Part shown: positions 1 through 64,000 of the stretch, piece by piece
Numbering within the stretch: position 1 is the stretch's first letter
Layout of the letters: every line of letters starts with the position of its first letter
Source: Streptomyces sp. RPT161
GTDB taxonomy: Bacteria > Actinomycetota > Actinomycetes > Streptomycetales > Streptomycetaceae
Reading direction: 5' to 3'
NCBI RefSeq assembly: GCF_027533845.1
Contig: NZ_JAPZVN010000002.1
Span: 682,001-746,000, forward strand
DNA length: 64,000 nucleotides
Program-made: the position numbers and the translations under genes
Notes under the pieces: generated by a model
Database searches by the model: none
Told to the model about the DNA's origin: nothing
Seen by the model: only the letters and a program-made list of their open reading frames with translations

Positions 1-2
1 AC

Positions 3-167
3 GAGCAGGGCATCGCGGTGCGCGTCGGACACCACTGCGCACGGCCGGTCTGCCTGCGCTACGGAATTCCTGCGACCACGCGGGCGTCGTTCTATCTGTA
101 CTCCACCCCGGCCGAGGTCGATGCCCTGGTCGACGGGTTGGAGCAGGTCCGGAACTTCTTCGGCTGA
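3..167 (+). CDS. sufS: cysteine desulfurase SufS, C-terminal end only
   Basis: This is the 3' end of a PLP-dependent cysteine desulfurase; the gene begins outside the window. The visible 54 residues contain the motif RVGHHCARPVC, which carries the catalytic cysteine loop typical of group II (SufS) desulfurases, and end in EQVRNFFG. The enzyme takes sulfur from cysteine and passes it, as a persulfide, to the scaffold protein encoded directly downstream (sufU starts 16 nt after this stop). SufS followed by SufU and a MIP18 protein is the normal end of the actinobacterial suf operon. Identification is secure; the missing N-terminus is only a window edge. Confidence 0.93.
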   Translation, partial: EQGIAVRVGHHCARPVCLRYGIPATTRASFYLYSTPAEVDALVDGLEQVRNFFG

Positions 168-183
168 CGAGAGTGCTGACGCT

Positions 184-648
184 GTGAAGCTTGATTCGAT
201 GTACCAGGACGTGATCCTGGACCACTACAAGCACCCGCAAGGGCGGGGCCTGCGGGACGGCGACGCGGAGGTTCACCATGTCAATCCGACCTGCGGCGAC
301 GAGATCACGCTGCGCGTGAAGCTCGATGGCGAGCGGATCGAGGACGTGTCGTACGAGGGCCAGGGCTGTTCGATCAGTCAGGCCAGCGCCTCCGTGCTGC
401 ACGAACTGCTGGTAGGCAAGGAACTGTCCGAGGCGCGCAGGGTCCAGGAGCTGTTCCTGGAGCTGATGCAGTCCAAGGGCCAGATCGAGCCGGACGACGC
501 GATGGAGGAGGTGCTGGAGGACGCGGTGGCGTTCGCCGGCGTCTCCAAGTACCCGGCACGTGTGAAGTGTGCTCTGCTGGGTTGGATGGCGTGGAAGGAC
601 GCGACCGCACAGGCACTGTCCGGTGACGGTGCGAAGGAGACGGCATGA
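184..648 (+). CDS. sufU: SUF iron-sulfur/sulfur-transfer protein SufU
   Basis: A 154-aa NifU-N/SufU family protein that accepts sulfur from SufS in iron-sulfur cluster assembly in the cytoplasm. Visible motifs are MYQDVILDHYKHP near the N-terminus, NPTCGD (Cys37, Asp39), GQGCSIS (Cys62) and a third cysteine in VKCALLGW; together they form the zinc/cluster site. The GTG at 184 (VKLDSMYQD) is chosen because homologues begin there. An upstream in-frame ATG at 121 lies inside sufS and would add an unrelated N-terminus. The stop overlaps the next start (ATGA), so the two genes are translationally coupled. Confidence 0.93.
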   Translation: MKLDSMYQDVILDHYKHPQGRGLRDGDAEVHHVNPTCGDEITLRVKLDGERIEDVSYEGQGCSISQASASVLHELLVGKELSEARRVQELFLELMQSKGQIEPDDAMEEVLEDAVAFAGVSKYPARVKCALLGWMAWKDATAQALSGDGAKETA

Positions 649-983
649 GCGAGAACGAGACCACCACGACCAAGCCCGCCACCGAGGAGGAGATCCGCGA
701 GGCGCTCTACGACGTGGTGGACCCCGAGCTGGGCATCGACGTGGTCAACCTCGGCCTGGTCTACGGCATCCACGTCGACGACTCCAACGTCGCGACCCTG
801 GACATGACCCTGACCTCGGCGGCCTGTCCGCTGACCGATGTCATCGAGGACCAGGCCCGGTCGGCGACCGACGGCATCGTCAACGACCTGAAGATCAACT
901 GGGTCTGGATGCCGCCGTGGGGCCCCGACAAGATCACCGACGAAGGCCGGGAGCAGCTCCGGGCGCTCGGCTTCAACGTCTGA
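645..983 (+). CDS. MIP18/DUF59-family iron-sulfur assembly factor
   Basis: A 112-aa protein of the MIP18 (DUF59, SufT/PaaD-like) family. Visible signatures are DVVDPELGIDVVNLGLVYG in the first half and TSAACPLTDVIEDQ around the conserved cysteine. Members help mature iron-sulfur proteins. The gene overlaps sufU by 4 nt and is the last gene of the suf operon, followed by a hairpin terminator. SufT is a common name for this position, but the exact step is not settled from sequence. Confidence 0.9.
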   Translation: MSENETTTTKPATEEEIREALYDVVDPELGIDVVNLGLVYGIHVDDSNVATLDMTLTSAACPLTDVIEDQARSATDGIVNDLKINWVWMPPWGPDKITDEGREQLRALGFNV

Positions 984-1001
984 GTGCCTTAAGGCCGCAG
1001 G

Positions 1002-1033
1002 AACGGCCCTCGCGCATGGCGCGGGGGCCGTTT
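1002..1033 (+). terminator. suf operon terminator
   Basis: An inverted repeat starting AACGGCCCTCGCGC and closing GCGCGGGGGCCGTTT around a 3-nt loop, 19 nt after the MIP18-gene stop. It ends in a short T run and fits an intrinsic terminator. Confidence 0.8.
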
Positions 1034-1064
1034 CGCATGCGTTCACCCTCCGTTTATGGACGCT

Positions 1065-1086
1065 TGTACACAACGATTCGTACACT
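1065..1086 (+). promoter_or_regulatory. candidate leaderless promoter and TetR operator of the SMR pump
   Basis: TACACT (1081-1086) fits the TAnnnT -10 consensus and lies 7 nt before the ATG at 1094, so the transcript would start at or next to the start codon. An inverted repeat TGTAC-N10-GTACA (1065-1084) overlaps this box, where a repressor would block RNA polymerase. The obvious candidate is the TetR protein encoded as second gene of the same operon. No good -35 box is visible. Confidence 0.5.
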
Positions 1087-1093
1087 CGTACGC

Positions 1094-1414
1094 ATGGGAT
1101 ACGCAACGTTGGCCGGCGCCATCTGCGCCGAGGTGCTTGGGACCACGTCGATGAAGTTCAGCCACGGCTTCACCCGGCTGTGGCCCTCGCTGGGCACACT
1201 GGTCGGATACCTGATCGCCTTCGTACTGCTGGCGCAGACGTTGAAGACCATGCAGGTCGGAACGGCATACGCGATCTGGGCCGGGGTAGGGACAGCCGCG
1301 GTGGCCGTCATCGGGATGGCCTTCCTCGGCGAGAGCGCGAACCTCGCCAAGCTGGTGGGGGTCGTACTGGTGATAGCGGGGGTCGTCGTGCTCAATCTGG
1401 GTGGGGCGCACTGA
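1094..1414 (+). CDS. small multidrug resistance (SMR/EmrE-QacE type) efflux protein
   Basis: A 106-aa integral membrane protein with four hydrophobic helices. The SMR signatures are the conserved membrane glutamate in the first helix (GAICAEVLGTTSMK), the WAGVGT motif in helix 3 and the closing LVGVVLVIAGVVVLNL segment. SMR proteins work as dimers and exchange protons for cationic, lipophilic compounds. The ATG at 1094 gives the normal family length; longer upstream reading would run through the suf terminator. A TetR regulator starts 1 nt after the stop, so the pair looks like a self-regulated drug-efflux operon. The actual substrate cannot be told from sequence. Confidence 0.92.
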   Translation: MGYATLAGAICAEVLGTTSMKFSHGFTRLWPSLGTLVGYLIAFVLLAQTLKTMQVGTAYAIWAGVGTAAVAVIGMAFLGESANLAKLVGVVLVIAGVVVLNLGGAH

Positions 1415-1415
1415 G

Positions 1416-1952
1416 ATGGCCCGGCGGTACGACCCCGAGCGCCGGCAGCGGATCATTGACGCGGCGATCCAGGTGGTGGGTGAACGCGGCATCGCGGGGC
1501 TCAGCCACCGCGCGGTGGCCGCGGCGGCCGACGTACCGCTCGGGTCGACCACGTACCACTTCGCCACCCTGGACGAGCTGCTGGTCGCGGCGCTGCGCCA
1601 GATCAACACCGCGCTGTTCGAGGACTTCGGGCGGCGGGTGGAGCGGATCGCCCCGGACGCGGACCTGGCAGTCGAACTGGCCGATCTGGTCGGCGAGTTG
1701 CTGACCGACCAGCGGGACCGCAGCGTCCTTGAGTACGACATCTATCTGACCGCCCTGCGCCGCGCCCCGGTCCGGCCGATCGCCGCGGAGAGCGTGGACG
1801 GCATGGTCGACGTCCTCACCCCCCGCACCGGGCGGGCCACCGCGCAGGCGCTGGTCGCGCTGATCGACGGGATCTCGCTCCAGATCCTGCTCACCGGCCG
1901 CGCCTACGACCGGGAACAGGCCCGGGCGATGATCGCCCGGCTCCTCGGCTGA
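1416..1952 (+). CDS. TetR-family transcriptional regulator
   Basis: A 178-aa TetR regulator. The N-terminal helix-turn-helix runs over about residues 10-50 (RIIDAAIQVVGERG then HRAVAAAADVPLGSTTYHF); the rest is an all-helical ligand-binding and dimer domain. The ATG at 1416 sits 1 nt after the SMR stop, so both are one operon. Its likely target is the inverted repeat at 1065-1084 over the operon promoter, which would give drug-inducible expression of the pump. This regulatory link is inference from position. Confidence 0.9.
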   Translation: MARRYDPERRQRIIDAAIQVVGERGIAGLSHRAVAAAADVPLGSTTYHFATLDELLVAALRQINTALFEDFGRRVERIAPDADLAVELADLVGELLTDQRDRSVLEYDIYLTALRRAPVRPIAAESVDGMVDVLTPRTGRATAQALVALIDGISLQILLTGRAYDREQARAMIARLLG

Positions 1953-2026
1953 CCCACACCACCGCGGCTTCGCGGAACGGATCTTCCGGCATCCGGGCCG
2001 GTTGGGCATCGCCCACGGCCAGCGAC

Positions 2027-2040
2027 TAGCGTTCGGTGCA
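2027..2040 (+). promoter_or_regulatory. leaderless promoter of dapD
   Basis: TAGCGT at 2027-2032 matches TAnnnT and is followed after 7 nt by the ATG at 2040. No Shine-Dalgarno sequence is present, so dapD is probably translated from a leaderless mRNA. Confidence 0.5.
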
Positions 2041-3038
2041 TGACTGAAACGACTGCCACGACGCCCTCCCGCGCCACCGGCGCCGCCGCGGCCGGGCTCG
2101 CCACCATCGCCGCCGACGGAACCATCCTCGACACCTGGTTCCCGGCCCCCGAACTCGTCGCGGAGCCCGGTCCCGCCGGGACCGAGCGGCTGTCCGCCGA
2201 GCGCGCCGCCGAGCTGCTGGGCGAGACCGCCCCCAATGCCCTCGGGTCCGACCCGCGGCGCGGCGTCGAGGTCGTCGCGGTCCGTACGGTCATCGCCTCG
2301 CTGGACGACAAGCCGCTGGACACGCACGACGTCTACCTGCGACTGCACCTGCTGAGCCACCGGCTGGTCCGCCCCAACGGGCAGAACCTGGACGGCATCT
2401 TCGGTCTGCTGGCCAACGTCGCCTGGACCTCCCTCGGCCCGGTGCCGGTGGACAACATCGAGCGCGCCCGGCTCGCCGCCCGCGCCGAGGGCCGGCACCT
2501 GTCGGTCTACGGGGTCGACAAGTTCCCGCGGATGACCGACTACGTGGCGCCGTCCGGTGTGCGGATCGCCGACGCCGACCGGGTGCGGCTCGGCGCCCAC
2601 CTCGCGGCGGGTACCACCGTGATGCACGAGGGCTTCTGCAACTTCAACGCGGGCACCCTGGGCACCTCGATGGTCGAGGGCCGGATCAGCCAGGGCGTGG
2701 TGGTCGGCGACGGCTCAGACATCGGCGGCGGCGCCTCGATCATGGGCACCCTCTCCGGCGGCGGCAAGCAGATCGTCTCGATCGGCAAGCGCTGCCTGCT
2801 CGGCGCCGAGGCGGGCCTGGGTATCGCGCTCGGCGACGACTGCGTGGTCGAGGCGGGCCTCTACGTGACCGCGGGCACCCGGGTCACCCTGCCGGACGGC
2901 GAGGTGGTCAAGGCGCTGGAACTGTCCGGCGCGGACAACCTGCTGTTCCGCCGCAACTCCATGACCGGCACGGTCGAGGCGCTGCCGCGCACCGGCTCGT
3001 GGGGCGGCCTGAACGCGGTGCTGCACAGCCACAACTGA
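2040..3038 (+). CDS. dapD: 2,3,4,5-tetrahydropyridine-2,6-dicarboxylate N-succinyltransferase
   Basis: A 332-aa actinobacterial-type DapD. It transfers succinyl from succinyl-CoA to tetrahydrodipicolinate in the succinylase branch of diaminopimelate/lysine biosynthesis. The second half is a left-handed beta-helix with hexapeptide-like repeats (about residues 180-290), including [40 protein letters not shown] and [17 protein letters not shown]. The N-terminal domain contains [18 protein letters not shown]. Length and layout match the mycobacterial enzyme rather than the shorter enterobacterial one. It stands alone between the SMR/TetR pair and a strong terminator. Confidence 0.93.
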
Positions 3039-3061
3039 CGCCCGTTCGGCGGAGGTTCGGC

Positions 3062-3098
3062 CGGGTGCGGGCGGTCCCCGCGACACCGCCCGCACCCC
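3062..3098 (+). terminator. dapD terminator
   Basis: A 14-bp stem (CGGGTGCGGGCGGT pairing with ACCGCCCGCACCCCG) with a loop of about 9 nt, beginning 24 nt after the dapD stop. Streptomyces terminators often lack a T run, as here. Confidence 0.75.
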
Positions 3099-3348
3099 GG
3101 GGGCGGCACCTCCCGACGGCATCGGGCCCCCTCCCGCGGTCAACTCCTGTCCCCGTTGTGTGTACGCATTCCGTAAGAACCGCCTCGCGTACCGTAATGT
3201 GCGTTCCGGTTCGGGGTAACACGGGACCGGAAGGAGTGAATCGGTCGGCGGCCCGCGCTGTGCGTCTAGGCTGGAGGCGAGCGCTCGCGCGCCTCCCCGA
3301 TCCCGGTCCCGGTGCCGATCCTGATCTCGTACGAGGAGAACACCCCCC
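3099..3348 (+). promoter_or_regulatory. gap upstream of the 498-aa gene: candidate promoter and 5'-UTR hairpin
   Basis: No gene is visible in this stretch. It contains a TAGGCT box (3267-3272) about 75 nt before the next start, followed directly by a GC stem GGAGGCG (3273-3279) / CGCCTCC (3290-3296) that would lie in the untranslated leader. AAGGAG at 3232-3237 is not followed by a credible reading frame. The ribosome site for the downstream ATG is GAGGAGAA about 10 nt upstream. Confidence 0.35.
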
Positions 3349-4845
3349 ATGGCTGCTGACAGCCGCGACATGCCGCCGGTGCGGCTGCTTCCCGACGCAG
3401 AACTCGCGCGGCTCGCGCTCGCCGCGCCGCTGTTCCAACGGGCGGTGCGGCTCGCCCGCTGGGCCGCGCCACAGGTGCGCATCGACGCGGCAGCGGAGCT
3501 GGTCCCCGAGGAACTGGCCCGTGGCATGGCCGAGTTGGGCCTCGGCGATGAGGCGGAGGGCGACGCGGAGACCGCCGACGCCTGGGCGTTCGCCGTGGAC
3601 ACCGGCTTGGTGGAGGTGGACCTGGCCGATGACGCGGACCCCTCCTCGCAGGCCGGGCAGGGCGGTACCGCGGTGCCCGGCAAGGCACTGGAGATGCTGA
3701 ACCGCGGCGGGCCGCGGGACGTGCTGGAGCTGTGGCGGACCGGCCTTGACGCGGTGCTCGCCGAGTCCGCGGCGCCCGACCTGCCCGAGCTGTACGACGA
3801 CCTCGACGGGGAGGGCGCCCCGCCGGAGCCGGCGTGGGACCCCGAGGAGGAGGCGGAGTTCCTGGACGGGGCGCTCGCCAACCTCTATCTGCTGTCCGCC
3901 TTGGAGGCGTTCGAAGCCACCTCGAACGGCGACGGTTCCGCCGCCAGGCCGGTGCCGCTGCCGGTGCTGGCCGCCTCGATGGTGGTGCCGGACGACATGG
4001 AGGTGCCGACCGACGCCGTGCTGGAGGAGGTGTCGGAGGCGATGATGCGCCTTGACGACCACTTCCGGCTGCTCGCCCCCACCGGAGTGGTCGACTACCA
4101 GCCGGTGGACGAACGGCTGATCTCGGACGAGCCCGAAGGCCCGGAAACGGTAGAGGAGTTGCCCAAGGAGCTGGGCGAGGAGGAGGTCTCCCGGTACGGC
4201 ATGGTCCGGCTGACCCCGCTCGGCGTCCTGGGCGTACGCGACCGGCTGGCCGACGCCGGGGTACGCGCCCCCGCCCTGGGCGACCTCGCCGGGCAGGACG
4301 CGGCCGTGCTGCTGGACGCCCTGGTGGGCTACCCCGAGGCGGCGGCCAATGCGGAGGGCGAGCAGTGGCTGGCGGCCCGCCCGCCGGTGGACGCGGCCCG
4401 GGAGCTGCTGGCCGCCGCGCGCGGTCGCGACCAGGGCGCGCCCGCCCGGCGGCTGGTCTGCCAGCAGACGCTCAGCCGGTTGGGCGTCGAGGCCGAACCG
4501 GCGCTGCGTGAGGTGCTGGACGACCGGGAGCTGGGCGGCCTCGCCCGGGTGTGGCTGGTGGAGCGGGCGGCCGACGATGTGCCGTCACCCGACGAGGAGA
4601 TGGTCTTCTGGCTCACCATCGACACCATCGCCGCGCAGCTCGACGTCGATGACGACCCCGAGCTGCTGCGCGACCTGGTGACCGACCTGGTGGCACGGCA
4701 CGACGGCTTCTTCGACGCCGCCTGGCGGGTGGACCATCCGGCGACCGCCGAGGTGCTGGAGGCGATGGGACGCCTGCACCCGGACCGCAAGACCGCGAAG
4801 GAGGCCCGCAAGGCGGCCTTCAAGGCGCGCTCCACGGGTCACTGA
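3349..4845 (+). CDS. unknown acidic protein, paralogue of the 43573-44946 product
   Basis: A 498-aa soluble, acidic, Ala/Leu/Glu-rich protein of unknown function. It opens with PDAELARLALAAPLFQRAVRLARW and has a very acidic middle (about residues 135-175). Its second half contains TPLGVLGVRDRL, QWLAARPPVDAARELLAAARG and a C-terminal MGRLHPDRKTAKEARKAAF. The same landmarks occur in the same order in the 457-aa product at 43573-44946 (for example WLAARPVAQAVSELLDAARG, then AAHPDPALAKAVRRAAFE). The two are therefore paralogues, probably all-helical repeat proteins. No catalytic motif, signal peptide or membrane span is visible. It appears monocistronic. Confidence 0.85.
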   Translation: MAADSRDMPPVRLLPDAELARLALAAPLFQRAVRLARWAAPQVRIDAAAELVPEELARGMAELGLGDEAEGDAETADAWAFAVDTGLVEVDLADDADPSSQAGQGGTAVPGKALEMLNRGGPRDVLELWRTGLDAVLAESAAPDLPELYDDLDGEGAPPEPAWDPEEEAEFLDGALANLYLLSALEAFEATSNGDGSAARPVPLPVLAASMVVPDDMEVPTDAVLEEVSEAMMRLDDHFRLLAPTGVVDYQPVDERLISDEPEGPETVEELPKELGEEEVSRYGMVRLTPLGVLGVRDRLADAGVRAPALGDLAGQDAAVLLDALVGYPEAAANAEGEQWLAARPPVDAARELLAAARGRDQGAPARRLVCQQTLSRLGVEAEPALREVLDDRELGGLARVWLVERAADDVPSPDEEMVFWLTIDTIAAQLDVDDDPELLRDLVTDLVARHDGFFDAAWRVDHPATAEVLEAMGRLHPDRKTAKEARKAAFKARSTGH

Positions 4846-4929
4846 CGCTCTTTCTCGGGGGTCTGGTCGGGCCCCGGTGGTACGGTCCGGTCTCCGCCGT
4901 GGGGGTCGCGAGCCGTCGCGGCCGGTCCT

Positions 4930-4964
4930 GCTGGGGGAAAGCTGAGACTCTCGACGCCCCCAGC
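4930..4964. terminator. bidirectional terminator between convergent genes
   Basis: A GCTGGGGG (4930-4937) / CCCCCAGC (4957-4964) stem lies between two genes that end towards each other, the 498-aa gene (+) and uronate dehydrogenase (-). Confidence 0.55.
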
Positions 4965-5002
4965 GCCCCGGCCAGGTCCCCCAGCGCCGCGACGTGTCGG
5001 CC

Positions 5003-5812
5003 TCAGTGCGGCCACATCGGCGGATCCGTGCAGAAGCGGCCGCCCAGAAGGGTTCGGTCCGGATCGTCCGGTGCGGTTTCACCCCGCGCGGCGATGAGTT
5101 GGGCCGCGTACGGCTCCGAGTCGTCCCGCGGCTCGTAGCCGAGCGCTCGGGCGGGTGAGAGGTCCCACCGCAGACGGGTGTTGGCGGAGCTGCCGTAGAC
5201 CACGGTGTGTCCCACGTGCTCGGCGGTGAGCGCCGCGTGGAACAGCCGGGCGGCGTCCGCCGGGCTCAGCCAGATGGACAGCATGCGCACCGTGGTCGGC
5301 TCCGGGAAGCAGGAGCCGATGCGCACCGAGACGGTTTCGATGCCGTGCCGGTCCCAGTACAAGGAGGCCAGGTCCTCGCCGAACGCCTTGGAAAGCCCGT
5401 AGTAGGTGTCCGGGCGGTGCGGGGTGTCGACCGGGATCAGCGGGTCGCCGCCGACCGGCAGCGGGGTGAAGCCGACCGCGTGGTTGCTGGAGGCAAAGAC
5501 GATCCGGCGGACGCCTTCGGCGCGCGCGGCCTCGTAGAGGTTGTACGTGCCCTCGATGTTGGCGCGCAGGATCTGCTCGAACGGCGCCTCCAGTGAGATC
5601 CCGGCGAGGTGCAGCACCGCGTCCACCCCGCGCACCGCCTCGCGCAGTGCGCCCCGGTCGGCCAGGTCGGCGGTGATGGCGTCCGGTTCGTCGGGGATCG
5701 GCACCAGGTCCAACAGCCGCAGCGCATAGCCGTACCGCGGCAGCAGCCCGCGCATCAGGGTGCCCATGCCGCCCGCGGCGCCGGTGAGCAGGAGCGTACG
5801 GGGAGTTGGCAT
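5003..5812 (-). CDS. udh: NAD-dependent uronate dehydrogenase (epimerase/dehydratase family)
   Basis: A 269-aa extended short-chain dehydrogenase. Visible are the Rossmann motif TGAAGGMG at residues 10-17, the conserved DAVLHLAGIS, SSNHAVGF and the catalytic YYGLSK (Tyr-x3-Lys), followed by FGEDLASLYWDRHGIETVSVRIGSCFPEP. That stretch and the length are characteristic of uronate dehydrogenases, which oxidise D-galacturonate and D-glucuronate to aldarolactones. It faces away from kdgD, which acts later in the same oxidative route, and shares its upstream region. A plain NAD-epimerase of other specificity is the alternative. Confidence 0.8.
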   Translation of the reverse strand: MPTPRTLLLTGAAGGMGTLMRGLLPRYGYALRLLDLVPIPDEPDAITADLADRGALREAVRGVDAVLHLAGISLEAPFEQILRANIEGTYNLYEAARAEGVRRIVFASSNHAVGFTPLPVGGDPLIPVDTPHRPDTYYGLSKAFGEDLASLYWDRHGIETVSVRIGSCFPEPTTVRMLSIWLSPADAARLFHAALTAEHVGHTVVYGSSANTRLRWDLSPARALGYEPRDDSEPYAAQLIAARGETAPDDPDRTLLGGRFCTDPPMWPH

Positions 5813-5965
5813 CGGCGGATCTCCTCGCTTCGGTCTGGTTTCTGCCGGGTTCTGCCGTGGGCCACGGATGGCGTGTGCATTGACCTGCCTCGGCTGGCTA
5901 CCCTAGCGTGGCGTCGTTCACACATGCGTACACGAATCAGAATGCAGAACGATGGGGGTGTTCCG
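5813..5965. promoter_or_regulatory. divergent promoter region udh/kdgD
   Basis: This is the shared upstream region of two divergently transcribed sugar-acid genes. On the plus strand TACCCT (5899-5904) and TAGCGT (5904-5909) are overlapping -10 candidates for kdgD; GGGGG at 5954-5958 is its ribosome site. On the minus strand CGAGGAG precedes the udh ATG. No clear palindromic operator was found, so the regulator cannot be named. Confidence 0.4.
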
Positions 5966-6904
5966 ATGACCGCGGCACCGCTGGCCGAGCGTCTCGACGG
6001 ACTGCTGTTCTTCCCCGTGACCGCCTACCGCCCCACCGGTGAGCTGAACCTGGACGCCTATCGCGATCATGTGCGCGCCGGTGTCGAGGCGGGCGCCGGC
6101 GCGGTCTTCGCCTGTTGCGGCACCGGAGAGTTCCATGCGCTGACCCCCGAGGAGTTCCACGACTGCGTGGCCGCCGCGGTCGAGGTGGCCGCGGGCCGGG
6201 TACCGGTGGTCGCGGGCACCGGATACGGCACCGCGCTCGCCCTGCGGTACGCGGCGCTCGCCGAACGCGCGGGCGCCGACGGGCTGCTGGCCATGCCCCC
6301 GTACCTCGTGGCACCCGACCAGCAGGGGCTGTTGCGGCACTACACCGCGCTGGCCGCCGGTAGCGGCCTTGACCTGATCGTGTACCAGCGCGACAACGCG
6401 GTCTTCACCCCGGCCACCGTCGTGGAACTCGCCAAGGTGCCCAACATCGTCGGCCTCAAGGACGGCCTGGGCGACCTCGACCTCATGCAGCGCATCGTCA
6501 GCTCGGTGCGCACCGAGCTTCCCGGCCGCGACTTCCGGTACTTCAACGGACTGCCCACCGCGGAACTCACCGGCCTCGCCTACCGGGGCATCGGCATCAC
6601 GCTGTACTCCTCCGCCGTCTTCTGCTTCGCCCCCGAGATCGCCCTCGCCTTCCACCACGCGCTCACCACGGGCGACGACACCACGGTCAACCGGCTGCTG
6701 GACGGCTTCTACCGGCCACTGGTGGAACTACGCGGCCAGGGCAAGGGATACGCGGTGTCGCTGGTCAAGGCGGGCGTACGGCTACGCGGCGGGCAGGTCG
6801 GCACGGTACGGCCGCCGTTGACCGAGCCGTCGGCGGCGCACATCGAGGAGTTGCGGCAACTCCTGGGCCGGGGGCTGGAGTTGGTGGGCGGCGGCGACCG
6901 GTGA
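5966..6904 (+). CDS. kdgD: 5-dehydro-4-deoxyglucarate dehydratase
   Basis: A 312-aa class I aldolase of the DHDPS/NAL superfamily. It decarboxylates and dehydrates 5-keto-4-deoxy-D-glucarate to alpha-ketoglutaric semialdehyde. Visible are FFPVTAYRPTGELNLDAYRDHV near the N-terminus, the carboxylate-binding loop GTGEFHALTPEE, and the Schiff-base lysine in VGLKDGLGDL. The ATG at 5966 is chosen because GATGGGGGTG lies just upstream and the protein then has family length; in-frame starts further upstream would extend it into the promoter. The product is the substrate of the semialdehyde dehydrogenase at 11995. The stop overlaps the next gene (GTGA). Confidence 0.92.
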   Translation: MTAAPLAERLDGLLFFPVTAYRPTGELNLDAYRDHVRAGVEAGAGAVFACCGTGEFHALTPEEFHDCVAAAVEVAAGRVPVVAGTGYGTALALRYAALAERAGADGLLAMPPYLVAPDQQGLLRHYTALAAGSGLDLIVYQRDNAVFTPATVVELAKVPNIVGLKDGLGDLDLMQRIVSSVRTELPGRDFRYFNGLPTAELTGLAYRGIGITLYSSAVFCFAPEIALAFHHALTTGDDTTVNRLLDGFYRPLVELRGQGKGYAVSLVKAGVRLRGGQVGTVRPPLTEPSAAHIEELRQLLGRGLELVGGGDR

Positions 6905-8133
6905 GCCGCCCCCGGACGTCGGTGTTCCTCTACCCGTGGGACGTGCTGGGTGACCCGGACGCCCCGCACCGGATCGCCGAACTCGGCGTCCAGCAGGTCA
7001 CGTTGGCCGCGGCCTACCACTCCACCCGCGCCCTCACCCCGCGCCATCCCCGGCACCGCGTCATCACCGCCCGGCACTCGGCGGTGCTCTACCCGCCGTC
7101 CGCCGGGCACTGGGCGGGGCACCGGATGCGGCCGCGCCCGCAGGCGTGGTTACCGTCGGCCGACCCCTGGCACGAGGCGGCCGAGGCGCTGTCCGCCGCG
7201 GGCCTCGACGTGCACAGCTGGGTGGTGCTGGCGCACAACTCCCTGCTGGGCCAGGAGCATCCGGACGTCCAGGTGCGCAACGCCTACGGCGACGGCTACC
7301 CGTGGGCGCTGTGCGTGGCCCGGCCCGAGGTGCTGCGGTACGCCGTCGCGCTGGCGGCGGAGGCGGGGGCGCGGCCCGGCGCTGCCGGGACCGAACTGGA
7401 GTCCTGCGGCTGGTACGGCCTGGCGCATCTGCACGCCCATGACAAGATCGCCGGTGTGCCGCTGGGGGGCGCGGCGGGCTATCTGATGTCGCTGTGCTTC
7501 TGCGGCACGTGCCGCGCGGGGTACGCGGGGCTCGGCGCGGACCCCGACGAGCTGCGGCGGGCGGTGCGGGCGGGTCTCGGTCCGGGGTGGGCGGGGGAGC
7601 GCGGCCCGGGTCCGGACGACCGGTCCGGGGAGTGGGCCGAGGTGGAGCGGCTGCTGGGGGCGGATGCCGCCGCCCTGACGCTGAGCTGGCGCCGCGAGGT
7701 GGCGAGCGGGTTCCAGCGGGCGGTGGTGGCGGCGGTGCGCGCGGCCGCCGGAGCCGCCGGTTTCCAGGTGCTGCTGCACGCCGATCCGGCGCCGCACCGC
7801 TGCGGTGCGAACGTCGGGGTCGACCCGGTGGACGTCCTGGCACACGCCGACGGCGTGGTGCTGCCGTGCACCGGGGGAGCGGCGGAGCGGGAGGCGGTGC
7901 TGGGACCCTTCGGCGGGCGGCGGCACGTTGACGGGCGCACCCCCGGCGGGCGGCGCGCGGTGATCGCCGCCAACCTCACCATCGTCTCCGGAATGGGCGG
8001 CAGCCCCCACACCCTGGCCGCCGACGCGGCGCACGCGGTGGAGCTGGGCGCCACCGAGCTTCGGCTCTACCACGCCGGACTGGCCTGCGACGCGGATCTG
8101 GCCGCGGTACGGAAGGCACTCTCCGCCGGCTGA
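6901..8133 (+). CDS. unknown protein coupled to kdgD, possible TIM-barrel enzyme
   Basis: A 410-aa protein with no family I can name. The GTG start overlaps the kdgD stop by 4 nt, so it is almost certainly co-translated with it. The order of features suggests a TIM barrel or glycoside-hydrolase-like fold: a short N-terminal strand (SVFLYPWDVL), AAYHSTRAL, a DVHSWVVLAHNSLLG segment, an acidic motif ELESCGWYGLAHLHAHDK near the middle, FCGTCRAGY, and a C-terminal AVIAANLTIVSGMGGSP. There is no signal peptide. From position, a role in uptake-linked breakdown or modification of uronates is plausible, but this is inference only. Confidence 0.85.
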   Translation: MSRPRTSVFLYPWDVLGDPDAPHRIAELGVQQVTLAAAYHSTRALTPRHPRHRVITARHSAVLYPPSAGHWAGHRMRPRPQAWLPSADPWHEAAEALSAAGLDVHSWVVLAHNSLLGQEHPDVQVRNAYGDGYPWALCVARPEVLRYAVALAAEAGARPGAAGTELESCGWYGLAHLHAHDKIAGVPLGGAAGYLMSLCFCGTCRAGYAGLGADPDELRRAVRAGLGPGWAGERGPGPDDRSGEWAEVERLLGADAAALTLSWRREVASGFQRAVVAAVRAAAGAAGFQVLLHADPAPHRCGANVGVDPVDVLAHADGVVLPCTGGAAEREAVLGPFGGRRHVDGRTPGGRRAVIAANLTIVSGMGGSPHTLAADAAHAVELGATELRLYHAGLACDADLAAVRKALSAG

Positions 8134-8273
8134 CCGCCTCTGGCATGCCCCTGCCGCCTGTGCGACAGGGACGCTGCCGCGACCCCGGTTGGTGGGCGCT
8201 CCAGGGCCTTATTCCTGCTCGACCTGGTTCCAACAGACCTACCCTCACGCCTCCGACCAGCCGTTTTCCCACT

Positions 8274-8286
8274 GATACTGGAACGC
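8274..8286 (+). promoter_or_regulatory. leaderless promoter of the XRE regulator gene
   Basis: GATACT (8274-8279) lies 7 nt before the ATG at 8287, with no ribosome site between. It is a near match to the -10 boxes found before other leaderless starts in this window. Confidence 0.4.
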
Positions 8287-9183
8287 ATGGATCACCACGC
8301 CGAGCTGAGCGAGTTCCTGCGCTCCCGCCGCGCCCGTCTCACCCCGCAGGAGGCGGGGGTGCCGACCGACGGCGGCCCGCGCCGCGTGCCGGGGCTGCGG
8401 CGCGAGGAACTGGCCCGGCTGGCCGGGGTGAGCGCCGACTACTACACGCGGCTGGAGCAGGGGCGCACCTCCAACTGCTCCGACGCGGTGCTGGACGCGG
8501 TCGCCCGGGCGCTGCGGCTGAGCGACACCGAGCGGGTCTACCTCTTCGAGCTGGCCCGCCCCAAGCGCACCCGCCGTCGCCCGGTGGTCCGCCCGCAGCG
8601 GGTACGCCCCGGGCTGCACCGGATGCTGGAGACCCTGGACGGGCATGCTCCGGCGTTCGTCCTCGGCCGCCAGATGGACGTACTGGCAGCCAACCGGCTG
8701 GCCCGCGCACTGATCACGGACTTCGACGCGCTGCCGCAGCGGCAGCGGAACATGGCCCGGCACATGTTCCTCGACGAGTCCGCGCGCGAGCTGTACGTCG
8801 ACTGGGAGATCTGCGCGGCCGAGACCGTGGGCGCCCTGCGGCTGCTCGCCGCACGCCACCCCGACGACCCCCGGCTGACCGACCTGGTCGGTGAACTGAG
8901 CATCAAGAGTTCGCACTTCCGCACCTGGTGGGCAGACCACAACGTGCGGGAACGCACCCACGGCACCAAGCGCTACCACCATCCGGTCGTCGGCGACCTC
9001 ACCGTCGCCTACGAGACCGTGACCTTCCCCGGGGACGCCGACCAGACGATGTGCGTGTACACCGTCGAACCCGGCTCCTCCTCGGAAACCGCCCTGCGGC
9101 TGCTCGCCAACTGGACGACGGGCAACACACCGCAGGCCACACCATCCACGGCATCCGCCACCCAAGGAGAACCCTCCCGATGA
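8287..9183 (+). CDS. XRE-family regulator with MmyB-like ligand-binding domain
   Basis: A 298-aa regulator. The N-terminal helix-turn-helix covers about residues 5-75 ([15 protein letters not shown], then [20 protein letters not shown] and YTRLEQGR). The remainder matches the MmyB-type PAS-like sensor domain, with [34 protein letters not shown] and [23 protein letters not shown]. Such proteins usually sit beside one oxidoreductase gene and control it. Here the stop overlaps the start of an alcohol dehydrogenase (ATGA), so the two form a coupled operon. The ligand is unknown. Confidence 0.92.
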
Positions 9184-10232
9184 CGACCACCGTCACCGCC
9201 TACGCCGCCCCCGCCGCCAAGGCGCCGCTGGAGCGCACCACGATCCCGCGCCGTGCGGTGGGCGAGCACGACGTCCTGATCGAGATCAAGTACGCCGGCA
9301 TCTGCCACTCCGACATCCACCAGGCCCGCGACGAGTGGGGCGGTGCCGCCTTCCCGATGGTGCCCGGCCATGAGATCGCCGGAATCGTCGCCGAGGTCGG
9401 CTCCGGTGTCACCAAGTACGCCGTGGGCGACCGGGTCGGCGTCGGCTGCATGGTCGACTCGTGCCGCGAGTGCGACAACTGCCGTGCCGGAGAGGAGCAG
9501 TACTGCACCGGCGGCGGCATGGTCGGCACGTACAACGCGACCGGCCGGGACGGCGAGCCGACCTACGGCGGCTACAGCACCCACATCGTGGTCGACGAGG
9601 CGTACGTACTCGGCATCCCCGACGGCATCGAGCTGGACGCTGCCGCCCCGCTGCTGTGCGCGGGCATCACCGTCTACTCGCCGCTGCGGCACTGGAACGC
9701 CGGTCCCGGCAAGAAGGTCGCCGTCGTCGGCATGGGCGGCCTCGGCCACATGGCAGTCAAGATCGCGCACGCGATGGGCGCCGAGGTCACCGTGCTCAGC
9801 CAGTCGCTGCGCAAGAAGGACGACGGCCTGAAGCTGGGCGCCGACCACTTCCACGCCACCAGCGACCCCGCCACCTTCCTGGAGCTGGCCGGCAGCTTCG
9901 ACCTGATCGTCAACACCGTCTCGGCCAACCTCGATGTGGACGCCTTCCTGGGGCTGCTGAACCTGGACGGCGCCATGGTGAACGTCGGTGCCCCGGAGAA
10001 CCCCAGCTCGTTCAATGTCTTCTCGCTGCTCGCCATGCGGCGCACGCTCGCCGGTTCGATGATCGGCGGCATCAGGCAGACCCAGGAGATGCTGGACTTC
10101 TGCGCGCAGCACGGGCTGGGCGCGGAGATCGAGCTGATCGACGCCGACCAGATCAACGAGGCGTACGAGCGGGTGTTGGCCAGCGACGTCCGCTACCGGT
10201 TCGTGATCGACATCGCCTCGCTACGCGACTGA
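9180..10232 (+). CDS. zinc-dependent alcohol dehydrogenase (cinnamyl-alcohol/YahK type)
   Basis: A 350-aa medium-chain NAD(P)-dependent alcohol dehydrogenase. Catalytic zinc ligands are in [10 protein letters not shown] and [13 protein letters not shown]; the structural zinc cysteines are in [17 protein letters not shown]; the nucleotide fold is [17 protein letters not shown]. The family reduces aldehydes to alcohols, usually with NADPH. It starts inside the stop of the XRE gene and is its probable target. It lies between kdgD and the semialdehyde dehydrogenase but belongs to a different transcription unit, so a role in uronate use should not be assumed. Confidence 0.92.
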
Positions 10233-10247
10233 GGACACCTAACGTCC

Positions 10248-10281
10248 GCTGGGGGCAAGCCCGTTGGGGCTTGCCTCCAGC
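10248..10281. terminator. bidirectional terminator, alcohol dehydrogenase/methyltransferase
   Basis: A near-perfect stem GCTGGGGGCAAGCCC / GGGGCTTGCCTCCAGC with a 3-nt loop, between convergent genes. It can stop transcription from both sides. Confidence 0.8.
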
Positions 10282-10284
10282 GCG

Positions 10285-11058
10285 CTACGGCTGCCGTACG
10301 CAGCGGACGGTCAGTGTCACCATCGGCAGGTCGAACTCGCCGGAGGCGGTCTCCGGGCGGGATGCCAGATAGCCGCGGATCCGGCCGAGCAGGGCCTCGC
10401 GCTCGTCGGCGGGGATGACCAGGGTGTGCGAGTGGGTGCCGATGGTGGCGGTCAGGGAGTCGGCGGTGCGCCGCTGGGCGTGCGGGAACTCCGCCAGTTC
10501 CCATGCGCCGAACGCCGGATGCGCGGGCAGCCGCCGCTGGTCGTACCGCCGGGTGCTGGACGCCTCACCGCGAGCCACCTCCTGTAGCCCCTCGATCCAC
10601 TCCACCCGGTCGTCGTCGCGGTTCCAGAGCGCGGCCAGCACCCCGCCGGGGCGCAGCACCCGGCCGATCTCCGGCAGCGCCCGGTCGTGGTCGAACCAGT
10701 GGAACGCCTGTCCGACCAGTACCGCGTCGAACGAAGCGTCCGGCACCGGTATGGCCTCCGCCGAGCCCTCCCGCGCGTCCACCCGCGGCATCCGGCGCCG
10801 CAGCTCCGCGAGCATCCCGGCGTCCGGCTCCACCGCCGTCACCTGGAAGCCGCAGCGGAGCAGCACCTCGGTCAACTTGCCGGTACCGGCGCCGAGATCG
10901 AGCACCCTCGGAGTCGAGGGGTCGGCCACCGGCTCGACCGCCCAACGCACCGCGGCCACCGGATAGTCCGGCCGGTGCTCCGCGTAGGCGCCGGCGTGCC
11001 CACCGAACGAACTGGCCCGCCGGGCGCGCAGGTTCTGGTTGTGAACGTCTTCAGTCAT
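10285..11058 (-). CDS. class I SAM-dependent methyltransferase
   Basis: A 257-aa methyltransferase of the UbiE/Methyltransf_11 type. The SAM-binding motif I is VLDLGAGTGKLTEVLL (about residues 51-66), followed by VTAVEPDAGMLAELR (motif Post-I), AIPVPDASFDAVLVGQAFHWFD (motif II region) and EIGRVLRPGGVLAALWNRDD (motif III). The substrate is unknown. The ATG is preceded 6 nt upstream on its own strand by TAGAGT (11065-11070), without a ribosome site, so the gene is probably leaderless. Confidence 0.9.
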   Translation of the reverse strand: MTEDVHNQNLRARRASSFGGHAGAYAEHRPDYPVAAVRWAVEPVADPSTPRVLDLGAGTGKLTEVLLRCGFQVTAVEPDAGMLAELRRRMPRVDAREGSAEAIPVPDASFDAVLVGQAFHWFDHDRALPEIGRVLRPGGVLAALWNRDDDRVEWIEGLQEVARGEASSTRRYDQRRLPAHPAFGAWELAEFPHAQRRTADSLTATIGTHSHTLVIPADEREALLGRIRGYLASRPETASGEFDLPMVTLTVRCVRQP

Positions 11059-11098
11059 GGCACGACTCTAGGATCGACGGCCGGTGCCGTCCGCTCGG

Positions 11099-11869
11099 TT
11101 ACAGCCGTCGCGTGGCCAGCGTCAGGCGGTCACGGGCGTCGAACAGGGCGTCCTTGATCATCTGCTCGTGGGCCGGGGTGAGCCGGGCCACCGGTACCGA
11201 GCAGCTGATCGCGTCGCGGGCGGGTGTGCGGTAGGGGATCGCCACGCCGAAGCAGCGCAGACCCAGGGTGTTCTCCTCGCGGTCCACCGCGTAGCCCTGC
11301 TCGCGGATCGTGCGCAGTTCCTCGATCAGCCGCTCGCGGTCGGTGATGGTGTGCTCGGTCAGCGGGTCCAGGGTCTCCGGCAGCATCTTGCGCACCTGCT
11401 CGTCGGCGTACGTGGCGAGCAGCGCCTTGCCCAACGACGTGCTGTGCGCGGGCAGTCGGCGGCCGACGCGGGTGAACGGCCGCAGATAGTGCTGGGACTG
11501 ACGGGTCGCCAGGTACACGACGTTGGTGCCGTCGAGCCGGGCGAGGTGGATGGTCTCGGTGGTCTCGTCGGAGAGTCGGTCGAGGGTGGGGCGGGCGGCG
11601 GCCACCACCTCGTCGCCGTCGATGTAGGAGGTGCCGACCAGCAGCGCGCGCACCCCGATGCCGTAGCGGGTGCCGGTGGCGTCCGTCTCGATCCAGCCGA
11701 GGTCCACCAGGGTGCGCAGCAGCATGTAGAGGCTGGACTTGGGGTACCCGACGGCTTCCTGCACGGCGGCGAGGCTGTGCATACCGGGGCGCCCCGCGAA
11801 GAACTCCAGCAGCTCCACCGTGCGGACCGCCGACTTGACCTGGGACCCGCCGCCCTCGCCCGTAGTCAT
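11099..11869 (-). CDS. IclR-family regulator, probable controller of the semialdehyde dehydrogenase
   Basis: A 256-aa IclR protein. The winged helix-turn-helix lies at about residues 12-75 (VKSAVRTVELLEFFA, SLAAVQEAVGYPKSSLYMLL, LGWIETDATGTRYGIG), followed by the ligand-binding domain (RPTLDRLSDETTETIHLARL, AHSTSLGKALLA, GLRCFGVAIPYR). IclR proteins often control sugar-acid degradation. This one is transcribed away from the alpha-ketoglutaric semialdehyde dehydrogenase gene, with a TGTTC/GAACA inverted repeat between them, so that gene is the most likely target and a sugar-acid intermediate the likely ligand (inference). Confidence 0.93.
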   Translation of the reverse strand: MTTGEGGGSQVKSAVRTVELLEFFAGRPGMHSLAAVQEAVGYPKSSLYMLLRTLVDLGWIETDATGTRYGIGVRALLVGTSYIDGDEVVAAARPTLDRLSDETTETIHLARLDGTNVVYLATRQSQHYLRPFTRVGRRLPAHSTSLGKALLATYADEQVRKMLPETLDPLTEHTITDRERLIEELRTIREQGYAVDREENTLGLRCFGVAIPYRTPARDAISCSVPVARLTPAHEQMIKDALFDARDRLTLATRRL

Positions 11870-11939
11870 GATCCGAACCCCTCTTGTCCGAGTGGGGCGC
11901 CGCCAGTACGCTCCCCACAGGATTCACAAACGAAGACAG

Positions 11940-11957
11940 TGTTCAGCATACCGAACA
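11940..11957 (+). promoter_or_regulatory. candidate IclR operator
   Basis: An 18-bp inverted repeat, TGTTC (11940-11944) and GAACA (11953-11957) separated by 8 bp, sits in the 125-bp gap between the IclR gene and the dehydrogenase. It is 38 bp before the GTG start at 11995, a position suited to repression of the dehydrogenase. Confidence 0.45.
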
Positions 11958-11994
11958 GACGATGATCCGGTTGAGGGAGCCCTGGAGGTTCACG

Positions 11995-13590
11995 GTGGCA
12001 GTACCGGTGGCCGTACCAGTCTGGAGCGTCGACCCCCGCACTGGGAAGCAGCGGGAACAGGTGACCGTGGAAGCCACCGCCGACCAGGTAGACAAGGCGG
12101 TACGGGCAGCGGCCGACGCCGTGCCCGCGCTCGCCCACCGCCCGGCCCGCGCCGCCCTGCTGCGCGCCGCGGCCGATCTGCTGACCGCCGAGCGGGACCG
12201 GGTGGTCGCCACCGCCGACGCCGAGACCGCGCTCGGACCGGCCCGCCTGGGCGGTGAACTCGCCCGTACCGCCTACCAGTTGCGGGCCTTCGCGGACGTG
12301 GTGGACGAGGGCGCCTTCCTGGACGTGATCATCGACCACGCGCATCCGTCGCCCGCCACCGCTCCTCCAGCGAACGCCGCGCGCACCCCGCTGGCTCCCG
12401 ACGCCCTCCCGGCGCCCCGGCCGGACCTGCGCCGCTACAAGGTGCCGCTCGGAGTGGTCGCCGTCTACGCGGCCAGCAACTTCCCGCTGGCCTTCTCCGT
12501 CCCCGGCGGGGACACCGCCAGCGCCCTGGCCGCCGGATGCCCGGTCGTGGTCAAGGCGCACCCCGGCCATCCGGCCACCTCCGAACTGTGTGCCGCGATC
12601 CTGCGCCGGGCCGCCGCCGAGACCGGGCTGCCCGAGGACACCGTCGGCCTGCTGCACGGCTTCCAGGCCGGGGTCGACCTCATCGAGCACCCGCTGGTCA
12701 GCGCCGCCGGGTTCACCGGCTCCATCCCCGGCGGCCGCGCCCTGTACGACGCGGCGGCCGCCCGGCCCCGGCCGATCCCGTTCCACGGCGAACTCGGCAG
12801 CCTCAACCCGGTGTTGGTCACCGCCGCCGCTGCCGCCGAGCGCGCCGAGGCGATCGGCGGCGGGCTCGCCGCCTCCTTCACCCTGGGCGTCGGCCAGTTC
12901 TGCACCAAGCCGGGACTCGTCCTCATCCCCGCCGGTTCGGACGGTGACCGCCTGGTCGCCGCGCTCACCCGGGCCGCCTCCGAGGCACCGCCCGGCGTAC
13001 TGCTGGACGAAAGGATGCGCCGGCACTTCCTCGCCGGTGTACGGGACCGCGCCCGGCTGCCTGATGTCACCGTGCCGGTGGAGCCCGGCGCGGACGGCGA
13101 GTCGGCGGTACGGCCGGGCTTCCTGACCGTACCCGCGTTCCGGCTCACCCAGGACGGCCCGCACGAACTGCTGACACAGGAGTGCTTCGGGCCGGTCACC
13201 GTGATCGCCCGCTACGAGAACGACGCCGAGGCCGAGGCCGTGCTGGCCCGGCTGCCCGGCAACCTCACCGCCACCGTCCACCTGTCCACCGCGGAGGCCG
13301 CCGGAGAACAAGGGACGGCCGCCGAGCTGATCGCGGGGCTCACCCGGCTCGCCGGACGCGTGCTGGTCAACGGCTGGCCGACCGGGGTCGCCGTCGCGCC
13401 CGCGCAGCACCACGGCGGGCCCTACCCGGCCACCACCTCGCAGTCAACCTCCGTCGGCGGCACGGCGGTTGAGCGCTGGCTGCGCCCGGTCGCCTACCAG
13501 GACACCCCGCCCGCGCTGCTGCCGCCGGAGCTGCGGGACGGCAATCCCCTGGGGCTGCCGCGACGCGTCGACGGTCAGCGCTACCCATGA
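11995..13590 (+). CDS. alpha-ketoglutaric semialdehyde dehydrogenase
   Basis: A 531-aa NAD(P)-dependent aldehyde dehydrogenase of the 2,5-dioxovalerate dehydrogenase branch. It has the nucleotide-binding segment VVAVYAASNFPLAFS, FTGSIPGGRAL, the catalytic glutamate in FHGELGSLNPV and the catalytic cysteine in LGVGQFCTKPG. This branch typically has the EVGSLNP/GELGSLNP wording and a long C-terminus, as here. It converts alpha-ketoglutaric semialdehyde, the KdgD product, to alpha-ketoglutarate. The GTG at 11995 is chosen because GGAGG lies 6 nt upstream and homologues start near VWSVDPRTGK. Confidence 0.9.
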   Translation: MAVPVAVPVWSVDPRTGKQREQVTVEATADQVDKAVRAAADAVPALAHRPARAALLRAAADLLTAERDRVVATADAETALGPARLGGELARTAYQLRAFADVVDEGAFLDVIIDHAHPSPATAPPANAARTPLAPDALPAPRPDLRRYKVPLGVVAVYAASNFPLAFSVPGGDTASALAAGCPVVVKAHPGHPATSELCAAILRRAAAETGLPEDTVGLLHGFQAGVDLIEHPLVSAAGFTGSIPGGRALYDAAAARPRPIPFHGELGSLNPVLVTAAAAAERAEAIGGGLAASFTLGVGQFCTKPGLVLIPAGSDGDRLVAALTRAASEAPPGVLLDERMRRHFLAGVRDRARLPDVTVPVEPGADGESAVRPGFLTVPAFRLTQDGPHELLTQECFGPVTVIARYENDAEAEAVLARLPGNLTATVHLSTAEAAGEQGTAAELIAGLTRLAGRVLVNGWPTGVAVAPAQHHGGPYPATTSQSTSVGGTAVERWLRPVAYQDTPPALLPPELRDGNPLGLPRRVDGQRYP

Positions 13591-13668
13591 GTCCGCTGTG
13601 CGCTGTGGCATCCTGGGCGCCGCTCGGGCTCGTACCGCAAACAGCCGCACAGAAAGAGACCGCCTGCC

Positions 13669-14367
13669 GTGTCTCACCGCACGAACCGCACGAACCGCAC
13701 GAACCACCGCACCGCGCTCCGCGGCGCCACCATCGCGCTCACCGCCGCCCTGGGTCTCACGCTCGCCGCGTGCGGCTCCGGCGGCAGCGCCTCCGGCAAG
13801 ACCGCCGCCAGTGCCGCGGCCGCCGCGCCCAAGGGCACCGACCGGGCCGGTGTCCCGGCCACCCCCCGCACCACCGCGCAGGGCCGCACCACGCTGCCGC
13901 CGTGGGACGCGCCCAGTGACGCCAGCGCCCGCGCCAAGGCCGCCCAGCTGCCGATGCTGGGCGCCGAGGGCCAGGTGATGCACATCCACACCCACCTGGA
14001 CATCCTCGTCAACGGGCAGCCGGTGACCGTTCCCGCGTTCATCGGCATCGACGTGAAGCAGCAGCGGATCAGCCCGCTGCACACCCACACCCCGGACGGC
14101 GTGATCCATATCGAGTCGCCGGTGAAGGCCGACTTCACCCTCGGCCAGTTCATGACCGAATGGAACGTCGCGCTCGGCGCCGACCAGCTCGGGGGACTGA
14201 AGGCGGGCGGCGGCAAGCAGCTGCGCGCCTACGTCAACGGAAAGCAGATCAAGGGCGATCCCGCCGCGATCGTGCTCAGGGCACACGACGAGATCGCCCT
14301 TGTCTACGGTCCGGCGGGCGAGCAGGTGAAGGTCCCCAACAGCTTCAACTGGCCCGCCGGAGAATGA
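13669..14367 (+). CDS. lipoprotein with His-rich putative metal-binding motif
   Basis: A 232-aa exported lipoprotein. The signal peptide is long and repetitive (Asn-Arg-Thr repeats), then hydrophobic, ending in the lipobox LTLAAC; the linker is Ala/Gly/Ser-rich. The mature part carries HIHTHLDILVNGQ and, about 35 residues later, PLHTHTPDGVIHIESP, giving seven closely spaced histidines in a likely beta-sheet domain. Such spacing suggests metal binding, but no function is known to me. The GTG start has weak support; the reading frame is clear. It may be transcribed alone; its 3' side meets a fragment of an ectD gene on the other strand. Confidence 0.85.
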   Translation: MSHRTNRTNRTNHRTALRGATIALTAALGLTLAACGSGGSASGKTAASAAAAAPKGTDRAGVPATPRTTAQGRTTLPPWDAPSDASARAKAAQLPMLGAEGQVMHIHTHLDILVNGQPVTVPAFIGIDVKQQRISPLHTHTPDGVIHIESPVKADFTLGQFMTEWNVALGADQLGGLKAGGGKQLRAYVNGKQIKGDPAAIVLRAHDEIALVYGPAGEQVKVPNSFNWPAGE

Positions 14368-14370
14368 GGT

Positions 14371-14474
14371 TCACCGCGCCGGCGTACTGCTCTCCACCAC
14401 AACGAACGTGGCCCGCGCCCCGATGAACTCGGGGCGCGGCGCCGGTGCGGCGAACGGTTCGACCGCCGAGTGAT
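14371..14474 (-). pseudogene. C-terminal fragment of a second ectD gene
   Basis: On the minus strand the frame reads AVEPFAAPAPRPEFIGAR before diverging and stopping at 14371. The true ectD (17114-18001) ends AVEPFAAPAPRPAFVGARDF. At DNA level 14412-14468 matches 17134-17190 at 53 of 57 positions in the same orientation. No other part of ectD is present here. Reading the fragment as a coding relic is supported by the conserved frame. The same bases can also fold (CGCGCCCCGA/TCGGGGCGCG) and may serve as a terminator for the lipoprotein gene. Confidence 0.75.
14412..14468 (+). repeat. direct repeat copy 1 (ectD tail)
   Basis: This 57-bp segment is 53/57 identical, in direct orientation, to 17134-17190 inside the true ectD. 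With that copy it brackets about 2.7 kb holding VOC, STAS, winged-helix and decayed mobile-element sequences. Confidence 0.85.
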
Positions 14475-14612
14475 TGGTCATCGGCGTCGGGGGCCGGCAA
14501 GCCTGCATGTTAATGTGTCACGTCTTCGCCTGGGGCACCAGCGGGGCGGCTACGCCACTCCCGAACGCGCGATGGCCAGAGCGGAGCCCCGAGCGCTCCC
14601 CGGACATGCACG

Positions 14613-15020
14613 TCACGGCGATAGGCCGTCGGTCCGGTTCGGCTGGATCAAGTCCCAGCGGTTCCCGTACAGATCACGGAAGACGGCAACGGTGCCATAG
14701 GGCTCGCGTCGGGGCGCTTCTTCGAACGAGACCCCGGCGGCCCGCATACGCTCGTAGTCGCGCTCGAACGCGTCAGTGTTCAGGAACCAGCCGACCCGCC
14801 CGCCGGTCTGGTCCCCGACACGTGCCTCCTGCTCACCGGTCACGGCCCTGGCCAGCAGCACAGCTGCCTCCCGCGCACCCGAGGGGGCGACCACCACCCA
14901 CCGCTTTCCCTCCTCGATTGGGGTGTCTTCCAGGAGCTCGAACCCGAGGACGTCCCGATAGAAAGCGATGGCCTCGTCATAGTCACGCACGACAACGGTC
15001 ACCAGCCCGAGACAAGTCAT
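14613..15020 (-). CDS. VOC/glyoxalase-fold protein
   Basis: A 135-aa vicinal-oxygen-chelate protein with paired beta-alpha-beta modules: VTVVVRDYDEAIAFYRDVLGFEL at the N-terminus and VGWFLNTDAFERDYERMRAAGVSFEEAP with VAVFRDLYGNRWDLIQP at the end. This pattern is shared by glyoxalase I-like enzymes, bleomycin-type resistance proteins and extradiol dioxygenases; the substrate is not predictable. The ATG at 15020 is chosen because the fold begins right there (MTCLGLVTVVV) and longer starts add a non-homologous stretch. It is an isolated gene in the accessory segment. Confidence 0.88.
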   Translation of the reverse strand: MTCLGLVTVVVRDYDEAIAFYRDVLGFELLEDTPIEEGKRWVVVAPSGAREAAVLLARAVTGEQEARVGDQTGGRVGWFLNTDAFERDYERMRAAGVSFEEAPRREPYGTVAVFRDLYGNRWDLIQPNRTDGLSP

Positions 15021-15123
15021 CGGGCGATCTTGCCGGAAGGCGGCCAGCCGCACCACCTCGACCCGGTGAAATTTCCCGGTCACGGCACTATGGCTATGCG
15101 GCGAGGAGACGCTCGCGGGACCA

Positions 15124-15504
15124 TCAGTCGCGTTCCAGGGCCGCGAGGGCGGTCTCGACGCTGGGGTGCACCGGGAAGATCTGGTCGGCCCCGGTTATCT
15201 CCAGCAGGCGCGCCACCCGGTCCGTCAACGCGGCGAGGTGGACGGGAACGCCGCGGCCCTGGGCGTCGAGACGCAGGCGCAGCAGGGCGTTGAGGCCCGT
15301 GGAGTCGCAGAAGTCGAGCCGCGACAGGTCGAGGACGAGCGCGGAGGCGTTCTCCGTCGGCGCCTCCTCGAAAACGCCGGCGCCTTCCATGTCGAGTTCG
15401 CCCGCCAAGCGCAGGACGAGGACCTGGCCGTTGCGGGCGGTGGTGAGGATGGCCCTGGGGCCGAGGGAGGAGGCGTCGGTGTGTGAGGGGCCGGTCGGCG
15501 CCAC
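15124..15504 (-). CDS. STAS-domain anti-sigma factor antagonist
   Basis: A 126-aa single STAS domain of the SpoIIAA/BldG/RsbV type. Visible are the strand VLVLRLAGELDMEGAGVFEEA and the phosphorylation loop LSRLDFCDSTGLNALLRLRL, in which the DST serine is the usual target of an anti-sigma kinase. Such proteins release a sigma factor by binding its anti-sigma factor. No sigma or kinase gene is adjacent, although a decayed histidine-kinase scrap lies at 16820-16945. The GTG start lies 3 nt after the stop of the upstream gene, with AAGGA as ribosome site, so both are one operon. Confidence 0.92.
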   Translation of the reverse strand: MAPTGPSHTDASSLGPRAILTTARNGQVLVLRLAGELDMEGAGVFEEAPTENASALVLDLSRLDFCDSTGLNALLRLRLDAQGRGVPVHLAALTDRVARLLEITGADQIFPVHPSVETALAALERD

Positions 15505-15507
15505 TGC

Positions 15508-15981
15508 TCAGTCCTTTCGCTCGTCGTGAGGATCGCGCTGGGGGGTGGCGGCGAGCTCCGGCGAGGCAGACGCATGGGCCAGTAGCGCGGCGGCCCGTTC
15601 AAGCACGGTCCAAAGCTCTTCCGCATGGGCACGGGAGGAGGCCAATGCCAGGCGTCCGGGCTGGTCCACGGCCATGTCGAGGTACGCCTCGATACCGCGT
15701 ATGGCGTGGGCGACGCTGTGCCGAAGCGAGTAGCCACCAGTGGTGGGCGACAGCGCCCGGGGATCACCGATCCGCTCGGCGAGCACGGTAGTCAACTGGT
15801 CGAGGCCAGCCCTGGTGAGGCGTTCCACGAGTGCTTCCCATGAAGTGCGGGCACCGCCACGGGATGAGCGGTGCGGTCCAGGAGGGGCGACGGGTTCAGG
15901 TTCAGCAGCTGCGGCTTCATGATCTGGGACAGCGAACAACCTGTCAACAAATTCACGAATTACAGTTCGCCTATCGTCCAC
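15508..15981 (-). CDS. unknown protein in operon with the STAS gene
   Basis: A 157-aa protein I do not recognise. It is predicted mostly helical, with a low-complexity Ala/Glu/Pro stretch (about residues 20-40) and a helical C-terminal half containing SLRHSVAHAIRGIEAYLDMAVDQPGRLALASSRAHAEELWTVL (shown here only to mark the conserved-looking core). The GTG at 15981 is preferred because GAGG lies 8 nt upstream on its strand; an in-frame ATG at 15999 has no ribosome site. It is co-transcribed with the STAS protein and divergent from a winged-helix regulator, so it may be part of the same regulatory switch. Confidence 0.65.
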   Translation of the reverse strand: MDDRRTVIREFVDRLFAVPDHEAAAAEPEPVAPPGPHRSSRGGARTSWEALVERLTRAGLDQLTTVLAERIGDPRALSPTTGGYSLRHSVAHAIRGIEAYLDMAVDQPGRLALASSRAHAEELWTVLERAAALLAHASASPELAATPQRDPHDERKD

Positions 15982-15994
15982 GCGACATGCCTCT

Positions 15995-16007
15995 ACCATG
16001 GGGTGCC
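15995..16007 (+). promoter_or_regulatory. leaderless promoter of the winged-helix gene
   Basis: TACCAT (15995-16000) lies 7 nt before the ATG at 16008. It overlaps the start region of the divergent STAS operon, so the two transcription units would compete or be co-regulated. Confidence 0.4.
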
Positions 16008-16325
16008 ATGGAAGAGAGGCCCAGCTCACAAGGAACTTGGACGTTCCTGACCAATCACGCACGCGTGCTGGCTCAGATCGCCCGGGACCCCGGCACGCGG
16101 ATCCGCGACATCGCCGCGGCGTGCCTGCTCACCGAACGTGCCGTGCAGAAGATCATCACGGACCTGGAGGACGGCGGGTACCTCACGCACACCCGACGGG
16201 GCCGCACGAACCACTACCGGGTCATCCTGGGCACACGCCTGCGCCATCCCGCCGACGACGGCACCGTCGACGACCTTCTGGCGATCCTCGACCACAAGTC
16301 AGGGCCCGAGTCCGCCGCGGGCTAG
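16008..16325 (+). CDS. small winged-helix DNA-binding protein (ArsR/MarR-like)
   Basis: A 105-aa protein made almost entirely of one winged helix: WTFLTNHARVLAQIARDPGTR, then RDIAAACLLTERAVQKIITDLE and the wing GGYLTHTRRGRTNHYRV. Short proteins of this kind are common in Streptomyces, often in several copies per genome. It is divergent from the STAS operon and probably regulates itself and perhaps that operon. The C-terminal tail (about 25 residues) is too short for a typical effector domain. Confidence 0.85.
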   Translation: MEERPSSQGTWTFLTNHARVLAQIARDPGTRIRDIAAACLLTERAVQKIITDLEDGGYLTHTRRGRTNHYRVILGTRLRHPADDGTVDDLLAILDHKSGPESAAG

Positions 16326-16625
16326 GTGATTGAGTTCGATTGTCTTCAGTGGTCCTACGCGATCAACGAGCGCTTGTCCGGGGCTCCGGTGGTCCGGTTG
16401 CGCCACATGGCAGCCGCCAGGGCCAGGAGGCGTTGACCAGTGCGGGCAAGGACTCCGGCCAAGGTCTGGCACCGTGTTGTTCGATGCTGAACTGGCCGTT
16501 GAGGGTGTCGATGACGGCCTCGGCCCACTGCCGGACCCGGGTGATCTTGCCAAGTGTGCACGGAGCCGACCGGTAAAGGAATGCCCCGAACTCCCGCCTT
16601 GCGAAGCCTTTGTCGGCCAAGATCC
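16323..16625 (-). pseudogene. decayed IS982-like transposase, C-terminal remnant
   Basis: On the minus strand from about 16625 the reading ILADKGFARREFGAFL and WAEAVIDTLNGQFSIEQHGAR resembles the C-terminal part of IS982-type DDE transposases common in Streptomyces. The frame then shifts and continues as GVLARTGQRLLALAAAMW and RSLIA, where a TAG replaces the tyrosine codon of the usual RSLIAYDH ending. The N-terminal two thirds are missing. Frameshift, nonsense codon and truncation make it inactive. Family assignment is from memory of the C-terminal wording. Confidence 0.7.
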
Positions 16626-16819
16626 GAAATCGAGCTGCGTATGTCCGGCAACGGCCGCTACCTCGGCCGGTTCAGGATGTGTCCGGCACCGGGCGCGAAA
16701 CCGCGGCGACAGGCCCGACCGGTCGCGGTCACTCTGGCCGAACAGGCCGGATCGGCCCTGGGCGGCGCGGGCCGACGCTGGAGGAGTAGCCATTCTCCGC
16801 TGGCGCGTACCTCGTCAGC

Positions 16820-16945
16820 TCACCGGGGGGCGGTGCGCTGAGGGAAGGCCAGCGCCACCGAGAACGCGGGGCCGCTCCTCGCGGGCTCAACGGTGCCGCC
16901 CATCGCCTCGGTGAGGTCACGCGCCAGCCGCAGCCCGTGGACAGC
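16820..16945 (-). pseudogene. scrap of a histidine-kinase ATPase domain
   Basis: The minus-strand reading GLRLARDLTEAMGGTVEPA followed by SGPAFSVALAFP resembles the last 40 residues of a sensor kinase HATPase domain (G2 box and final strands). The upstream part of the frame is not kinase-like and no phospho-acceptor histidine region exists nearby. It is best read as a leftover from deletion or recombination. The rest of 16626-17113 shows no gene. Confidence 0.5.
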
Positions 16946-16972
16946 CGCCACGGGCCGGTGCCAGCCGTACAC

Positions 16973-17012
16973 AGTCGGACCCGCACCCCTTCCGAGGGGT
17001 GCGGGTCCGACT
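16973..17012. terminator. perfect 18-bp hairpin, probable ectABCD terminator
   Basis: AGTCGGACCCGCACCCCT (16973-16990) is followed by a TCCG loop and the exact reverse complement (16995-17012). It lies 100 nt downstream of the ectD stop on the minus strand and is the strongest simple hairpin seen in the window. Confidence 0.75.
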
Positions 17013-17113
17013 GCTTCGCGGGCGCTTGCATGCCGGGCCGTGAGTGTTGTCCCCACGACACATCACGGACCCGGCACGCGGCTCAGTCTTGCCTGGTCAG
17101 CCCAGGTACGGGC

Positions 17114-18001
17114 TCACCGAACCGGAGTGAAGTCCCGCGCCCCGACGAACGCCGGGCGCGGCGCCGGTGCCGCGAACGGTTCGACCGCCGTGTTCTCCAC
17201 GCTGTTGAAGACGATGAACACGTTGCTGCGCGGGAACGGCGTGATGTTGTCACCGGAACCGTGCATGCAGTTGCAGTCGAACCAGGTCGCCGAGCCGGCC
17301 GGGCCGGTGAACAGCTTGATGCCGTGTCGCCCGGCCAGTTCGGTCAGCGCCTCCTTCGACGGGGTGCCGGCCTCCTGCATCCGCAGCGACCGCTTGTAGT
17401 TGTCCTTCGGCGTCACCCCCGCGCAGCCGACGAACGTACGGTGCGAGCCCGGCATGATCATCAGGCCGCCGTTGGTGTCGTGGTTCTCGGTCAGCGCGAT
17501 CGACACCGACACGGTGCGCATCCGCGGCAGGCCGTCCTCGGCGTGCCACGTCTCGAAGTCCGAGTGCCAGTAGAAGCCGCTCGCGCCGAAGCCCGGCTTG
17601 ACGTTGACCCGGCTCTGGTGGACGTAGACGTCGGAGCCGAGGATCTGCCGGGCGCGGCCGAGCACCCGTGGGTCGCGGACCAGTTCGGCGAACACCTCGC
17701 TGATCTTGTGGACCTCGAAGACCGACCGGATGTCCTGGGACTTCGGCTCTACGATGGCGCGTTCGTCGGCCCGTACCGCCGGGTCGGCGATCAGCCGGTC
17801 CAACTCGGCGCGATATCGGGCCACTTCCTCCGGTGCCAGCAGCCGGTCCACCGTCAGGAAGCCGTCGCGGTCGTAGCCGTGCAGTTCGGACGGCTGGATC
17901 GGGCCCGACGTACCGGGGGTGGCCCACACCACCGGGTCCTGGCGCGGGGTGCTGACCTCGGCGGTGCCGCGGGTCGGGTACAGGTCGGTGATCGTCGTCA
18001 T
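17114..18001 (-). CDS. ectD: ectoine 5-hydroxylase
   Basis: A 295-aa Fe(II)/2-oxoglutarate dioxygenase that hydroxylates ectoine to 5-hydroxyectoine. Iron ligands are visible as HSDFE (His, Asp) and CMHGSGDN (His); the EctD signature runs FYWHSDFETWHAEDG, and LFTGPAGSATWFDCN precedes the last histidine. Length is normal for the family. It is the fourth gene of ectABCD, 3 nt after ectC. Its last 57 bp are duplicated at 14412-14468. Confidence 0.97.
   Translation of the reverse strand: MTTITDLYPTRGTAEVSTPRQDPVVWATPGTSGPIQPSELHGYDRDGFLTVDRLLAPEEVARYRAELDRLIADPAVRADERAIVEPKSQDIRSVFEVHKISEVFAELVRDPRVLGRARQILGSDVYVHQSRVNVKPGFGASGFYWHSDFETWHAEDGLPRMRTVSVSIALTENHDTNGGLMIMPGSHRTFVGCAGVTPKDNYKRSLRMQEAGTPSKEALTELAGRHGIKLFTGPAGSATWFDCNCMHGSGDNITPFPRSNVFIVFNSVENTAVEPFAAPAPRPAFVGARDFTPVR
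17134..17190 (+). repeat. direct repeat copy 2 (inside ectD)
   Basis: The copy of the 57-bp repeat inside the intact ectD gene, encoding its C-terminal residues. See the copy at 14412-14468. Confidence 0.85.
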
Positions 18002-18004
18002 CGT

Positions 18005-18403
18005 TCAGGCCTCCTCCGTCAGCAGCGGGTACACCCCGTTCTCGTCGTGCTCCTCACGGCCGGTGACCGGCGGGTTGAACACGCACAGGCAGCGGAAGTC
18101 GGTCTTGGGCCGCATCGTGTGCTTCTCATGGCCGTTGAGCAGGTACATCGTGCCCGGGGTGATCCAGTGCTTCTCGCCGGTCTCCTCGTCGGTGAGCTCG
18201 GCTTCGCCCTCCACGCAGACCACGGCCTCGATGTGGTTGGCGTACCACATGGACGTCTCGGTCCCTGCGTACATCACGGTCTCGTGCAGGGAGAAGCCGA
18301 CACGCTCCCCGGCCAGGACGATCCGCTTGCTCTCCCAGGTGCCCGACGCTGCCTTCACATGCCGGTCGGTGCCTTCGAGTTCCTTGAACGATCGGACGAT
18401 CAC
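18005..18403 (-). CDS. ectC: L-ectoine synthase
   Basis: A 132-aa cupin that cyclises N-gamma-acetyl-diaminobutyrate to ectoine. Visible motifs include [15 protein letters not shown] at the start, [38 protein letters not shown] and the closing [20 protein letters not shown], all typical of EctC. It starts with GTG and is followed after 3 nt by ectD. Confidence 0.97.
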
Positions 18404-18446
18404 GGTGGTGCGGTGCCTTTCTGTGCTGGTGCGCTGTGGGGGGGAG

Positions 18447-19721
18447 TTACGCGGTCTCGCGGACCGCGCGGGCGAGGGTGCGCAGGCCCTCTTCCAACTC
18501 GTCGGGGCTGATGGTCAGCGCGGGCAGCAGCTTGACGACCTCGCTCTCCGGGCCGGAGGTCTCCAGCAGCATTCCGAGCTCGAAGGCGCGGGCGCACACC
18601 GCGGCGGCGCGCTGCTTGTCGGTGAACTCCAGGCCCCAGACCAGGCCGCGGCCCCTGAACTCGACGCCGGAGCGCGGGTGTTCGCGGACGATGTCGCGCA
18701 GCGCGGCCTCGATCTGCTCGCCGCGGGCCAGCGTCTGCTTCTCCATCTGGCCGTCCGCCCAGTAGGTGTCCAGGGCGGCGGTGGCGGTGACGAACGCCGG
18801 GTTGTTGCCACGGAACGTGCCGTTGTGCTCGCCGGGCTCCCACAGGTCCAACTCGGGCTTGAACAGCGTCAGTGACATCGGTAGGCCGTAGCCGCTGATG
18901 GACTTGGACAGGGTGACGATGTCCGGGACGATCCCGGCCTCCTCGAAGGAGAAGAACGGGCCGGTGCGACCGCAGCCCATCTGGATGTCGTCCACGATCA
19001 GCAGCATGTCGCGCCGCTTGCACAGCTCGGCCAGGCCGCGCAGCCACTCGGCGCGGGCCACGTTGATCCCGCCCTCGCCCTGGATGGTCTCCACGATCAC
19101 CGCGGCGGGCTGGTTGAGGCCGGAGCCCTGGTCCTCCAGCAGCCGCTCGAACCACAGGAAGTCCGGGACCCGGCCGTCGAGGTAGTGGTCGAACGGCATC
19201 GGAGTGCCGTGCACCAGCGGGATCCCGGCGCCCGCCCGCTTGAAGGCGTTGCCGGTCACCGCGAGTGAGCCCAGGGACATGCCGTGGAAGGCGTTGGTGA
19301 ACGAGACGATCGCCTCCCGCCCCTTGGCCTTGCGGGCCAGCTTCAGCGCCGCCTCGACGGCGTTGGTGCCGGTGGGACCGGGGAACATCACCTTGTAGTC
19401 GAGGCCCCGCGGGCGCAGCACCACCTCCTGGAAGGTGGTGAGGAACGCGCGTTTGGCCGTGGTGCTCATGTCCAGGCCGTGGGTGATCCCGTCGCGTTCC
19501 AGGTAGTCCAGCAGCGCGCGTTTCAACACCGGGTTGTTATGGCCGTAGTTGAGCGCGCCCGCACCGGAGAAGAAGTCCAGGTAGCTGTGCCCGTCCTCGT
19601 CGTGGATCCGGCTGCCCTGCGCGCGGTCGAACACCGCGGGCCAACCGCGGCAGTAGCTGCGCACCTCGGACTCAAGGGACTCGAAGACGCTGAGTGCGGG
19701 CGGGGTGATGGTCACCGTCAT
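18447..19721 (-). CDS. ectB: L-2,4-diaminobutyrate transaminase
   Basis: A 424-aa class III PLP aminotransferase that makes L-2,4-diaminobutyrate from aspartate semialdehyde for ectoine synthesis. Visible are [20 protein letters not shown] at the N-terminus, [33 protein letters not shown], and the PLP-lysine region [15 protein letters not shown]. The ATG at 19721 is preceded by AAGGAG, which rules out the longer in-frame start. About 100 bp with two repeat elements separate it from ectA. Confidence 0.97.
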
Positions 19722-19730
19722 GCTCCTTAG

Positions 19731-19809
19731 TGGGGGCCTGGGGGCGTTACCCCAGAAGAAAGTCCTCATCGCGCGGCATGGGGCGGGGGCCTGGGGGCGG
19801 CAGACCCAG
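19731..19809 (-). repeat. two dispersed GC hairpin elements between ectA and ectB
   Basis: Two imperfect copies of an element of the form CTGGGGGC-loop-CCCCAGAAG occur in tandem (19738-19760 and 19791-19813). A third, better copy follows the aldolase gene at 42275-42298. In the ectA-ectB gap they could slow or partly stop transcription or protect a processed mRNA end. The AAGGAG ribosome site of ectB lies right next to them. Confidence 0.6.
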
Positions 19810-19820
19810 AAGGAACGCCT

Positions 19821-20363
19821 TCACCGGAAGGCCCCCAAGGGGCCGATCCGGTAGAGCACCTCCGTGCCATGGCCGTCGGGGAACTGACCGCCGTGGAAAA
19901 GCACTTCGCGCTCTATGGGGGCGTCGTGCCGTTCGCCGTAGGAGGTGAACAGCCGGTTGGACGCTTCGTTGTCCGGGGTGATCGTGGTCTCGACGCGGTC
20001 GATGCCGAGGGCGGTGACCCGCTCGGTCAGCCCGTCGAGCATCGTGGCGGCGAGTCCCCGACCGCGGTACGAGTGGTCGACCGCGACCTGCCAGACGACC
20101 AGGGTCTTCGGCCGCTCGGGCCGTACGTAGCCGGTCACGAACCCCACTGGCTCACCGCTGCCGTCCCTGGCCACCACCGAGGTGCGGGCGAAGTCCCGGC
20201 ACCACAGCAGGTAGCTGTACGAGGAGTTGAGGTCCAGCGCCTTGGAGTCACGGGCGATGCGCCAGATCGCGGCGCCGTCGTCGACGGTCGGCGGATCCAA
20301 TCGATACGGGGAATTCGAGGCGTTCACGGCTTCGCATACAAGGTCGTCTTGTGCGGCGGTCAT
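19821..20363 (-). CDS. ectA: L-2,4-diaminobutyrate N-gamma-acetyltransferase
   Basis: A 180-aa GNAT acetyltransferase, first enzyme of the dedicated ectoine route. The acetyl-CoA site is VVWQVAVDHSYRGRGLAATML; other EctA landmarks are YRLDPPTVDDGAAIWRIARD, YSYLLWCRDFARTSVVARD and VETTITPDNEASNRLFTSY. The ATG at 20363 begins MTAAQDDLVCEA; in-frame starts further upstream would read through the promoter region. It is the first gene of ectABCD, which the cell would express under salt or heat stress. Confidence 0.96.
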   Translation of the reverse strand: MTAAQDDLVCEAVNASNSPYRLDPPTVDDGAAIWRIARDSKALDLNSSYSYLLWCRDFARTSVVARDGSGEPVGFVTGYVRPERPKTLVVWQVAVDHSYRGRGLAATMLDGLTERVTALGIDRVETTITPDNEASNRLFTSYGERHDAPIEREVLFHGGQFPDGHGTEVLYRIGPLGAFR

Positions 20364-20484
20364 GCGAATTGAACTTACCGAGATGGAAAGCGAAATGCAT
20401 CGGCGGGCGGGGTTACCTACGGCGTCGGAATGTGTTATCGCGCGCACGCGAACCGGCGTCTGAACCGACCCCGCAGAGTGGGTT

Positions 20485-20508
20485 TTTGCCCGGATATATC
20501 CGGGCAAA
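20485..20508. promoter_or_regulatory. perfect 24-bp palindrome, candidate operator of ectABCD
   Basis: Half-site TTTGCCCGGATA followed by its exact reverse complement, with an AT centre (GATATATC). Perfect symmetry with an AT-rich core is more typical of a dimeric repressor site than of a terminator. No known ectoine regulator gene lies next to it. Confidence 0.6.
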
Positions 20509-20774
20509 TCGGATGCGGTGTGGAGTCGGTCACAACTCAGTAACGCCCTTGGGGTCTGCCCGACTCACGTCATTCGGCGTTAGCGAAATCTTGGTGTTTA
20601 GCCTTGGGAGGGCTGGGCAGAAGAAGACGGGCGAATGCCGTTCCGGAAATTCTCCGGGGAATTAAGGGAAGCATGCCGCAGAAAAGTTTCAGCGTCCAGT
20701 GACGGGTTTACCGGATCCGGGCCGGGGCAGACGCGTGGCGTGACCGTCCCGGTGGAGCCGCCGTACCCGCGCCG

Positions 20775-20787
20775 TAGAGTCCTGTGC
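20775..20787 (+). promoter_or_regulatory. leaderless promoter of the amidohydrolase gene
   Basis: TAGAGT (20775-20780) lies 7 nt before the ATG at 20788; no ribosome site is present. Confidence 0.5.
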
Positions 20788-21879
20788 ATGACGGATGCCG
20801 CGGTGTTGCACATCAAGGGGCGGGTGCTGGTCGGGCCCGAGGAGGTTCGCGACGAGCTGTGGGTGGTCGACGGGCGGGTGACGTACGAGCGCCCCGCGCA
20901 CGCCCGTGATGTGGCCACCGTCAGTGGGTGGGTGCTGCCGGGACTGGTGGACGCGCACTGCCATGTGGGCCTTGACGCACACGGCGCGGTGGACGAGGCG
21001 GCCAGCGAGAAGCAGGCGCTGGCCGACCGGGACGCGGGAGCGCTGCTGTTGCGGGACGCGGGCTCCCCAGCCGACACCCGGTGGGTGGACGACAGGGAGG
21101 ACCTGCCGAAGATCATCCGGGCCGGCCGCCACATCGCCCGCACCCGCCGCTACATCCGCAACTACGCCCATGAGATCGAGCCCGGTGACCTGGCCGCCTA
21201 TGTGCGGCGGGAGGCGCGGCGCGGTGACGGCTGGGTGAAGCTGGTGGGCGACTGGATCGATCGCGAGGTCGGCGATCTGACGCCGTGCTGGCCGCGTTGG
21301 GCGATCGACGAGGCGATCGCCGCGGCCCACGAGGAGGGCGCCCGGGTCACCGCGCACTGCTTCTCCGAGGACTCGCTCACCGATCTGGTGGAGGCGGGCA
21401 TCGACTGCGTCGAGCACGCCACCGGGCTGACCGAGGAGACCATCCCGCTGTTCGCGGAGCGCGGTGTGGCGATCGTTCCGACCCTGGTCAACATCGCGAC
21501 GTTCCCGAACCTGGCGGCCGGGGGAGAGGCGAAGTTCCCCAACTGGGCAGCGCATATGCGGCGGTTGCACGCCCGTCGCTACGACACCGTGCGCGCCGCC
21601 CATGACGCCGGGATCCAGATCTTCACCGGTACCGACGCGGGCGGTTCACTGCCGCACGGGCTGGTGGCGGACGAGGTCGCCGAGCTGGTCGCCGCCGGGA
21701 TCCCGGCGGTTGACGCGCTGGCGGCGGCCACCTGGCGGGCCAGGGAGTGGCTCGGACGGCCGCGGTTGGACGAGGGCGCGCCCGCCGACCTGGTGGTGTA
21801 CGAGGCCGATCCGCGCGTCGACGTAAGGGTGTTGGCGGCCCCGCGGCAGGTCGTGCTGCGGGGCCGCGTGGTGGGGTGA
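20788..21879 (+). CDS. amidohydrolase-family metal-dependent hydrolase
   Basis: A 363-aa amidohydrolase. Metal ligands are DAHCHVG (HxH), the lysine region GWVKLVGDW, RVTAHCFSEDSL, DCVEHATGL and the terminal aspartate in IFTGTDAGGSLPHG. The family covers imidazolonepropionase-, prolidase- and cyclic-amide-hydrolysing enzymes; substrate unknown. The ATG at 20788 is supported by the TAGAGT box and by the start of the fold (VLHIKGRVLVGPEE); upstream frame extension lacks homology. It converges with the next gene with only 12 nt between stops. Confidence 0.9.
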   Translation: MTDAAVLHIKGRVLVGPEEVRDELWVVDGRVTYERPAHARDVATVSGWVLPGLVDAHCHVGLDAHGAVDEAASEKQALADRDAGALLLRDAGSPADTRWVDDREDLPKIIRAGRHIARTRRYIRNYAHEIEPGDLAAYVRREARRGDGWVKLVGDWIDREVGDLTPCWPRWAIDEAIAAAHEEGARVTAHCFSEDSLTDLVEAGIDCVEHATGLTEETIPLFAERGVAIVPTLVNIATFPNLAAGGEAKFPNWAAHMRRLHARRYDTVRAAHDAGIQIFTGTDAGGSLPHGLVADEVAELVAAGIPAVDALAAATWRAREWLGRPRLDEGAPADLVVYEADPRVDVRVLAAPRQVVLRGRVVG

Positions 21880-21891
21880 CGGGTCGAGCGG

Positions 21892-22629
21892 TCAGCCCTT
21901 GAGCTTCCGCTGGATCTCCTCGATGGCCTCGCGCGTCGCCTGCTCGGTCTCCTCGCGTGTGATGCCCAGACCGATGAGCACCTGTGCGGCGATCTCGTCC
22001 TCGTTGCGCAGCAGGCCGAGCAGGATGTGTTCGGTGCCGATGTAGTTGTGGCCGAGGTGCAGGGCCTCGCGCAGGGCGAGCTGGAGGGTCTTCTTCGCGC
22101 CGCGGGTGAACTTCAGCCGCTTGGGCACCTCCTCGACGGAGGGGCCCAGCGTGGCCAGCACCGCCTCGCGCAGCTGCTCGGGGGGCGGCCCGAGCGCGAC
22201 GATGGCCTTGGCGGCGAGCCCGTCCGGCTCGCTGAGCAGCGCCAGCGCGATGTGCTGGGAGTGGATCTGGGCGTGCCCGAGTTCCCTGGCCTCCTGCTCG
22301 GAGGCCTCCACCACGTTGCGGGCGCGCTGGGTGAAGCGGGAGAACAACCCCGAGGTGGGCAGGTCGAGTTCGTCGGCCTCGGTCTCCTTGGGGACGAACC
22401 GCTTCTGCGCGGCCTGCTTGGTCACCCCCATGTACTGGCCGATCTCGGTCCAGGACGCGCCGGTGCGGCGGGCCTGGTCCACGAAGTGCCCTATCAGGTG
22501 GTCGGCGACGTCGCCGAGGTGGGTGGAGGTCTCGACGGCGTCCGAGAGGTGCTGCAGCGCGTCGCCGTCCGGGTGCTGGCTGATGACGTGCTCGATGAGG
22601 TCGTCGAGCCGTACTGGTTGCTTCGACAT
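21892..22629 (-). CDS. Clp-N repeat protein with helix-turn-helix, probable autoregulator
   Basis: A 245-aa protein. The N-terminal third carries a helix-turn-helix (WTEIGQYMGVTKQAAQKRF, about residues 61-79). The rest contains two Clp N-terminal repeats (HAQIHSQHIALALLSEPDGLA and HNYIGTEHILLGLLRNEDEIA), the substrate/adaptor-binding module of ClpC/ClpA, but no ATPase. It may bind DNA and sense unfolded protein or an effector through the Clp-N part, an inference. The start codon is directly preceded by a promoter with two inverted repeats (22632-22677), which fits negative autoregulation. The gene is probably leaderless. Confidence 0.9.
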   Translation of the reverse strand: MSKQPVRLDDLIEHVISQHPDGDALQHLSDAVETSTHLGDVADHLIGHFVDQARRTGASWTEIGQYMGVTKQAAQKRFVPKETEADELDLPTSGLFSRFTQRARNVVEASEQEARELGHAQIHSQHIALALLSEPDGLAAKAIVALGPPPEQLREAVLATLGPSVEEVPKRLKFTRGAKKTLQLALREALHLGHNYIGTEHILLGLLRNEDEIAAQVLIGLGITREETEQATREAIEEIQRKLKG

Positions 22630-22677
22630 GCGTCAACCGTAGGTTGTCGCATCCTGGGCCGTCAACCAGTAGTTGAC
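22630..22677 (-). promoter_or_regulatory. two-operator leaderless promoter of the Clp-N/HTH gene
   Basis: Read on the minus strand, a -35 TTGACG (22665-22660), an 18-nt spacer and a -10 TACGGT (22641-22636) end 6 nt before the ATG at 22629. Two related inverted repeats overlap them: GTCAAC-CAGTA-GTTGAC (22661-22677) covers the -35, and GTCAACCGTAGGTTGTC (22632-22648) covers the -10. A dimer at each would fully block the promoter. Confidence 0.7.
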
Positions 22678-22836
22678 GATGTGCTTCTCTCGAACTTACG
22701 CCCGGAAACCATCCTTTGGAGTGAAGTGGCTCCAGGTAGCTGTTCCTGTACGCCCGGTGCGTAAATATTGCCGGGTCGATGTCGTCGGCGGGTGCGCTGT
22801 CCCCTTTTCAGTAACGCCGATGACGCCAAGCCATCT

Positions 22837-23889
22837 GTGGGGGTTCCTCAGTTGTACAGCTCTGTCCTCAGCCTGCCCGCACGCCGCTGCGCGGCGGCGG
22901 TCGGTGCGTCCATCGCGCTCACCACGAGCGCCCTGGCCCTCGCCCCGGTCGCGCAGGCCACCACCGGCTCCGGCGACGGTGGTAGCGGAGGCGGCCACTC
23001 GACCGCCTCCGTGCTCAACACCGGCCTTGACGTCTCCCTGCTCGACAAGGCCGTCGACCTGCCGCTGAACGTCACGCTCAACGACGTGCACGCGCCCGCC
23101 AACGCCGACCGGACCGCGCTCAGCGCCCACCTGGACGGCGTTGACGGCGGCAGGCCCTTCAGCGTGCTCAACGCGGACGTGGCCACCGCGCGGGCCACCG
23201 CCGAGACCCGGCGGGCCGAAGGGTACGTGAACCTCCTGAACGCCCGGGTGCACCTGCCCGGACTGCCCGACACGCCACTGCTCCAGGTGCGCCAGGTCAC
23301 CTCCAAGGCGACCTGCGACACGGGTCAGAGGCCGACCGCCTACTCCAACCTTCTCGGTGACGTCGAGGTGCTGGGCAAGGGGGTCAGGCTCACCGCCGGC
23401 GGTACGACGAAGGTCGACGTGCCCGGTGTCGGCGAGGTCCGCCTCGACCTGTCGAAGACCGAGACCACGTCCGCCAGTTCGGCCGCGACCGCGCTCAACC
23501 TCCAGGTCTCGGTCAACCCCGCCGCGCTCAACGTCGCCCAGGTGACCGGCGACGTCACCCTGGCCCGCGCCACCTGCCAGACGCCCAAGGGCGGCGGCAG
23601 CGGCGGCGACAGCGGTGGCGCGGGCAGCAGCGGCGGTGGCGCCAACGACGGCGGCGCCACCAAGGGGGCCACCAACGCCGGGACGGACAGCGCCGGTTCA
23701 CCCAACGGCGGCAGCACGGCCGGCAACGGGACCAAGGTCGACTCGGCCGCCGCCAAGCAGAACCTCGCCGAGACCGGTGCCGACTCCAGCACCCCGTACC
23801 TGGCTGCGGGCGCGGTGGCGCTGGTCGGCGCGGGCGGTGCGGTGATCTACGTGACCCGGCGCCGCAAGGCGGCCCGCGGGCAGCAGTAA
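22837..23889 (+). CDS. secreted cell-wall protein with LAETG sortase signal
   Basis: A 350-aa exported protein. A signal peptide (SIALTTSALALAPVAQA) is followed by a beta-rich domain of about 200 residues (LPLNVTLNDVHAPA, VNLLNARVHLPGLP) and a Gly/Ser/Asn-rich linker. The C-terminus has NLAETG, a hydrophobic helix and RRRKA, the classical sorting signal for class E sortases in Streptomyces. It should be attached to peptidoglycan or the membrane. The start is uncertain: GTG at 22837 or TTG at 22852, the latter with GGGGG 8 nt upstream; both give a signal peptide. S. coelicolor has a sortase substrate in this neighbourhood (SCO1860, from memory). Confidence 0.85.
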   Translation: MGVPQLYSSVLSLPARRCAAAVGASIALTTSALALAPVAQATTGSGDGGSGGGHSTASVLNTGLDVSLLDKAVDLPLNVTLNDVHAPANADRTALSAHLDGVDGGRPFSVLNADVATARATAETRRAEGYVNLLNARVHLPGLPDTPLLQVRQVTSKATCDTGQRPTAYSNLLGDVEVLGKGVRLTAGGTTKVDVPGVGEVRLDLSKTETTSASSAATALNLQVSVNPAALNVAQVTGDVTLARATCQTPKGGGSGGDSGGAGSSGGGANDGGATKGATNAGTDSAGSPNGGSTAGNGTKVDSAAAKQNLAETGADSSTPYLAAGAVALVGAGGAVIYVTRRRKAARGQQ

Positions 23890-23898
23890 CCGGAAAGG

Positions 23899-23934
23899 GC
23901 CCCGGGGAGACGCCGCGTACCGTCTCCCCGGGGC
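23899..23934 (+). terminator. terminator after the LAETG gene
   Basis: GCCCCGGGGAGAC (23899-23911) pairs exactly with GTCTCCCCGGGGC (23922-23934) around a 10-nt loop, 9 nt after the stop. Confidence 0.85.
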
Positions 23935-24017
23935 GCACCCAGTGTTCGTTCCCGCTTCTTCCCGCGTACGCCAACACGCCGTACCTTCGGGCCAGTTGCC
24001 AGGGAGGAGGGGGTGCG

Positions 24018-24904
<887 letters not shown>

Positions 24905-24908
<4 letters not shown>

Positions 24909-25759
24909 CCGCCCTCGCGCTGGACGAGCCGGCCGCCCGCCCGCGTGGCGGGGTGCGCACCGTCTACCTCTGGGAGTTGGAGAAGCTGACCGCCCAGTGG
25001 CGGGTCCGGGCGGTCGCCGCGCTCTGCCTGCTGGCGCCGTTCGCGTTCGTGCTGGCGCTGAAGACACAGGACACCGTGCCGTCCGACACGCTGTTCGGCC
25101 GCTGGGTGCACGACACCGGCTACGCGGTACCGCTGGTGGTGCTGGGCTTCGCCGGGCAGTGGGGGTTCCCACTGCTCACCAGTGTGGTCGCCGGGGACAT
25201 CTTCGCCTCGGAGGACCACCACGGGACCTGGCAGACCATTCTGACCCGGTCCCGTACCCGGGCGCAGATCTTCACCGGCAAGGTGCTGGCCGCCGCCACC
25301 TTCTGCGTCGTCGTGGTGGCGCTGGCGGGCGCGGGCAGCATCGCGGCGGGGGTACTGCTGGTGGGACACCAACCGCTGGTGGCACTGGACGGCAGCCTCG
25401 TACCGTCCGGCCGGGCGGCCGAGTTGGCGCTGCTGAGCTGGCTGTGCGTACTGCCTCCGGCGCTCGGCTTCACCGCGCTGGGCGTGCTGTTCTCCATCGC
25501 CACCCGGCACAGCGCGGCCGGCATCACGGGGCCGGTGCTGGTCGGCCTGCTGATGCAGCTGTACGCGTACGTGGACGCGCTGGACGTGGTCCGGCACGCG
25601 CTGCTGACCACGCCGTTCGACGCCTGGCACGGGCTGCTCTCGGCCACCCCGTACTACCGGCCGCTGGTCGAGGGCTGCGCGGTGAGCGCCGCCTACACCG
25701 TGGTCTGCCTGGCGGCCGGGTATCTGCTGCTGCGCCGCCGGGACTTCACGAAGGGCTGA
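24905..25759 (+). CDS. ABC transporter permease
   Basis: A 284-aa ABC-2-type membrane protein with about six hydrophobic helices, for example AVAALCLLAPFAFVLAL near residue 40, the segment around VVVVALAGAGSIAAGVLL, and the last helix TVVCLAAGYLLL. The FASEDHHGTWQTILTRSRTR loop is typical of ABC-2 permeases paired with this ATPase type. It is translationally coupled to the ATPase gene. Confidence 0.9.
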
Positions 25760-25762
25760 CCG

Positions 25763-26209
25763 TTGAACAGAACCGTCGCACGCGCGGCGCTGGCCGCCGC
25801 CGCGCTCGTCCTGCTGGCCGGAACCGCCGGATGCGGCGGCTCCGACATCACCAGCGGGCGGCTTGAACGCGCCCTCGGTCCAACGTTCCGGAACCTGTTC
25901 GTTCTACAGCAGACCGAGTTGCACGGCACCGACAACGCGCCGTCACCCGACACCTGGGCCAACTGCGCCAAGGCAGGTCGCGCCTCGGGCGGCAGCGGCC
26001 CCGGAGACGACTGGGTCTGCCTGGTGCACTGGCCGGCGCCGAGCGGTATCACCCAGCCCATCGCGTACGAGGTGAGCGTGCGGCCAACCGGCTGCTACAC
26101 CGCGCAGGGCCCGGCCAGCCTGGTCGGCCAGCAGCGTATCCAGGGCGCCGACGGGCATCAACACACCAACCCGCTCTACGAGTTCGACGGCTGCTTCGAC
26201 ACGGCGTGA
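25763..26209 (+). CDS. small lipoprotein
   Basis: A 148-aa lipoprotein with TTG start 3 nt after the permease stop. The signal sequence ends in the lipobox LAGTAGC. The mature domain has four further cysteines (NCAKAG, WVCLVHW, GCYTAQ, DGCFDTA) and HQHTNPLYEFDGC, which could be disulfide-bonded outside the cell. No family recognised. Co-transcription suggests it belongs to the transporter complex. Confidence 0.8.
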   Translation: MNRTVARAALAAAALVLLAGTAGCGGSDITSGRLERALGPTFRNLFVLQQTELHGTDNAPSPDTWANCAKAGRASGGSGPGDDWVCLVHWPAPSGITQPIAYEVSVRPTGCYTAQGPASLVGQQRIQGADGHQHTNPLYEFDGCFDTA

Positions 26210-26249
26210 GCGCCCGCTCCTACGCCACGGCACTCGACAGGGGACATCG

Positions 26250-28679
26250 ATGAGCAAGCCACACCGCACCTTCCGCCGAAGCCGAGCCAGATCAAGGGGA
26301 CTTGGCGGGACGGCCGCCGCCGCGCTCGCCGTCACGGCCGTGCTGGGTGTCACCGCGGCGGCCACCGCCGTGGGAATCTCCGGTGGCTTCGGCACCGACA
26401 AGGTCGACGGGGAGCAGACCGCCAAGGGCATCCTGCTGCCGTCCAACCAGCGCATCACGCCGCTGGGCGCCCGGCACCTCGTGGACAACGGGCGGCTGCT
26501 GTCCAGCACCCTCAGCCCGGACGGCAGCAGGCTCGCGGCCCTCACCTACCGCCAGGGCGCCGGCTTCCTGACCATCATGGACGTGCGCACCGGGCGCGTC
26601 GTCCAGCAGGTCGGCACCGGTGTCGGCACGGACAGGCGGATCGGCGACGGCAAGGTGGCCGCCGACGGTCCGCTGTACTCGCCGGACGGCCGCAGCCTGT
26701 GGTTCCCGCAGGCCTCCGACCTCGTCCGGTTCAGCCTCGACGCCGACGGCAAGGTGAGCTCGGCGCCCCCGGTGGTCATCCGGCTGGCCGGTAAGACCGG
26801 GGCGGACCTGCCGTCCGGCATGGCGCTGTCGTCCGACGGCCGCACCCTGTACACGGCGTTGAACGGCAGCAACACCCTCGGCGTGATCGACACCGCCAGC
26901 AACACCCTGGTCAAGGAGATCCCGGTGGGCATCGCCCCGCGCCAGGTGGTGATCCTGGGCGACCAGGCGTACGTGTCCAACGAGGGCGGCCGTCCGGCCG
27001 GCGCGGGCGACAACACCAATCTGAGCGACGGCACACCGGTCGTCGCCGACCGGACCAACGGCGCCGTCACCAACGGCACCGTCTCGGTCGTGGACCTGCG
27101 CAGCCAGAGCCAGACCGGCACCATCAAGGTCGGCCTTGAGCCCACCGCCCTTGTGGCGCACGGAGGTTCACTCCTGGTCGCCAACTCCAACGACGACAGC
27201 GTCTCGGTGATCGACGCCCGCGCCCACCGGGTCACCCAGACCTTCAACGTCAACCCGCTGCCCGGCTCCTCGGTCGGCAGCTACCCCAACGCCCTGGCCT
27301 TCACCGACCCGCACACCCTGCTGGTCAGCGTGGGCCGGGACAACGCCCTGGTGCGGTACCGCTGGGACGGCGGGCGGTCCCCAGTGCGGTACGAGGGGCT
27401 GATCCCCACCGACTGGTACCCGGTCAACGTGCAGCGCAGCGCCGCCACCGGCCGGATCGTGGTCACCAACGACAAGGGCATCGGCGCCCGGGGCGCCCCC
27501 TCCACCATCAGCGAGGGCCCGGGAACCAACCCGGCCACCGGCCACAACACCTACGACGACACCGGATCGGTCACCACCTTCCGCCAGCCCTCCCAGGCGG
27601 CGCTGGGCGAGCTCACCCACCAGGTGTTCGTCGACAACGACTGGGAGAAGCTGCTGCGCTCCGGATCGTCCTACGGTTCGGCCGGCGACCGGGAGGCGGT
27701 CATCCCCGCACACCTCGGCAGCCCCTCGAAGATCAAGCACGTCTTCCTGATCGACAAGGAGAACCGCACCTACGACCAGGTGCTGGGCGACATCGGCAAG
27801 GGCGACAGCGACCCCTCGCTGGCGCAGTTCGGCAGCCGGGTCACCCCCAACCTGCACGCCCTGGCGAGCGGTTACGGGGTGATGGACAACTTCTACGACA
27901 TCGGCACGCTGTCCGCGGACGGCCACAACTGGCTGGTGCAGGCCGACAACAACGACTACATCGAGAAGGAGTTCGGCGCCTTCTACCGCAGCTACCCCGC
28001 TCTGGGCAACGACGCGCTGGCCTACCAGCGCAGCGGCTTCCTGTGGAACACGGTGGAACGCGCGGGCAAGACGGTGCAGGACTTCGCCGAGTACGCGGGC
28101 AACATCGCACTGCCCTCGACCGGCGCGCCGACCTGGGCCCAGTGGTACCACGACTCCCAGGTCCTGGAGGGCAAGGCGTCGGGCCCGCTGCACACCCCGA
28201 TCGGCAGGTACCCGACCACGTCCGACGTGCCGTCGGTGAACGCCGTCAACCACCCGGACTACCCGACCTTCGACACCGACATCCCCGACCAGTACCGGGT
28301 CGACATCTGGCAGCGGCACTTCAACGACTCGGTGAGGTCGGGCCGGTTGGCGAACCTGACGATGATTCAGCTTCCGCAGGACCACACCAACGGGATCAGC
28401 GGCACCGACCCGTACCCGACCGCGATGGCCGCGGACAACGACCTCGCCGTCGGCCGCATCGTGGACACCATCTCGCACAGCAGGTTCTGGAAGGACAGCG
28501 CCATCTTCGTCCTGGAGGACGACTCGCAGAACGGCGTCGACCATGTGGACGGCCACCGCGCCCCGCTGTGGGTGATCAGCCCGTACGCGAAGCGCCACAC
28601 CGTGGTCTCCACGTACTACTCGCAGGTCAACGTGGTCCGGACGATCGAGCAGATCCTGGGCGCCCAGCCGATGAACTAG
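26250..28679 (+). CDS. secreted YncE-like propeller/phosphoesterase protein, cut by an in-frame TAG
   Basis: An 809-aa product with a Sec or Tat-like signal (RRSRARSRGLGGTAAAALAV). A beta-propeller of YVTN-type repeats follows (about residues 75-480; for example SGMALSSDGRTLYTALNGSN and SVSVIDARAHRVTQTF). The C-terminal half is a phosphoesterase/alkaline-phosphatase-like domain (KHVFLIDKENRTYDQVLGD, GTLSADGHNWLVQ, LPQDHTNG, AIFVLEDDSQNGVDHVDGHR). The reading frame ends at TAG 28677-28679 right after AQPMN but continues open for 117 codons with family-like sequence. Homologues read MNQ at this point from memory, so TAG may be a mutated CAG. Confidence 0.9.
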   Translation: MSKPHRTFRRSRARSRGLGGTAAAALAVTAVLGVTAAATAVGISGGFGTDKVDGEQTAKGILLPSNQRITPLGARHLVDNGRLLSSTLSPDGSRLAALTYRQGAGFLTIMDVRTGRVVQQVGTGVGTDRRIGDGKVAADGPLYSPDGRSLWFPQASDLVRFSLDADGKVSSAPPVVIRLAGKTGADLPSGMALSSDGRTLYTALNGSNTLGVIDTASNTLVKEIPVGIAPRQVVILGDQAYVSNEGGRPAGAGDNTNLSDGTPVVADRTNGAVTNGTVSVVDLRSQSQTGTIKVGLEPTALVAHGGSLLVANSNDDSVSVIDARAHRVTQTFNVNPLPGSSVGSYPNALAFTDPHTLLVSVGRDNALVRYRWDGGRSPVRYEGLIPTDWYPVNVQRSAATGRIVVTNDKGIGARGAPSTISEGPGTNPATGHNTYDDTGSVTTFRQPSQAALGELTHQVFVDNDWEKLLRSGSSYGSAGDREAVIPAHLGSPSKIKHVFLIDKENRTYDQVLGDIGKGDSDPSLAQFGSRVTPNLHALASGYGVMDNFYDIGTLSADGHNWLVQADNNDYIEKEFGAFYRSYPALGNDALAYQRSGFLWNTVERAGKTVQDFAEYAGNIALPSTGAPTWAQWYHDSQVLEGKASGPLHTPIGRYPTTSDVPSVNAVNHPDYPTFDTDIPDQYRVDIWQRHFNDSVRSGRLANLTMIQLPQDHTNGISGTDPYPTAMAADNDLAVGRIVDTISHSRFWKDSAIFVLEDDSQNGVDHVDGHRAPLWVISPYAKRHTVVSTYYSQVNVVRTIEQILGAQPMN

Positions 28680-29033
28680 GTGGACCGCGCCGCCGAGCCG
28701 ATGTACGACCTGTTCACCGGGCACCCCGACCTCACCCCGTACACCGCGCTGCCCAACCAGATCCCGTTGGACTACGGCCTCAGGTCCACCGCCGCCCACG
28801 CCGTGCCGCAGCGCTACCAGGGCATCGCCCGGCAGTGGCAGGCGTGGAGCGCCATACAGCGGACCGGCGGCGCCAAGCCCCAGCTCGACCAGGTCAACCC
28901 GGCCCAGCTGAACCGCGTCGACTGGTACCAGGCCACCGACTGGACCCGCCCCTACCCCGGCGACCAGCGCATCCTCGCGCCGAACGAGGTCCCAGGACGC
29001 GACACCCCGCCGCAGGAGCTCGGCGGGGAGTGA
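28680..29033 (+). pseudogene. C-terminal continuation of the phosphoesterase after the TAG
   Basis: The frame runs on directly after the TAG without interruption to TGA at 29031. It contains DRAAEPMYDLFTGHPDLTPY, ALPNQIPLDYG and WQAWSAIQ, matching the usual end of phosphoesterase proteins of this kind. A GTG follows the TAG immediately, so separate translation by re-initiation is possible but would yield an isolated tail. Options are a sequencing error, a recent nonsense mutation or readthrough. Confidence 0.8.
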
Positions 29034-29042
29034 ACCGGCGGC

Positions 29043-29273
29043 TCAGGCCTGGGAAGCCAGTTGGTCCACCGCGGCCTTGGCTTCCTTCAGGCCCACGCCG
29101 GTGGCCTCGCGGTAGGCCTTGATGGCGTTGAGCATCTTGCCTTCCTGGATGAACTCGCGGACCTCCCGCAGTTCTGGCTGGTCGACCTGGATGCCCAGGT
29201 GTTCCATGATCAGGTCGAGCTTCTTCTCCACGCGGACCAGCCGGCGTTCCAGTAGGTCGAAGTTGGTGAACAT
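29043..29273 (-). CDS. ribosomal protein L7/L12 C-terminal-domain-like small protein
   Basis: A 76-aa cytoplasmic protein. An N-terminal helical/coiled-coil part (FDLLERRLVRVEKKLDLIMEHLG) is followed by a domain like the L7/L12 C-terminus (EFIQEGKMLNAIKAYREATGVGLKEAKAAVDQL). In L7/L12 the matching helix contacts translation factors. Here there is no ribosome stalk hinge, so it may have another binding role. It is downstream of cobC on the same strand with a 21-nt gap. Confidence 0.85.
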   Translation of the reverse strand: MFTNFDLLERRLVRVEKKLDLIMEHLGIQVDQPELREVREFIQEGKMLNAIKAYREATGVGLKEAKAAVDQLASQA

Positions 29274-29294
29274 GCCTGTGGATCCTACGGGTTG

Positions 29295-30356
29295 CTACGG
29301 GAGGGCGGCGCGGGCCAGGGCGGTGGTGAACGCGTCGGTCGTGGCGCGGTCCCGTACCGCCACCCGCAGCCAGTCGGGGCCCAGGCCGGGGAACGTGTCG
29401 GCACGGCGGACCGCGAAGCCCAACTCCCTCAGGCGCTCGCGGACCTTCGCCGCCTGCGGCAACCGCAGCAGCAGGAACGGCGCCTCGGCCGGGCCCACCA
29501 CCTCGACGGCCGGGAGGTCCGCCAGCCGGGACAGCAGATGCTCCCGCTCCTGTGCGATGCGCCGCGCCGCCTCCGCGGCCTCCGCCACGGCGGGCGGGGC
29601 ACAGCACGCCTCGGCCGCCGCCAGCGCCGGGGTGGCGACCGGCCACAGCGGTTGCGCGCGCTCCAGCGCGGCGATCGTCGGCGGGGCGGCGAGCACATAG
29701 CCGATGCGCAGCCCCGCCAGCCCCCAGGTCTTGGTGAGGCTGCGCAGCACCACCACACCGGGCAGATCGCGGCGCTCCGCCAGCGACGCGCGCTCGCCCG
29801 GCACCGCGTCCATGAACGCCTCGTCGACCACCACCGTGCGGCCGGGGCGGGCCAGTCCGGCGAGGGTGCGCGTCGGATGCAGCACGGACGTGGGATTCGT
29901 CGGATTGCCGATCACCACGAAGTCGGCGTCCTGCGGCACGTCCGCCGGGTCCAGCCGGAAGCCGGACTCGTACCGCAGCAGCACCCGGTGCACCGGATGA
30001 CCCGCGTCCCGCAACGCCGCCTCGGGCTCGGTGAACTGCGGATGCACCACGACCGCCCGGCGCGGCGCGAGAGCACGGGCCAGCAGTACGAACGCTTCCG
30101 CCGCGCCCGCGGTCAACAGCACCTCCTCGGACGGCCTGCCGTGCCGCCGCGCGACCGCCTGCCGGGCCGCCCGGCCGTCCGGATAGGCGGCAAGTCCGGC
30201 CAGTGAGGCGGTTATCCGTGCCAACAGCCACGAAGGGGGCGTTCCGGTACGGACGTTGACGGCCAGGTCCACCAGGTCCGCGCCGTCGTCACGGACCTCC
30301 GCGTCGCCGTGGTGGCGCAGGTCGTGTTCGTCCGCATGGGTTGGCACGGCTGTCAC
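29295..30356 (-). CDS. cobC: CobC-like PLP aminotransferase (threonine-phosphate decarboxylase type)
   Basis: A 353-aa class I/II PLP enzyme. The PLP lysine lies in VLRSLTKTWGLAGLRIGY, with NPTNPTSVLHP and VVVDEAFMDAVPGE before it. In cobalamin synthesis this family makes the aminopropanol-phosphate side chain from threonine phosphate; related enzymes act on histidinol phosphate. The position in the cob operon supports the CobC assignment. The GTG at 30356 overlaps the cbiX stop (GTGA); longer in-frame starts fall inside cbiX. Confidence 0.85.
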   Translation of the reverse strand: MTAVPTHADEHDLRHHGDAEVRDDGADLVDLAVNVRTGTPPSWLLARITASLAGLAAYPDGRAARQAVARRHGRPSEEVLLTAGAAEAFVLLARALAPRRAVVVHPQFTEPEAALRDAGHPVHRVLLRYESGFRLDPADVPQDADFVVIGNPTNPTSVLHPTRTLAGLARPGRTVVVDEAFMDAVPGERASLAERRDLPGVVVLRSLTKTWGLAGLRIGYVLAAPPTIAALERAQPLWPVATPALAAAEACCAPPAVAEAAEAARRIAQEREHLLSRLADLPAVEVVGPAEAPFLLLRLPQAAKVRERLRELGFAVRRADTFPGLGPDWLRVAVRDRATTDAFTTALARAALP

Positions 30357-31114
30357 GGCGCACACACCTCGCAGTCCTCGCGCAGCGCCTCGTGGTACCG
30401 GGCCAGTACCAGTTCTGCCAACTCCGGTGTACCGCCGACCGCTTCGGCGTACCGCACATCGATCCCCGGGTGCGCCTCCGCCCAGCCCTCGGCCTGCTGC
30501 CGGACCCTGCCCGCCAACGGGCCGCCGAACAGGAAGTACGGCAGCACCACCACCCGGCGCGCGCCGAGCCGCACACAGCGGTCGAGCCCCGAGGGCACAT
30601 CGGGTGCGGCGACCGAGCCGAACGCGGTCTCCACGCCCGCGTAACCGCGCCCCTCCCACAGCAGCCGTGCCGCCCGGTGCGCCTCGGCGTTGCCGTCGGG
30701 GTCGGTGGTGCCCCGGCCGACCAGCAGCACCGTGGTCGCCGCGCGGTCGGAGGGGGAGCGGCGGCCGTCGCCCAGCGCCGCGTCCAGGCGGCGCTCCAAC
30801 GCCTCCAGCAGTTCCGGCCGCGCGTCCAGCGGCAGGTGCCGGTACGAGGTGTCCGGGTGCCGCAGCGCTTCGCGGCGCAGCGCGTCCCGCACACCGCCGG
30901 TGGCCAGCGCCAACGGCACGGCCGCGAAGTGCCGTACGCCGTGCCGCGCCACCAGCTCGTCGACCGTGTCGGCCAGTGACTCGACGGATCCGCCGCCGAC
31001 CGGTAGCCACGGCGCGCGCTCACCGACCGTTCTGACAAGCGAGTGGAGGGCAGCGGGCTCCTCGGCGTCGCGCGGACCAGGACCGATCAGCAGTAGGGCG
31101 GGCGGCGAGGTCAC
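30353..31114 (-). CDS. cbiX: CbiX-type sirohydrochlorin chelatase homologue lacking usual histidine motifs
   Basis: A 253-aa two-half protein of the CbiX/SirB class II chelatase family. The family-typical second half is VLLVGRGTTDPDGNAEAHRA, ARLLWEGRGYAGVETAFGSV and VVVLPYFLFGGPLAGRVRQQ. In the first half the usual GHG motif reads GPGPRD, and the usual GHAKGD reads GGVRDAL, so the two expected metal-site histidines are missing. It may be inactive as a cobalt chelatase or do another job. The GTG at 31114 follows AAGGAGA. It overlaps cobC. Confidence 0.8.
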   Translation of the reverse strand: MTSPPALLLIGPGPRDAEEPAALHSLVRTVGERAPWLPVGGGSVESLADTVDELVARHGVRHFAAVPLALATGGVRDALRREALRHPDTSYRHLPLDARPELLEALERRLDAALGDGRRSPSDRAATTVLLVGRGTTDPDGNAEAHRAARLLWEGRGYAGVETAFGSVAAPDVPSGLDRCVRLGARRVVVLPYFLFGGPLAGRVRQQAEGWAEAHPGIDVRYAEAVGGTPELAELVLARYHEALREDCEVCAP

Positions 31115-31216
31115 GGGGGTGTCTCCTTGCTGCGGGTGGTGCCGGTTCTGTGCGTGCGGCACACCGTACCGGCCCTACCCAGAGGGGGAACCGGCTGGTC
31201 GCGGGGTCGTCATGGA

Positions 31217-31636
31217 TTACCCGCGGGGTCGGGACGCCAGGGCGGCGGTGGCCGTCGGGGGACGTTCGGCGCGCGGGGTGGACTTCCGCTTGCGGACCAG
31301 GAGTTCACCGCCGGGCGCCGCGGCGAGGGCGGCGGCCTCCGCGACGCTCGGCGTGCCGACGGTGGCGAGCGCCGCGGGAGACGGGCTGGGGACCGCGATC
31401 GCGGCGAGCACCGCCGCGTCGTACGCCAGCACCGGCACGCCGCCGAGCCGCCGGGCCGCCTCGACGATCCCGGGCTCGTCCGCCTTGGCGGCGACGGTCG
31501 CCAACGCGGCGACGCGCTCCGCTGCCAGACCCGCCTCGGCCAGCACGCTTTCGATCACCTCGTACACCTCGTCGGCGGGCGCGCCCGAGCTGGCGCCCAC
31601 GCCGACGACGACCCGGTGCCCGGTCAACCGGCGCAC
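31217..31636 (-). CDS. cobE: CobE/CbiG C-terminal-domain protein
   Basis: A 139-aa protein of the CobE/CbiG-C fold. The start region VVVGVGASSGAPADEVYEVIE and the later AALATVAAKADEPGIVEAAR, VPVLAYDAAVLAAIAVP and VGTPSVAEAAALAAA are the standard CobE landmarks. The role in cobalamin synthesis (ring contraction/acetaldehyde handling) is not fully defined in the family. The GTG at 31636 overlaps the end of cobB by 13 nt; the exact start could be a few codons earlier. Confidence 0.85.
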   Translation of the reverse strand: MRRLTGHRVVVGVGASSGAPADEVYEVIESVLAEAGLAAERVAALATVAAKADEPGIVEAARRLGGVPVLAYDAAVLAAIAVPSPSPAALATVGTPSVAEAAALAAAPGGELLVRKRKSTPRAERPPTATAALASRPRG

Positions 31637-33018
31637 CGCGCGACGAACCTGTGGGCCAGCGAGGGTTCGGCCGCCCAGTGCGTGTGCAGGTAGGAGGCGT
31701 GCACGCCTCCCGTTGGTCCCGCGACGAACCCTTCGAGGCGGCGCGCCGGCTGCGACCAGCCCCACGCGGGGGTCCGCCCGGCTCCCGGTTCGATGGCGGT
31801 GCGGTGGAACTCATGGCCGCGCAGCCGGGTTCCGGCCTCGGCCAGCGCGCTGTCGGCCACCGCGACGGCATCGCGGTAGCCGAGCGTCAGCCGGTCGGTC
31901 ATCCGGGCGGTGGCGTCGAGCACACCGCACATGGGCGCGCCGTCCAACTCCCTTGCCAGGTACAGCAGTCCGGCGCACTCAGCCGCCACCGGGGCTCCTG
32001 CGGACGCCAGGGTGGCGACCGCCTTGCGGAGGAGTTCGTTGGCGGAGAGTTCCGGGGCGTAGACCTCCGGGAAGCCACCGCCGATCACCAGCCCGGCGGT
32101 GCGGTCGGGGAGCCGTTCGTCGCGCAGCGGGTCGAACGGGATGACCTCCGCGCCCGCGGCGGTGAGGAGTTCCGTGTGTTCCGGGTACGAGAACGTGAAG
32201 GCCGGGCCGCTGGCCATCGCCACGACCGGACGCGGGGCCGCCGTGGGGCTGTGCCCCTCCGTTCCGCCCCGGCGGAAGGGCCGCCCACAAGCCAGCGGGT
32301 CCCATGGTTCGTCGGTCAGCACGGGAGCCGTCCTGGCCAGGGCCAGCAGCGCGTCCATGTCGCAGCCCGCCAGGACGCGATCCGCCATCTCGCGTACCGC
32401 GCCCACCGCCTCCGTGCGGCGTTCCGCCGCCGGGATCAGGCCCAAGTGGCGTGCCGGGACGGCGAGTCGGGCGGAGCGGCGCAGTACGCCCAGCACCGGG
32501 ACGCCCGACTCCTCCAGCGCCTCGCGCAGCAGTGCTTCATGGCGATCGGAGCCGACCTTGTTGAGGATGACGCCGCCGATTCGCACCTCGGGGTCCCAGG
32601 ACGCGAAGCCGTGCACCAGCGCGGCCACCGAGCGGGACTGCGACGAGGCGTCCACCACCAGCACCACAGGCGCCCGCAGCAGCTTCGCCACCTGCGCGGT
32701 GGAGGCCAACTCGCCCTGTCCCGCCGCACCGTCGTACAGCCCCATCACGCCCTCGACCACGGCCAGGTCGGCGGCGCGCGCACCGTGCAGGAACAGCGGC
32801 GCGACGCGCTGCGGGCCGCACAGATAGGCGTCCAGGTTGCGGCCCGGGCGGCCGGTGGCCAGCGTGTGGTACCCGGGGTCGATGTAGTCCGGGCCGACCT
32901 TGTGCGGTGAGACAGCCAGGCCGCGCTGGGCGAAGGCGGCCATCAGACCGGTGGCTACGGTGGTCTTGCCGCTGCCCGAGGAGGGAGCGGCGATCACCAG
33001 ACGTGGAACGGCTACCAC
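31624..33018 (-). CDS. cobB: cobyrinate/hydrogenobyrinate a,c-diamide synthase
   Basis: A 464-aa two-domain amidotransferase. The N-terminal P-loop is APSSGSGKTTVATGL; the substrate segment KVGPDYIDPGYH and EGVMGLYDG follow. The C-terminal class I glutamine amidotransferase domain has its cysteine in AAECAGLLYLAREL and a histidine near the end. It amidates the a and c side chains of the corrin ring using glutamine and ATP. The GTG start overlaps the cobO stop. Confidence 0.95.
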   Translation of the reverse strand: MVAVPRLVIAAPSSGSGKTTVATGLMAAFAQRGLAVSPHKVGPDYIDPGYHTLATGRPGRNLDAYLCGPQRVAPLFLHGARAADLAVVEGVMGLYDGAAGQGELASTAQVAKLLRAPVVLVVDASSQSRSVAALVHGFASWDPEVRIGGVILNKVGSDRHEALLREALEESGVPVLGVLRRSARLAVPARHLGLIPAAERRTEAVGAVREMADRVLAGCDMDALLALARTAPVLTDEPWDPLACGRPFRRGGTEGHSPTAAPRPVVAMASGPAFTFSYPEHTELLTAAGAEVIPFDPLRDERLPDRTAGLVIGGGFPEVYAPELSANELLRKAVATLASAGAPVAAECAGLLYLARELDGAPMCGVLDATARMTDRLTLGYRDAVAVADSALAEAGTRLRGHEFHRTAIEPGAGRTPAWGWSQPARRLEGFVAGPTGGVHASYLHTHWAAEPSLAHRFVARCAG

Positions 33019-33608
33019 TCGATGCCCCGCTGGCCCTTCTGCCCGCTGTCCATCGGGTGCTTGACCTTGGTCATGTCGGTCACCAGGTCGGCGGCGTCGA
33101 TGAGCTTCTGCGGCGCGTTGCGGCCGGTGATGACCACGTGCTGGGTGCCGGGGCGGTCCCGTAGCGCCGCCAGCACCTCATCGGTGTCCACCCAGCCCCA
33201 GTGCATCGGATAGGCGAACTCGTCCAGCACGTAGAGCCGGTAGGTCTCGGCGGCCAGGTCGCGCCTGACCTGCGCCCAGCCCTCCCGGGCCGCCTCCTCG
33301 CTGGACTCCAGGTCGCGCTGCACCCACGACCAGCCCTCGCCCATCTTGTGCCAGGCGACCGTGCCGCCCTCGCCGGAGTCTCCGAGCACCCGCAGCGCCC
33401 GCTCCTCACCGACCCGCCACTTGGCGGACTTGACGAACTGGAACACCCCGACCGGCCAGCCCTGGTTCCAGGCGCGCAGCGCCATGCCGAAGGCGGCCGT
33501 CGACTTGCCCTTGCCGGTACCGGTGTGCACGATCGTCAGCGGGCGGTTCCGCCGCTGACGCGTCGTCAGGCCGTCCTCCGGCACCACACTCGGCTTCCCC
33601 TGCGGCAT
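33012..33608 (-). CDS. cobO: cob(I)yrinic acid a,c-diamide adenosyltransferase
   Basis: A 198-aa CobA/CobO-type adenosyltransferase. The P-loop is HTGTGKGKSTAAFGMALRA; later come GEGWSWVQRDLE, VLDEFAYPMHWGW and the closing DMTKVKHPMDSGQKGQRGIEW-like tail. It attaches the upper adenosyl ligand to the reduced corrinoid. The gene touches the chelatase gene stop on one side and overlaps cobB on the other. Confidence 0.95.
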   Translation of the reverse strand: MPQGKPSVVPEDGLTTRQRRNRPLTIVHTGTGKGKSTAAFGMALRAWNQGWPVGVFQFVKSAKWRVGEERALRVLGDSGEGGTVAWHKMGEGWSWVQRDLESSEEAAREGWAQVRRDLAAETYRLYVLDEFAYPMHWGWVDTDEVLAALRDRPGTQHVVITGRNAPQKLIDAADLVTDMTKVKHPMDSGQKGQRGIEW

Positions 33609-35623
33609 TACGCGGCCCTCCTGACGTCGCGTACCAGCGCGGACACCGCGTCCGCGCGCAACTCGTCCAAAGTGACGGCGGTACCGGACAGTTCACGGGC
33701 GAGCGCACCCGCGAGCCCCAGCCGAACCGGTCCGCTCTCGCAGTCCACGACCACCGACGCCACTCCCTCGGCGGCCAGCAGCCGCGCCGCGCGCGCCGCC
33801 AGCGCCACCGGCTCCGGCCCTCCGGTAGCGCGGCCGTCCGTCACCACGACCAGCAGCGGCCGCCGGGACGCGTCCCGCAGCCGCTCCACCCGCAGCACCT
33901 CGCGGGCCCTGAGCAGCCCGGCGGCCAGCGGAGTACGGCCACCGGTCGGCAGCTTCTCCAGCCGGGTCGCGCCCGCCTCCACCGAGGAGGTCGGCGGCAG
34001 GGCCAGTTCCGCGCCGGTGCCGCGGAAGGTCACCAACCCCACCTTGTCGCGCCGCTGGTAGGCGTCGAGCAGCAGCGAGAGCACCGCGCCCTTCACCGCG
34101 GCCATCCGCTGCCGGGCCGCCATCGAACCGGAGGCGTCGACCACGAACAGCACCAGATTGCCCTCCCGGCCCTCCCGTACCGCCTGCCGCAGGTCGTCCT
34201 TGCGCAGCACGAGACCGGGACCGCTGCGCCCGCGCGCCCGCTGGTGCGGGGCGGCGGCGGTCACGGTGGCGGCCAGGTGCAGCTTGGTCAGCGCGCCCCG
34301 GGGGCGGCGGGCGCCGGTGGTGCGGCCGTGCTCGGTACGCGCCCGGGAGCGCCGCCCGGCGACGCCGTCGCCAAGTCCCGAGACGGTGAGGGTCTTCGTG
34401 CGGAACGGCTCGGTGGCGGCCACCGCGGCCTGCTCGGCGCCGCCGGGCGCGGGACCCGCCGCGTCACCGCTCGGGTCGGGCTGCCGCTCGTCGGGCCGTT
34501 CACCGGAGCGCTGGTCGGGGACGGCCGGGTCGCCCGCCGGCCCGTCCTGCGGGGGCTGCCCACCGCCGTCCGGGCCGCCGGGGCCGTCCGGATCCGGGTC
34601 GTCGTCCTCGCCGCGGGACTCCTCCAGCGTCTCGTCCAGCTTCTGCTCGTCCAGCCCCGGTGCGTCGAACGGGTTGCGGCGGCGCCGGTGCGGCAGGGCC
34701 AGCAGCGCGGCCTGCCGTACGTCCTCGTCCAGCACCTCGGTACGGCCCGCCCAGGCGGCCAGCGCGGTGGCGGTGCGGGCGGTCACGATGTCCGCGCGCA
34801 TCCCGTCCACCTCGAAAGCCGCGCACACCGCGGCGATCTGGCGCAGCGCGGCGTCGCCGAGCCGCACCGACGGCAGCAACCCGCGTGCGGCGGCGATGCG
34901 TTGGCGCAGCTCGTCCTCCTCGGCCGCCCAGCGCGCGGCGAACGCCGCCGGATCCTCGTCGTACGCCAGCCGCCTGCGCACCACCTCGACCCGCTGGTCC
35001 GGCTCGCGGGACGCCGACACCTCCACGGTGAGCCCGAACCGGTCGAGCAACTGCGGGCGCAGTTCGCCCTCTTCGGGGTTCATCGTGCCGACGAGCAGGA
35101 AGCGCGCGGCGTGCCGCACCGAGACGCCCTCGCGCTCGACGTGCGAGGCGCCCATCGCGGCGGCGTCCAGCAGCAGGTCGACCAGGTGGTCGTGGAGCAG
35201 GTTGACCTCGTCGACGTAGAGCACCCCGCGGTGCGCGGCGGCCAGCAGACCGGGCTCGAAGGCCTTCTCGCCCTCGGCCAGGGCCCGTTCGATGTCCAGT
35301 GCGCCCACCAGCCGGTCCTCGGAGGCGCCCACCGGCAGCTCCACCATCCGCGCCGGACGGTGCGCTCCACCGTCCGCCGGGTCGTGCGGGCCGTCCGGGC
35401 AGGCCGGGTCCGGTGCCTGCGGGTCACAGGAGAAGCGGCACCCCGGCACCACCTCGACCGTCGGCATCAACGCCGAAAGCGCCCGTACCGCGGTCGACTT
35501 GGCGGTGCCCTTCTCACCCCGCACCAGCACACCGCCGACCGCCGGGGAGACGGCGTTCAGCAGCAGCGCCAGCCGCAGGTCGTCCATCCCGACGATCGCC
35601 GTGAAGGGGTAGTGGGTGCTCAC
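33608..35623 (-). CDS. Mg/Co-chelatase I/D fusion (AAA+ plus von Willebrand A)
   Basis: A 671-aa fusion of a ChlI/BchI-like AAA+ ATPase and a ChlD/CobT-like vWA domain. Walker A is VRGEKGTAKSTAVRAL; Walker B VLYVDEVNLLHDHLVD; then comes an acidic, Pro/Gly-rich linker (about residues 330-420), and the C-terminal MIDAS motif VVDASGSMAAR with VVTDGRAT. It would power cobalt insertion together with a large CobN-type subunit, but no cobN is in the window. The GTG at 35623 follows AGGAGG; the upstream ATG lacks support. Confidence 0.9.
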   Translation of the reverse strand: MSTHYPFTAIVGMDDLRLALLLNAVSPAVGGVLVRGEKGTAKSTAVRALSALMPTVEVVPGCRFSCDPQAPDPACPDGPHDPADGGAHRPARMVELPVGASEDRLVGALDIERALAEGEKAFEPGLLAAAHRGVLYVDEVNLLHDHLVDLLLDAAAMGASHVEREGVSVRHAARFLLVGTMNPEEGELRPQLLDRFGLTVEVSASREPDQRVEVVRRRLAYDEDPAAFAARWAAEEDELRQRIAAARGLLPSVRLGDAALRQIAAVCAAFEVDGMRADIVTARTATALAAWAGRTEVLDEDVRQAALLALPHRRRRNPFDAPGLDEQKLDETLEESRGEDDDPDPDGPGGPDGGGQPPQDGPAGDPAVPDQRSGERPDERQPDPSGDAAGPAPGGAEQAAVAATEPFRTKTLTVSGLGDGVAGRRSRARTEHGRTTGARRPRGALTKLHLAATVTAAAPHQRARGRSGPGLVLRKDDLRQAVREGREGNLVLFVVDASGSMAARQRMAAVKGAVLSLLLDAYQRRDKVGLVTFRGTGAELALPPTSSVEAGATRLEKLPTGGRTPLAAGLLRAREVLRVERLRDASRRPLLVVVTDGRATGGPEPVALAARAARLLAAEGVASVVVDCESGPVRLGLAGALARELSGTAVTLDELRADAVSALVRDVRRAA

Positions 35624-35652
35624 GCCGGGATTCCTCCTACGAGTGATGGATG

Positions 35653-37161
35653 TCACGGTGCCCCCGGAGCCAGGAACGGGAGACCGGCGGGCACGCCGTC
35701 CTCGATGAGCCGCAGCAGAGCCGCGGTGTCGGCGTGCTCCTCGATCAGGTCGCCGAGGCGGTCCAACTGCTCCTCGCGCAGCGCGGCGAAGCTGGTGTCC
35801 GGCGCCGGTACGAAGCGGCGCCCGGCCGCCCGCGCCACCTCGCGCAGGAACGCCCGGCGGAAGCCGTCGCTCTCCAGCGAGCCGTGCCAGTGCGTGCCCC
35901 AGACCGCGCCCACCCGCACCCCGTCCAGGAACGGCTCGCCGCCGTCGTCGAGTCGGGCCAGGCCATGGTGGATCTCGTAGCCCTCGACCGGCTCGCCCAG
36001 CGCCTTGCCGGACGGGCGGGCGAGGGTCTTGCGCGGTGCGAACCGGACCCGCACCGGCAGCAGTCCGAGCCCCTCGACGGTTCCGGCGCGCGACTCGACC
36101 TCGTCCTCGATGGTCCGCCCGAGGGCCTGGAAGCCGCCGCAGATGCCCAGCACCGGCCTGCCCTCGGCGGCTCGCCGCCGTACCGCGTCGGCCAGTCCCC
36201 GCTCCCGCAGCCAGCGCAGGGCCTTGACGGTGCCGCGGGTGCCGGGCAGCACCACCAGATCGGCGTCGGCCAGTTCCTCCGGCCGGTCCACGAAGCGCAC
36301 CACCACACCGGGTTCCGCGGCCAGCGCGTCCACGTCGGTGAAGTTGGACATCAGCGGTACGGCGGCGACCGCCACCCGCAACACGTCCTCGCCGTACGGC
36401 GGAGCCGAGTTGGACTCCCGGACCGTGCCGCGCAGCGACACCCGAAGGCCGTCCTCCTCGTCGATGCCCAACCCGTGCGCGTACGGCAGCACACCGAACG
36501 TGGCGCGTCCGGTGAGGCCGCGCAGCATCTCCAACCCGGGCTCCAGCAGCGAGACGTCGCCGCGGAACTTGTTCACAAGGTACCCGGCGAGCAGTGCCTG
36601 GTCCTCGCGGCCGAGCAGCGCGGTGGTGCCGAAGAAGGAGGCGAAGACACCGCCGCGGTCGATGTCACCGACCACCACCACCGGAAGCCGGGCGGCGCGC
36701 GCCAGGCCCATGTTGACGATGTCGGTGCGGCGCAGGTTGATCTCCGCGGGGCTGCCCGCGCCCTCGCAGATCACCACGTCATGGGTGTCACGCAACCGCT
36801 GGAGGCAGTCCGTGACGGTTTCGAGCAGTCTCTCCTGGCGGCCGCTGTGGTAGCCGCGGGCGCTCAACTCGCCCACCGGCTTGCCCAGTAGCACCACCTG
36901 GCTGGTGCTGTCGCCGCCGGGCTTGAGCAGCACCGGGTTCATCAGCGCGCTCGGCTCGACCCGGGCGGCCTGCGCCTGCATCGCCTGGGCGCGGCCGATC
37001 TCCGCGCCGTCGCGGGTGACGAAGGAGTTCAGCGACATGTTCTGCGCCTTGAACGGGGCGACGCTGACACCCCTGCGGGCCAGCCAGCGGCAGATGCCCG
37101 CCGTCACCACGCTCTTGCCCGCGTCCGACGTGGTACCCGCGACCAACAGCCCACCGCTCAC
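35653..37161 (-). CDS. cobQ: cobyric acid synthase
   Basis: A 502-aa CobQ. The N-terminal P-loop is [17 protein letters not shown]; then [13 protein letters not shown] and [14 protein letters not shown]. The C-terminal glutamine amidotransferase domain has its cysteine in [12 protein letters not shown] and [10 protein letters not shown] with the conserved histidines. It amidates the b, d, e and g side chains. The GTG start overlaps the cobD stop (GTGA), with GGGGGA as ribosome site. Confidence 0.96.
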
Positions 37162-38108
37162 CGCGTCCCCCTTCCGCTTCCGCGCAGTACGTACCGGCCC
37201 GCGACACAGGTGGCCAGCGCCAGCGCGCTCACCCGGCGGGAAAGCCGTACCGCGCGCTCGATGTCCGCCACCTCCACCGGCCGGTTGCCGTCCCCCAGCA
37301 CCGGGCGGCGCTCGATCCGGCCGCCGTAGGAGAGTGTTCCGCCCAGCCGTACCCCCAGGGCGCCCGCGAACGACGCCTCCACCGGACCGGCGTTGGGGCT
37401 CGGGTGCTTGGGGCCGTCCGTCCGCCAAGTGCGCCAGGCCGCACGGCGGTTGGGCGCGGCGAGCACGGTGAGGGCGGCGGTCAACCGCGAACCGGGGTAG
37501 CCCGCGACGTCGTCCAGCCGGGCGGACGCCCAGCCGAACCGCCGGTAGCGCGGCGAGCGGTGACCGACCATCGCGTCCAGGGTGTTGACCGCCCGGAACC
37601 CGACCAGCCCCGGCACGCCGCCGAGCGCGCCCCACACCAGGGCGCCGACCACCGCGTCCGAGGTGTTCTCCGCGACCGACTCCACCACGGCGCGGGCGAT
37701 CTGCTGCCCGTCCAGCGCCTGCGGGTCCCGGCCGCACAGGTGCGGCAGCCGCTCCCGGGCCAGCCGCAGGTCCCCGGCGGCCAGCGCGGCGCCGACGGTA
37801 CGGGCTTCGCGGGCCAGCGAGGTGCCGCCCAGCACGGCCCAGGTCGCCGCGCCGGTCAGCGCCACCGAGGCGGCGGGGGAGCGGCGGGCCAGCCGGGAGG
37901 CCGCGGTGGCGGCGGCCACCGCGCCGCCCGCGCACAGCGCGGTGAAGACGGTGCCGCGGGCGCGGTCGTCCCGCCACAGGGCGCGTTCACAGGCGGCGGC
38001 GGCCCGGCCGAACGCGGCGACCGGATGCCCCCGGCGCGGGTCACCGGTGAGCAGGTCGCCCGCGAAGCCAAGGACCGCGCCGTACCCGAAGAGACGGTCG
38101 GCACGCAT
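37158..38108 (-). CDS. cobD: adenosylcobinamide-phosphate synthase CobD/CbiB
   Basis: A 316-aa integral membrane protein. It carries the CbiB signatures [51 protein letters not shown] and [20 protein letters not shown]. It joins the aminopropanol (phosphate) arm to cobyric acid. It is the first gene of the minus-strand cob operon and lies just behind a cobalamin riboswitch, which should shut the operon down when B12 is plentiful. Confidence 0.95.
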
Positions 38109-38221
38109 GGGTCAGACCGCCGTCGTTCCTCGGCGCGGGTGTGGCGTCAGGGCGAAGGGTGGTGTGCCGCGCATGGCAGGAGTCCTCACTCAGGGTCCGC
38201 GCCCTGGTTCGACGTGACCGG

Positions 38222-38400
38222 CGATGAGAGTCTCCTGGCTCCCGGATCGGCGCGCCCCCTGGCCTTCCAGCCGATCGCTCGGCCGTGACCCTCGGGTGGG
38301 AACGCACTCCCCGGTGACAGTGGCGGGACCGCGCCGGATTCACACCGGCTTCCTCTCCTGTCGCCGTTTGGGCTTGTTGGTGCCGTATGGCACCGGGCAG
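38222..38400 (-). ncRNA. cobalamin riboswitch upstream of cobD
   Basis: On the minus strand the leader contains the B12 box AGCCAGGAGA (38240-38231), the upstream conserved GCCGGTGTGAATCCGGC (about 38349-38333), GCCACTGTCACC, and a GGTGCC-GTAT-GGCACC hairpin (38394-38379). Order and spacing fit the class I cobalamin aptamer. It ends about 110 nt before the cobD ATG. The remaining bases 38109-38221 and 38401-38500 hold no gene. Confidence 0.92.
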
Positions 38401-38500
38401 TCCACCACGCTGCGGGAACGGCAGTCAACTGGGCTTTGACCGACCAGGGGTGAGTGTGCGAAGCCCCACACGCGGCGCGCACGGCGTGCGCGCCCCGCGC

Positions 38501-38695
38501 TCAGCCCGCGATGAGATAGAGGCCGTAGGCGACGGCCGCCGCGCACACGGCGAAGGCCGCGTACCCGGTGGTGCGCGCCGACTGCTGCTGCTTGGACAGA
38601 CCGACGATGCCGAGGGTGAACAGGCCCACCAGGCCGACGGTCGCGACCAGGCTCACGCCCGCTACCGAGGCCAGGGCGCTCCAGTCGATGTTCAC
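38501..38695 (-). CDS. small membrane protein coupled to the phosphate transporter
   Basis: A 64-aa protein with two hydrophobic helices (SLVATVGLVGLFTLGIVGL and YAAFAVCAAAVAYGLYLIAG) joined by SKQQQSARTTG. The GTG start overlaps the stop of the Pit transporter gene (GTGA), so it is co-translated and probably a partner or regulator of the transporter. No characterised family known to me. Confidence 0.85.
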   Translation of the reverse strand: MNIDWSALASVAGVSLVATVGLVGLFTLGIVGLSKQQQSARTTGYAAFAVCAAAVAYGLYLIAG

Positions 38696-39921
38696 AGTGC
38701 GGCTTCCTTCCGGGTGGCGTTCGGCTGCGGGGCCGGGATGGTGGCGGTGAGCGCCGGGTCGGCGGCGAAGGCGTCGAACGCCGGGGCGGCGGCCGGTTGC
38801 CGCGGCGGCACCAGCTCGTCGATGTCGTTGACGTTGGTGTGGTCCACCGGCTTGCGCATCGAGACCAGCCAGGATCCGGCGCATACGGCAAGACCGAGCA
38901 GACCGACCAGCAGCACGCCCCAACCACCCTGCAGGGCGACGAACGTGGCGCCTCCGGCCACCAGTCCGGCGGCGGGCAGGGTGATCAGCCAGGACAGCAC
39001 CATGCGCCGCACCACGCCCCAGCGCACCACCGCGCCCTGCCGGCCGAGCCCGGTGCCGGTGACCGCTCCGGAGACCACATGGGTGGTGGACAGTGCGAAG
39101 CCCAGGTGGGAGGAGGCGAGGATGGTGGTGGCGGCGGCGGTCTGGGCGGCGAAACCCTGCGGCGGCTGGATGTCGGTGAGCTTCTTGCCCATGGTGCGGA
39201 TGATCCGCCAACCGCCCAGGTAGGTACCGAGGCCCATGGCGCTCGCGGCGGCCAGGATGACCCACAGCGGCGGGTCGGAGTGCGGGGCGACCATGCCGCC
39301 GGTGACCAGCGCCAGGGTGATGACTCCCATGGTCTTCTGGGCGTCGCTGGTGCCGTGCGCGAGTGAGACCAGGGCGGCGGAGGCGATCTGGCCCGCGCGG
39401 TAGCCCTTCGAGGTGGCCTCGGGGTCGGCGTTCCGGCCGACGCGGTAGGTCACCCTGGTCGCCAGCATCGCGGCCAAACCGGCGACGAACGGTGAGACCA
39501 CCGCCGGGATGAGGATCTTCATCACGATGGCGTTGCCGTGGATGCCGTGCGCTCCGACGGCCACCAGCGTCGCGCCGATCAGCCCGCCGAACAGGGCGTG
39601 CGAGGAACTGGATGGTAGTCCGGCGAGCCAGGTCACCAGATTCCAGACAATGGCGCCGACCAGCGCCGCGAAGATCACTTCGGGTTTGACCCCGGCTTTT
39701 TCGTCGATGATTCCGCCGGAAATCGTCTTGGCCACCTGGACCGAGAGGAACGCGCCGACGAGGTTGAGGACTGCCGACATCGCCACCGCCGCCTTCGGCG
39801 CTAGCGCCCCGGTGGAAATGGTGGTGGCCATGGCGTTGGCGGTGTCATGGAAACCGTTCGTGAAATCGAACACGAGAGCGGTGACGATCACGACTCCGAT
39901 GAGCAGCGTGAGGTGTTCCAT
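38692..39921 (-). CDS. pitH: low-affinity inorganic phosphate transporter (Pit family)
   Basis: A 409-aa membrane protein of the PiT family. The duplicated PiT signature is visible as FDFTNGFHDTANAMATTISTG and SLAHGTSDAQKTMGVI, together with GLPSSSSHALFGGLIGA and SSHLGFALSTTHVVSGAV. It takes up phosphate (often as metal-phosphate) with protons. The C-terminal 60 residues are a variable cytoplasmic tail. A PHO box upstream suggests control by PhoP; in S. coelicolor the Pit gene of this neighbourhood (pitH2, from memory) is Pho-regulated. Confidence 0.94.
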   Translation of the reverse strand: MEHLTLLIGVVIVTALVFDFTNGFHDTANAMATTISTGALAPKAAVAMSAVLNLVGAFLSVQVAKTISGGIIDEKAGVKPEVIFAALVGAIVWNLVTWLAGLPSSSSHALFGGLIGATLVAVGAHGIHGNAIVMKILIPAVVSPFVAGLAAMLATRVTYRVGRNADPEATSKGYRAGQIASAALVSLAHGTSDAQKTMGVITLALVTGGMVAPHSDPPLWVILAAASAMGLGTYLGGWRIIRTMGKKLTDIQPPQGFAAQTAAATTILASSHLGFALSTTHVVSGAVTGTGLGRQGAVVRWGVVRRMVLSWLITLPAAGLVAGGATFVALQGGWGVLLVGLLGLAVCAGSWLVSMRKPVDHTNVNDIDELVPPRQPAAAPAFDAFAADPALTATIPAPQPNATRKEAAL

Positions 39922-39959
39922 TCACCCAGACAATCGTTCGGGCGGGCAGCGACGCGGCG

Positions 39960-39992
39960 ACCGTACGGACTGAGTGTGAACGAAAGGTTAAC
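39960..39992 (-). promoter_or_regulatory. PHO box of the Pit transporter gene
   Basis: Read on the minus strand, three consecutive 11-bp units occur: GTTAACCTTTC, GTTCACACTCA and GTCCGTACGGT. The first two match the GTTCACC-type PhoP repeat well, the third weakly. The array ends 38 nt before the start codon, consistent with PhoP control of transcription. Confidence 0.7.
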
Positions 39993-40122
39993 GACATACG
40001 CCCTGCCGGTGCGGGGGACGCGGATCGCGCCAGGTTTCCCCGGGAAATCGGAATGGCGCGGAACCTTCGGGCCGCGTGGGGACGCGGTCGCGGGACTTCG
40101 GCGCGCACCGGAGGGGGCCGGG

Positions 40123-41514
40123 TCAGTGGCGGCCCGAGATCCGGTCGGCGAGCTGGGCCAGCCGGTCGGTGCGGGTGGAGCGGGCGGCCCGCTCGCGGCC
40201 GTCCGCGGCACGGTACGCCGCGTACAGGCCGTGCACTCCGAGCCAGCGGAACGGCTCCGGTTCCCAGCGCCGCACCCGGTGGCCCACCCACGGCAGCCCG
40301 GTCAGCTCGGTCGCCGCGCCCTGGCCGGAGTCCAACTGGACCAGGTCGCGCAGCGTACGGGCCGCCAGGTTCGCCGTGGCGACGCCGCTGCCCACGTAGC
40401 CGCCCGCCCATCCGAGGCCGGTCGCCCGGTCCAGCTCGACGCTCGCGCACCAGTCCCGCGGCACGCCCAGCACGCCCGACCAGGCGTGGTCGATCGCCAC
40501 CCCGGCGGTCGCCGGGAAGAAGCGGACCAGGATCTCCCGCAGCGCCGCCACCGTCGACTCCTGGGTCCGGCCGTCGTTGTCCGTACGCGAACCGAAGCGG
40601 TACGGGATGCCGCGCCCGCCCAGCGCTATGCGGTCGTCGGCGGTGCGCTGCGCGTACATGTAGGCGTGCGCCATGTCGCCCAGCGTCTCCATGCCCTCCC
40701 ACCCGATGGTGTCCCACACGCGCCGCGGCAGCGGCTCGGTGACGATCATCGAGGAGTTCATCGGCAGCCAGGACCGCCGCTGCCCCCGGATCCCGGCCGT
40801 GAAGCCCTCGGTGCAGCGCAGCACGTAGGGCGCCCGCACCGTGCCGTACGGGGTGATCGCGTGTTTCGGCCGGATCTCGGTCACCGGGGTTGACTCGTGG
40901 ATCACCACGCCCAGCGCCTCGGCCGCCGCCGCGAGCCCGTGCACCAGCTTCACCGGGTGGATCCGCGCGCCGTGCGGCGTCCAGGTGCCGCCGACGGTGC
41001 CCGCCACCCGGATCCGCTCGGCGGCCCCCGCGGCGCCCAGCAGCAGCCGGTCCTTCTCGCCGAACGCCGTCTCGGCCTCGTGGAACGCCTTCAGCCGGGC
41101 CAACTGGGCTGGGGTGCGGGCGACTTCGAGCACCCCGCCCTTGTGGATGTCGGCGTCGATGCCCTCCTCCTCGGCGACCCGGATCACCTCGTCCACGGTG
41201 TCGTTCATGGCCCGCTGCAGCCGCACCGCCGCGTCATGGCCGTGCAGCCTGGCGTACCGGTCGCGCCCGGCGATCCCGTTGTACAGCCAGCCGCCGTTGC
41301 GGCCGGAGGCGCCGTACCCGCAGAACCGGCTCTCCAGCACCACGATCCGGAGGAACGGCGCCGCCTTCTTCAGGTAGTACGCGGTCCACAGTCCGGTGTA
41401 GCCGCCGCCCACCACGCACACGTCGGCCGCGGCGTCGCCGGGCAGCGGCTCGCGCGGGGCGGGAGCGCCGGTGTTCGCGTACCAGAAGGAGATGCCGCCG
41501 TTGACGGTTGCCAT
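40123..41514 (-). CDS. FAD-dependent amine/amino-acid oxidoreductase (DAO family)
   Basis: A 463-aa flavoprotein of the DadA/OrdL/gamma-glutamylputrescine-oxidase type. The dinucleotide motif VCVVGGGYTGLWTAYYL is near residue 33, then ESRFCGYGASGRNGG typical of this family, HPVKLVHGLAAAAEALGV and the C-terminal GWAGGYVGSGVATANLAARTL. It probably oxidises an amine or N-methyl amino acid. The gene is divergent from a class II aldolase; no shared pathway is evident. Confidence 0.9.
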   Translation of the reverse strand: MATVNGGISFWYANTGAPAPREPLPGDAAADVCVVGGGYTGLWTAYYLKKAAPFLRIVVLESRFCGYGASGRNGGWLYNGIAGRDRYARLHGHDAAVRLQRAMNDTVDEVIRVAEEEGIDADIHKGGVLEVARTPAQLARLKAFHEAETAFGEKDRLLLGAAGAAERIRVAGTVGGTWTPHGARIHPVKLVHGLAAAAEALGVVIHESTPVTEIRPKHAITPYGTVRAPYVLRCTEGFTAGIRGQRRSWLPMNSSMIVTEPLPRRVWDTIGWEGMETLGDMAHAYMYAQRTADDRIALGGRGIPYRFGSRTDNDGRTQESTVAALREILVRFFPATAGVAIDHAWSGVLGVPRDWCASVELDRATGLGWAGGYVGSGVATANLAARTLRDLVQLDSGQGAATELTGLPWVGHRVRRWEPEPFRWLGVHGLYAAYRAADGRERAARSTRTDRLAQLADRISGRH

Positions 41515-41619
41515 GGGTGCCCTCGTGTCGTGATCGCTGCTGGTGGCGGGACGTTACTGCGCCTTTTTCCGTACCGGCAATGGACAACGTGTCAGGATCA
41601 CCACCCGGAGGTGCGGTGA

Positions 41620-42267
41620 ATGACGGCGGACAGCGAACTGGTGGCGGCGTGGCGCGAGGTGGTGGCCACGGCCCGGCGGACGGCCGACGAGGGACTGGTG
41701 GTCGGCACCTCGGGCAACGTCTCCGCCCGGGTCGGCGATCTGGTGCTGGTGACGCCCAGCGGAGTGCGGTACGACCGGCTCGGTGACGCGGACCTGGTCG
41801 CGGTCGGGCTCGACGGTGGTCAGCGGATCGGCTCGCTGCGGCCCACCAGCGAACTGCCCATGCACCTCGCGGTGTACCGGGCGACCGACGCCCGGGCCGT
41901 CGTGCACACCCATGCCGTGCACGCCACCGCGGTGTCCACGCTGGTGGACGAACTCCCCGCCGTCCACTACATGTGCGCGGCCCTCGGGGGCGCGGTGCGG
42001 GTCGCCGGGTACGCGACGTACGGCACCGAGGAACTGGCTCGCCACATGCTGGCGGCGCTCCGCGACCGCACGGGCTGCCTGCTGCGCAACCACGGCACGG
42101 TGGTGTACGCCGACACCCTGGAGACGGCCTACGACCACACCGCCCAACTCGAATGGATGTGCCACGTCTGGCTGACCGCCCGCGCGGCGGGCACGCCGTC
42201 GGTGCTCCCGGAGACGGAGATCGCCAGGGTCGCGGACCGCCTGCGCGGCTACGGGCAACAGGGGTGA
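41620..42267 (+). CDS. class II aldolase/adducin family protein (fuculose-phosphate aldolase-like)
   Basis: A 215-aa zinc aldolase. The family motifs are LVVGTSGNVSARVGDLVLVTPSGV, RPTSELPMHLAVYRATDARAVVHTHAVHATAVS (zinc histidines HTHAVH) and LLRNHGTVVYADTLETAY (third zinc histidine). Members cleave L-fuculose-1-phosphate, L-rhamnulose-phosphate or related sugar phosphates. The specific sugar cannot be told. It is followed by a perfect hairpin. Confidence 0.9.
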   Translation: MTADSELVAAWREVVATARRTADEGLVVGTSGNVSARVGDLVLVTPSGVRYDRLGDADLVAVGLDGGQRIGSLRPTSELPMHLAVYRATDARAVVHTHAVHATAVSTLVDELPAVHYMCAALGGAVRVAGYATYGTEELARHMLAALRDRTGCLLRNHGTVVYADTLETAYDHTAQLEWMCHVWLTARAAGTPSVLPETEIARVADRLRGYGQQG

Positions 42268-42274
42268 CGGGGTA

Positions 42275-42292
42275 CTGGGGGCTTGCCCCCAG
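42275..42292 (+). terminator. dispersed hairpin terminator after the aldolase gene
   Basis: CTGGGGGC-TT-GCCCCCAG, perfect, 8 nt after the stop, followed by AAGGAGA. The same element in two imperfect copies lies between ectA and ectB. Confidence 0.75.
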
Positions 42293-42365
42293 AAGGAGAG
42301 AGGGCCTTCACCCCTCCGCCCGCACCCAGTGGCCCGCCGCCGTGGCGCGATCGACACTGAAGTGG

Positions 42366-43496
42366 ATGCGCCTTCGTACTGCCGCCGCCCTGGCCGCCGC
42401 CGGTTCCCTCGGTGTCGGCGCGGTCGCCGTGGCCACCGGCCGGTGGGTGTCGGGGCTCGCCCTCAACCCGAGCCCCGACGGCCCGGCGGCCAGCCCCGCC
42501 TCCGCCCACGGCAAGCTGACCGTGCACGCGGTCGGTGCGGGGCAGGTCACCCTGACCCGGTCCCTCGCCTCGGCGCGCCCCGGCGTCTACGGGCTGAGCG
42601 CCCCGGGCTGCCACGCCACCGTCGGCCGGGTCCTGGAGACGACCCCGGACACCGTCACCCGCCGCCTGGAACGCGTCCAGTTCGGCAGGCTGGTGGACGG
42701 CGCCCAGGTGACCATGACCCCGCAGGCCTACACCGGCGAGCCGATGGGCGCGCACGGCCTGCCGTACCAGGAGGTGGCCGTCGACGGTGAACTCGGGCCG
42801 ATGCCCGCCTGGTTCGTGGCCGGGGCACGCGACACCTGGGTGATCACCGTGCACGGCCTGGGCACCACCCGCCGCCATCCACTGGTCGTGCTGCCGCTGC
42901 TGCACCGGCTGCGCTTCCCGGTGCTGCTGATCAGCTACCGCAACGACCCCGGCGCCCCGGCGTCGCCCGACGGCATAGGGCATCTGGGCGACACCGAGTG
43001 GCGCGACGTGGACGCCGCGGTGCGGTACGCGGTGCGCGAGGGCGCCCGCCGGGTGGTGCTGTACGGCTGGTCGACCGGCGCGGCGATGGCGCTGCGGGTG
43101 GCCGACCACTCGCCGCTGCGGGACCGGGTGAGCGGCCTGGTGCTGGACTCCCCGGTGCTCGACTGGCAGGCCGCGGTGCGCGGGCTGGCCCGCGGGCGCG
43201 GGGTGCCGGCTCCGTTGGTGCCGCTGGGGGTGCGCGCGGCCGCGGGCCGTACCGGGCTGCACGCGGACCGGCTCGCCGGCTCCGCCGACCCGGCACTGCT
43301 GTCCGTGCCCACCCTTATCGTGCACGGCCCGGGCGACACCCTCGCCCCTTGGCGGGCGTCGCGCGACTTCGCCGAGCGGCGGCGCGAACTCGTCACCCTG
43401 CACACCGTTGCGGACGCCGAGCACCAGGCGATGTGGAACGCCGATCCGCGGGGTTACGAGGAGGCGCTGCGGCGCTTCCTGACCCCGTTGATGTGA
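42366..43496 (+). CDS. alpha/beta-hydrolase, probably membrane-anchored
   Basis: A 376-aa hydrolase with an N-terminal hydrophobic segment (AAALAAAGSLGVGAVAVATGR) that may be a signal anchor. The fold is shown by VITVHGLGTTRRHPLVVLP, the nucleophile elbow VVLYGWSTGAAMAL (Ser), the acid region VPTLIVHGPGDTLAPW and the late histidine in DAEHQAMW. The substrate is unknown. A nested hairpin follows. Confidence 0.88.
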   Translation: MRLRTAAALAAAGSLGVGAVAVATGRWVSGLALNPSPDGPAASPASAHGKLTVHAVGAGQVTLTRSLASARPGVYGLSAPGCHATVGRVLETTPDTVTRRLERVQFGRLVDGAQVTMTPQAYTGEPMGAHGLPYQEVAVDGELGPMPAWFVAGARDTWVITVHGLGTTRRHPLVVLPLLHRLRFPVLLISYRNDPGAPASPDGIGHLGDTEWRDVDAAVRYAVREGARRVVLYGWSTGAAMALRVADHSPLRDRVSGLVLDSPVLDWQAAVRGLARGRGVPAPLVPLGVRAAAGRTGLHADRLAGSADPALLSVPTLIVHGPGDTLAPWRASRDFAERRRELVTLHTVADAEHQAMWNADPRGYEEALRRFLTPLM

Positions 43497-43534
43497 GCAC
43501 CCCGTGCCCAAGGGGTGCCGCTTGAGGGGTGCTC
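43495..43534 (+). terminator. terminator after the hydrolase gene
   Basis: Outer arms GAGCACCCC (43495-43503) and GGGGTGCTC (43526-43534) pair exactly; the loop contains a further GTGCCCAAGGGGTGC fold. It begins at the stop codon. Confidence 0.65.
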
Positions 43535-43572
43535 GTTTGGGAATCCGGGGACTCACCCGTAAGACTGCTCCC

Positions 43573-44946
43573 GTGACGTCCCGTTCCCAGCGTGACACCA
43601 GGCTCCGGCTCGTGACCAGGCAGCCCATCACGGCCGTACGCAGGGCCACAGAGGCCCGTCGCTCCAGGCCGCCGCGGCCGCCGGAGGGCACCCCGGCCCC
43701 CGCCGAACTCGCCGCGCTGGCACGGCTGGTGCTGGCCGACGCGGTGCGGCTGGCCCGATGGGCCGACGGTGAGGGGCGCCGCGGCGGCCGTACCAGCCCG
43801 CCGCGACCCGAGCCGAACGGCATACTGCCCGCCCCCGAGTTGCGACGCGCCGCCGAGTCACTCGGTTTGACGGACCATCGGGTGCGGGCGGCATGGAACC
43901 ACGCCCGGCTGGCCGGACTGGTCGAACTGCACGACGGCACGGCCCGGTCCGGCTGGCGGCTGCGCGCCTGGGACCGCGACGACACCGCCGTGCTGCGCGG
44001 CTGGGTCGCCCTCTTCGACGCCTGGTCGCTGTGCCGTACCGCTCCGGCCGGCTCCGACCCGTCCCTGGTCGCCGAGGTCATCGAGGCCGTACCTCAACTC
44101 CTCTCGCTGCTGCACCTGTCCAGTGGCACGGCGCCCGCCCCGGCCCTGCTCGATCTGCTGCGGCAGCGGGTGGCGGAGCTGCGCACCGAACGCCACGAGC
44201 CGCCGGCTGACGGCGGCGCCGACCCGCTGCCCGCGCTGCTGGACTGGACCTGGGACGCGCTGGTCTCGGTCGGCGCGCTGCGGCCGCGTACCGACGGCGA
44301 GGACGTGGCGCTCACCGCGCTGGGGAACTGGGCGGTGTGGGTGAAGCTGGAGCAGATCTGCGTGGCCGCGCAGTCGCCCGCCGGACACATCGAGCAGTCG
44401 GCGGAGGACCTGCTGCGAGCCTGCGCGCAGTACTCGCCGGGCCCGGCCCGGGTCGAGTACCGCGCCTGGCTGGCCGCCCGCCCGGTCGCCCAGGCGGTCA
44501 GCGAACTGCTGGACGCGGCACGCGGCGACGACGCGCTGCTGCGCGGCCTGGCGTTCGAGGCGCTGCGCACCGTCGGCGCCCCCGCGGAGGCCGCCGTGCG
44601 CGCCGTGGTCGACGAGCCGCGGCTGCGCCCGTACGCCCTGCTGTGGCTCGCCGAGCAGCAGGGCGGCGAGCCGGAGCAGACGGCCCTGCTCACCCGGGAG
44701 GAGGCCACCTGGCTGTGGGTGGACACCGCGGCGGCCGTCGCCGACCACGGCGAGGCCCATCTGCTGGTCGGCCATCTGGAGACGGCGGTCCAGGAGTCGC
44801 TGCCCGCGCTGCTGGACGAGGTGCGCGCCACAGGTCATCCGCGCACCGTGCAGGTGCTGATCGCGCTGGCCGCGGCGCACCCCGACCCCGCCCTGGCCAA
44901 GGCCGTGCGGCGGGCCGCGTTCGAGGTCCACCACGGTGCGGAGTGA
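43573..44946 (+). CDS. unknown protein, paralogue of the 3349-4845 product
   Basis: A 457-aa soluble helical protein. An Arg-rich, probably flexible N-terminus (about 40 residues) is followed by LAALARLVLADAVRLARWA, LRRAAESLGLTDHRVRAAWNHARLAG (helix-turn-helix-like in outline), GWVALFDAWSLC, SVGALRPRTDGEDVALTALGNW, WLAARPVAQAVSELLDAARG and LIALAAAHPDPALAKAVRRAAFE. These landmarks match the 498-aa protein at 3349-4845. The start GTG at 43573 lacks a ribosome site and may be leaderless. Function unknown; DNA binding is possible from the N-terminal charge and HTH-like segment but unproven. Confidence 0.85.
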   Translation: MTSRSQRDTRLRLVTRQPITAVRRATEARRSRPPRPPEGTPAPAELAALARLVLADAVRLARWADGEGRRGGRTSPPRPEPNGILPAPELRRAAESLGLTDHRVRAAWNHARLAGLVELHDGTARSGWRLRAWDRDDTAVLRGWVALFDAWSLCRTAPAGSDPSLVAEVIEAVPQLLSLLHLSSGTAPAPALLDLLRQRVAELRTERHEPPADGGADPLPALLDWTWDALVSVGALRPRTDGEDVALTALGNWAVWVKLEQICVAAQSPAGHIEQSAEDLLRACAQYSPGPARVEYRAWLAARPVAQAVSELLDAARGDDALLRGLAFEALRTVGAPAEAAVRAVVDEPRLRPYALLWLAEQQGGEPEQTALLTREEATWLWVDTAAAVADHGEAHLLVGHLETAVQESLPALLDEVRATGHPRTVQVLIALAAAHPDPALAKAVRRAAFEVHHGAE

Positions 44947-44965
44947 ACGGCCCGTAGCCGAGCCC

Positions 44966-45054
44966 GGTGGCCGGGAAAAGCGTTTGCCAGGCCCCGGTGG
45001 CCGGGAAAAGCGTTAGCCGAGCCCGGTGGCCGGGAAAAGCGTTTGCCAGGCCCC
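44966..45054 (+). repeat. three 29-30-bp tandem repeats upstream of the ABC-F leader
   Basis: Three near-identical units, 44966-44995, 44996-45024 and 45025-45054, share GGTGGCCGGGAAAAGCGTT and differ mainly at one T/A and the junction. A fourth, partial unit starts GGTAGACT, and its TAGACT is the -10 box of the leader ORF. Each unit can form a short stem through GGCCGG-type bases. Repeated binding sites for a regulator are a natural reading. Confidence 0.85.
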
Positions 45055-45056
45055 GG

Positions 45057-45069
45057 TAGACTGCTTCGC
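45057..45069 (+). promoter_or_regulatory. leaderless promoter of the leader ORF and ABC-F gene
   Basis: TAGACT (45057-45062) is followed after 7 nt by the ATG at 45070. No -35 TTG box is found at the right distance; the tandem repeats occupy that place. Confidence 0.55.
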
Positions 45070-45093
45070 ATGGCAGTTCTCCTCGCGCATTAG
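45070..45093 (+). CDS. seven-codon leader peptide (MAVLLAH)
   Basis: A short ORF reading Met-Ala-Val-Leu-Leu-Ala-His then TAG. It starts exactly 7 nt after the TAGACT box, as leaderless genes do, so it would be translated as soon as transcription begins. Its stop codon is next to the left arm of a nested hairpin (45093-45154), and the ABC-F gene follows 84 nt later. This layout is that of a ribosome-controlled attenuator. Conservation was not tested. Confidence 0.5.
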   Translation: MAVLLAH

Positions 45094-45154
45094 ACGGCAG
45101 CCGCAGTCCGCGACTGGGCTACCCAGCCGGACAGACCCCGCCCGTCCTGCCGTC
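45093..45154 (+). promoter_or_regulatory. nested hairpin between leader ORF and ABC-F gene
   Basis: Outer arms GACGGCAG (45093-45100) and CTGCCGTC (45147-45154) pair exactly. Inside, GTCCG (45106-45110) pairs with CGGAC (45128-45132) and CTGGG (45114-45118) with CCCAG (45122-45126) around CTA. A ribosome held on the seven-codon ORF would cover the left outer arm and change the fold. Confidence 0.55.
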
Positions 45155-45177
45155 CACCATGTCCTGGAGCCCCTTCC

Positions 45178-46776
<1,599 letters not shown>

Positions 46777-46789
46777 TCCCGTACCCGTG

Positions 46790-46819
46790 GCGGCCGGGCC
46801 GGTAGGGCGGTCCGGCCGC
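46790..46819 (+). terminator. terminator after the ABC-F gene
   Basis: GCGGCCGG (46790-46797) pairs with CCGGCCGC (46812-46819), 13 nt after the stop. Confidence 0.6.
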
Positions 46820-47190
46820 GTCCGTTGCCGTGATCGGCCTTCTGGATCATTCATCTGGATCATTCGGCTTACCGGTGATCCATCATCTGCGTGAGTGCGG
46901 TTCGTACCCCGCCGCGCCAGGTCTGGACCAGTGCCCCGCTCGCCGATGATCAGCCGCGTAGCCGGGTAACGCTCCTTACGCACGGTGATGACCAGCGGCT
47001 TCTCGATCGACTTCGTTACGGTCGGGAAAGGCGGCCCTGGGAAATCCTTTCCCCGGGCCCCGCATCGCCCGGTCGGTCAGTTCCGGGGGCGGCTCAGGTA
47101 GTTCTCCCAGACCTTGTCGAATGGGTGGCCAGGAAGCGCTGGAGGGGTGATCATGAGAGTCCAGAGCGCACTTCCCTAGAGGAGGCACGG
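46820..47190 (+). promoter_or_regulatory. gbn upstream region rich in GATC
   Basis: No gene is seen in this 371-bp gap. It contains seven GATC sites (46832, 46845, 46858, 46877, 46948, 47005, 47149), four of them within 49 bp at intervals of 13, 13 and 19 bp. The downstream product Gbn is known as a GATC-binding protein, so this looks like an autoregulatory region. AGAGGAGG at 47178-47185 is the ribosome site. Confidence 0.6.
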
Positions 47191-47412
47191 GTGGCCGAGA
47201 CTCTGAAGAAGGGCAGCCGGGTTACCGGCGCCGCGCGCGAAAAGCTCGCGGCAGACCTGAAGAAGAAGTACGACGCCGGTGCGAGTATCCGGGCGTTGGC
47301 CGAGGAAACCGGCCGGTCCTACGGATTCGTGCACCGGATGCTCAGCGAGTCCGGTGTAATCCTCCGCGGTCGTGGAGGCGCGACCAGGGGCAAGAAGGCG
47401 GCCTCGGTCTGA
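47191..47412 (+). CDS. gbn: GATC-binding nucleoid-associated protein Gbn
   Basis: A 73-aa basic DNA-binding protein. A helix-turn-helix occupies about residues 28-52 (GASIRALAEETGRSYGFVHRML), flanked by lysine-rich ends (LKKGSRVTGAAREKLAADLKKKY and GRGGATRGKKAA). It matches, from memory, the S. coelicolor protein SCO1839/Gbn, which binds GATC-containing sites across the genome and affects development and antibiotic production. The GTG at 47191 is set by the strong ribosome site; longer in-frame starts are not credible. Confidence 0.9.
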   Translation: MAETLKKGSRVTGAAREKLAADLKKKYDAGASIRALAEETGRSYGFVHRMLSESGVILRGRGGATRGKKAASV

Positions 47413-47529
47413 CGACCGGGCATCCAGGCGGCCACGGACTGAGCCGTGGGTGACCACCCGGTCACCACTGCTCACGGCCAAGTGGTTACTGTTCGGTAAT
47501 CCTGTCCGTGGCCCGCTCGGAGGTGCCCC

Positions 47530-48348
47530 ATGTCCGAACCCACCGCTCCGACCACCGCTGCGCAGGCGGATCCACTGCTCATACGTGACGGGGTACGGCT
47601 CACCGTGGACGGTGCCGTTGCCAGCGTCACTCTGTGCAACCCCGCCAAGCGCAACGCGCAGTCGCCCGCCCTGTGGCGGGCGCTGGTCGAGGCGGGACGG
47701 TTGCTGCCCGGTAGCGTCCGGGTCGTCGTGCTGCGCGCCGAAGGCGTCTCCTTCTCCGCGGGGCTGGACCGGCAGGCGTTCACGCCAGAGGGGTTCGACG
47801 GCGAACCGTCCTTCATCGACCTCGCGCGCGGCTCGGAAGCCGAACTCGACGCGACCATCGCCGAGTACCAGGAGGCGTTCACCTGGTGGCGGCGGAACGA
47901 CCTGGTCAGCATCGCGGCCGTACAGGGTCACGCCATCGGCGCCGGCTTCCAGCTCGCGCTCGCCTGCGACCTGCGGGTCTGCGCCGACGACGTGCAGTTC
48001 GCGATGCGTGAGACCAGCCTCGGCCTGGTGCCCGACCTCGCGGGCACCAAACCGCTGACCGGACTCGTCGGCTACGCACGGGCGTTGGAGATCTGCGCCA
48101 CCGGCCGCTTTGTGCGCGCCGAGGAGGCCGAACGCGTCGGCCTGGCCAATCTGGTGGTGCCGTCCGCCGAACTCGACGCGGCGGTTCAGGACCTCACCGC
48201 GGCCCTGCTGGCCGCTCCGCGCGACGCCGTCGTCGAGACCAAGGCGCTGCTGCGGGACGCCCCTTCACGCACGTACGACGAGCAGCGCGTCGCGGAACGG
48301 GCCGCACAGGGCCGCCGACTGCGCGACCTGGCGGGAATCGGCGAGTAG
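47530..48348 (+). CDS. enoyl-CoA hydratase/isomerase family protein
   Basis: A 272-aa crotonase. Oxyanion-hole segments are FSAGLDRQAF and VQGHAIGAGFQLALACDLRV; FAMRETSLGLVPDLAGTKPL lies where the catalytic acids sit in hydratases (here Glu in RETSLG and Asp in VPDLAG). Substrate unknown, probably an acyl-CoA. The ATG follows GGAGGTG. Confidence 0.92.
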   Translation: MSEPTAPTTAAQADPLLIRDGVRLTVDGAVASVTLCNPAKRNAQSPALWRALVEAGRLLPGSVRVVVLRAEGVSFSAGLDRQAFTPEGFDGEPSFIDLARGSEAELDATIAEYQEAFTWWRRNDLVSIAAVQGHAIGAGFQLALACDLRVCADDVQFAMRETSLGLVPDLAGTKPLTGLVGYARALEICATGRFVRAEEAERVGLANLVVPSAELDAAVQDLTAALLAAPRDAVVETKALLRDAPSRTYDEQRVAERAAQGRRLRDLAGIGE

Positions 48349-48453
48349 CACCGGGCCCATCGCGCGAACGGCCGCGCGGCCACCGCGCCCGGCGGCACGG
48401 GCCGGTGGTCGCGCATAGTCTGGCGGCAAAGCGACCGATGCGGCCCGGAAGGG

Positions 48454-48684
48454 GTGACGCGCGATGCCCGAGATAACGCCGCGGAGCCAACAGCAGGGCT
48501 CGGTTGTACCCGCCCCCGGGTGGAGATGCGGATGCTGCTCGACCGGTTCGCCGGCCCGGCCGAGGTGGTGTCCGAGCTCGATGGGCGGGTGCTGGCCGAG
48601 GCCCGTACCTCGACCGGTGTGGACTGGCTTCCGGCCGAGGTGAGGCTCCAGGCTGAGCGCCACCGCGCCCGCCGCGTACGCTGA
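48454..48684 (+). CDS. possible small protein of unknown function
   Basis: A 76-aa frame starting GTG with GGAAGGGG just upstream. The C-terminal half (MRMLLDRFAGPAEVVSELDGRV then LPAEVRLQAERHRARRVR) looks like protein in composition, the first part less so. It lies between the crotonase and an SDR gene transcribed towards it. No homologue recalled with certainty; it may be spurious. Confidence 0.35.
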   Translation: MTRDARDNAAEPTAGLGCTRPRVEMRMLLDRFAGPAEVVSELDGRVLAEARTSTGVDWLPAEVRLQAERHRARRVR

Positions 48685-48695
48685 TTGACGTACCG

Positions 48696-49457
48696 TCAGT
48701 ACCCGCGCCGGTGGCCGCCGTCGACCGGGACCATGATCCCGGTGAGATAGGACGCGGCGGGCGACAGCAGGAACGCCGCTGTCCTGCCGAACTCCTCCGG
48801 GGTGCCGTAGCGGCGCAGCGGAATCGACGCGATGTGCCGGTCGCGGGCGGCCTGCGCGTCACCGCCGAGCGCGTCCAGTTCACGTACCCGGTCGGTGTCG
48901 ATCCGGGCCGGAAGCAGCCCGAGGACCCGGATGCCCCGCGGCCCCAGCTCGTCGGCCATGGTCTTGGCCACGCCCGCCAGCCCCGGCCGCAGACCGTTGG
49001 AGATCGCCAGGCCCGGGATCGGCTCGTGCACCGACCCGGACAGCACAAAGCCGATGACCCCGCCGGAGCCCAGCTCGGCCGCGGCGGTCCGGGCGATGCG
49101 TACCGCGCCCAGGAAGACCGTCTCGAACGACTCGCGCCACTGGTCGTCCTCGATCGCGGTGGCCGCGCCCGCGGGCGGCCCGCCGACGCTGATCAGCACC
49201 CCGTCGAAGCGGCCGAAACGCTCCCGGGCGGCGGCGATCAGCCGCCGCGCGCCGTCCGGGTCGGCGTTGTCCGCGACCACGCCGACCGCCTGCCGGTGGC
49301 CGCCGAGCGCCTCGACGGCGGCGCTGACCGACTCCTCCTTGCGCCCGCTGACCACGACCCTGGCACCGTCGGCCACCAGCTCGCGGGCGGCGGCGAAGCC
49401 CAGCCCGCGGGTGGCCCCGGTGAGTACGTACACCCTGTCCTTGAGCCCGAGATCCAT
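48696..49457 (-). CDS. short-chain dehydrogenase/reductase
   Basis: A 253-aa SDR. The cofactor motif is VLTGATRGLGFAAARELV, then VVVSGRKEESV and ISVGGPPAG. The usual YxxxK position is altered: the segment after FVLSGSVHEPIPGLAISNGLRPGLAG has no Tyr-x3-Lys, with NGLR in its place. The protein ends YLTGIMVPVDGGHRRGY, normal for SDRs. Loss of the catalytic tyrosine suggests an atypical or non-catalytic member. The ATG at 49457 starts MDLGLKDRVYVL; a longer start is unlikely. Confidence 0.88.
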   Translation of the reverse strand: MDLGLKDRVYVLTGATRGLGFAAARELVADGARVVVSGRKEESVSAAVEALGGHRQAVGVVADNADPDGARRLIAAARERFGRFDGVLISVGGPPAGAATAIEDDQWRESFETVFLGAVRIARTAAAELGSGGVIGFVLSGSVHEPIPGLAISNGLRPGLAGVAKTMADELGPRGIRVLGLLPARIDTDRVRELDALGGDAQAARDRHIASIPLRRYGTPEEFGRTAAFLLSPAASYLTGIMVPVDGGHRRGY

Positions 49458-49536
49458 GGCGCCATCGTGCCCGACGGCCCGGCACCGGGCCACGCAGGGG
49501 TGGCCGAAGCGGGCTGGGACGCCGCCGAGTTGGGGG

Positions 49537-50370
49537 TCAGGCCCGGGCGGGCGCCTCGGCGGGCTCGGCCGCTGACTGCGCGGCCTTCTCCCGGGTCCTG
49601 CGCTGGTCCCTGACCTCGCGCCGCACCAGGATGACCCAGCCCACCGGGATCATCACCACGAACAGCCACCACTGCCATGCGTAGGCCAGGTGCGGCGGGC
49701 TGTACCAGCCGCCGCTGTCGCCGGGAGTCGGGGCCGGGACCAGCTCGGGCTGGTCGGCGGACGGCTTGGGGGACGTGCCGGTCAGCTCGATGTAGCCGCC
49801 GAGCAGCGGCTCGGAGACGGAGTCGGCCAGCTTCGAGCTGTTGATCAGCATGATCTGCCGTGGGGGCAGCCCGGACTTGTCGCGGATGCTGGTGCTGGCG
49901 GTGGTCTCGTCCGGCCGCATCCGGCCGGTGATCGTGACCTCGCCGGACGGGGTGCCGGGGACCGGCGGGAACGAGACGCCGTCACCGTACTGCGGGGCGG
50001 GGATCCAGCCCCGGTTGACCAGGACGGCCTTGCCGTCGTCCAGGACCAGCGGGGTGACCAGGTAGTACCCGATGGTGGAGCCGTCGGACGAGGTGCGGTG
50101 CCGGACCACGACCTGGTGCGCCGGGTCGTAGTGGCCCCTTGCCGTGACGGTGCGGAAGTTCTCCTGCGAGGGCACCTCGGCGCGCGGCGCGGTGAGCTTC
50201 TCCACGGGGACCGAGGGCGCGGCCAGACTGCGGGCGATCGCGGAGTTCTGCCTGGCCTGGCTCTCGTGCCGGTGCATCTGCCACAGGCCGAGCTCCACCA
50301 TGATGGGCATCAGGACCAGGCAGACGAGGGTGAGGATCACCCATTGCCTTGACAGCAGGAAGCGGTACAC
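49537..50370 (-). CDS. SURF1-family membrane protein
   Basis: A 277-aa protein with one N-terminal transmembrane helix (WVILTLVCLVLMPIMVELGLW), a periplasm-side domain carrying SURF1 landmarks (FRTVTARGHYDPAHQVVVRHR, YYLVTPLVLDDGKAVLVNRGW) and a C-terminal helix (WQWWLFVVMIPVGWVILVRR). SURF1 proteins help assemble the haem a3 site of cytochrome c oxidase. The GTG at 50370 (VYRFLLSRQWV) fits homologues better than an upstream TTG at 50385. Confidence 0.9.
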   Translation of the reverse strand: MYRFLLSRQWVILTLVCLVLMPIMVELGLWQMHRHESQARQNSAIARSLAAPSVPVEKLTAPRAEVPSQENFRTVTARGHYDPAHQVVVRHRTSSDGSTIGYYLVTPLVLDDGKAVLVNRGWIPAPQYGDGVSFPPVPGTPSGEVTITGRMRPDETTASTSIRDKSGLPPRQIMLINSSKLADSVSEPLLGGYIELTGTSPKPSADQPELVPAPTPGDSGGWYSPPHLAYAWQWWLFVVMIPVGWVILVRREVRDQRRTREKAAQSAAEPAEAPARA

Positions 50371-50412
50371 CCCACGACGGTACAACTCCGTCGTGGGGTG
50401 ATCACCGCGGGG

Positions 50413-50664
50413 TCATGCCATGGGCGCGCCGACCCGGTCGACGATGCCCTGGACCCCCTCGGCCTTGGCGCAGTGCGCGCTGCAGAACTGGCGGCCGTCG
50501 GCCTCGACACCGTGGCCGACGACCTGCACCCGGCAGTGCTCGCAGATCGGCGCCATGCGGTGGATGGCGCACTCGAAGCAGTCGAAGACATGCACCGCGC
50601 CACCCTGTGCGTGCACCTCGAACGTCATGGAGTAGTCGTTACCGCAGACCTCGCAATGTCCCAT
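50413..50664 (-). CDS. small multi-cysteine zinc-ribbon protein
   Basis: An 83-aa protein with four CxxC-like pairs: GHCEVCGNDY, FDCFECAIH, PICEHCRVQ and FCSAHCAK, the layout of a double zinc ribbon or prokaryotic metallothionein-like fold. Conserved histidines lie between them. Function unknown. The ATG at 50664 begins MGHCEVCG, which is the natural start. Confidence 0.88.
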   Translation of the reverse strand: MGHCEVCGNDYSMTFEVHAQGGAVHVFDCFECAIHRMAPICEHCRVQVVGHGVEADGRQFCSAHCAKAEGVQGIVDRVGAPMA

Positions 50665-50751
50665 GCGGTCAGAGTGCGGGGCACCGCGCCGCCCGGACAA
50701 CGCTGCCGCTGGCGGGTCGCGGCGACTCCGCCCGTACGGCCTACCTGCCGC

Positions 50752-51738
50752 TCATACCTCGGCCGCGGCGACGTCCTCCAGCAGTTCACGGAACCGTGCC
50801 TCGTCCACCACCGGGGTGCCGAAGCGCCGGGCGTTGACCACCTTTCCGGCGGGGGATCCGGGATCGTTGGTGACCAGCAGGCTGGTCAGCCGGGAGACGC
50901 TGGACGCCACATGCAGCCCGGCCTCGGTGGCCCGGTCCTCCAGCAGTTCGCGGTCCACGGCCGTGTCCCCCGAGAAGGCGACCCGCATCCCCTGTACCAA
51001 CGGCCCACCCGGCAGCAGACGACCCGGATTGGGGTACGGGCACGGCGGTCGCTTGCGCGAGTGCCGCCAACTGGTCGGCGGATAACCGGCCGAGCGCAGC
51101 GGCCCGCCGGTCGGCGACCACTCGGTGAGCGGACGGCAGGCGTGCAGCGGTAGCGGCAGCCCGTTGGCCGCCGCCAGGTGCAGGCTCGGCCGGAACGCCT
51201 CGGCCAGCACCCGGGCGTCGTCGAGGGCGTGGTGCGCCCGCTGCTGGATCACCCCGTAGTGCGCGGCCAGGGACTCCAACTTGTGGTTGGCCAGCGGCAG
51301 TCGCAACTGCTTGGAGAGCATGATGGTGCACAGCCGCTGCTCGACCGGCGGCCGGTGGTCGGCGCGGGCGTACTCACGTGCCAGCATCGACCAGTCGAAG
51401 ACGGCGTTGTGGGCGACCAGCACCCGGCCGGAGAGCCGCTCGGCCAGTTCGCCCGCGACGTCCGCGAACAACGGGGCGTCGGCGAGCGCCTCGCTGGTCA
51501 GCCCGTGGATCCACACCGGGCCCGGGTCGCGCTGGGGGTTGACCGGCGAGTACCAGTGGTCCTGCACGTCGCCGTGCGCGTCCAGCCGGTAGACGGCCGC
51601 CGACACTATCCGGTCGTCCCGGCCGAGACCGGTGGTCTCCACGTCCACCACCGCGTACCCGTCCGGGTAGGCGGTGGGCCACGGGGACGGGGGCTCGGGC
51701 GGGTCCGCGCGGTCCGTTCGGTTCTCCAGCATGGTCAT
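50752..51738 (-). CDS. DEDDh 3'-5' exonuclease with C-terminal BRCT-like domain
   Basis: A 328-aa protein. Exonuclease motifs of the DnaQ type are VVDVETTGLGRDD (Exo I), VLVAHNAVFDWSML (Exo II) and RAHHALDDARVL (Exo III with the DEDDh histidine). A basic Pro/Arg-rich linker leads to a C-terminal BRCT-like domain (GMRVAFSGDTAVDRELLEDRAT, LLVTNDPGSPAGKVVNARRFG). Likely in DNA repair or proofreading rather than as the replicative epsilon subunit. Confidence 0.92.
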   Translation of the reverse strand: MTMLENRTDRADPPEPPSPWPTAYPDGYAVVDVETTGLGRDDRIVSAAVYRLDAHGDVQDHWYSPVNPQRDPGPVWIHGLTSEALADAPLFADVAGELAERLSGRVLVAHNAVFDWSMLAREYARADHRPPVEQRLCTIMLSKQLRLPLANHKLESLAAHYGVIQQRAHHALDDARVLAEAFRPSLHLAAANGLPLPLHACRPLTEWSPTGGPLRSAGYPPTSWRHSRKRPPCPYPNPGRLLPGGPLVQGMRVAFSGDTAVDRELLEDRATEAGLHVASSVSRLTSLLVTNDPGSPAGKVVNARRFGTPVVDEARFRELLEDVAAAEV

Positions 51739-51898
51739 TGAGGATAGGGGGCGGCACCGACAGTGACCGACGGGTGCACCGCCAGGAGTGAACGGCGCTC
51801 AGTTCCCTTACCGGCGTGGCTGGTGGGCGGACGGGAATGCCCGGGTACGGGACGGTGTTGGACAACCCGAAACACCCGTTCAACCGTTGAGGACCCCC

Positions 51899-52942
51899 AT
51901 GCGCGCCACCGTCATCCATGCCCCGAACGACATCCGCGTGGAGGAGGTGCCCGACCCCGTCATCAAGGAGCCGGGCGACGCCGTGGTCCGGGTGCTGCGC
52001 GCCTGCGTCTGCGGCAGCGACCTGTGGGCGTACCGGGGGGAGTCCGCGCGGGAGCCCGGGCAGCGAATAGGCCACGAGTTCCTGGGAGTTGTGGAGGAGA
52101 CCGGCTCGCAGGTCTCCGGGCTGCGGGCAGGCGACCTGGTCGTCGCCCCCTTCGTCTGGTCCGACGGTGCCTGTGACTTCTGCGCCGAGGGCCTGACCAC
52201 CTCCTGCCCGGCCGGCGGCTTCTGGGGCACCCCGGGGTCCGACGGGGGCCAGGGCGAGTACGTGCGGGTGCCGTTCGCGGACGCCACCCTCGTCGCCCTG
52301 CCCTCGGACGCGGCGGGCGACGACCGGCTGCTGGCCGCGCTGCTCACCCTCTCCGACGTGCTCGGTACCGGTCACCACGCGGCGGTCGGCGCGGGCGTGC
52401 GGCCCGGCGCCACGGTGGCGGTGGTCGGTGACGGTGCCGTCGGACTGTGCGGTGTGGTGGCGGCGAAGCGGCTCGGCGCGGAGCGGATCATCGCGCTCGG
52501 CCGGCACACCGACCGTACCGACCTGGCCAGGACGTTCGGCGCCACCGATGTGGTCGCCGAGCGCGGCGAGGCGGCCGTCGAGGCGGTGCGCGAGCTGACC
52601 CGTGGGCAGGGCGTCCACTCGGTGATCGAGGCGGTCGGCACCGAGCAGTCGATGCGCACCGCCGTCGGCATCGCGCGGGACGGCGGCGCGATCGGCTACG
52701 TCGGTGTGCCGCACGGCAGCGGCACCGGGCTCGACCTGGGCGTGATGTTCGGCCGCAACATCGCCCTGCGCGGCGGCGTCGCCCCGGTGCGCAGCTACAT
52801 CCCGGAACTGCTGCCCGACGTGCTGAGCGGCGCGATCGACCCGTCCCCGGTCTTCGACCTGACCGTCGACCTGGACGGTGTCCCGTCCGGCTACCGCGCG
52901 ATGGACGAGCGCACCGCGCTCAAGGTCCTGGTCCGGCCCTGA
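51899..52942 (+). CDS. zinc-dependent medium-chain dehydrogenase
   Basis: A 347-aa MDR-family dehydrogenase. Zinc site residues are in ACVCGSDLWAYRG and GQRIGHEFLGVVEETG; the structural-zinc lobe is reduced (DGACDFCAEGLTTSC). The cofactor fold is VAVVGDGAVGLCGVVAAKRLG, with GRHTDRTDLARTFGATDVV after it. Substrate unknown. The ATG at 51899 is preceded by TTGAGGACCCCC; homologues start with the MRATVIH wording. Confidence 0.93.
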   Translation: MRATVIHAPNDIRVEEVPDPVIKEPGDAVVRVLRACVCGSDLWAYRGESAREPGQRIGHEFLGVVEETGSQVSGLRAGDLVVAPFVWSDGACDFCAEGLTTSCPAGGFWGTPGSDGGQGEYVRVPFADATLVALPSDAAGDDRLLAALLTLSDVLGTGHHAAVGAGVRPGATVAVVGDGAVGLCGVVAAKRLGAERIIALGRHTDRTDLARTFGATDVVAERGEAAVEAVRELTRGQGVHSVIEAVGTEQSMRTAVGIARDGGAIGYVGVPHGSGTGLDLGVMFGRNIALRGGVAPVRSYIPELLPDVLSGAIDPSPVFDLTVDLDGVPSGYRAMDERTALKVLVRP

Positions 52943-52944
52943 CC

Positions 52945-53130
52945 CTACCGCGTACCGCGCAGCGTCTCGATGCTCAGCAGCGGTATGGCCACTCGCGGCC
53001 CGTACCACCGGCCGGGTACCGGCGGTACGGGTCTGCGGGGCGCGGCCGGGGGCACGGGAGCGGCCAGCCGCACGGTTCCGTACGGTCGTTTGTCCGGCCC
53101 TGGCGGTGGGGTGCTCGGCGACGCGCTCAC
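52945..53130 (-). CDS. possible small Pro-rich protein
   Basis: A 61-aa frame with GTG start, opening VSASPSTPPPGPDKRPYG and ending RWYGPRVAIPLLSIETLRGTR. The C-terminal half has protein-like composition and would be converging with the dehydrogenase gene. The rest of the gap up to moaA (53131-53328) holds only promoter sequence. It may be a chance frame in GC-rich DNA. Confidence 0.35.
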   Translation of the reverse strand: MSASPSTPPPGPDKRPYGTVRLAAPVPPAAPRRPVPPVPGRWYGPRVAIPLLSIETLRGTR

Positions 53131-53229
53131 GCCCTGTAGAACGAACCGGAGCGGTACGGGTACCGGCCTGTCACCCGCGCTGTCGCGGCGCTCCTGAGCT
53201 GGGCGGCGTGCCTCGGCACAGCGCGGATT

Positions 53230-53300
53230 CAACAAACTGTTGCAATCTGTCGGGCGTCGCGTACCCTGACCGACGATCTAGGCTTGAAGCCACGGGCGCA
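53230..53300 (+). promoter_or_regulatory. moaA promoter region with palindrome
   Basis: CAACA-AAC-TGTTG (53230-53242) is an exact inverted repeat. TAGGCT (53279-53284) is a -10 candidate 45 nt before the GTG of moaA, with no strong -35. The palindrome lies about 37 bp upstream of the -10, where either an activator or a repressor could act. A molybdenum-cofactor riboswitch was not recognised. Confidence 0.4.
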
Positions 53301-53328
53301 CCGCGTGCCCATGAGGGGAGGCGCCACC

Positions 53329-54318
53329 GTGCTGCTCGACACCTACGGCCGGATCGCCACCGACCTGCGGGTCTCGCTCACCGACCGGTGCAATCTGCGC
53401 TGCACGTACTGCATGCCGGAAGAGGGCCTGCAGTGGCTGGCCAAGCCCGAACTGCTCACCGACGACGAGATCGTTCGGCTGGTCCGGCTCGCGGTCACCG
53501 AACTCGGCGTCACCGAGGTCCGTTTCACCGGCGGCGAACCGCTGCTCAGGCCCGGGATCGTCGGCATCGTGGAGCGCTGCGCCGCACTCGAACCGCGCCC
53601 CAGACTGTCCCTCACCACCAACGGCATCGGCCTGGCCAGAACCGCCCGGGCGCTGCGCGACGCCGGTCTCGACCGGGTCAACGTCTCACTGGACACCCTG
53701 CGGCCCGAGGTCTTCCAGCGGCTCACCCGGCGCAAGCGGCACGAGGACGTCATCGCGGGCCTGAGCGCCGCACACGACGTCGGCCTCACCCCCGTGAAGA
53801 TCAACACCGTGCTGATGCGCGGCCTCAACGACGACGAGGCGCCCGCCCTGCTCGACTGGGCCGTTGGGCACGACTACGAGCTGCGCTTCATAGAACAGAT
53901 GCCGCTCGACCCCCAACACGGCTGGCAGCGCGCCGACATGGTGACCGCCGAGGAGATCCTGCGGCAGCTGACCGCGCACTTCACGCTGACCCCGGAGGAG
54001 TCCTCGGTGCGCGGCTCGGCACCCGCCGAACGCTGGCTGGTCAACGGCGGCCCCGCCAGGGTCGGTGTGATCGCCTCGGTCACCCGGCCGTTCTGCCGCG
54101 CCTGCGACCGCACCCGGCTCACCGCCGACGGACAGGTCCGCAACTGCCTGTTCGCCCGCGAGGAGACCGATCTGCGCACCGCACTGCGCTCCGGCGAGCC
54201 CGACAAGCGCATCGCCGAACTGTGGCGCGCCGCGATGTGGGGCAAGAAGGCGGGCTCCGGCCTGGACGACCCGTCCTTCCTCCAGCCGCAGCGCCCGATG
54301 TCCGCGATCGGCGGCTAG
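53329..54318 (+). CDS. moaA: GTP 3',8-cyclase
   Basis: A 329-aa radical-SAM enzyme of molybdopterin synthesis. The N-terminal cluster is CNLRCTYC, followed by EVRFTGGEPLLRPG and SLTTNGIGLA. The C-terminal second cluster has cysteines in FCRACDRTRLTADGQVRNC. It converts GTP to 3',8-cyclo-GTP, with MoaC acting next. The GTG at 53329 follows GAGGGGAGG and begins VLLDTYGRIATDLRVS as in homologues; an ATG 18 nt upstream is less likely. Confidence 0.95.
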   Translation: MLLDTYGRIATDLRVSLTDRCNLRCTYCMPEEGLQWLAKPELLTDDEIVRLVRLAVTELGVTEVRFTGGEPLLRPGIVGIVERCAALEPRPRLSLTTNGIGLARTARALRDAGLDRVNVSLDTLRPEVFQRLTRRKRHEDVIAGLSAAHDVGLTPVKINTVLMRGLNDDEAPALLDWAVGHDYELRFIEQMPLDPQHGWQRADMVTAEEILRQLTAHFTLTPEESSVRGSAPAERWLVNGGPARVGVIASVTRPFCRACDRTRLTADGQVRNCLFAREETDLRTALRSGEPDKRIAELWRAAMWGKKAGSGLDDPSFLQPQRPMSAIGG

Positions 54319-54330
54319 TCCGCCCCGTGG

Positions 54331-54558
54331 TCAGGACCCCTGGGAGAAGTCCCACTCCTGGAGCTTCACCACGTCCTTGAGGAAGCCGCGCATCCCCAGG
54401 AACGACGAAAGGTGCTCGCGGTGCTCCTCACACGCCAGCCAGGTCTTGCGCCGCTCGGGAGTGTGGACCTTCGGGTTGTTCCAGGCGATGACCCACACCG
54501 CCGCCGCCCGGCAGCCCTTGGCCGAACAGATCGGCGTCTCGGCCGCGACGTGCTCCAT
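54331..54558 (-). CDS. small zinc-finger-like protein of unknown function
   Basis: A 75-aa protein with ICSAKGCRAAAVWVIAWNNP and a later WLACEEHREHL, giving two cysteines before and a Cys/His set after, a probable single zinc site. It ends FLKDVVKLQEWDFSQGS. Highly conserved wording in Streptomyces from memory, function unknown. Converges with moaA 13 nt away. Start MEHVAAET at 54558; a longer in-frame start has no added homology. Confidence 0.85.
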   Translation of the reverse strand: MEHVAAETPICSAKGCRAAAVWVIAWNNPKVHTPERRKTWLACEEHREHLSSFLGMRGFLKDVVKLQEWDFSQGS

Positions 54559-54625
54559 GGTCTTCCGAACTCTCAACGCTTCGTGAACTCACCGCGAACA
54601 CCTGGATGTTCACCGGAAAAGAGAC

Positions 54626-54661
54626 GACGCCGGGCAGCCACGGGGGGAGCCGCCCGGCGTC
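54626..54661 (-). terminator. terminator of the DUF3099 gene
   Basis: GACGCCGGGC (54626-54635) pairs with GCCCGGCGTC (54652-54661). It lies between the zinc-finger gene start and the end of the DUF3099 gene, both on the minus strand. Confidence 0.7.
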
Positions 54662-54783
54662 GGTCCGTCGCTCCGACGGGGGATGCGGAGCGCCTACGAA
54701 GTATGTCACGCACCCACCCCGCCACGGCACCGGAACGACGTGATTGATCTGAGCTTTTCTTGAGCTTCCGGCATGCGCGCAGG

Positions 54784-55170
54784 TCAGCTCGTCCGCTCGC
54801 GCCGGAACTCCTCACCGGGTTCCGCCCCGGCCGCTGGCTCGGACTTCTCAGGGTCCTTCGGGGACGGGTCCGCGCCCCGCTCCAGCATCGGACGCGGCGG
54901 AGGCGGCACGAACGCGGACGGCAGCGACGGCGCGTTCTCCCGTCCCGCATTGGCGATAACCACCGCGATATACGGCAGCACACCGCCCAGGACCAGCGCG
55001 ATCGCCGCCAGCACCGTCTGCACGTGCCACAGGGAGATCGCCAGCAGGAAGCAGAGCGTGCGCACCGTCATCGAGATCACGTAGCGGCGCTGCCGCCCCT
55101 TCACGTCCTCGGTCAGCCCGGCGCGAGCCCCCGTGATCCGGAAGACCCCGCCACTGCTGTGGTTCCGCAT
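54784..55170 (-). CDS. DUF3099-type membrane protein
   Basis: A 128-aa protein with two transmembrane helices (RTLCFLLAISLWHVQTVLAA and ALVLGGVLPYIAVVIANAG) after GGVFRITGARAGLTEDVKGRQRRYVIS, the standard DUF3099 opening. It has a Pro/Glu-rich C-terminal tail. Function unknown. The ATG at 55170 (MRNHSSGG) matches homologues; the longer frame adds a non-conserved region. Confidence 0.85.
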   Translation of the reverse strand: MRNHSSGGVFRITGARAGLTEDVKGRQRRYVISMTVRTLCFLLAISLWHVQTVLAAIALVLGGVLPYIAVVIANAGRENAPSLPSAFVPPPPRPMLERGADPSPKDPEKSEPAAGAEPGEEFRRERTS

Positions 55171-55353
55171 CACGTTCCACCACCTGTTGGATATGCCGGA
55201 ATCTCCCCTGTCCGGACACTTCACACGTTACGCCGCGGCTGCGCTCGCTACGAGACCGGGGCTGACCCGTTCGTGGCGTCCGATCTGCGCCGAACGGACG
55301 ACTCGGGCCCCGGCAGGGCGACCAGCCGACCCGGGCCGCCCGTCCAACCGGCG

Positions 55354-56748
55354 TCACACCCCCGGGCTGACCGAGCTCATGTTGAAGTCAGGGACCCGCA
55401 GCGCCGGGGCCGCCGCGCGGGAGAAGTAGTCGCCCCACTCCCGCGGCAGGGTGCGCTCGGTGCGCCCGGCCTCCGTCGCCCGGCCCAGCACGTCCACCGG
55501 CGACTCGTTGAAGCGGAAGTTGTTCACCGCCGCGGTGACCTCGCCGTTCTCCACCAGATAGACGCCGTCCCTGGTGAGCCCGGTCAGCAGCAGCGTCGCC
55601 GGATCCACCTCGCGGATGTACCACAGGCAGGTCAGCAGCAGCCCCCGCTCCGTCCCGGCCACCAGCTCGTCCAGCGACTTGCCGCCACCGGCGTCCAGCA
55701 CCAGGTTGTCCACCACGGGAGCCACCGGCAGCCCGGTCAGCCGCGCCGCGTGCCGGGTGGCGATCAGCCGTTCCAGCACCCCGTCGCGCACCCACTCGGT
55801 GCGCTCCAGCGGCAGCCCGTTGTCGAACACCGACGACTCGTCACCCGAGGAGTGCGCCAGGACGAACGGCGCGGATTCAAGGCCGGGCTCCCGCGGATCG
55901 CTGTACAGGCTGACCGGCAGCTCGGTGAGCTTTTCGCCGACCCGCGTACCACCGCCCGGCCTGCTGAAGACCGTACGGCCCTCCGCGGCGTCCCGGGCGC
56001 CCGAGGACCACAGCTGGTAGACGAACAGGTCGGCCACCGCGCTCGGCGGCAGCAGCGTCTCGTACCGTCCGGCCGGCAGCTCCACCCGGCGGGCCGCCCA
56101 CTCCAGCCGCCGCGCCAGCCCGGCGTCCAGCGCCAGCGGATCGACGTCCGTGAAGTCACGGGTGGCCGCCCCGGCCCAGGCCGAGCGGGTGCCGTCCGGG
56201 GACTTGGCGTTCAGCTCCAGCGTGCCGGTCGGCTGGTCATGGCGCAGCCGCAGCCCGGTCGAGGTGCCCAGATAGCTGGAGACCATCGAGTGGTGCGCGA
56301 AGCCGTACAGTTCACGGCCGCCTGCGCGGGCCGTGGCGAACGACTCGCCCAGCGCGGGGGCGAACGCCGCGAACACCTCGGAGGACGTCTCGGCCGGTGC
56401 GCCGGTGAAGTCGGCGTCCACCGCGCCGCCGCCGACCAGCGGCTGGGCGTCCTCCGCCGGGCCGGCCTCGCGGGCCGCCGCCTCCGCCGCGCGCACCAGC
56501 GGCTCCAACTCCCCGGCGGTGACCGCGGATCGAGACACCACCGCGGAGGCCGTGCCCTGCGCGCCGTCCACGGTGGCGATCACCGTCAGGGTGCGTCCGC
56601 GGGTCACGCCGTTGGTGGTGAGCGCGTTACGGGCCCAGCGCAGGTTGGTACTTGACTCCTCGTCAGCGATGACCACACAGCCGTCGGCCCTGGACAGCTC
56701 CAGGGCCCGCTCGACGATCTCGTGCGGAGCGGTCTGCCGGACGCTCAT
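55354..56748 (-). CDS. tldE: metallopeptidase-like subunit TldE/PmbA
   Basis: A 464-aa TldE/PmbA homologue. Landmarks are EIVERALELSRADGCVVIADEES, LRWARNALTTNGV, LPPSAVADLFVYQLW and GTERGLLLTCLWYIREVDPATLLLTG. TldE lacks its own metal motif and works with TldD, which carries it. Together they process peptides such as some RiPP leader peptides and CcdA-like antitoxins in other bacteria. The ATG overlaps the tldD stop (ATGA). Confidence 0.93.
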   Translation of the reverse strand: MSVRQTAPHEIVERALELSRADGCVVIADEESSTNLRWARNALTTNGVTRGRTLTVIATVDGAQGTASAVVSRSAVTAGELEPLVRAAEAAAREAGPAEDAQPLVGGGAVDADFTGAPAETSSEVFAAFAPALGESFATARAGGRELYGFAHHSMVSSYLGTSTGLRLRHDQPTGTLELNAKSPDGTRSAWAGAATRDFTDVDPLALDAGLARRLEWAARRVELPAGRYETLLPPSAVADLFVYQLWSSGARDAAEGRTVFSRPGGGTRVGEKLTELPVSLYSDPREPGLESAPFVLAHSSGDESSVFDNGLPLERTEWVRDGVLERLIATRHAARLTGLPVAPVVDNLVLDAGGGKSLDELVAGTERGLLLTCLWYIREVDPATLLLTGLTRDGVYLVENGEVTAAVNNFRFNESPVDVLGRATEAGRTERTLPREWGDYFSRAAAPALRVPDFNMSSVSPGV

Positions 56749-58274
56749 CGCCCTGCCTCCTGCGCGGTGTTGAGGATGGTGATGCCGCGGAACAGCGCCG
56801 AGGGGCAGCCGTGGCTGACCGCGGCCACCTGGCCGGGCTGCGCCTTGCCGCAGTTGACCGCGCCGCCGAGGACGTACGTCTGCGGGCCGCCGACCGCCTC
56901 CATCGCGCCCCAGAAGTCCGTGGTGGTCGCCTGATAGGCGAAGTCCCGTACCTGGCCCGCCAGTTGGCCGTGCTCGATGCGGAACGCCCGCTGCGCGGTG
57001 AACTGGAAGTTGTAGCGCTGCTGGTCGATGGACCACGACCGGTCACCCACCAGGTACAGCCCGCGCTCCACCCGGCCGATCAGCTCCCGCGTCGAGGGAC
57101 CGCCCTCCGCCGGGCGCAGCGAGACGTTCGCCATCCGCTGCACCGGTACATGGGAGGGCGAATCGGCGTGCGCGCAGCCGTTGGAGCGCTCGAAGCCGCA
57201 CTGCCTGGCGATCCGCCGGTCCAGCTGGTAGCCGACCAGTGTGCCGTCCCTGACCAGGTCCCAGGACTGCGCGGCCACGCCCTCGTCGTCGTAACCGATG
57301 GTGGCCAGGCCGTGTTCCGCCGTGCGGTCCCCGGTCACGTTCATGACCTCGGAGCCGTACTTCAGCTTGCCCAACTGGTCGAAGGTGGCGAACGAGGTGC
57401 CCGCGTACGCCGCCTCGTAGCCCAGCGCGCGGTCCAGTTCGGTGGCGTGCCCGATCGACTCGTGGATCGTCAGCCACAGGTTGGACGGATCGATCACCAG
57501 GTCGTACGCCCCGGCCTCGACGCTCGGCGCGCGCATCTTCTCGGCCAGCAGGGCGGGGATCTCGGCGAGTTCGGCGTCCCAGTCCCAGCCGGTGCCGGTC
57601 AGGTACTCCCAGCCGCGGCCCGCCGGCGGCGCCAGGGAGCGCATCGAGTCGAACTCACCGGAGCGCGGATCCACCGCCACCGCGGTCAACTCCGGGTGCA
57701 ACCGCACCCGCTGCTGGGTGGTCGTGGTGCCCGCGGTGTCCGCGTAGAACTTGTTCTCCTGGACGGTCAGCAGCGAGGCGTCCGCGTGCGACACCCCCTC
57801 GGCGGCCAGCAGCCGGCCGCTCCACTCGGCCAGCAGCTCCACCTTCTCCTTGTCCGGTACGTGGAACGGGTTGACCTGGTACGCGGACACCCATGTGCGG
57901 TCCGCGTGCACCGGCTCGGCGGCCAGCTCCACCCTGTCGTGCGGGCCGGCACCGGCGGCTGCGGTGACCTTCGCCGACAGCTTCGCCATCGCCACCGCCT
58001 GGCCCGCCACCCGGGCCGCCGCGTCCATCGTCAACTCCACGCCCGACGCGAAACCCCACGCACCGCCGTGCACCACCCGTACCGCGTACCCCGTGTCCGT
58101 GGTGTCCGAGGAGCCGGCGAGCCTGGCGTCCCGCAGCCGCCACGAGGCGTTGCGCACCCGCTCGAACCGGAAGTCGGCATGCTCCGCGCCCAACGCCCGG
58201 GCACGCGCCAGCGCGGCGTCGGCCAACGCCCGTAGCGGCAGCGCCTGGAACGACCCGTCGATCTCCTGGGTCAC
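56745..58274 (-). CDS. tldD: zinc metallopeptidase TldD
   Basis: A 509-aa TldD. The HExxH-type zinc motif is WLTIHESIGHATELDRALGYE; other landmarks are RDARLAGSSDTTDTGYAVRVVHGG, AGTSFATFDQLGKLKYGS and MANVSLRPAEGGPSTRELIG. The start GTG at 58274 follows GGGGGAG; in-frame starts further upstream enter the promoter of the fatty-acid genes. With tldE it forms one heterodimeric protease, translated as a coupled pair. Confidence 0.94.
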   Translation of the reverse strand: MTQEIDGSFQALPLRALADAALARARALGAEHADFRFERVRNASWRLRDARLAGSSDTTDTGYAVRVVHGGAWGFASGVELTMDAAARVAGQAVAMAKLSAKVTAAAGAGPHDRVELAAEPVHADRTWVSAYQVNPFHVPDKEKVELLAEWSGRLLAAEGVSHADASLLTVQENKFYADTAGTTTTQQRVRLHPELTAVAVDPRSGEFDSMRSLAPPAGRGWEYLTGTGWDWDAELAEIPALLAEKMRAPSVEAGAYDLVIDPSNLWLTIHESIGHATELDRALGYEAAYAGTSFATFDQLGKLKYGSEVMNVTGDRTAEHGLATIGYDDEGVAAQSWDLVRDGTLVGYQLDRRIARQCGFERSNGCAHADSPSHVPVQRMANVSLRPAEGGPSTRELIGRVERGLYLVGDRSWSIDQQRYNFQFTAQRAFRIEHGQLAGQVRDFAYQATTTDFWGAMEAVGGPQTYVLGGAVNCGKAQPGQVAAVSHGCPSALFRGITILNTAQEAGR

Positions 58275-58472
58275 GACGGCTCCCCCTTCCCGTGAGGCCT
58301 TCCCGTATCGTCCTCGCAGTGAATCATGCCCCTCTGACAGTCCGCTGGCGGCGGGATTCTGTAGGGACCCGACAGTGACTGCCGTCAGCCCCTGTGGGAG
58401 GCCGATTCTCCGTGTCCGGCCCGCGACCGATAGTTTCGTAGCGCACAGACGACTAAACGAAAGGGTGGGCCG
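58275..58472. promoter_or_regulatory. divergent promoter region tldD/fabG
   Basis: A 198-bp gap. On the plus side the sequence is AT-richer just before fabG (GACTAAACGAAAGG, with AAGGGTGGG as ribosome site) and holds TAGTTT (58432-58437) as a -10 candidate. No clear palindrome was found. Confidence 0.35.
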
Positions 58473-59192
58473 TTGAGCCGCTCGGTTCTCGTCACCGGAG
58501 GCAATCGGGGCATCGGCCTCGCCATCGCCCGTGCCTTCGCGGAGGCAGGAGAAAAGGTCGCCATCACCTACCGGACCGGCGAGCCACCGGCCGTCCTCAG
58601 CGAGCTGGGCGTCCTCGCGGTGCGGTGCGACATCACCGACCCCGAGCAGGTCGAGCAGGCCTACAAGGAGGTCGAGGACAAGCACGGCGCGGTCGAGGTG
58701 CTGGTGGCCAACGCCGGGGTGACCCGTGACCAGTTGCTGCTGCGGATGTCCGAGGAGGAGTTCACCTCCGTCGTCGACACGAACCTCACCGGCACCTTCC
58801 GGGTCGTCAAGCGCGCCGCGCGAGGGATGCTGCGCGCCCGCAAGGGCCGCATCGTGCTGATCTCCTCGGTGGTCGGCCTGCTCGGTTCCGCGGGCCAGGC
58901 CAACTACGCCGCCTCCAAGGCCGCGCTGGTCGGCTTCGGCCGCTCGCTCGCCCGTGAGCTGGGCTCCCGCAACATCACCGTCAATGTGGTCGCCCCCGGC
59001 TTCGTCGACACCGACATGACCCGCGCGCTCTCCGACGAGCAGCGGGCGGCCATCCTCGGTGGGGTCCCGCTGGGCCGGTACGCACAGCCGGAGGAGATCG
59101 CCTCCACGGTGCGCTTCCTGTCCTCCGAGGACGCCGCTTACATCACCGGAGCCGTCGTTCCTGTCGACGGCGGATTGGGCATGGGTCACTGA
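58473..59192 (+). CDS. fabG: 3-oxoacyl-[ACP] reductase
   Basis: A 239-aa SDR with normal catalytic layout: VLVTGGNRGIGLAIARAF cofactor motif, NAGVTRDQLLLRM, ISSVVGLLGSAGQANYAASKAAL (Ser-Tyr-x3-Lys) and AYITGAVVPVDGGLGMGH. It reduces 3-oxoacyl-ACP with NADPH in type II fatty-acid synthesis. The TTG start has an adequate ribosome site. fabI follows after 5 nt; the mycobacterial mabA-inhA pair has the same order. Confidence 0.94.
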   Translation: MSRSVLVTGGNRGIGLAIARAFAEAGEKVAITYRTGEPPAVLSELGVLAVRCDITDPEQVEQAYKEVEDKHGAVEVLVANAGVTRDQLLLRMSEEEFTSVVDTNLTGTFRVVKRAARGMLRARKGRIVLISSVVGLLGSAGQANYAASKAALVGFGRSLARELGSRNITVNVVAPGFVDTDMTRALSDEQRAAILGGVPLGRYAQPEEIASTVRFLSSEDAAYITGAVVPVDGGLGMGH

Positions 59193-59197
59193 TCGCT

Positions 59198-59959
59198 ATG
59201 AGTGGAATCCTCGCTGGCAAGCGCGTCCTGGTCACGGGTGTCCTGACCGAGTCCTCGATCGCCTTCCAGGCGGCGAAGGTGGCACAGGAGGAGGGCGCCG
59301 AGGTCATCCTCACCGGCTTCGGCCGACTCTCCCTGGTGGAGCGGATCGCCAAGCGGCTGCCCAAGCCCGCGCCGGTGATCGAGCTGGACGTGACCAACCA
59401 GGAGCACCTCGACGGCCTCGCCGACAAGGTGCGCGAGCACGTCGACGGCCTGGACGGCATCGTGCACTCCATCGCCTTCGGCCCGCAGGGCGCCTTCAAC
59501 TTCCTTGAGGCGACCTGGGAGGACGTCTCCACCGCCGTGCACGTCTCGGCGTACTCCCTGAAGTCGCTGACCATGGCCTGCCTGCCGCTGATGCCGCGCG
59601 GCGGCTCGGTCGTCGGCCTGACCTTCGACGCGCAGATCGCCTGGCCGAAGTACGACTGGATGGGCGTGGCCAAGGCGGCGCTGGAGTCCACCAACCGCTA
59701 CCTGGCCCGCGACCTGGGCGCCAAGAACGTGCGCTGCAACCTGATCTCGGCGGGTCCGATCAAGTCGATGGCCGCCAAGTCCATCCCGGGCTTCGAGGAG
59801 CTGGCGGACGTGTGGAACCACCGCGCCCCGATCGGCTGGGACCTGGCCGACCCGGAGCCCGCGGGCCGCGGCGTCGTCGGTCTGCTGTCGGACTTCTTCC
59901 CCCGGACCACCGGCGAGATCGTGCACGTCGACGGCGGTGTGCACATGATGGGCGCCTGA
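59198..59959 (+). CDS. fabI: enoyl-[ACP] reductase (NADH)
   Basis: A 253-aa FabI/InhA-type reductase. Visible are KRVLVTGVLTESSIAFQAAKVA (cofactor loop), HSIAFGPQGAF, YDWMGVAKAALESTNRYLARDLG (catalytic Tyr and Lys) and TGEIVHVDGGVHMMGA. It completes each elongation cycle and is the target class of triclosan and isoniazid-like inhibitors. Co-transcribed with fabG; a strong terminator follows. Confidence 0.96.
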   Translation: MSGILAGKRVLVTGVLTESSIAFQAAKVAQEEGAEVILTGFGRLSLVERIAKRLPKPAPVIELDVTNQEHLDGLADKVREHVDGLDGIVHSIAFGPQGAFNFLEATWEDVSTAVHVSAYSLKSLTMACLPLMPRGGSVVGLTFDAQIAWPKYDWMGVAKAALESTNRYLARDLGAKNVRCNLISAGPIKSMAAKSIPGFEELADVWNHRAPIGWDLADPEPAGRGVVGLLSDFFPRTTGEIVHVDGGVHMMGA

Positions 59960-59974
59960 CGGCGACGCTTCACC

Positions 59975-60012
59975 GGGGCCCCGGTTCCGCCCTCGGGCGG
60001 CACCGGGGCCCC
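59975..60012. terminator. terminator between fabI and the FadR-type gene
   Basis: GGGGCCCCGGT-TCCGCC (59975-59991) pairs with GGCGGCACCGGGGCCCC (59996-60012), one mismatch, between convergent genes. Confidence 0.8.
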
Positions 60013-60048
60013 TGCCTTACGCGGCCCGGGAGCGGTGGGGGCCGCCGG

Positions 60049-60741
60049 TCAGGAGCCGGCGCCGTGGCCGTGTCCCTGCGGGCGGCAGCCCAGGGGGTAG
60101 GCGCCCGCCTGGGCCGCCGCCCGCTCGCCGTCCCCGGCGCGGATCGCCTCCACGAGGGCGCCGTGCTCCGCGTAGTTCTCCGGCCGCAGCTCCTCACCGA
60201 CGTCGGCCCTGATCAGGTCGCGCAACACCTCACCGAGGTCGGCGTACATCTCGGTGAGCACCTCGTTGTGCGCCGAGGCCACCACCGCCAGGTGCAGCGC
60301 GGTGTCCGCGTCCACGAACGCCTCGGCGTCGCCGGACTCCCACGCCCGCTCCCGGCGGTCCAGCGCCTTGTCCAACTGCGACAGGTCGCGCTCGGTACGG
60401 CGCGCGGCGGCGAGCCGGGCCGCCGCCGCCTCCAGCACACCGCGGACCTCGGCTAGCTGGTCCCGGTCGGTGTCGGCGAACCGGCGCTGCATCACCCCGG
60501 CCAGTTCACTGGTGGCCAGCACATACGTGCCCGAGCCCTGCCGGATGTCCAGCAGCCCGTTGTGCGCCAGCGCGCGCACCGCCTCGCGCACGGTGTTGCG
60601 GGCGACCCCGAGCTGCTCGACCAGCTCGGGCTCGGTGGGGATGCGGGAGCCGACCGGCCACTCGCCGGAGGTGATCTGGGTCCGCAGCTGGCCGATCACC
60701 AGGTCGACCAGGGCGGAACGCCGGGGCGCGGTCAGCGGCAT
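60049..60741 (-). CDS. GntR/FadR-family regulator
   Basis: A 230-aa regulator. The winged helix-turn-helix covers about residues 8-75 (LVDLVIGQLRTQITSGEWPVGSRIP, VEQLGVARNTVREAVRALAHNG, RQGSGTYV). The all-helical FCD ligand domain follows, with LHLAVVASAHNEVLTEMY and HGALVEAIRAGDGERAAAQ carrying the usual metal/ligand histidines. It ends in a short Gly/His tail. Divergent from an MFS transporter gene, with an inverted repeat between; likely controls that gene. The ATG at 60741 follows GAGGAGA. Confidence 0.92.
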   Translation of the reverse strand: MPLTAPRRSALVDLVIGQLRTQITSGEWPVGSRIPTEPELVEQLGVARNTVREAVRALAHNGLLDIRQGSGTYVLATSELAGVMQRRFADTDRDQLAEVRGVLEAAAARLAAARRTERDLSQLDKALDRRERAWESGDAEAFVDADTALHLAVVASAHNEVLTEMYADLGEVLRDLIRADVGEELRPENYAEHGALVEAIRAGDGERAAAQAGAYPLGCRPQGHGHGAGS

Positions 60742-60797
60742 GACTCTCCTCGTGGGACTCGCGAACACGGAGTCTGGCAAACAACTGGACAGGCAAT

Positions 60798-60819
60798 CAT
60801 CCTATGATTCTATGATGAG
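60798..60819 (+). promoter_or_regulatory. candidate FadR-type operator and promoter
   Basis: A near-palindrome TCATC-N12-GATGA (60798-60819) contains two TATGAT boxes (60804-60809 and 60812-60817) and lies directly before the MFS start at 60822. The unusually AT-rich stretch stands out from its GC-rich surroundings. A GntR dimer here would cover the promoter. Confidence 0.5.
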
Positions 60820-60821
60820 GC

Positions 60822-62099
60822 ATGCGCGATGACGAGACCCTCATCCAAGAACGCCAGGCAGCCGCGGCGACCGCCAGGGGAGCGGCGTCCAGCCGGCCCC
60901 TGTCCGCCTGGAGGCGTCGGCTCGTGGTCATCGGCATGATCGCCGCCGCGCTCAACCTGCGACCCGCGATCACCAGCCTCGGCGCCCTGCTGGAGGAGGT
61001 CCGCGACGGCCTGCACATGAGCGGCACCGTCGCCGGACTGCTCACCTCGGTGCCCGCCCTGTGCTTCGCGGTCTTCGGCGTCGCCGCGCCGCGGCTGGCT
61101 CGCCGCTTCGGGCCGGGCGCGGTGGTGTGCGCCGGAATGGCCGCCATCGCCGCGGGGCTGCTGCTGCGGCCGCTCGCCGGAGGGACGCCGGTGTTCCTCG
61201 CCGCCAGTGCCCTCGGGCTGGCCGGCATAGCGGTCAGCAATGTGCTGATGCCGGTCATCGTCAAGCAGTACTTCCCGGACCGCGTCGGCCAGATGACCGG
61301 TCTGTACTCCATGGCGCTCGCCCTCGGCACCGCGATAGCCGCGGCGGCCACCGTCCCCATCGCCCACGCGCTGGGCGGCAGTTGGCGGCTCGGCCTGGGC
61401 GTTTGGGCGGCGTTCGCCGCGATCGCCGTCCTCCCCTGGCTCGGGCTGATACGCGACCGGTCGAGCGGCGCGTCGGCCTCCGCCGCGCCCGCGCCGGAGG
61501 ACCAGGGGATACGCATCACCCGTAGCCCCACCGCCTGGGCGCTCGCCTGCTACTTCGGGCTGCAGGCCACAGGCGCGTACATCACCATGGGGTGGCTGCC
61601 GCAGATCTTCCGTGACGCCGGGGTCTCGGCGAGCACCGCGGGCGTGCTGCTGGCGGTCACCATGGTCATGGGGGTGCCGCTGTCCTTCGTGCTGCCCGCG
61701 GTCGCCGGGCGGATGCGGCACCAGGGGGGCCTGGTGGTGGTCCTGGCCGCGTTCGGTCTCGCGGGGTACGCGGGACTGTGGCTCGCCCCGGGGGCGGCGC
61801 CGCTGGCGTGGGCACTGATGCTCGGCGTGGCGAACTGCGCGTTCCCGCTCGCGCTCACCATGATCGGCATGCGGTCGCGCAGCGGCCCCGGTGTGGTCCG
61901 GCTGTCCGCCTTCGCGCAGAGCGCCGGCTATCTGCTCTCCATACCCGGGCCCATCCTGGTCGGCACGCTCTACCAGCGGTCCGGCGGTTGGGGCCTGCCG
62001 ATCGCGCTGATGGCCGGGCTCATGGTGCCGCAGATCATCGCGGGACTGTTCGCCGGGCGCAGCCGTCACATAGAGGACGAGGCCCGGGCGGAGGGATGA
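60822..62099 (+). CDS. MFS transporter, CynX/NimT type
   Basis: A 425-aa, roughly 12-helix major facilitator protein. CynX/NimT landmarks are MIAAALNLRPAITSLGALLEEV in the first helix, VPALCFAVFGVAAPRLARRFG, MGWLPQIFRDAGVSASTAG and a central loop. Members carry cyanate, nitroimidazoles or unknown organic anions; the substrate is not predictable. Probably under the divergent GntR/FadR regulator. Confidence 0.92.
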   Translation: MRDDETLIQERQAAAATARGAASSRPLSAWRRRLVVIGMIAAALNLRPAITSLGALLEEVRDGLHMSGTVAGLLTSVPALCFAVFGVAAPRLARRFGPGAVVCAGMAAIAAGLLLRPLAGGTPVFLAASALGLAGIAVSNVLMPVIVKQYFPDRVGQMTGLYSMALALGTAIAAAATVPIAHALGGSWRLGLGVWAAFAAIAVLPWLGLIRDRSSGASASAAPAPEDQGIRITRSPTAWALACYFGLQATGAYITMGWLPQIFRDAGVSASTAGVLLAVTMVMGVPLSFVLPAVAGRMRHQGGLVVVLAAFGLAGYAGLWLAPGAAPLAWALMLGVANCAFPLALTMIGMRSRSGPGVVRLSAFAQSAGYLLSIPGPILVGTLYQRSGGWGLPIALMAGLMVPQIIAGLFAGRSRHIEDEARAEG

Positions 62100-62156
62100 C
62101 ACCCCTGCCGGGACCCGTGTGCGGGACCGTCAGGAAGTGGTGCGACACTGGGCCGC

Positions 62157-62279
62157 ATGCCAGTGCTCGAACCCAACCCACCGAAGCCGCAGAAGAAGCT
62201 CCTGCTGGTCTTCGGCCTCATGCTCGGTGTCCCCGCCGTAGTCGCCGTGATCGCCTCCTTCGCCGCCCACTACGGCTGA
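62157..62279 (+). CDS. 40-aa single-span membrane protein, transporter-associated family
   Basis: A 40-aa protein: a charged N-terminus (MPVLEPNPPKPQKK) and one hydrophobic helix (LLLVFGLMLGVPAVVAVIAS). It resembles, from memory, the SGM_5486-type transporter-associated small proteins found next to CynX-type MFS genes in Streptomyces. It begins 57 nt after the MFS stop and is shorter than most annotation cut-offs. Confidence 0.75.
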   Translation: MPVLEPNPPKPQKKLLLVFGLMLGVPAVVAVIASFAAHYG

Positions 62280-62309
62280 CCGACGCCCCGGCCTGCCCGG
62301 CCAGGGGTC

Positions 62310-62335
62310 GGGGGTGGGGTTGTCCCCACCTCCCC
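62310..62335 (+). terminator. hairpin after the small membrane protein gene
   Basis: GGGGGTGGGG / CCCCACCTCCCC with a 4-nt loop and one bulge, 30 nt after the stop, followed by three GGGTCA repeats (62339-62356). Confidence 0.6.
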
Positions 62336-62475
62336 TAGGGGGTCAGGGTCAGGGTCAACTGGGTGGAGTGCCGGATGGGTTGGCCTGCCGCGGCTGCGTA
62401 GCGTCGTCAGTACACCGAGCGGAGCGCGCGGTGTACAGCGACCGACGAAGCCACGCGATCCGGGAGGCGGTTTCC

Positions 62476-62703
62476 ATGGCGGCCATCCGTACCCAGCCGA
62501 GGTCAGCGCGACCGCGCGCCAGCCGGGTGCCGACCAGACTGCCCTGGTGGGCGGTGGCGCTGCCCGCCATCGCCTTCGCCGGGCTGCTGGCCCTGGTCGC
62601 CGACCCGGCGCACGCGGCCGCACCAGTGCCCGCACAGCCCCTGGACGAGCTGCTCGGCCGGCTCACCGAGCTGCTGCCGCGTCTGCTGTCCCACCTGCTC
62701 TGA
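62476..62703 (+). CDS. small secreted or membrane-anchored peptide
   Basis: A 75-aa protein: a basic start, a hydrophobic segment (WWAVALPAIAFAGLLALVA) ending in a possible signal-peptidase site (AHAAA), and an amphipathic Leu-rich C-terminus (LDELLGRLTELLPRLLSHLL). The mature peptide would be about 30 residues. GGGAGG precedes the ATG. No family known to me; an exported amphipathic peptide is the straightforward reading. Confidence 0.65.
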   Translation: MAAIRTQPRSARPRASRVPTRLPWWAVALPAIAFAGLLALVADPAHAAAPVPAQPLDELLGRLTELLPRLLSHLL

Positions 62704-62753
62704 CCGTACGTACTCCCGCGCCCGCCGCCGAGATTTCTGCGAAGCTGAAGGGC

Positions 62754-63272
62754 ATGAGCGACGCAACGCCCCGAAGGATCATTCTCCTCCGGCACGCCAA
62801 GGCCGACTGGCCGGACGTGCCCGACCGGGACCGGCCGCTCGCCGAACGCGGACGCAAGGAGGCGCCCGCCGCCGGAGTGTGGCTTGCCGGAACGCGCATC
62901 ATGCCCGATCTCACCCTCTGCTCACCGGCGGTCCGTACCCGCGAGACCTGGAAGCTGGTCGCGCACGAACTGCCGCAACGTCCCAAGACCGTCTACGAGG
63001 AGCGGCTCTACGAGGCCAGCCTCGGCGAACTCATCGCGGTGATCAACGAAACCCCCGAAGAGGTCGCCGATCTGATGCTGGTCGGCCACAACCCCGGGAT
63101 GCACGCGCTCGCCGACGCCCTCGCGGGCACGGTGGAGGGCGACGCGCTGACACGGATGGCCAGAAGCGGCTTCCCGACCTCGGCGATCGCCGTGCTGACG
63201 TTCACCGGATCATGGAAGTCCGTGGAGCACGGGGTCGGACGCCTGGTGGAGTTCTGGGCTCCGCGGTCCTGA
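62754..63272 (+). CDS. sixA: SixA-type phosphohistidine phosphatase
   Basis: A 172-aa histidine-phosphatase-superfamily protein. The phosphate-accepting histidine is in IILLRHAKADWPD (RHG-like), the second in LMLVGHNPGMHALADAL; LCSPAVRTRETWKLV is the middle motif. SixA enzymes dephosphorylate phosphohistidine proteins. It stands alone before two tandem hairpins. Confidence 0.93.
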   Translation: MSDATPRRIILLRHAKADWPDVPDRDRPLAERGRKEAPAAGVWLAGTRIMPDLTLCSPAVRTRETWKLVAHELPQRPKTVYEERLYEASLGELIAVINETPEEVADLMLVGHNPGMHALADALAGTVEGDALTRMARSGFPTSAIAVLTFTGSWKSVEHGVGRLVEFWAPRS

Positions 63273-63281
63273 GAAAGCGGT

Positions 63282-63334
63282 CGTCCCAGGCTCCGTGAGC
63301 CTGGGACGGGGAGTTCCGGGCTCGGCGAGCCCGG
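63282..63334. terminator. two tandem hairpins between sixA and serB
   Basis: CGTCCCAGGCTC-CGT-GAGCCTGGGACG (63282-63308) is perfect; CCGGGCTC-GGC-GAGCCCGG (63316-63334) follows. They separate two convergent genes and probably end both transcripts. Confidence 0.8.
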
Positions 63335-63411
63335 GCGGGACGCGATGTGCGCCCTTCGGCACTGGTGGGTTACGAGTCCCCGGGTGCGGAGGCGGGGTCG
63401 CGGGGCCGGGG

Positions 63412-64000
<589 letters not shown>

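Follow-up and report, generated by a model that had tools for sequence, protein, structure and literature searches.

The window, that is the whole 64-kb stretch of DNA that was analysed, carries ectABCD on its minus strand. The genes comprise ectA (19821-20363), which encodes a GNAT acetyltransferase, an ectB open reading frame (18447-19769) whose true start may be further in, ectC (18005-18403), and ectD (17114-18001). A divergent amidohydrolase gene lies upstream on the plus strand (20788-21879, with the start assumed at 20788), an arrangement relative to ectA that recurs in 19 of 20 ect neighbourhoods. Elsewhere in the window there is a cobalamin riboswitch on the minus strand at 38229-38354 (Rfam RF00174, 72 bits).

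Between ectA and the amidohydrolase gene, positions 20485-20508 form a perfect 24-bp dyad, TTTGCCCGGATATATCCGGGCAAA, which spans -145 to -122 when the A of the ectA ATG is counted as 0. As the next base pair outward is unmatched, the dyad is 24 bp and not longer. No other perfect palindrome in the window is as long. Base composition predicts 13 perfect palindromes of 14 bp or more, where 10 are observed, and ~0.03 of 24 bp or more per 64 kb. Within the 7.7-Mb genome the sequence occurs once, even with up to three mismatches allowed. The first-pass annotation had described a complete palindrome at exactly these positions, 121 bp before the ectA ATG (A at 20363, minus strand), and had judged a chance origin very unlikely; the gap measured is the same and the expected number bears out the judgement. 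The AT-rich island in which it placed the site is only mild, with 50% G+C in the 24-mer versus 72% in the window.

At up to three mismatches, TTTGCCCGGATATATCCGGGCAAA is found in 13 of 394 Streptomycetaceae genomes, from 5 of 17 genera, and all 13 matching loci contain ectB. The site of one genome of the same genus as the window (G002) is identical to that of the Streptantibioticus rubrisoli record. To compare the upstream regions more broadly, ectA was located by protein search in 333 of the 394 genomes at E <= 0.001, where the weak EctA matches are probably other acetyltransferases. The first 130 listed matches and 11 named loci made up a set of 141 sequences from 139 distinct genomes, two named loci duplicating genomes in the set. 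A site matrix fitted iteratively within -170 to -86 recovered a related dyad, approximately TTTGYCCGG-TAATTW-CCGGRCAAA, that scores above 3 bits in 136 of the 141 ectA upstream sequences, which answers the check for conservation suggested by the first-pass annotation. The dyad ends at -121 in 79 sequences, at -120 in 19, and at -122 in 12, giving 110 within 1 bp of -121. The matrix, which holds 20.9 bits, correlates with its reverse complement (r 0.90). The 11 named loci favour good sites because they were retrieved with a symmetric pattern.

Scores of at least 12 bits are reached by 83% of 150 real sequences, most of which trained the matrix, versus 0.07% of shuffled 85-bp windows. The exception to this self-scoring is a set of nine held-out family genomes, of which six reach 12 bits or more, with positions between -145 and -117 taken as the best place in 260 bp, and the remaining three score low (2.3, 6.0, and 9.3 bits). 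Across 82 in-register sequences the dyad carries 0.88 bits per position, whereas the 30 bp of spacer after it carry 0.32. Within the whole upstream profile, self-complementarity is highest around the centre of the dyad (r 0.78), and the next centre that does not closely overlap it reaches 0.47. The element thus behaves as a conserved ectABCD operator in two respects, in that it keeps its place relative to ectA among relatives and is constrained above the neighbouring non-coding DNA.

The dyad also strongly favours ect loci within the family. The pattern TTTGYCCGGWWWWWWCCGGRCAAA at up to three mismatches occurs in 96 of the 394 genomes, compared with 3 of 394 for its reversed control. Among the 75 places listed, 53 belong to ectA and 10 to other loci, while the remaining 12 fall in genomes without listed ectA coordinates and could not be assigned. 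A scan of all genomes returned at least 116 matching loci; among the matches listed, 20 loci bear the name Streptomyces or Streptantibioticus, and ectA or ectB is present in 18 of these and in none of 96 loci of other names. Of the remaining two, L241 has the dyad 106 bp from the edge of its stretch, with the GATAACACA block and the amidohydrolase gene next to it, and L222, in Streptomyces sp. TRM68416, is not at ect. In three genomes of the window's genus, TTTGYCCGGN6CCGGRCAAA at up to three mismatches matches 10, 8, and 11 places including ect, against 4, 7, and 6 for the reversed control. The best of the non-ect places has two mismatches (G001:C16:93754) and all others have three.

A similar dyad precedes a membrane acyltransferase gene in three Streptomyces (G306, G307, and L222), with acyltransferase-associated dyads at L222 6947-6970, L338 1501-1524, and G306:C1:1129141-1129164. 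Among 12 of the 44 listed homologues, the site is clear in the two already known and degraded in one (L347, 8.4 bits), and a further homologue (L348) has a 15.7-bit match at another position. In the other homologues checked the site is not clearly retained. The non-ect places in G022, G102, G031, G068, G188, G182, and G011 have no gene in common as far as seen, and a further non-ect place lies in G330. Outside the family, 27 genomes have an EctA match, and the nine loci examined among them show no site at a fixed place, the best score being 11.2 bits at -298 from the EctA match. Several contigs of two Bryobacterales MAGs (L146, L151, L172, L173, L179, L219, and L223) contain repeated similar dyads, TTTGTCCGGnnnnnnCCGGACAAA, which may belong to a family of repeats or be a separate operator of those genomes.

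The dyad is one of several conserved blocks before ectA, all on the minus strand. A GTTAC-N6-GTGAC box of the MtrA/GlnR type lies at 20529-20544 (-181 to -166), recognised by its conservation and fixed spacing and exact at -181 in many genomes. Its second half is overlapped by a Rex-type sequence, TTGTGAC-N4-TCCACA (20519-20535), which is likewise conserved in sequence and spacing. Closer to the gene, block GCGCGATAACACA (20431-20443) is matched at 10 or more of 13 letters in 139 sequences; 120 of these place it, and likewise GATAACACA, at -80. It is followed by block GTAACCCC (20409-20416, -53 to -46) and by conserved GATGCAATTT at -38. The stretch 20372-20443, with the highly conserved GCGCGATAACACA, GTAACCCC, and GATGCAATTT blocks, includes two TAAC cores 22 bp apart, a distance that would suit two further response-regulator contacts. 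In the other direction, a conserved block at 20585-20623 reads CCTAAACGCCAAGATT and CTTCTGCCCG in ect orientation; its distance to the ect module varies among relatives and it is perhaps the promoter of the divergent gene.

The core promoter of ectA appears to abut the start codon. A possible -35 region, GATGCATTTC, is located at 20392-20401 (1.58 bits per position), and a probable -10 hexamer, TAAGTT, at 20372-20377, 8 nt before the ATG, which is immediately preceded by GGTAAATT. The hexamer reads TAAATT in 109 of 141 sequences, and TANNNT is present within -16 to -7 in all 141. A simple sigma-70 scan of the upstream region found no promoter, so that both elements are named from their conservation and position. 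No Shine-Dalgarno-like core is present at -18 to -5 in any of the 141 sequences, which together with the invariant TANNNT suggests that ectA is leaderless. If so, the dyad lies ~133 bp upstream of the transcription start and outside the main mRNA.

The dyad is ~20 bp downstream of the MtrA/GlnR-type box and ~10 bp from the Rex-type site, and these distances are kept. Among the 138 of 150 sequences that combine a good box with a dyad scoring 8 bits or more, the distance from box to dyad amounts to 36 bp for 127 and 37 bp for 6, with 38, 39, 46, 46, and 48 bp for the other 5. The distance to the ATG is mostly fixed as well; in several lineages the box and dyad are jointly shifted by 11, 14-15, or 21-22 bp. 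The constant spacing and the joint shifts indicate two units, a rigid one made up of box and dyad and a separate one for the core promoter. The rigidity of the first speaks for a dyad-binding protein that would cooperate with the protein on the box. The box itself does not need the dyad, as 8 of the 10 sequences (of 150) in which the dyad scores below 8 bits retain the box. Box quality and dyad quality show no association (Fisher p 0.27).

The ect promoter already has several reported regulators. In S. venezuelae, MtrA was found on the ectABCD promoter at all time points, and ectoine production under sucrose requires MtrA, with activation only under osmotic stress (PMC13189361). MtrA is also highly enriched at ectABCD in S. 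coelicolor, where the authors suggested possible repression (PMC5845573), and a review lists GlnR as a repressor of ectABCD (PMC10704036). The binder of the GTTAC-N6-GTGAC box is assigned here from these three reports. Rex of S. avermitilis bound an ectABC probe (PMC5355995), and the Rex site predicted there, TTGTGATCGACTCCACAT at a distance of 155 nt to the start codon, coincides with the TTGTGAC-N4-TCCACA block by both sequence and distance. Transcription of ectA in vitro has been reported with a sigma-B homologue (PMC5402319). ArgR shifts an ect intergenic fragment, and a weak ArgR box (3.8 bits, outside the model of that paper) is tabulated at the GTAACCCC block in S. coelicolor (PMC5839063, Table 1). 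The MarR-family protein SAV4189 of S. avermitilis bound an ectA probe in EMSA (PMC6036246), and ect expression is reported to rise on deletion of HupA or HupS (PMC11472566). As far as the available passages of these papers show, no published consensus of the ect regulators matches the dyad, and a partial survey of the open-access literature contained no published ectA inverted repeat corresponding to this site.

Comparison with the known operators places the dyad apart from each of them. EctR is a MarR-type repressor of methylotrophic Proteobacteria, and ectR beside ect is reported only from Proteobacteria (PMC5924519). Its operator resembles the dyad in being a palindrome before ectA with a presumed dedicated regulator. 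However, the EctR site is AT-rich and consists of two 8-bp half-sites 2 bp apart, with EctR covering a -10 region (PMC5924519), whereas the dyad has 12-bp GC-containing halves with no gap and lies far upstream. The EctR arrangement of half-sites is absent from 20485-20508, and neither of the MarR genes seen near ect accompanies the site. The MtrA/GlnR box shares the promoter with the dyad, 20 bp away and with locked spacing, but is a non-palindromic direct repeat, GTnAC-N6-GTnAC, which is present at 20529-20544 and missing from the dyad. The predicted Rex operator of S. avermitilis ectABC is palindromic and belongs to the same module, but has the form TTGTGA...CACA and is a separate site 10 bp upstream.

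The search for a regulator gene close to ect covered 20 neighbourhoods of 20 kb. The IclR gene of the window (11099-11869) has a counterpart in 8 of them, 4.3-8.3 kb downstream of ectA in seven and 2.8 kb away on the other side in G245. As IclR presence does not track the dyad (8 of 8 dyad-positive versus 5 of 8 dyad-poor genomes), it was rejected as the dyad regulator; by eye, its own intergenic region contains a different palindrome. A MarR-like gene beyond ectD in the window (15831-16325, plus strand, Pfam MarR_2) has no match in any of the 20 ect neighbourhoods of relatives. A second MarR gene (Pfam MarR) is found near ectD in 6 of 20 neighbourhoods by tblastn and in 6 of 18 named ect loci (L285 14439-14957, plus strand; also G245, G304, G309, G238, and G339). 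At E <= 1e-20 the window's genome contains no match to it, and 10 of 18 dyad-positive genomes likewise have none. Orthologues of at least 68% identity are present in 5 of 18 dyad-positive versus 2 of 8 dyad-poor genomes, and any match in 8 of 18 versus 3 of 8. This gene was set aside too, as it does not separate genomes with and without the dyad, and is a candidate local ect regulator in the species that carry it.

Clustering of the open reading frames of the 20 stretches gave 22 recurrent families, each present in four stretches or more. Among these, with 10 representatives scanned against Pfam and some others recognised, no additional regulator appeared. No orthologue of the recurrent IclR and MarR genes explains the site, and the gene for the dyad regulator is probably unlinked to ect in the window's genome. 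The first-pass annotation had proposed the site of an unlinked repressor or activator. Both the conserved operator behaviour and the lack of linkage in the window fit that proposal; it had left out MtrA, GlnR, Rex, the sigma-B type factor, ArgR, and SAV4189, all reported at this promoter, as well as the locked spacing to the MtrA and Rex sites.

The dyad likely serves as operator for a protein that binds as a homodimer or a dimer of dimers and controls ectABCD in Streptomycetaceae, and several other explanations have to be weighed against this. One is that the dyad belongs to a known regulator of the promoter, most plausibly SAV4189. The reported binding to the ectA probe supports this, as does the SAV4189 consensus, TTGCCYKHRSCAA, which begins and ends like the dyad half-sites with TTGCC ... 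GGCAA (PMC6036246), and a MarR gene is near ectD in 6 of the 20 neighbourhoods. However, the SAV4189 operator is 13 bp long with 3 bp between TTGCC and RSCAA, whereas the dyad is 24 bp and by inspection has 12 bp between TTGCC and GGCAA, a 9-bp difference in half-site spacing. The 250 predicted target genes of SAV4189 (PMC6036246) also misfit a site found mainly at ect, and the Rex and ArgR sites and the MtrA/GlnR-type box occupy other blocks of the promoter. A known regulator is hence unlikely as the owner of the dyad. It is less plausible still that ectA has a second promoter, driven by MtrA, whose core is the dyad and whose -10 element is the AT-rich centre. An activator-promoter pair with a variable leader could also produce a fixed spacing to the MtrA-type box together with a variable distance to the ATG. 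Against this, the final T of the central TANNNT is T in only 44%, a promoter would not need conserved symmetric GC arms, and the simple sigma-70 scan gave no promoter, although the scan also misses the one proposed before the ATG. That the dyad serves the divergent amidohydrolase gene instead of ect is the least credible proposal. In 19 of 20 neighbourhoods the gene indeed lies upstream of ectA in divergent orientation, but the spacing of the dyad is tied to the ect-side box, the amidohydrolase start is more than 1 kb further off in several genomes, and in G245 a dyad of 32.5 bits occurs with no amidohydrolase in its 20-kb stretch.

The dyad could also act as RNA, either as a 5'-leader hairpin or as the end of an unannotated transcript, the latter having been named in the first-pass annotation as what would refute an operator. 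A single strand of the dyad forms a 10-bp stem, and the arms are somewhat coupled, with z scores above shuffles of 2.6, 2.5, and 2.4 for 123, 96, and 72 sites. At least 11 of the 12 pairs form in 6 of 127 distinct sites versus 0.43% expected from independent columns, where two of these six well-paired sites came in via a search with a symmetric pattern and a third is the site of the window itself. When the set is thinned to 46 sites, however, the overall coupling falls to z 0.86, with only pair 6-19 still at z 2.6, and non-pairing combinations are frequent, such as C-A at pair 3-22 in 22 of 96. The regional fold is not unusual (z -1.6), Rfam 15 covariance models gave no match at the dyad, and no T-run follows it on either strand. 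Both flanking genes are transcribed away from it, and the combination of stem and T-run on the 3' side of a gene that marks an intrinsic terminator is absent here. The only terminator-like match listed is a different stem at 20470-20482 on the plus strand, with 0.5 expected. A leaderless ectA would further leave the dyad outside the transcript. The lack of a Shine-Dalgarno-like core, the weak covariation, the divergent genes, and the absence of a T-run together point to a protein-binding DNA operator, which makes an RNA element highly improbable and disfavours the 3' hairpin.

In the operator reading, the dyad, the overlapping MtrA/GlnR-type box and the Rex-type site would form one rigid module from -181 to -122 before a probably leaderless ectA. 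A dimeric protein would bind the dyad, where the TTTG elements ~20 bp apart and the CCGG elements ~10 bp apart across the centre would present themselves on the same helix face. The protein may act together with MtrA and not by covering the core promoter. Its role could be that of a gate, a repressor or anti-activator released by osmotic stress, which is slightly favoured over that of a co-activator because MtrA is reported to be bound without osmotic stress yet to activate only with sucrose.

As an operator the dyad would be new but of a familiar type, at a promoter where several regulators are already known. Its interest lies in the product, as Streptomyces uses ectoine as a major protectant against salt and heat and the compound is also sold commercially, and in the missing part it may supply to a well-studied stress promoter. 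If MtrA is always on the promoter and active only under osmotic stress, as reported for S. venezuelae (PMC13189361), another factor should gate it. More tentatively, this missing osmotic gate may be a dedicated and so far undescribed ectoine regulator, shared by most of the family and encoded at an unlinked locus, that docks at a fixed distance from bound MtrA and decides when ectABCD is switched on. Locked beside the MtrA-type box, the dyad provides an exact DNA bait for the gating factor and a single target for mutation.
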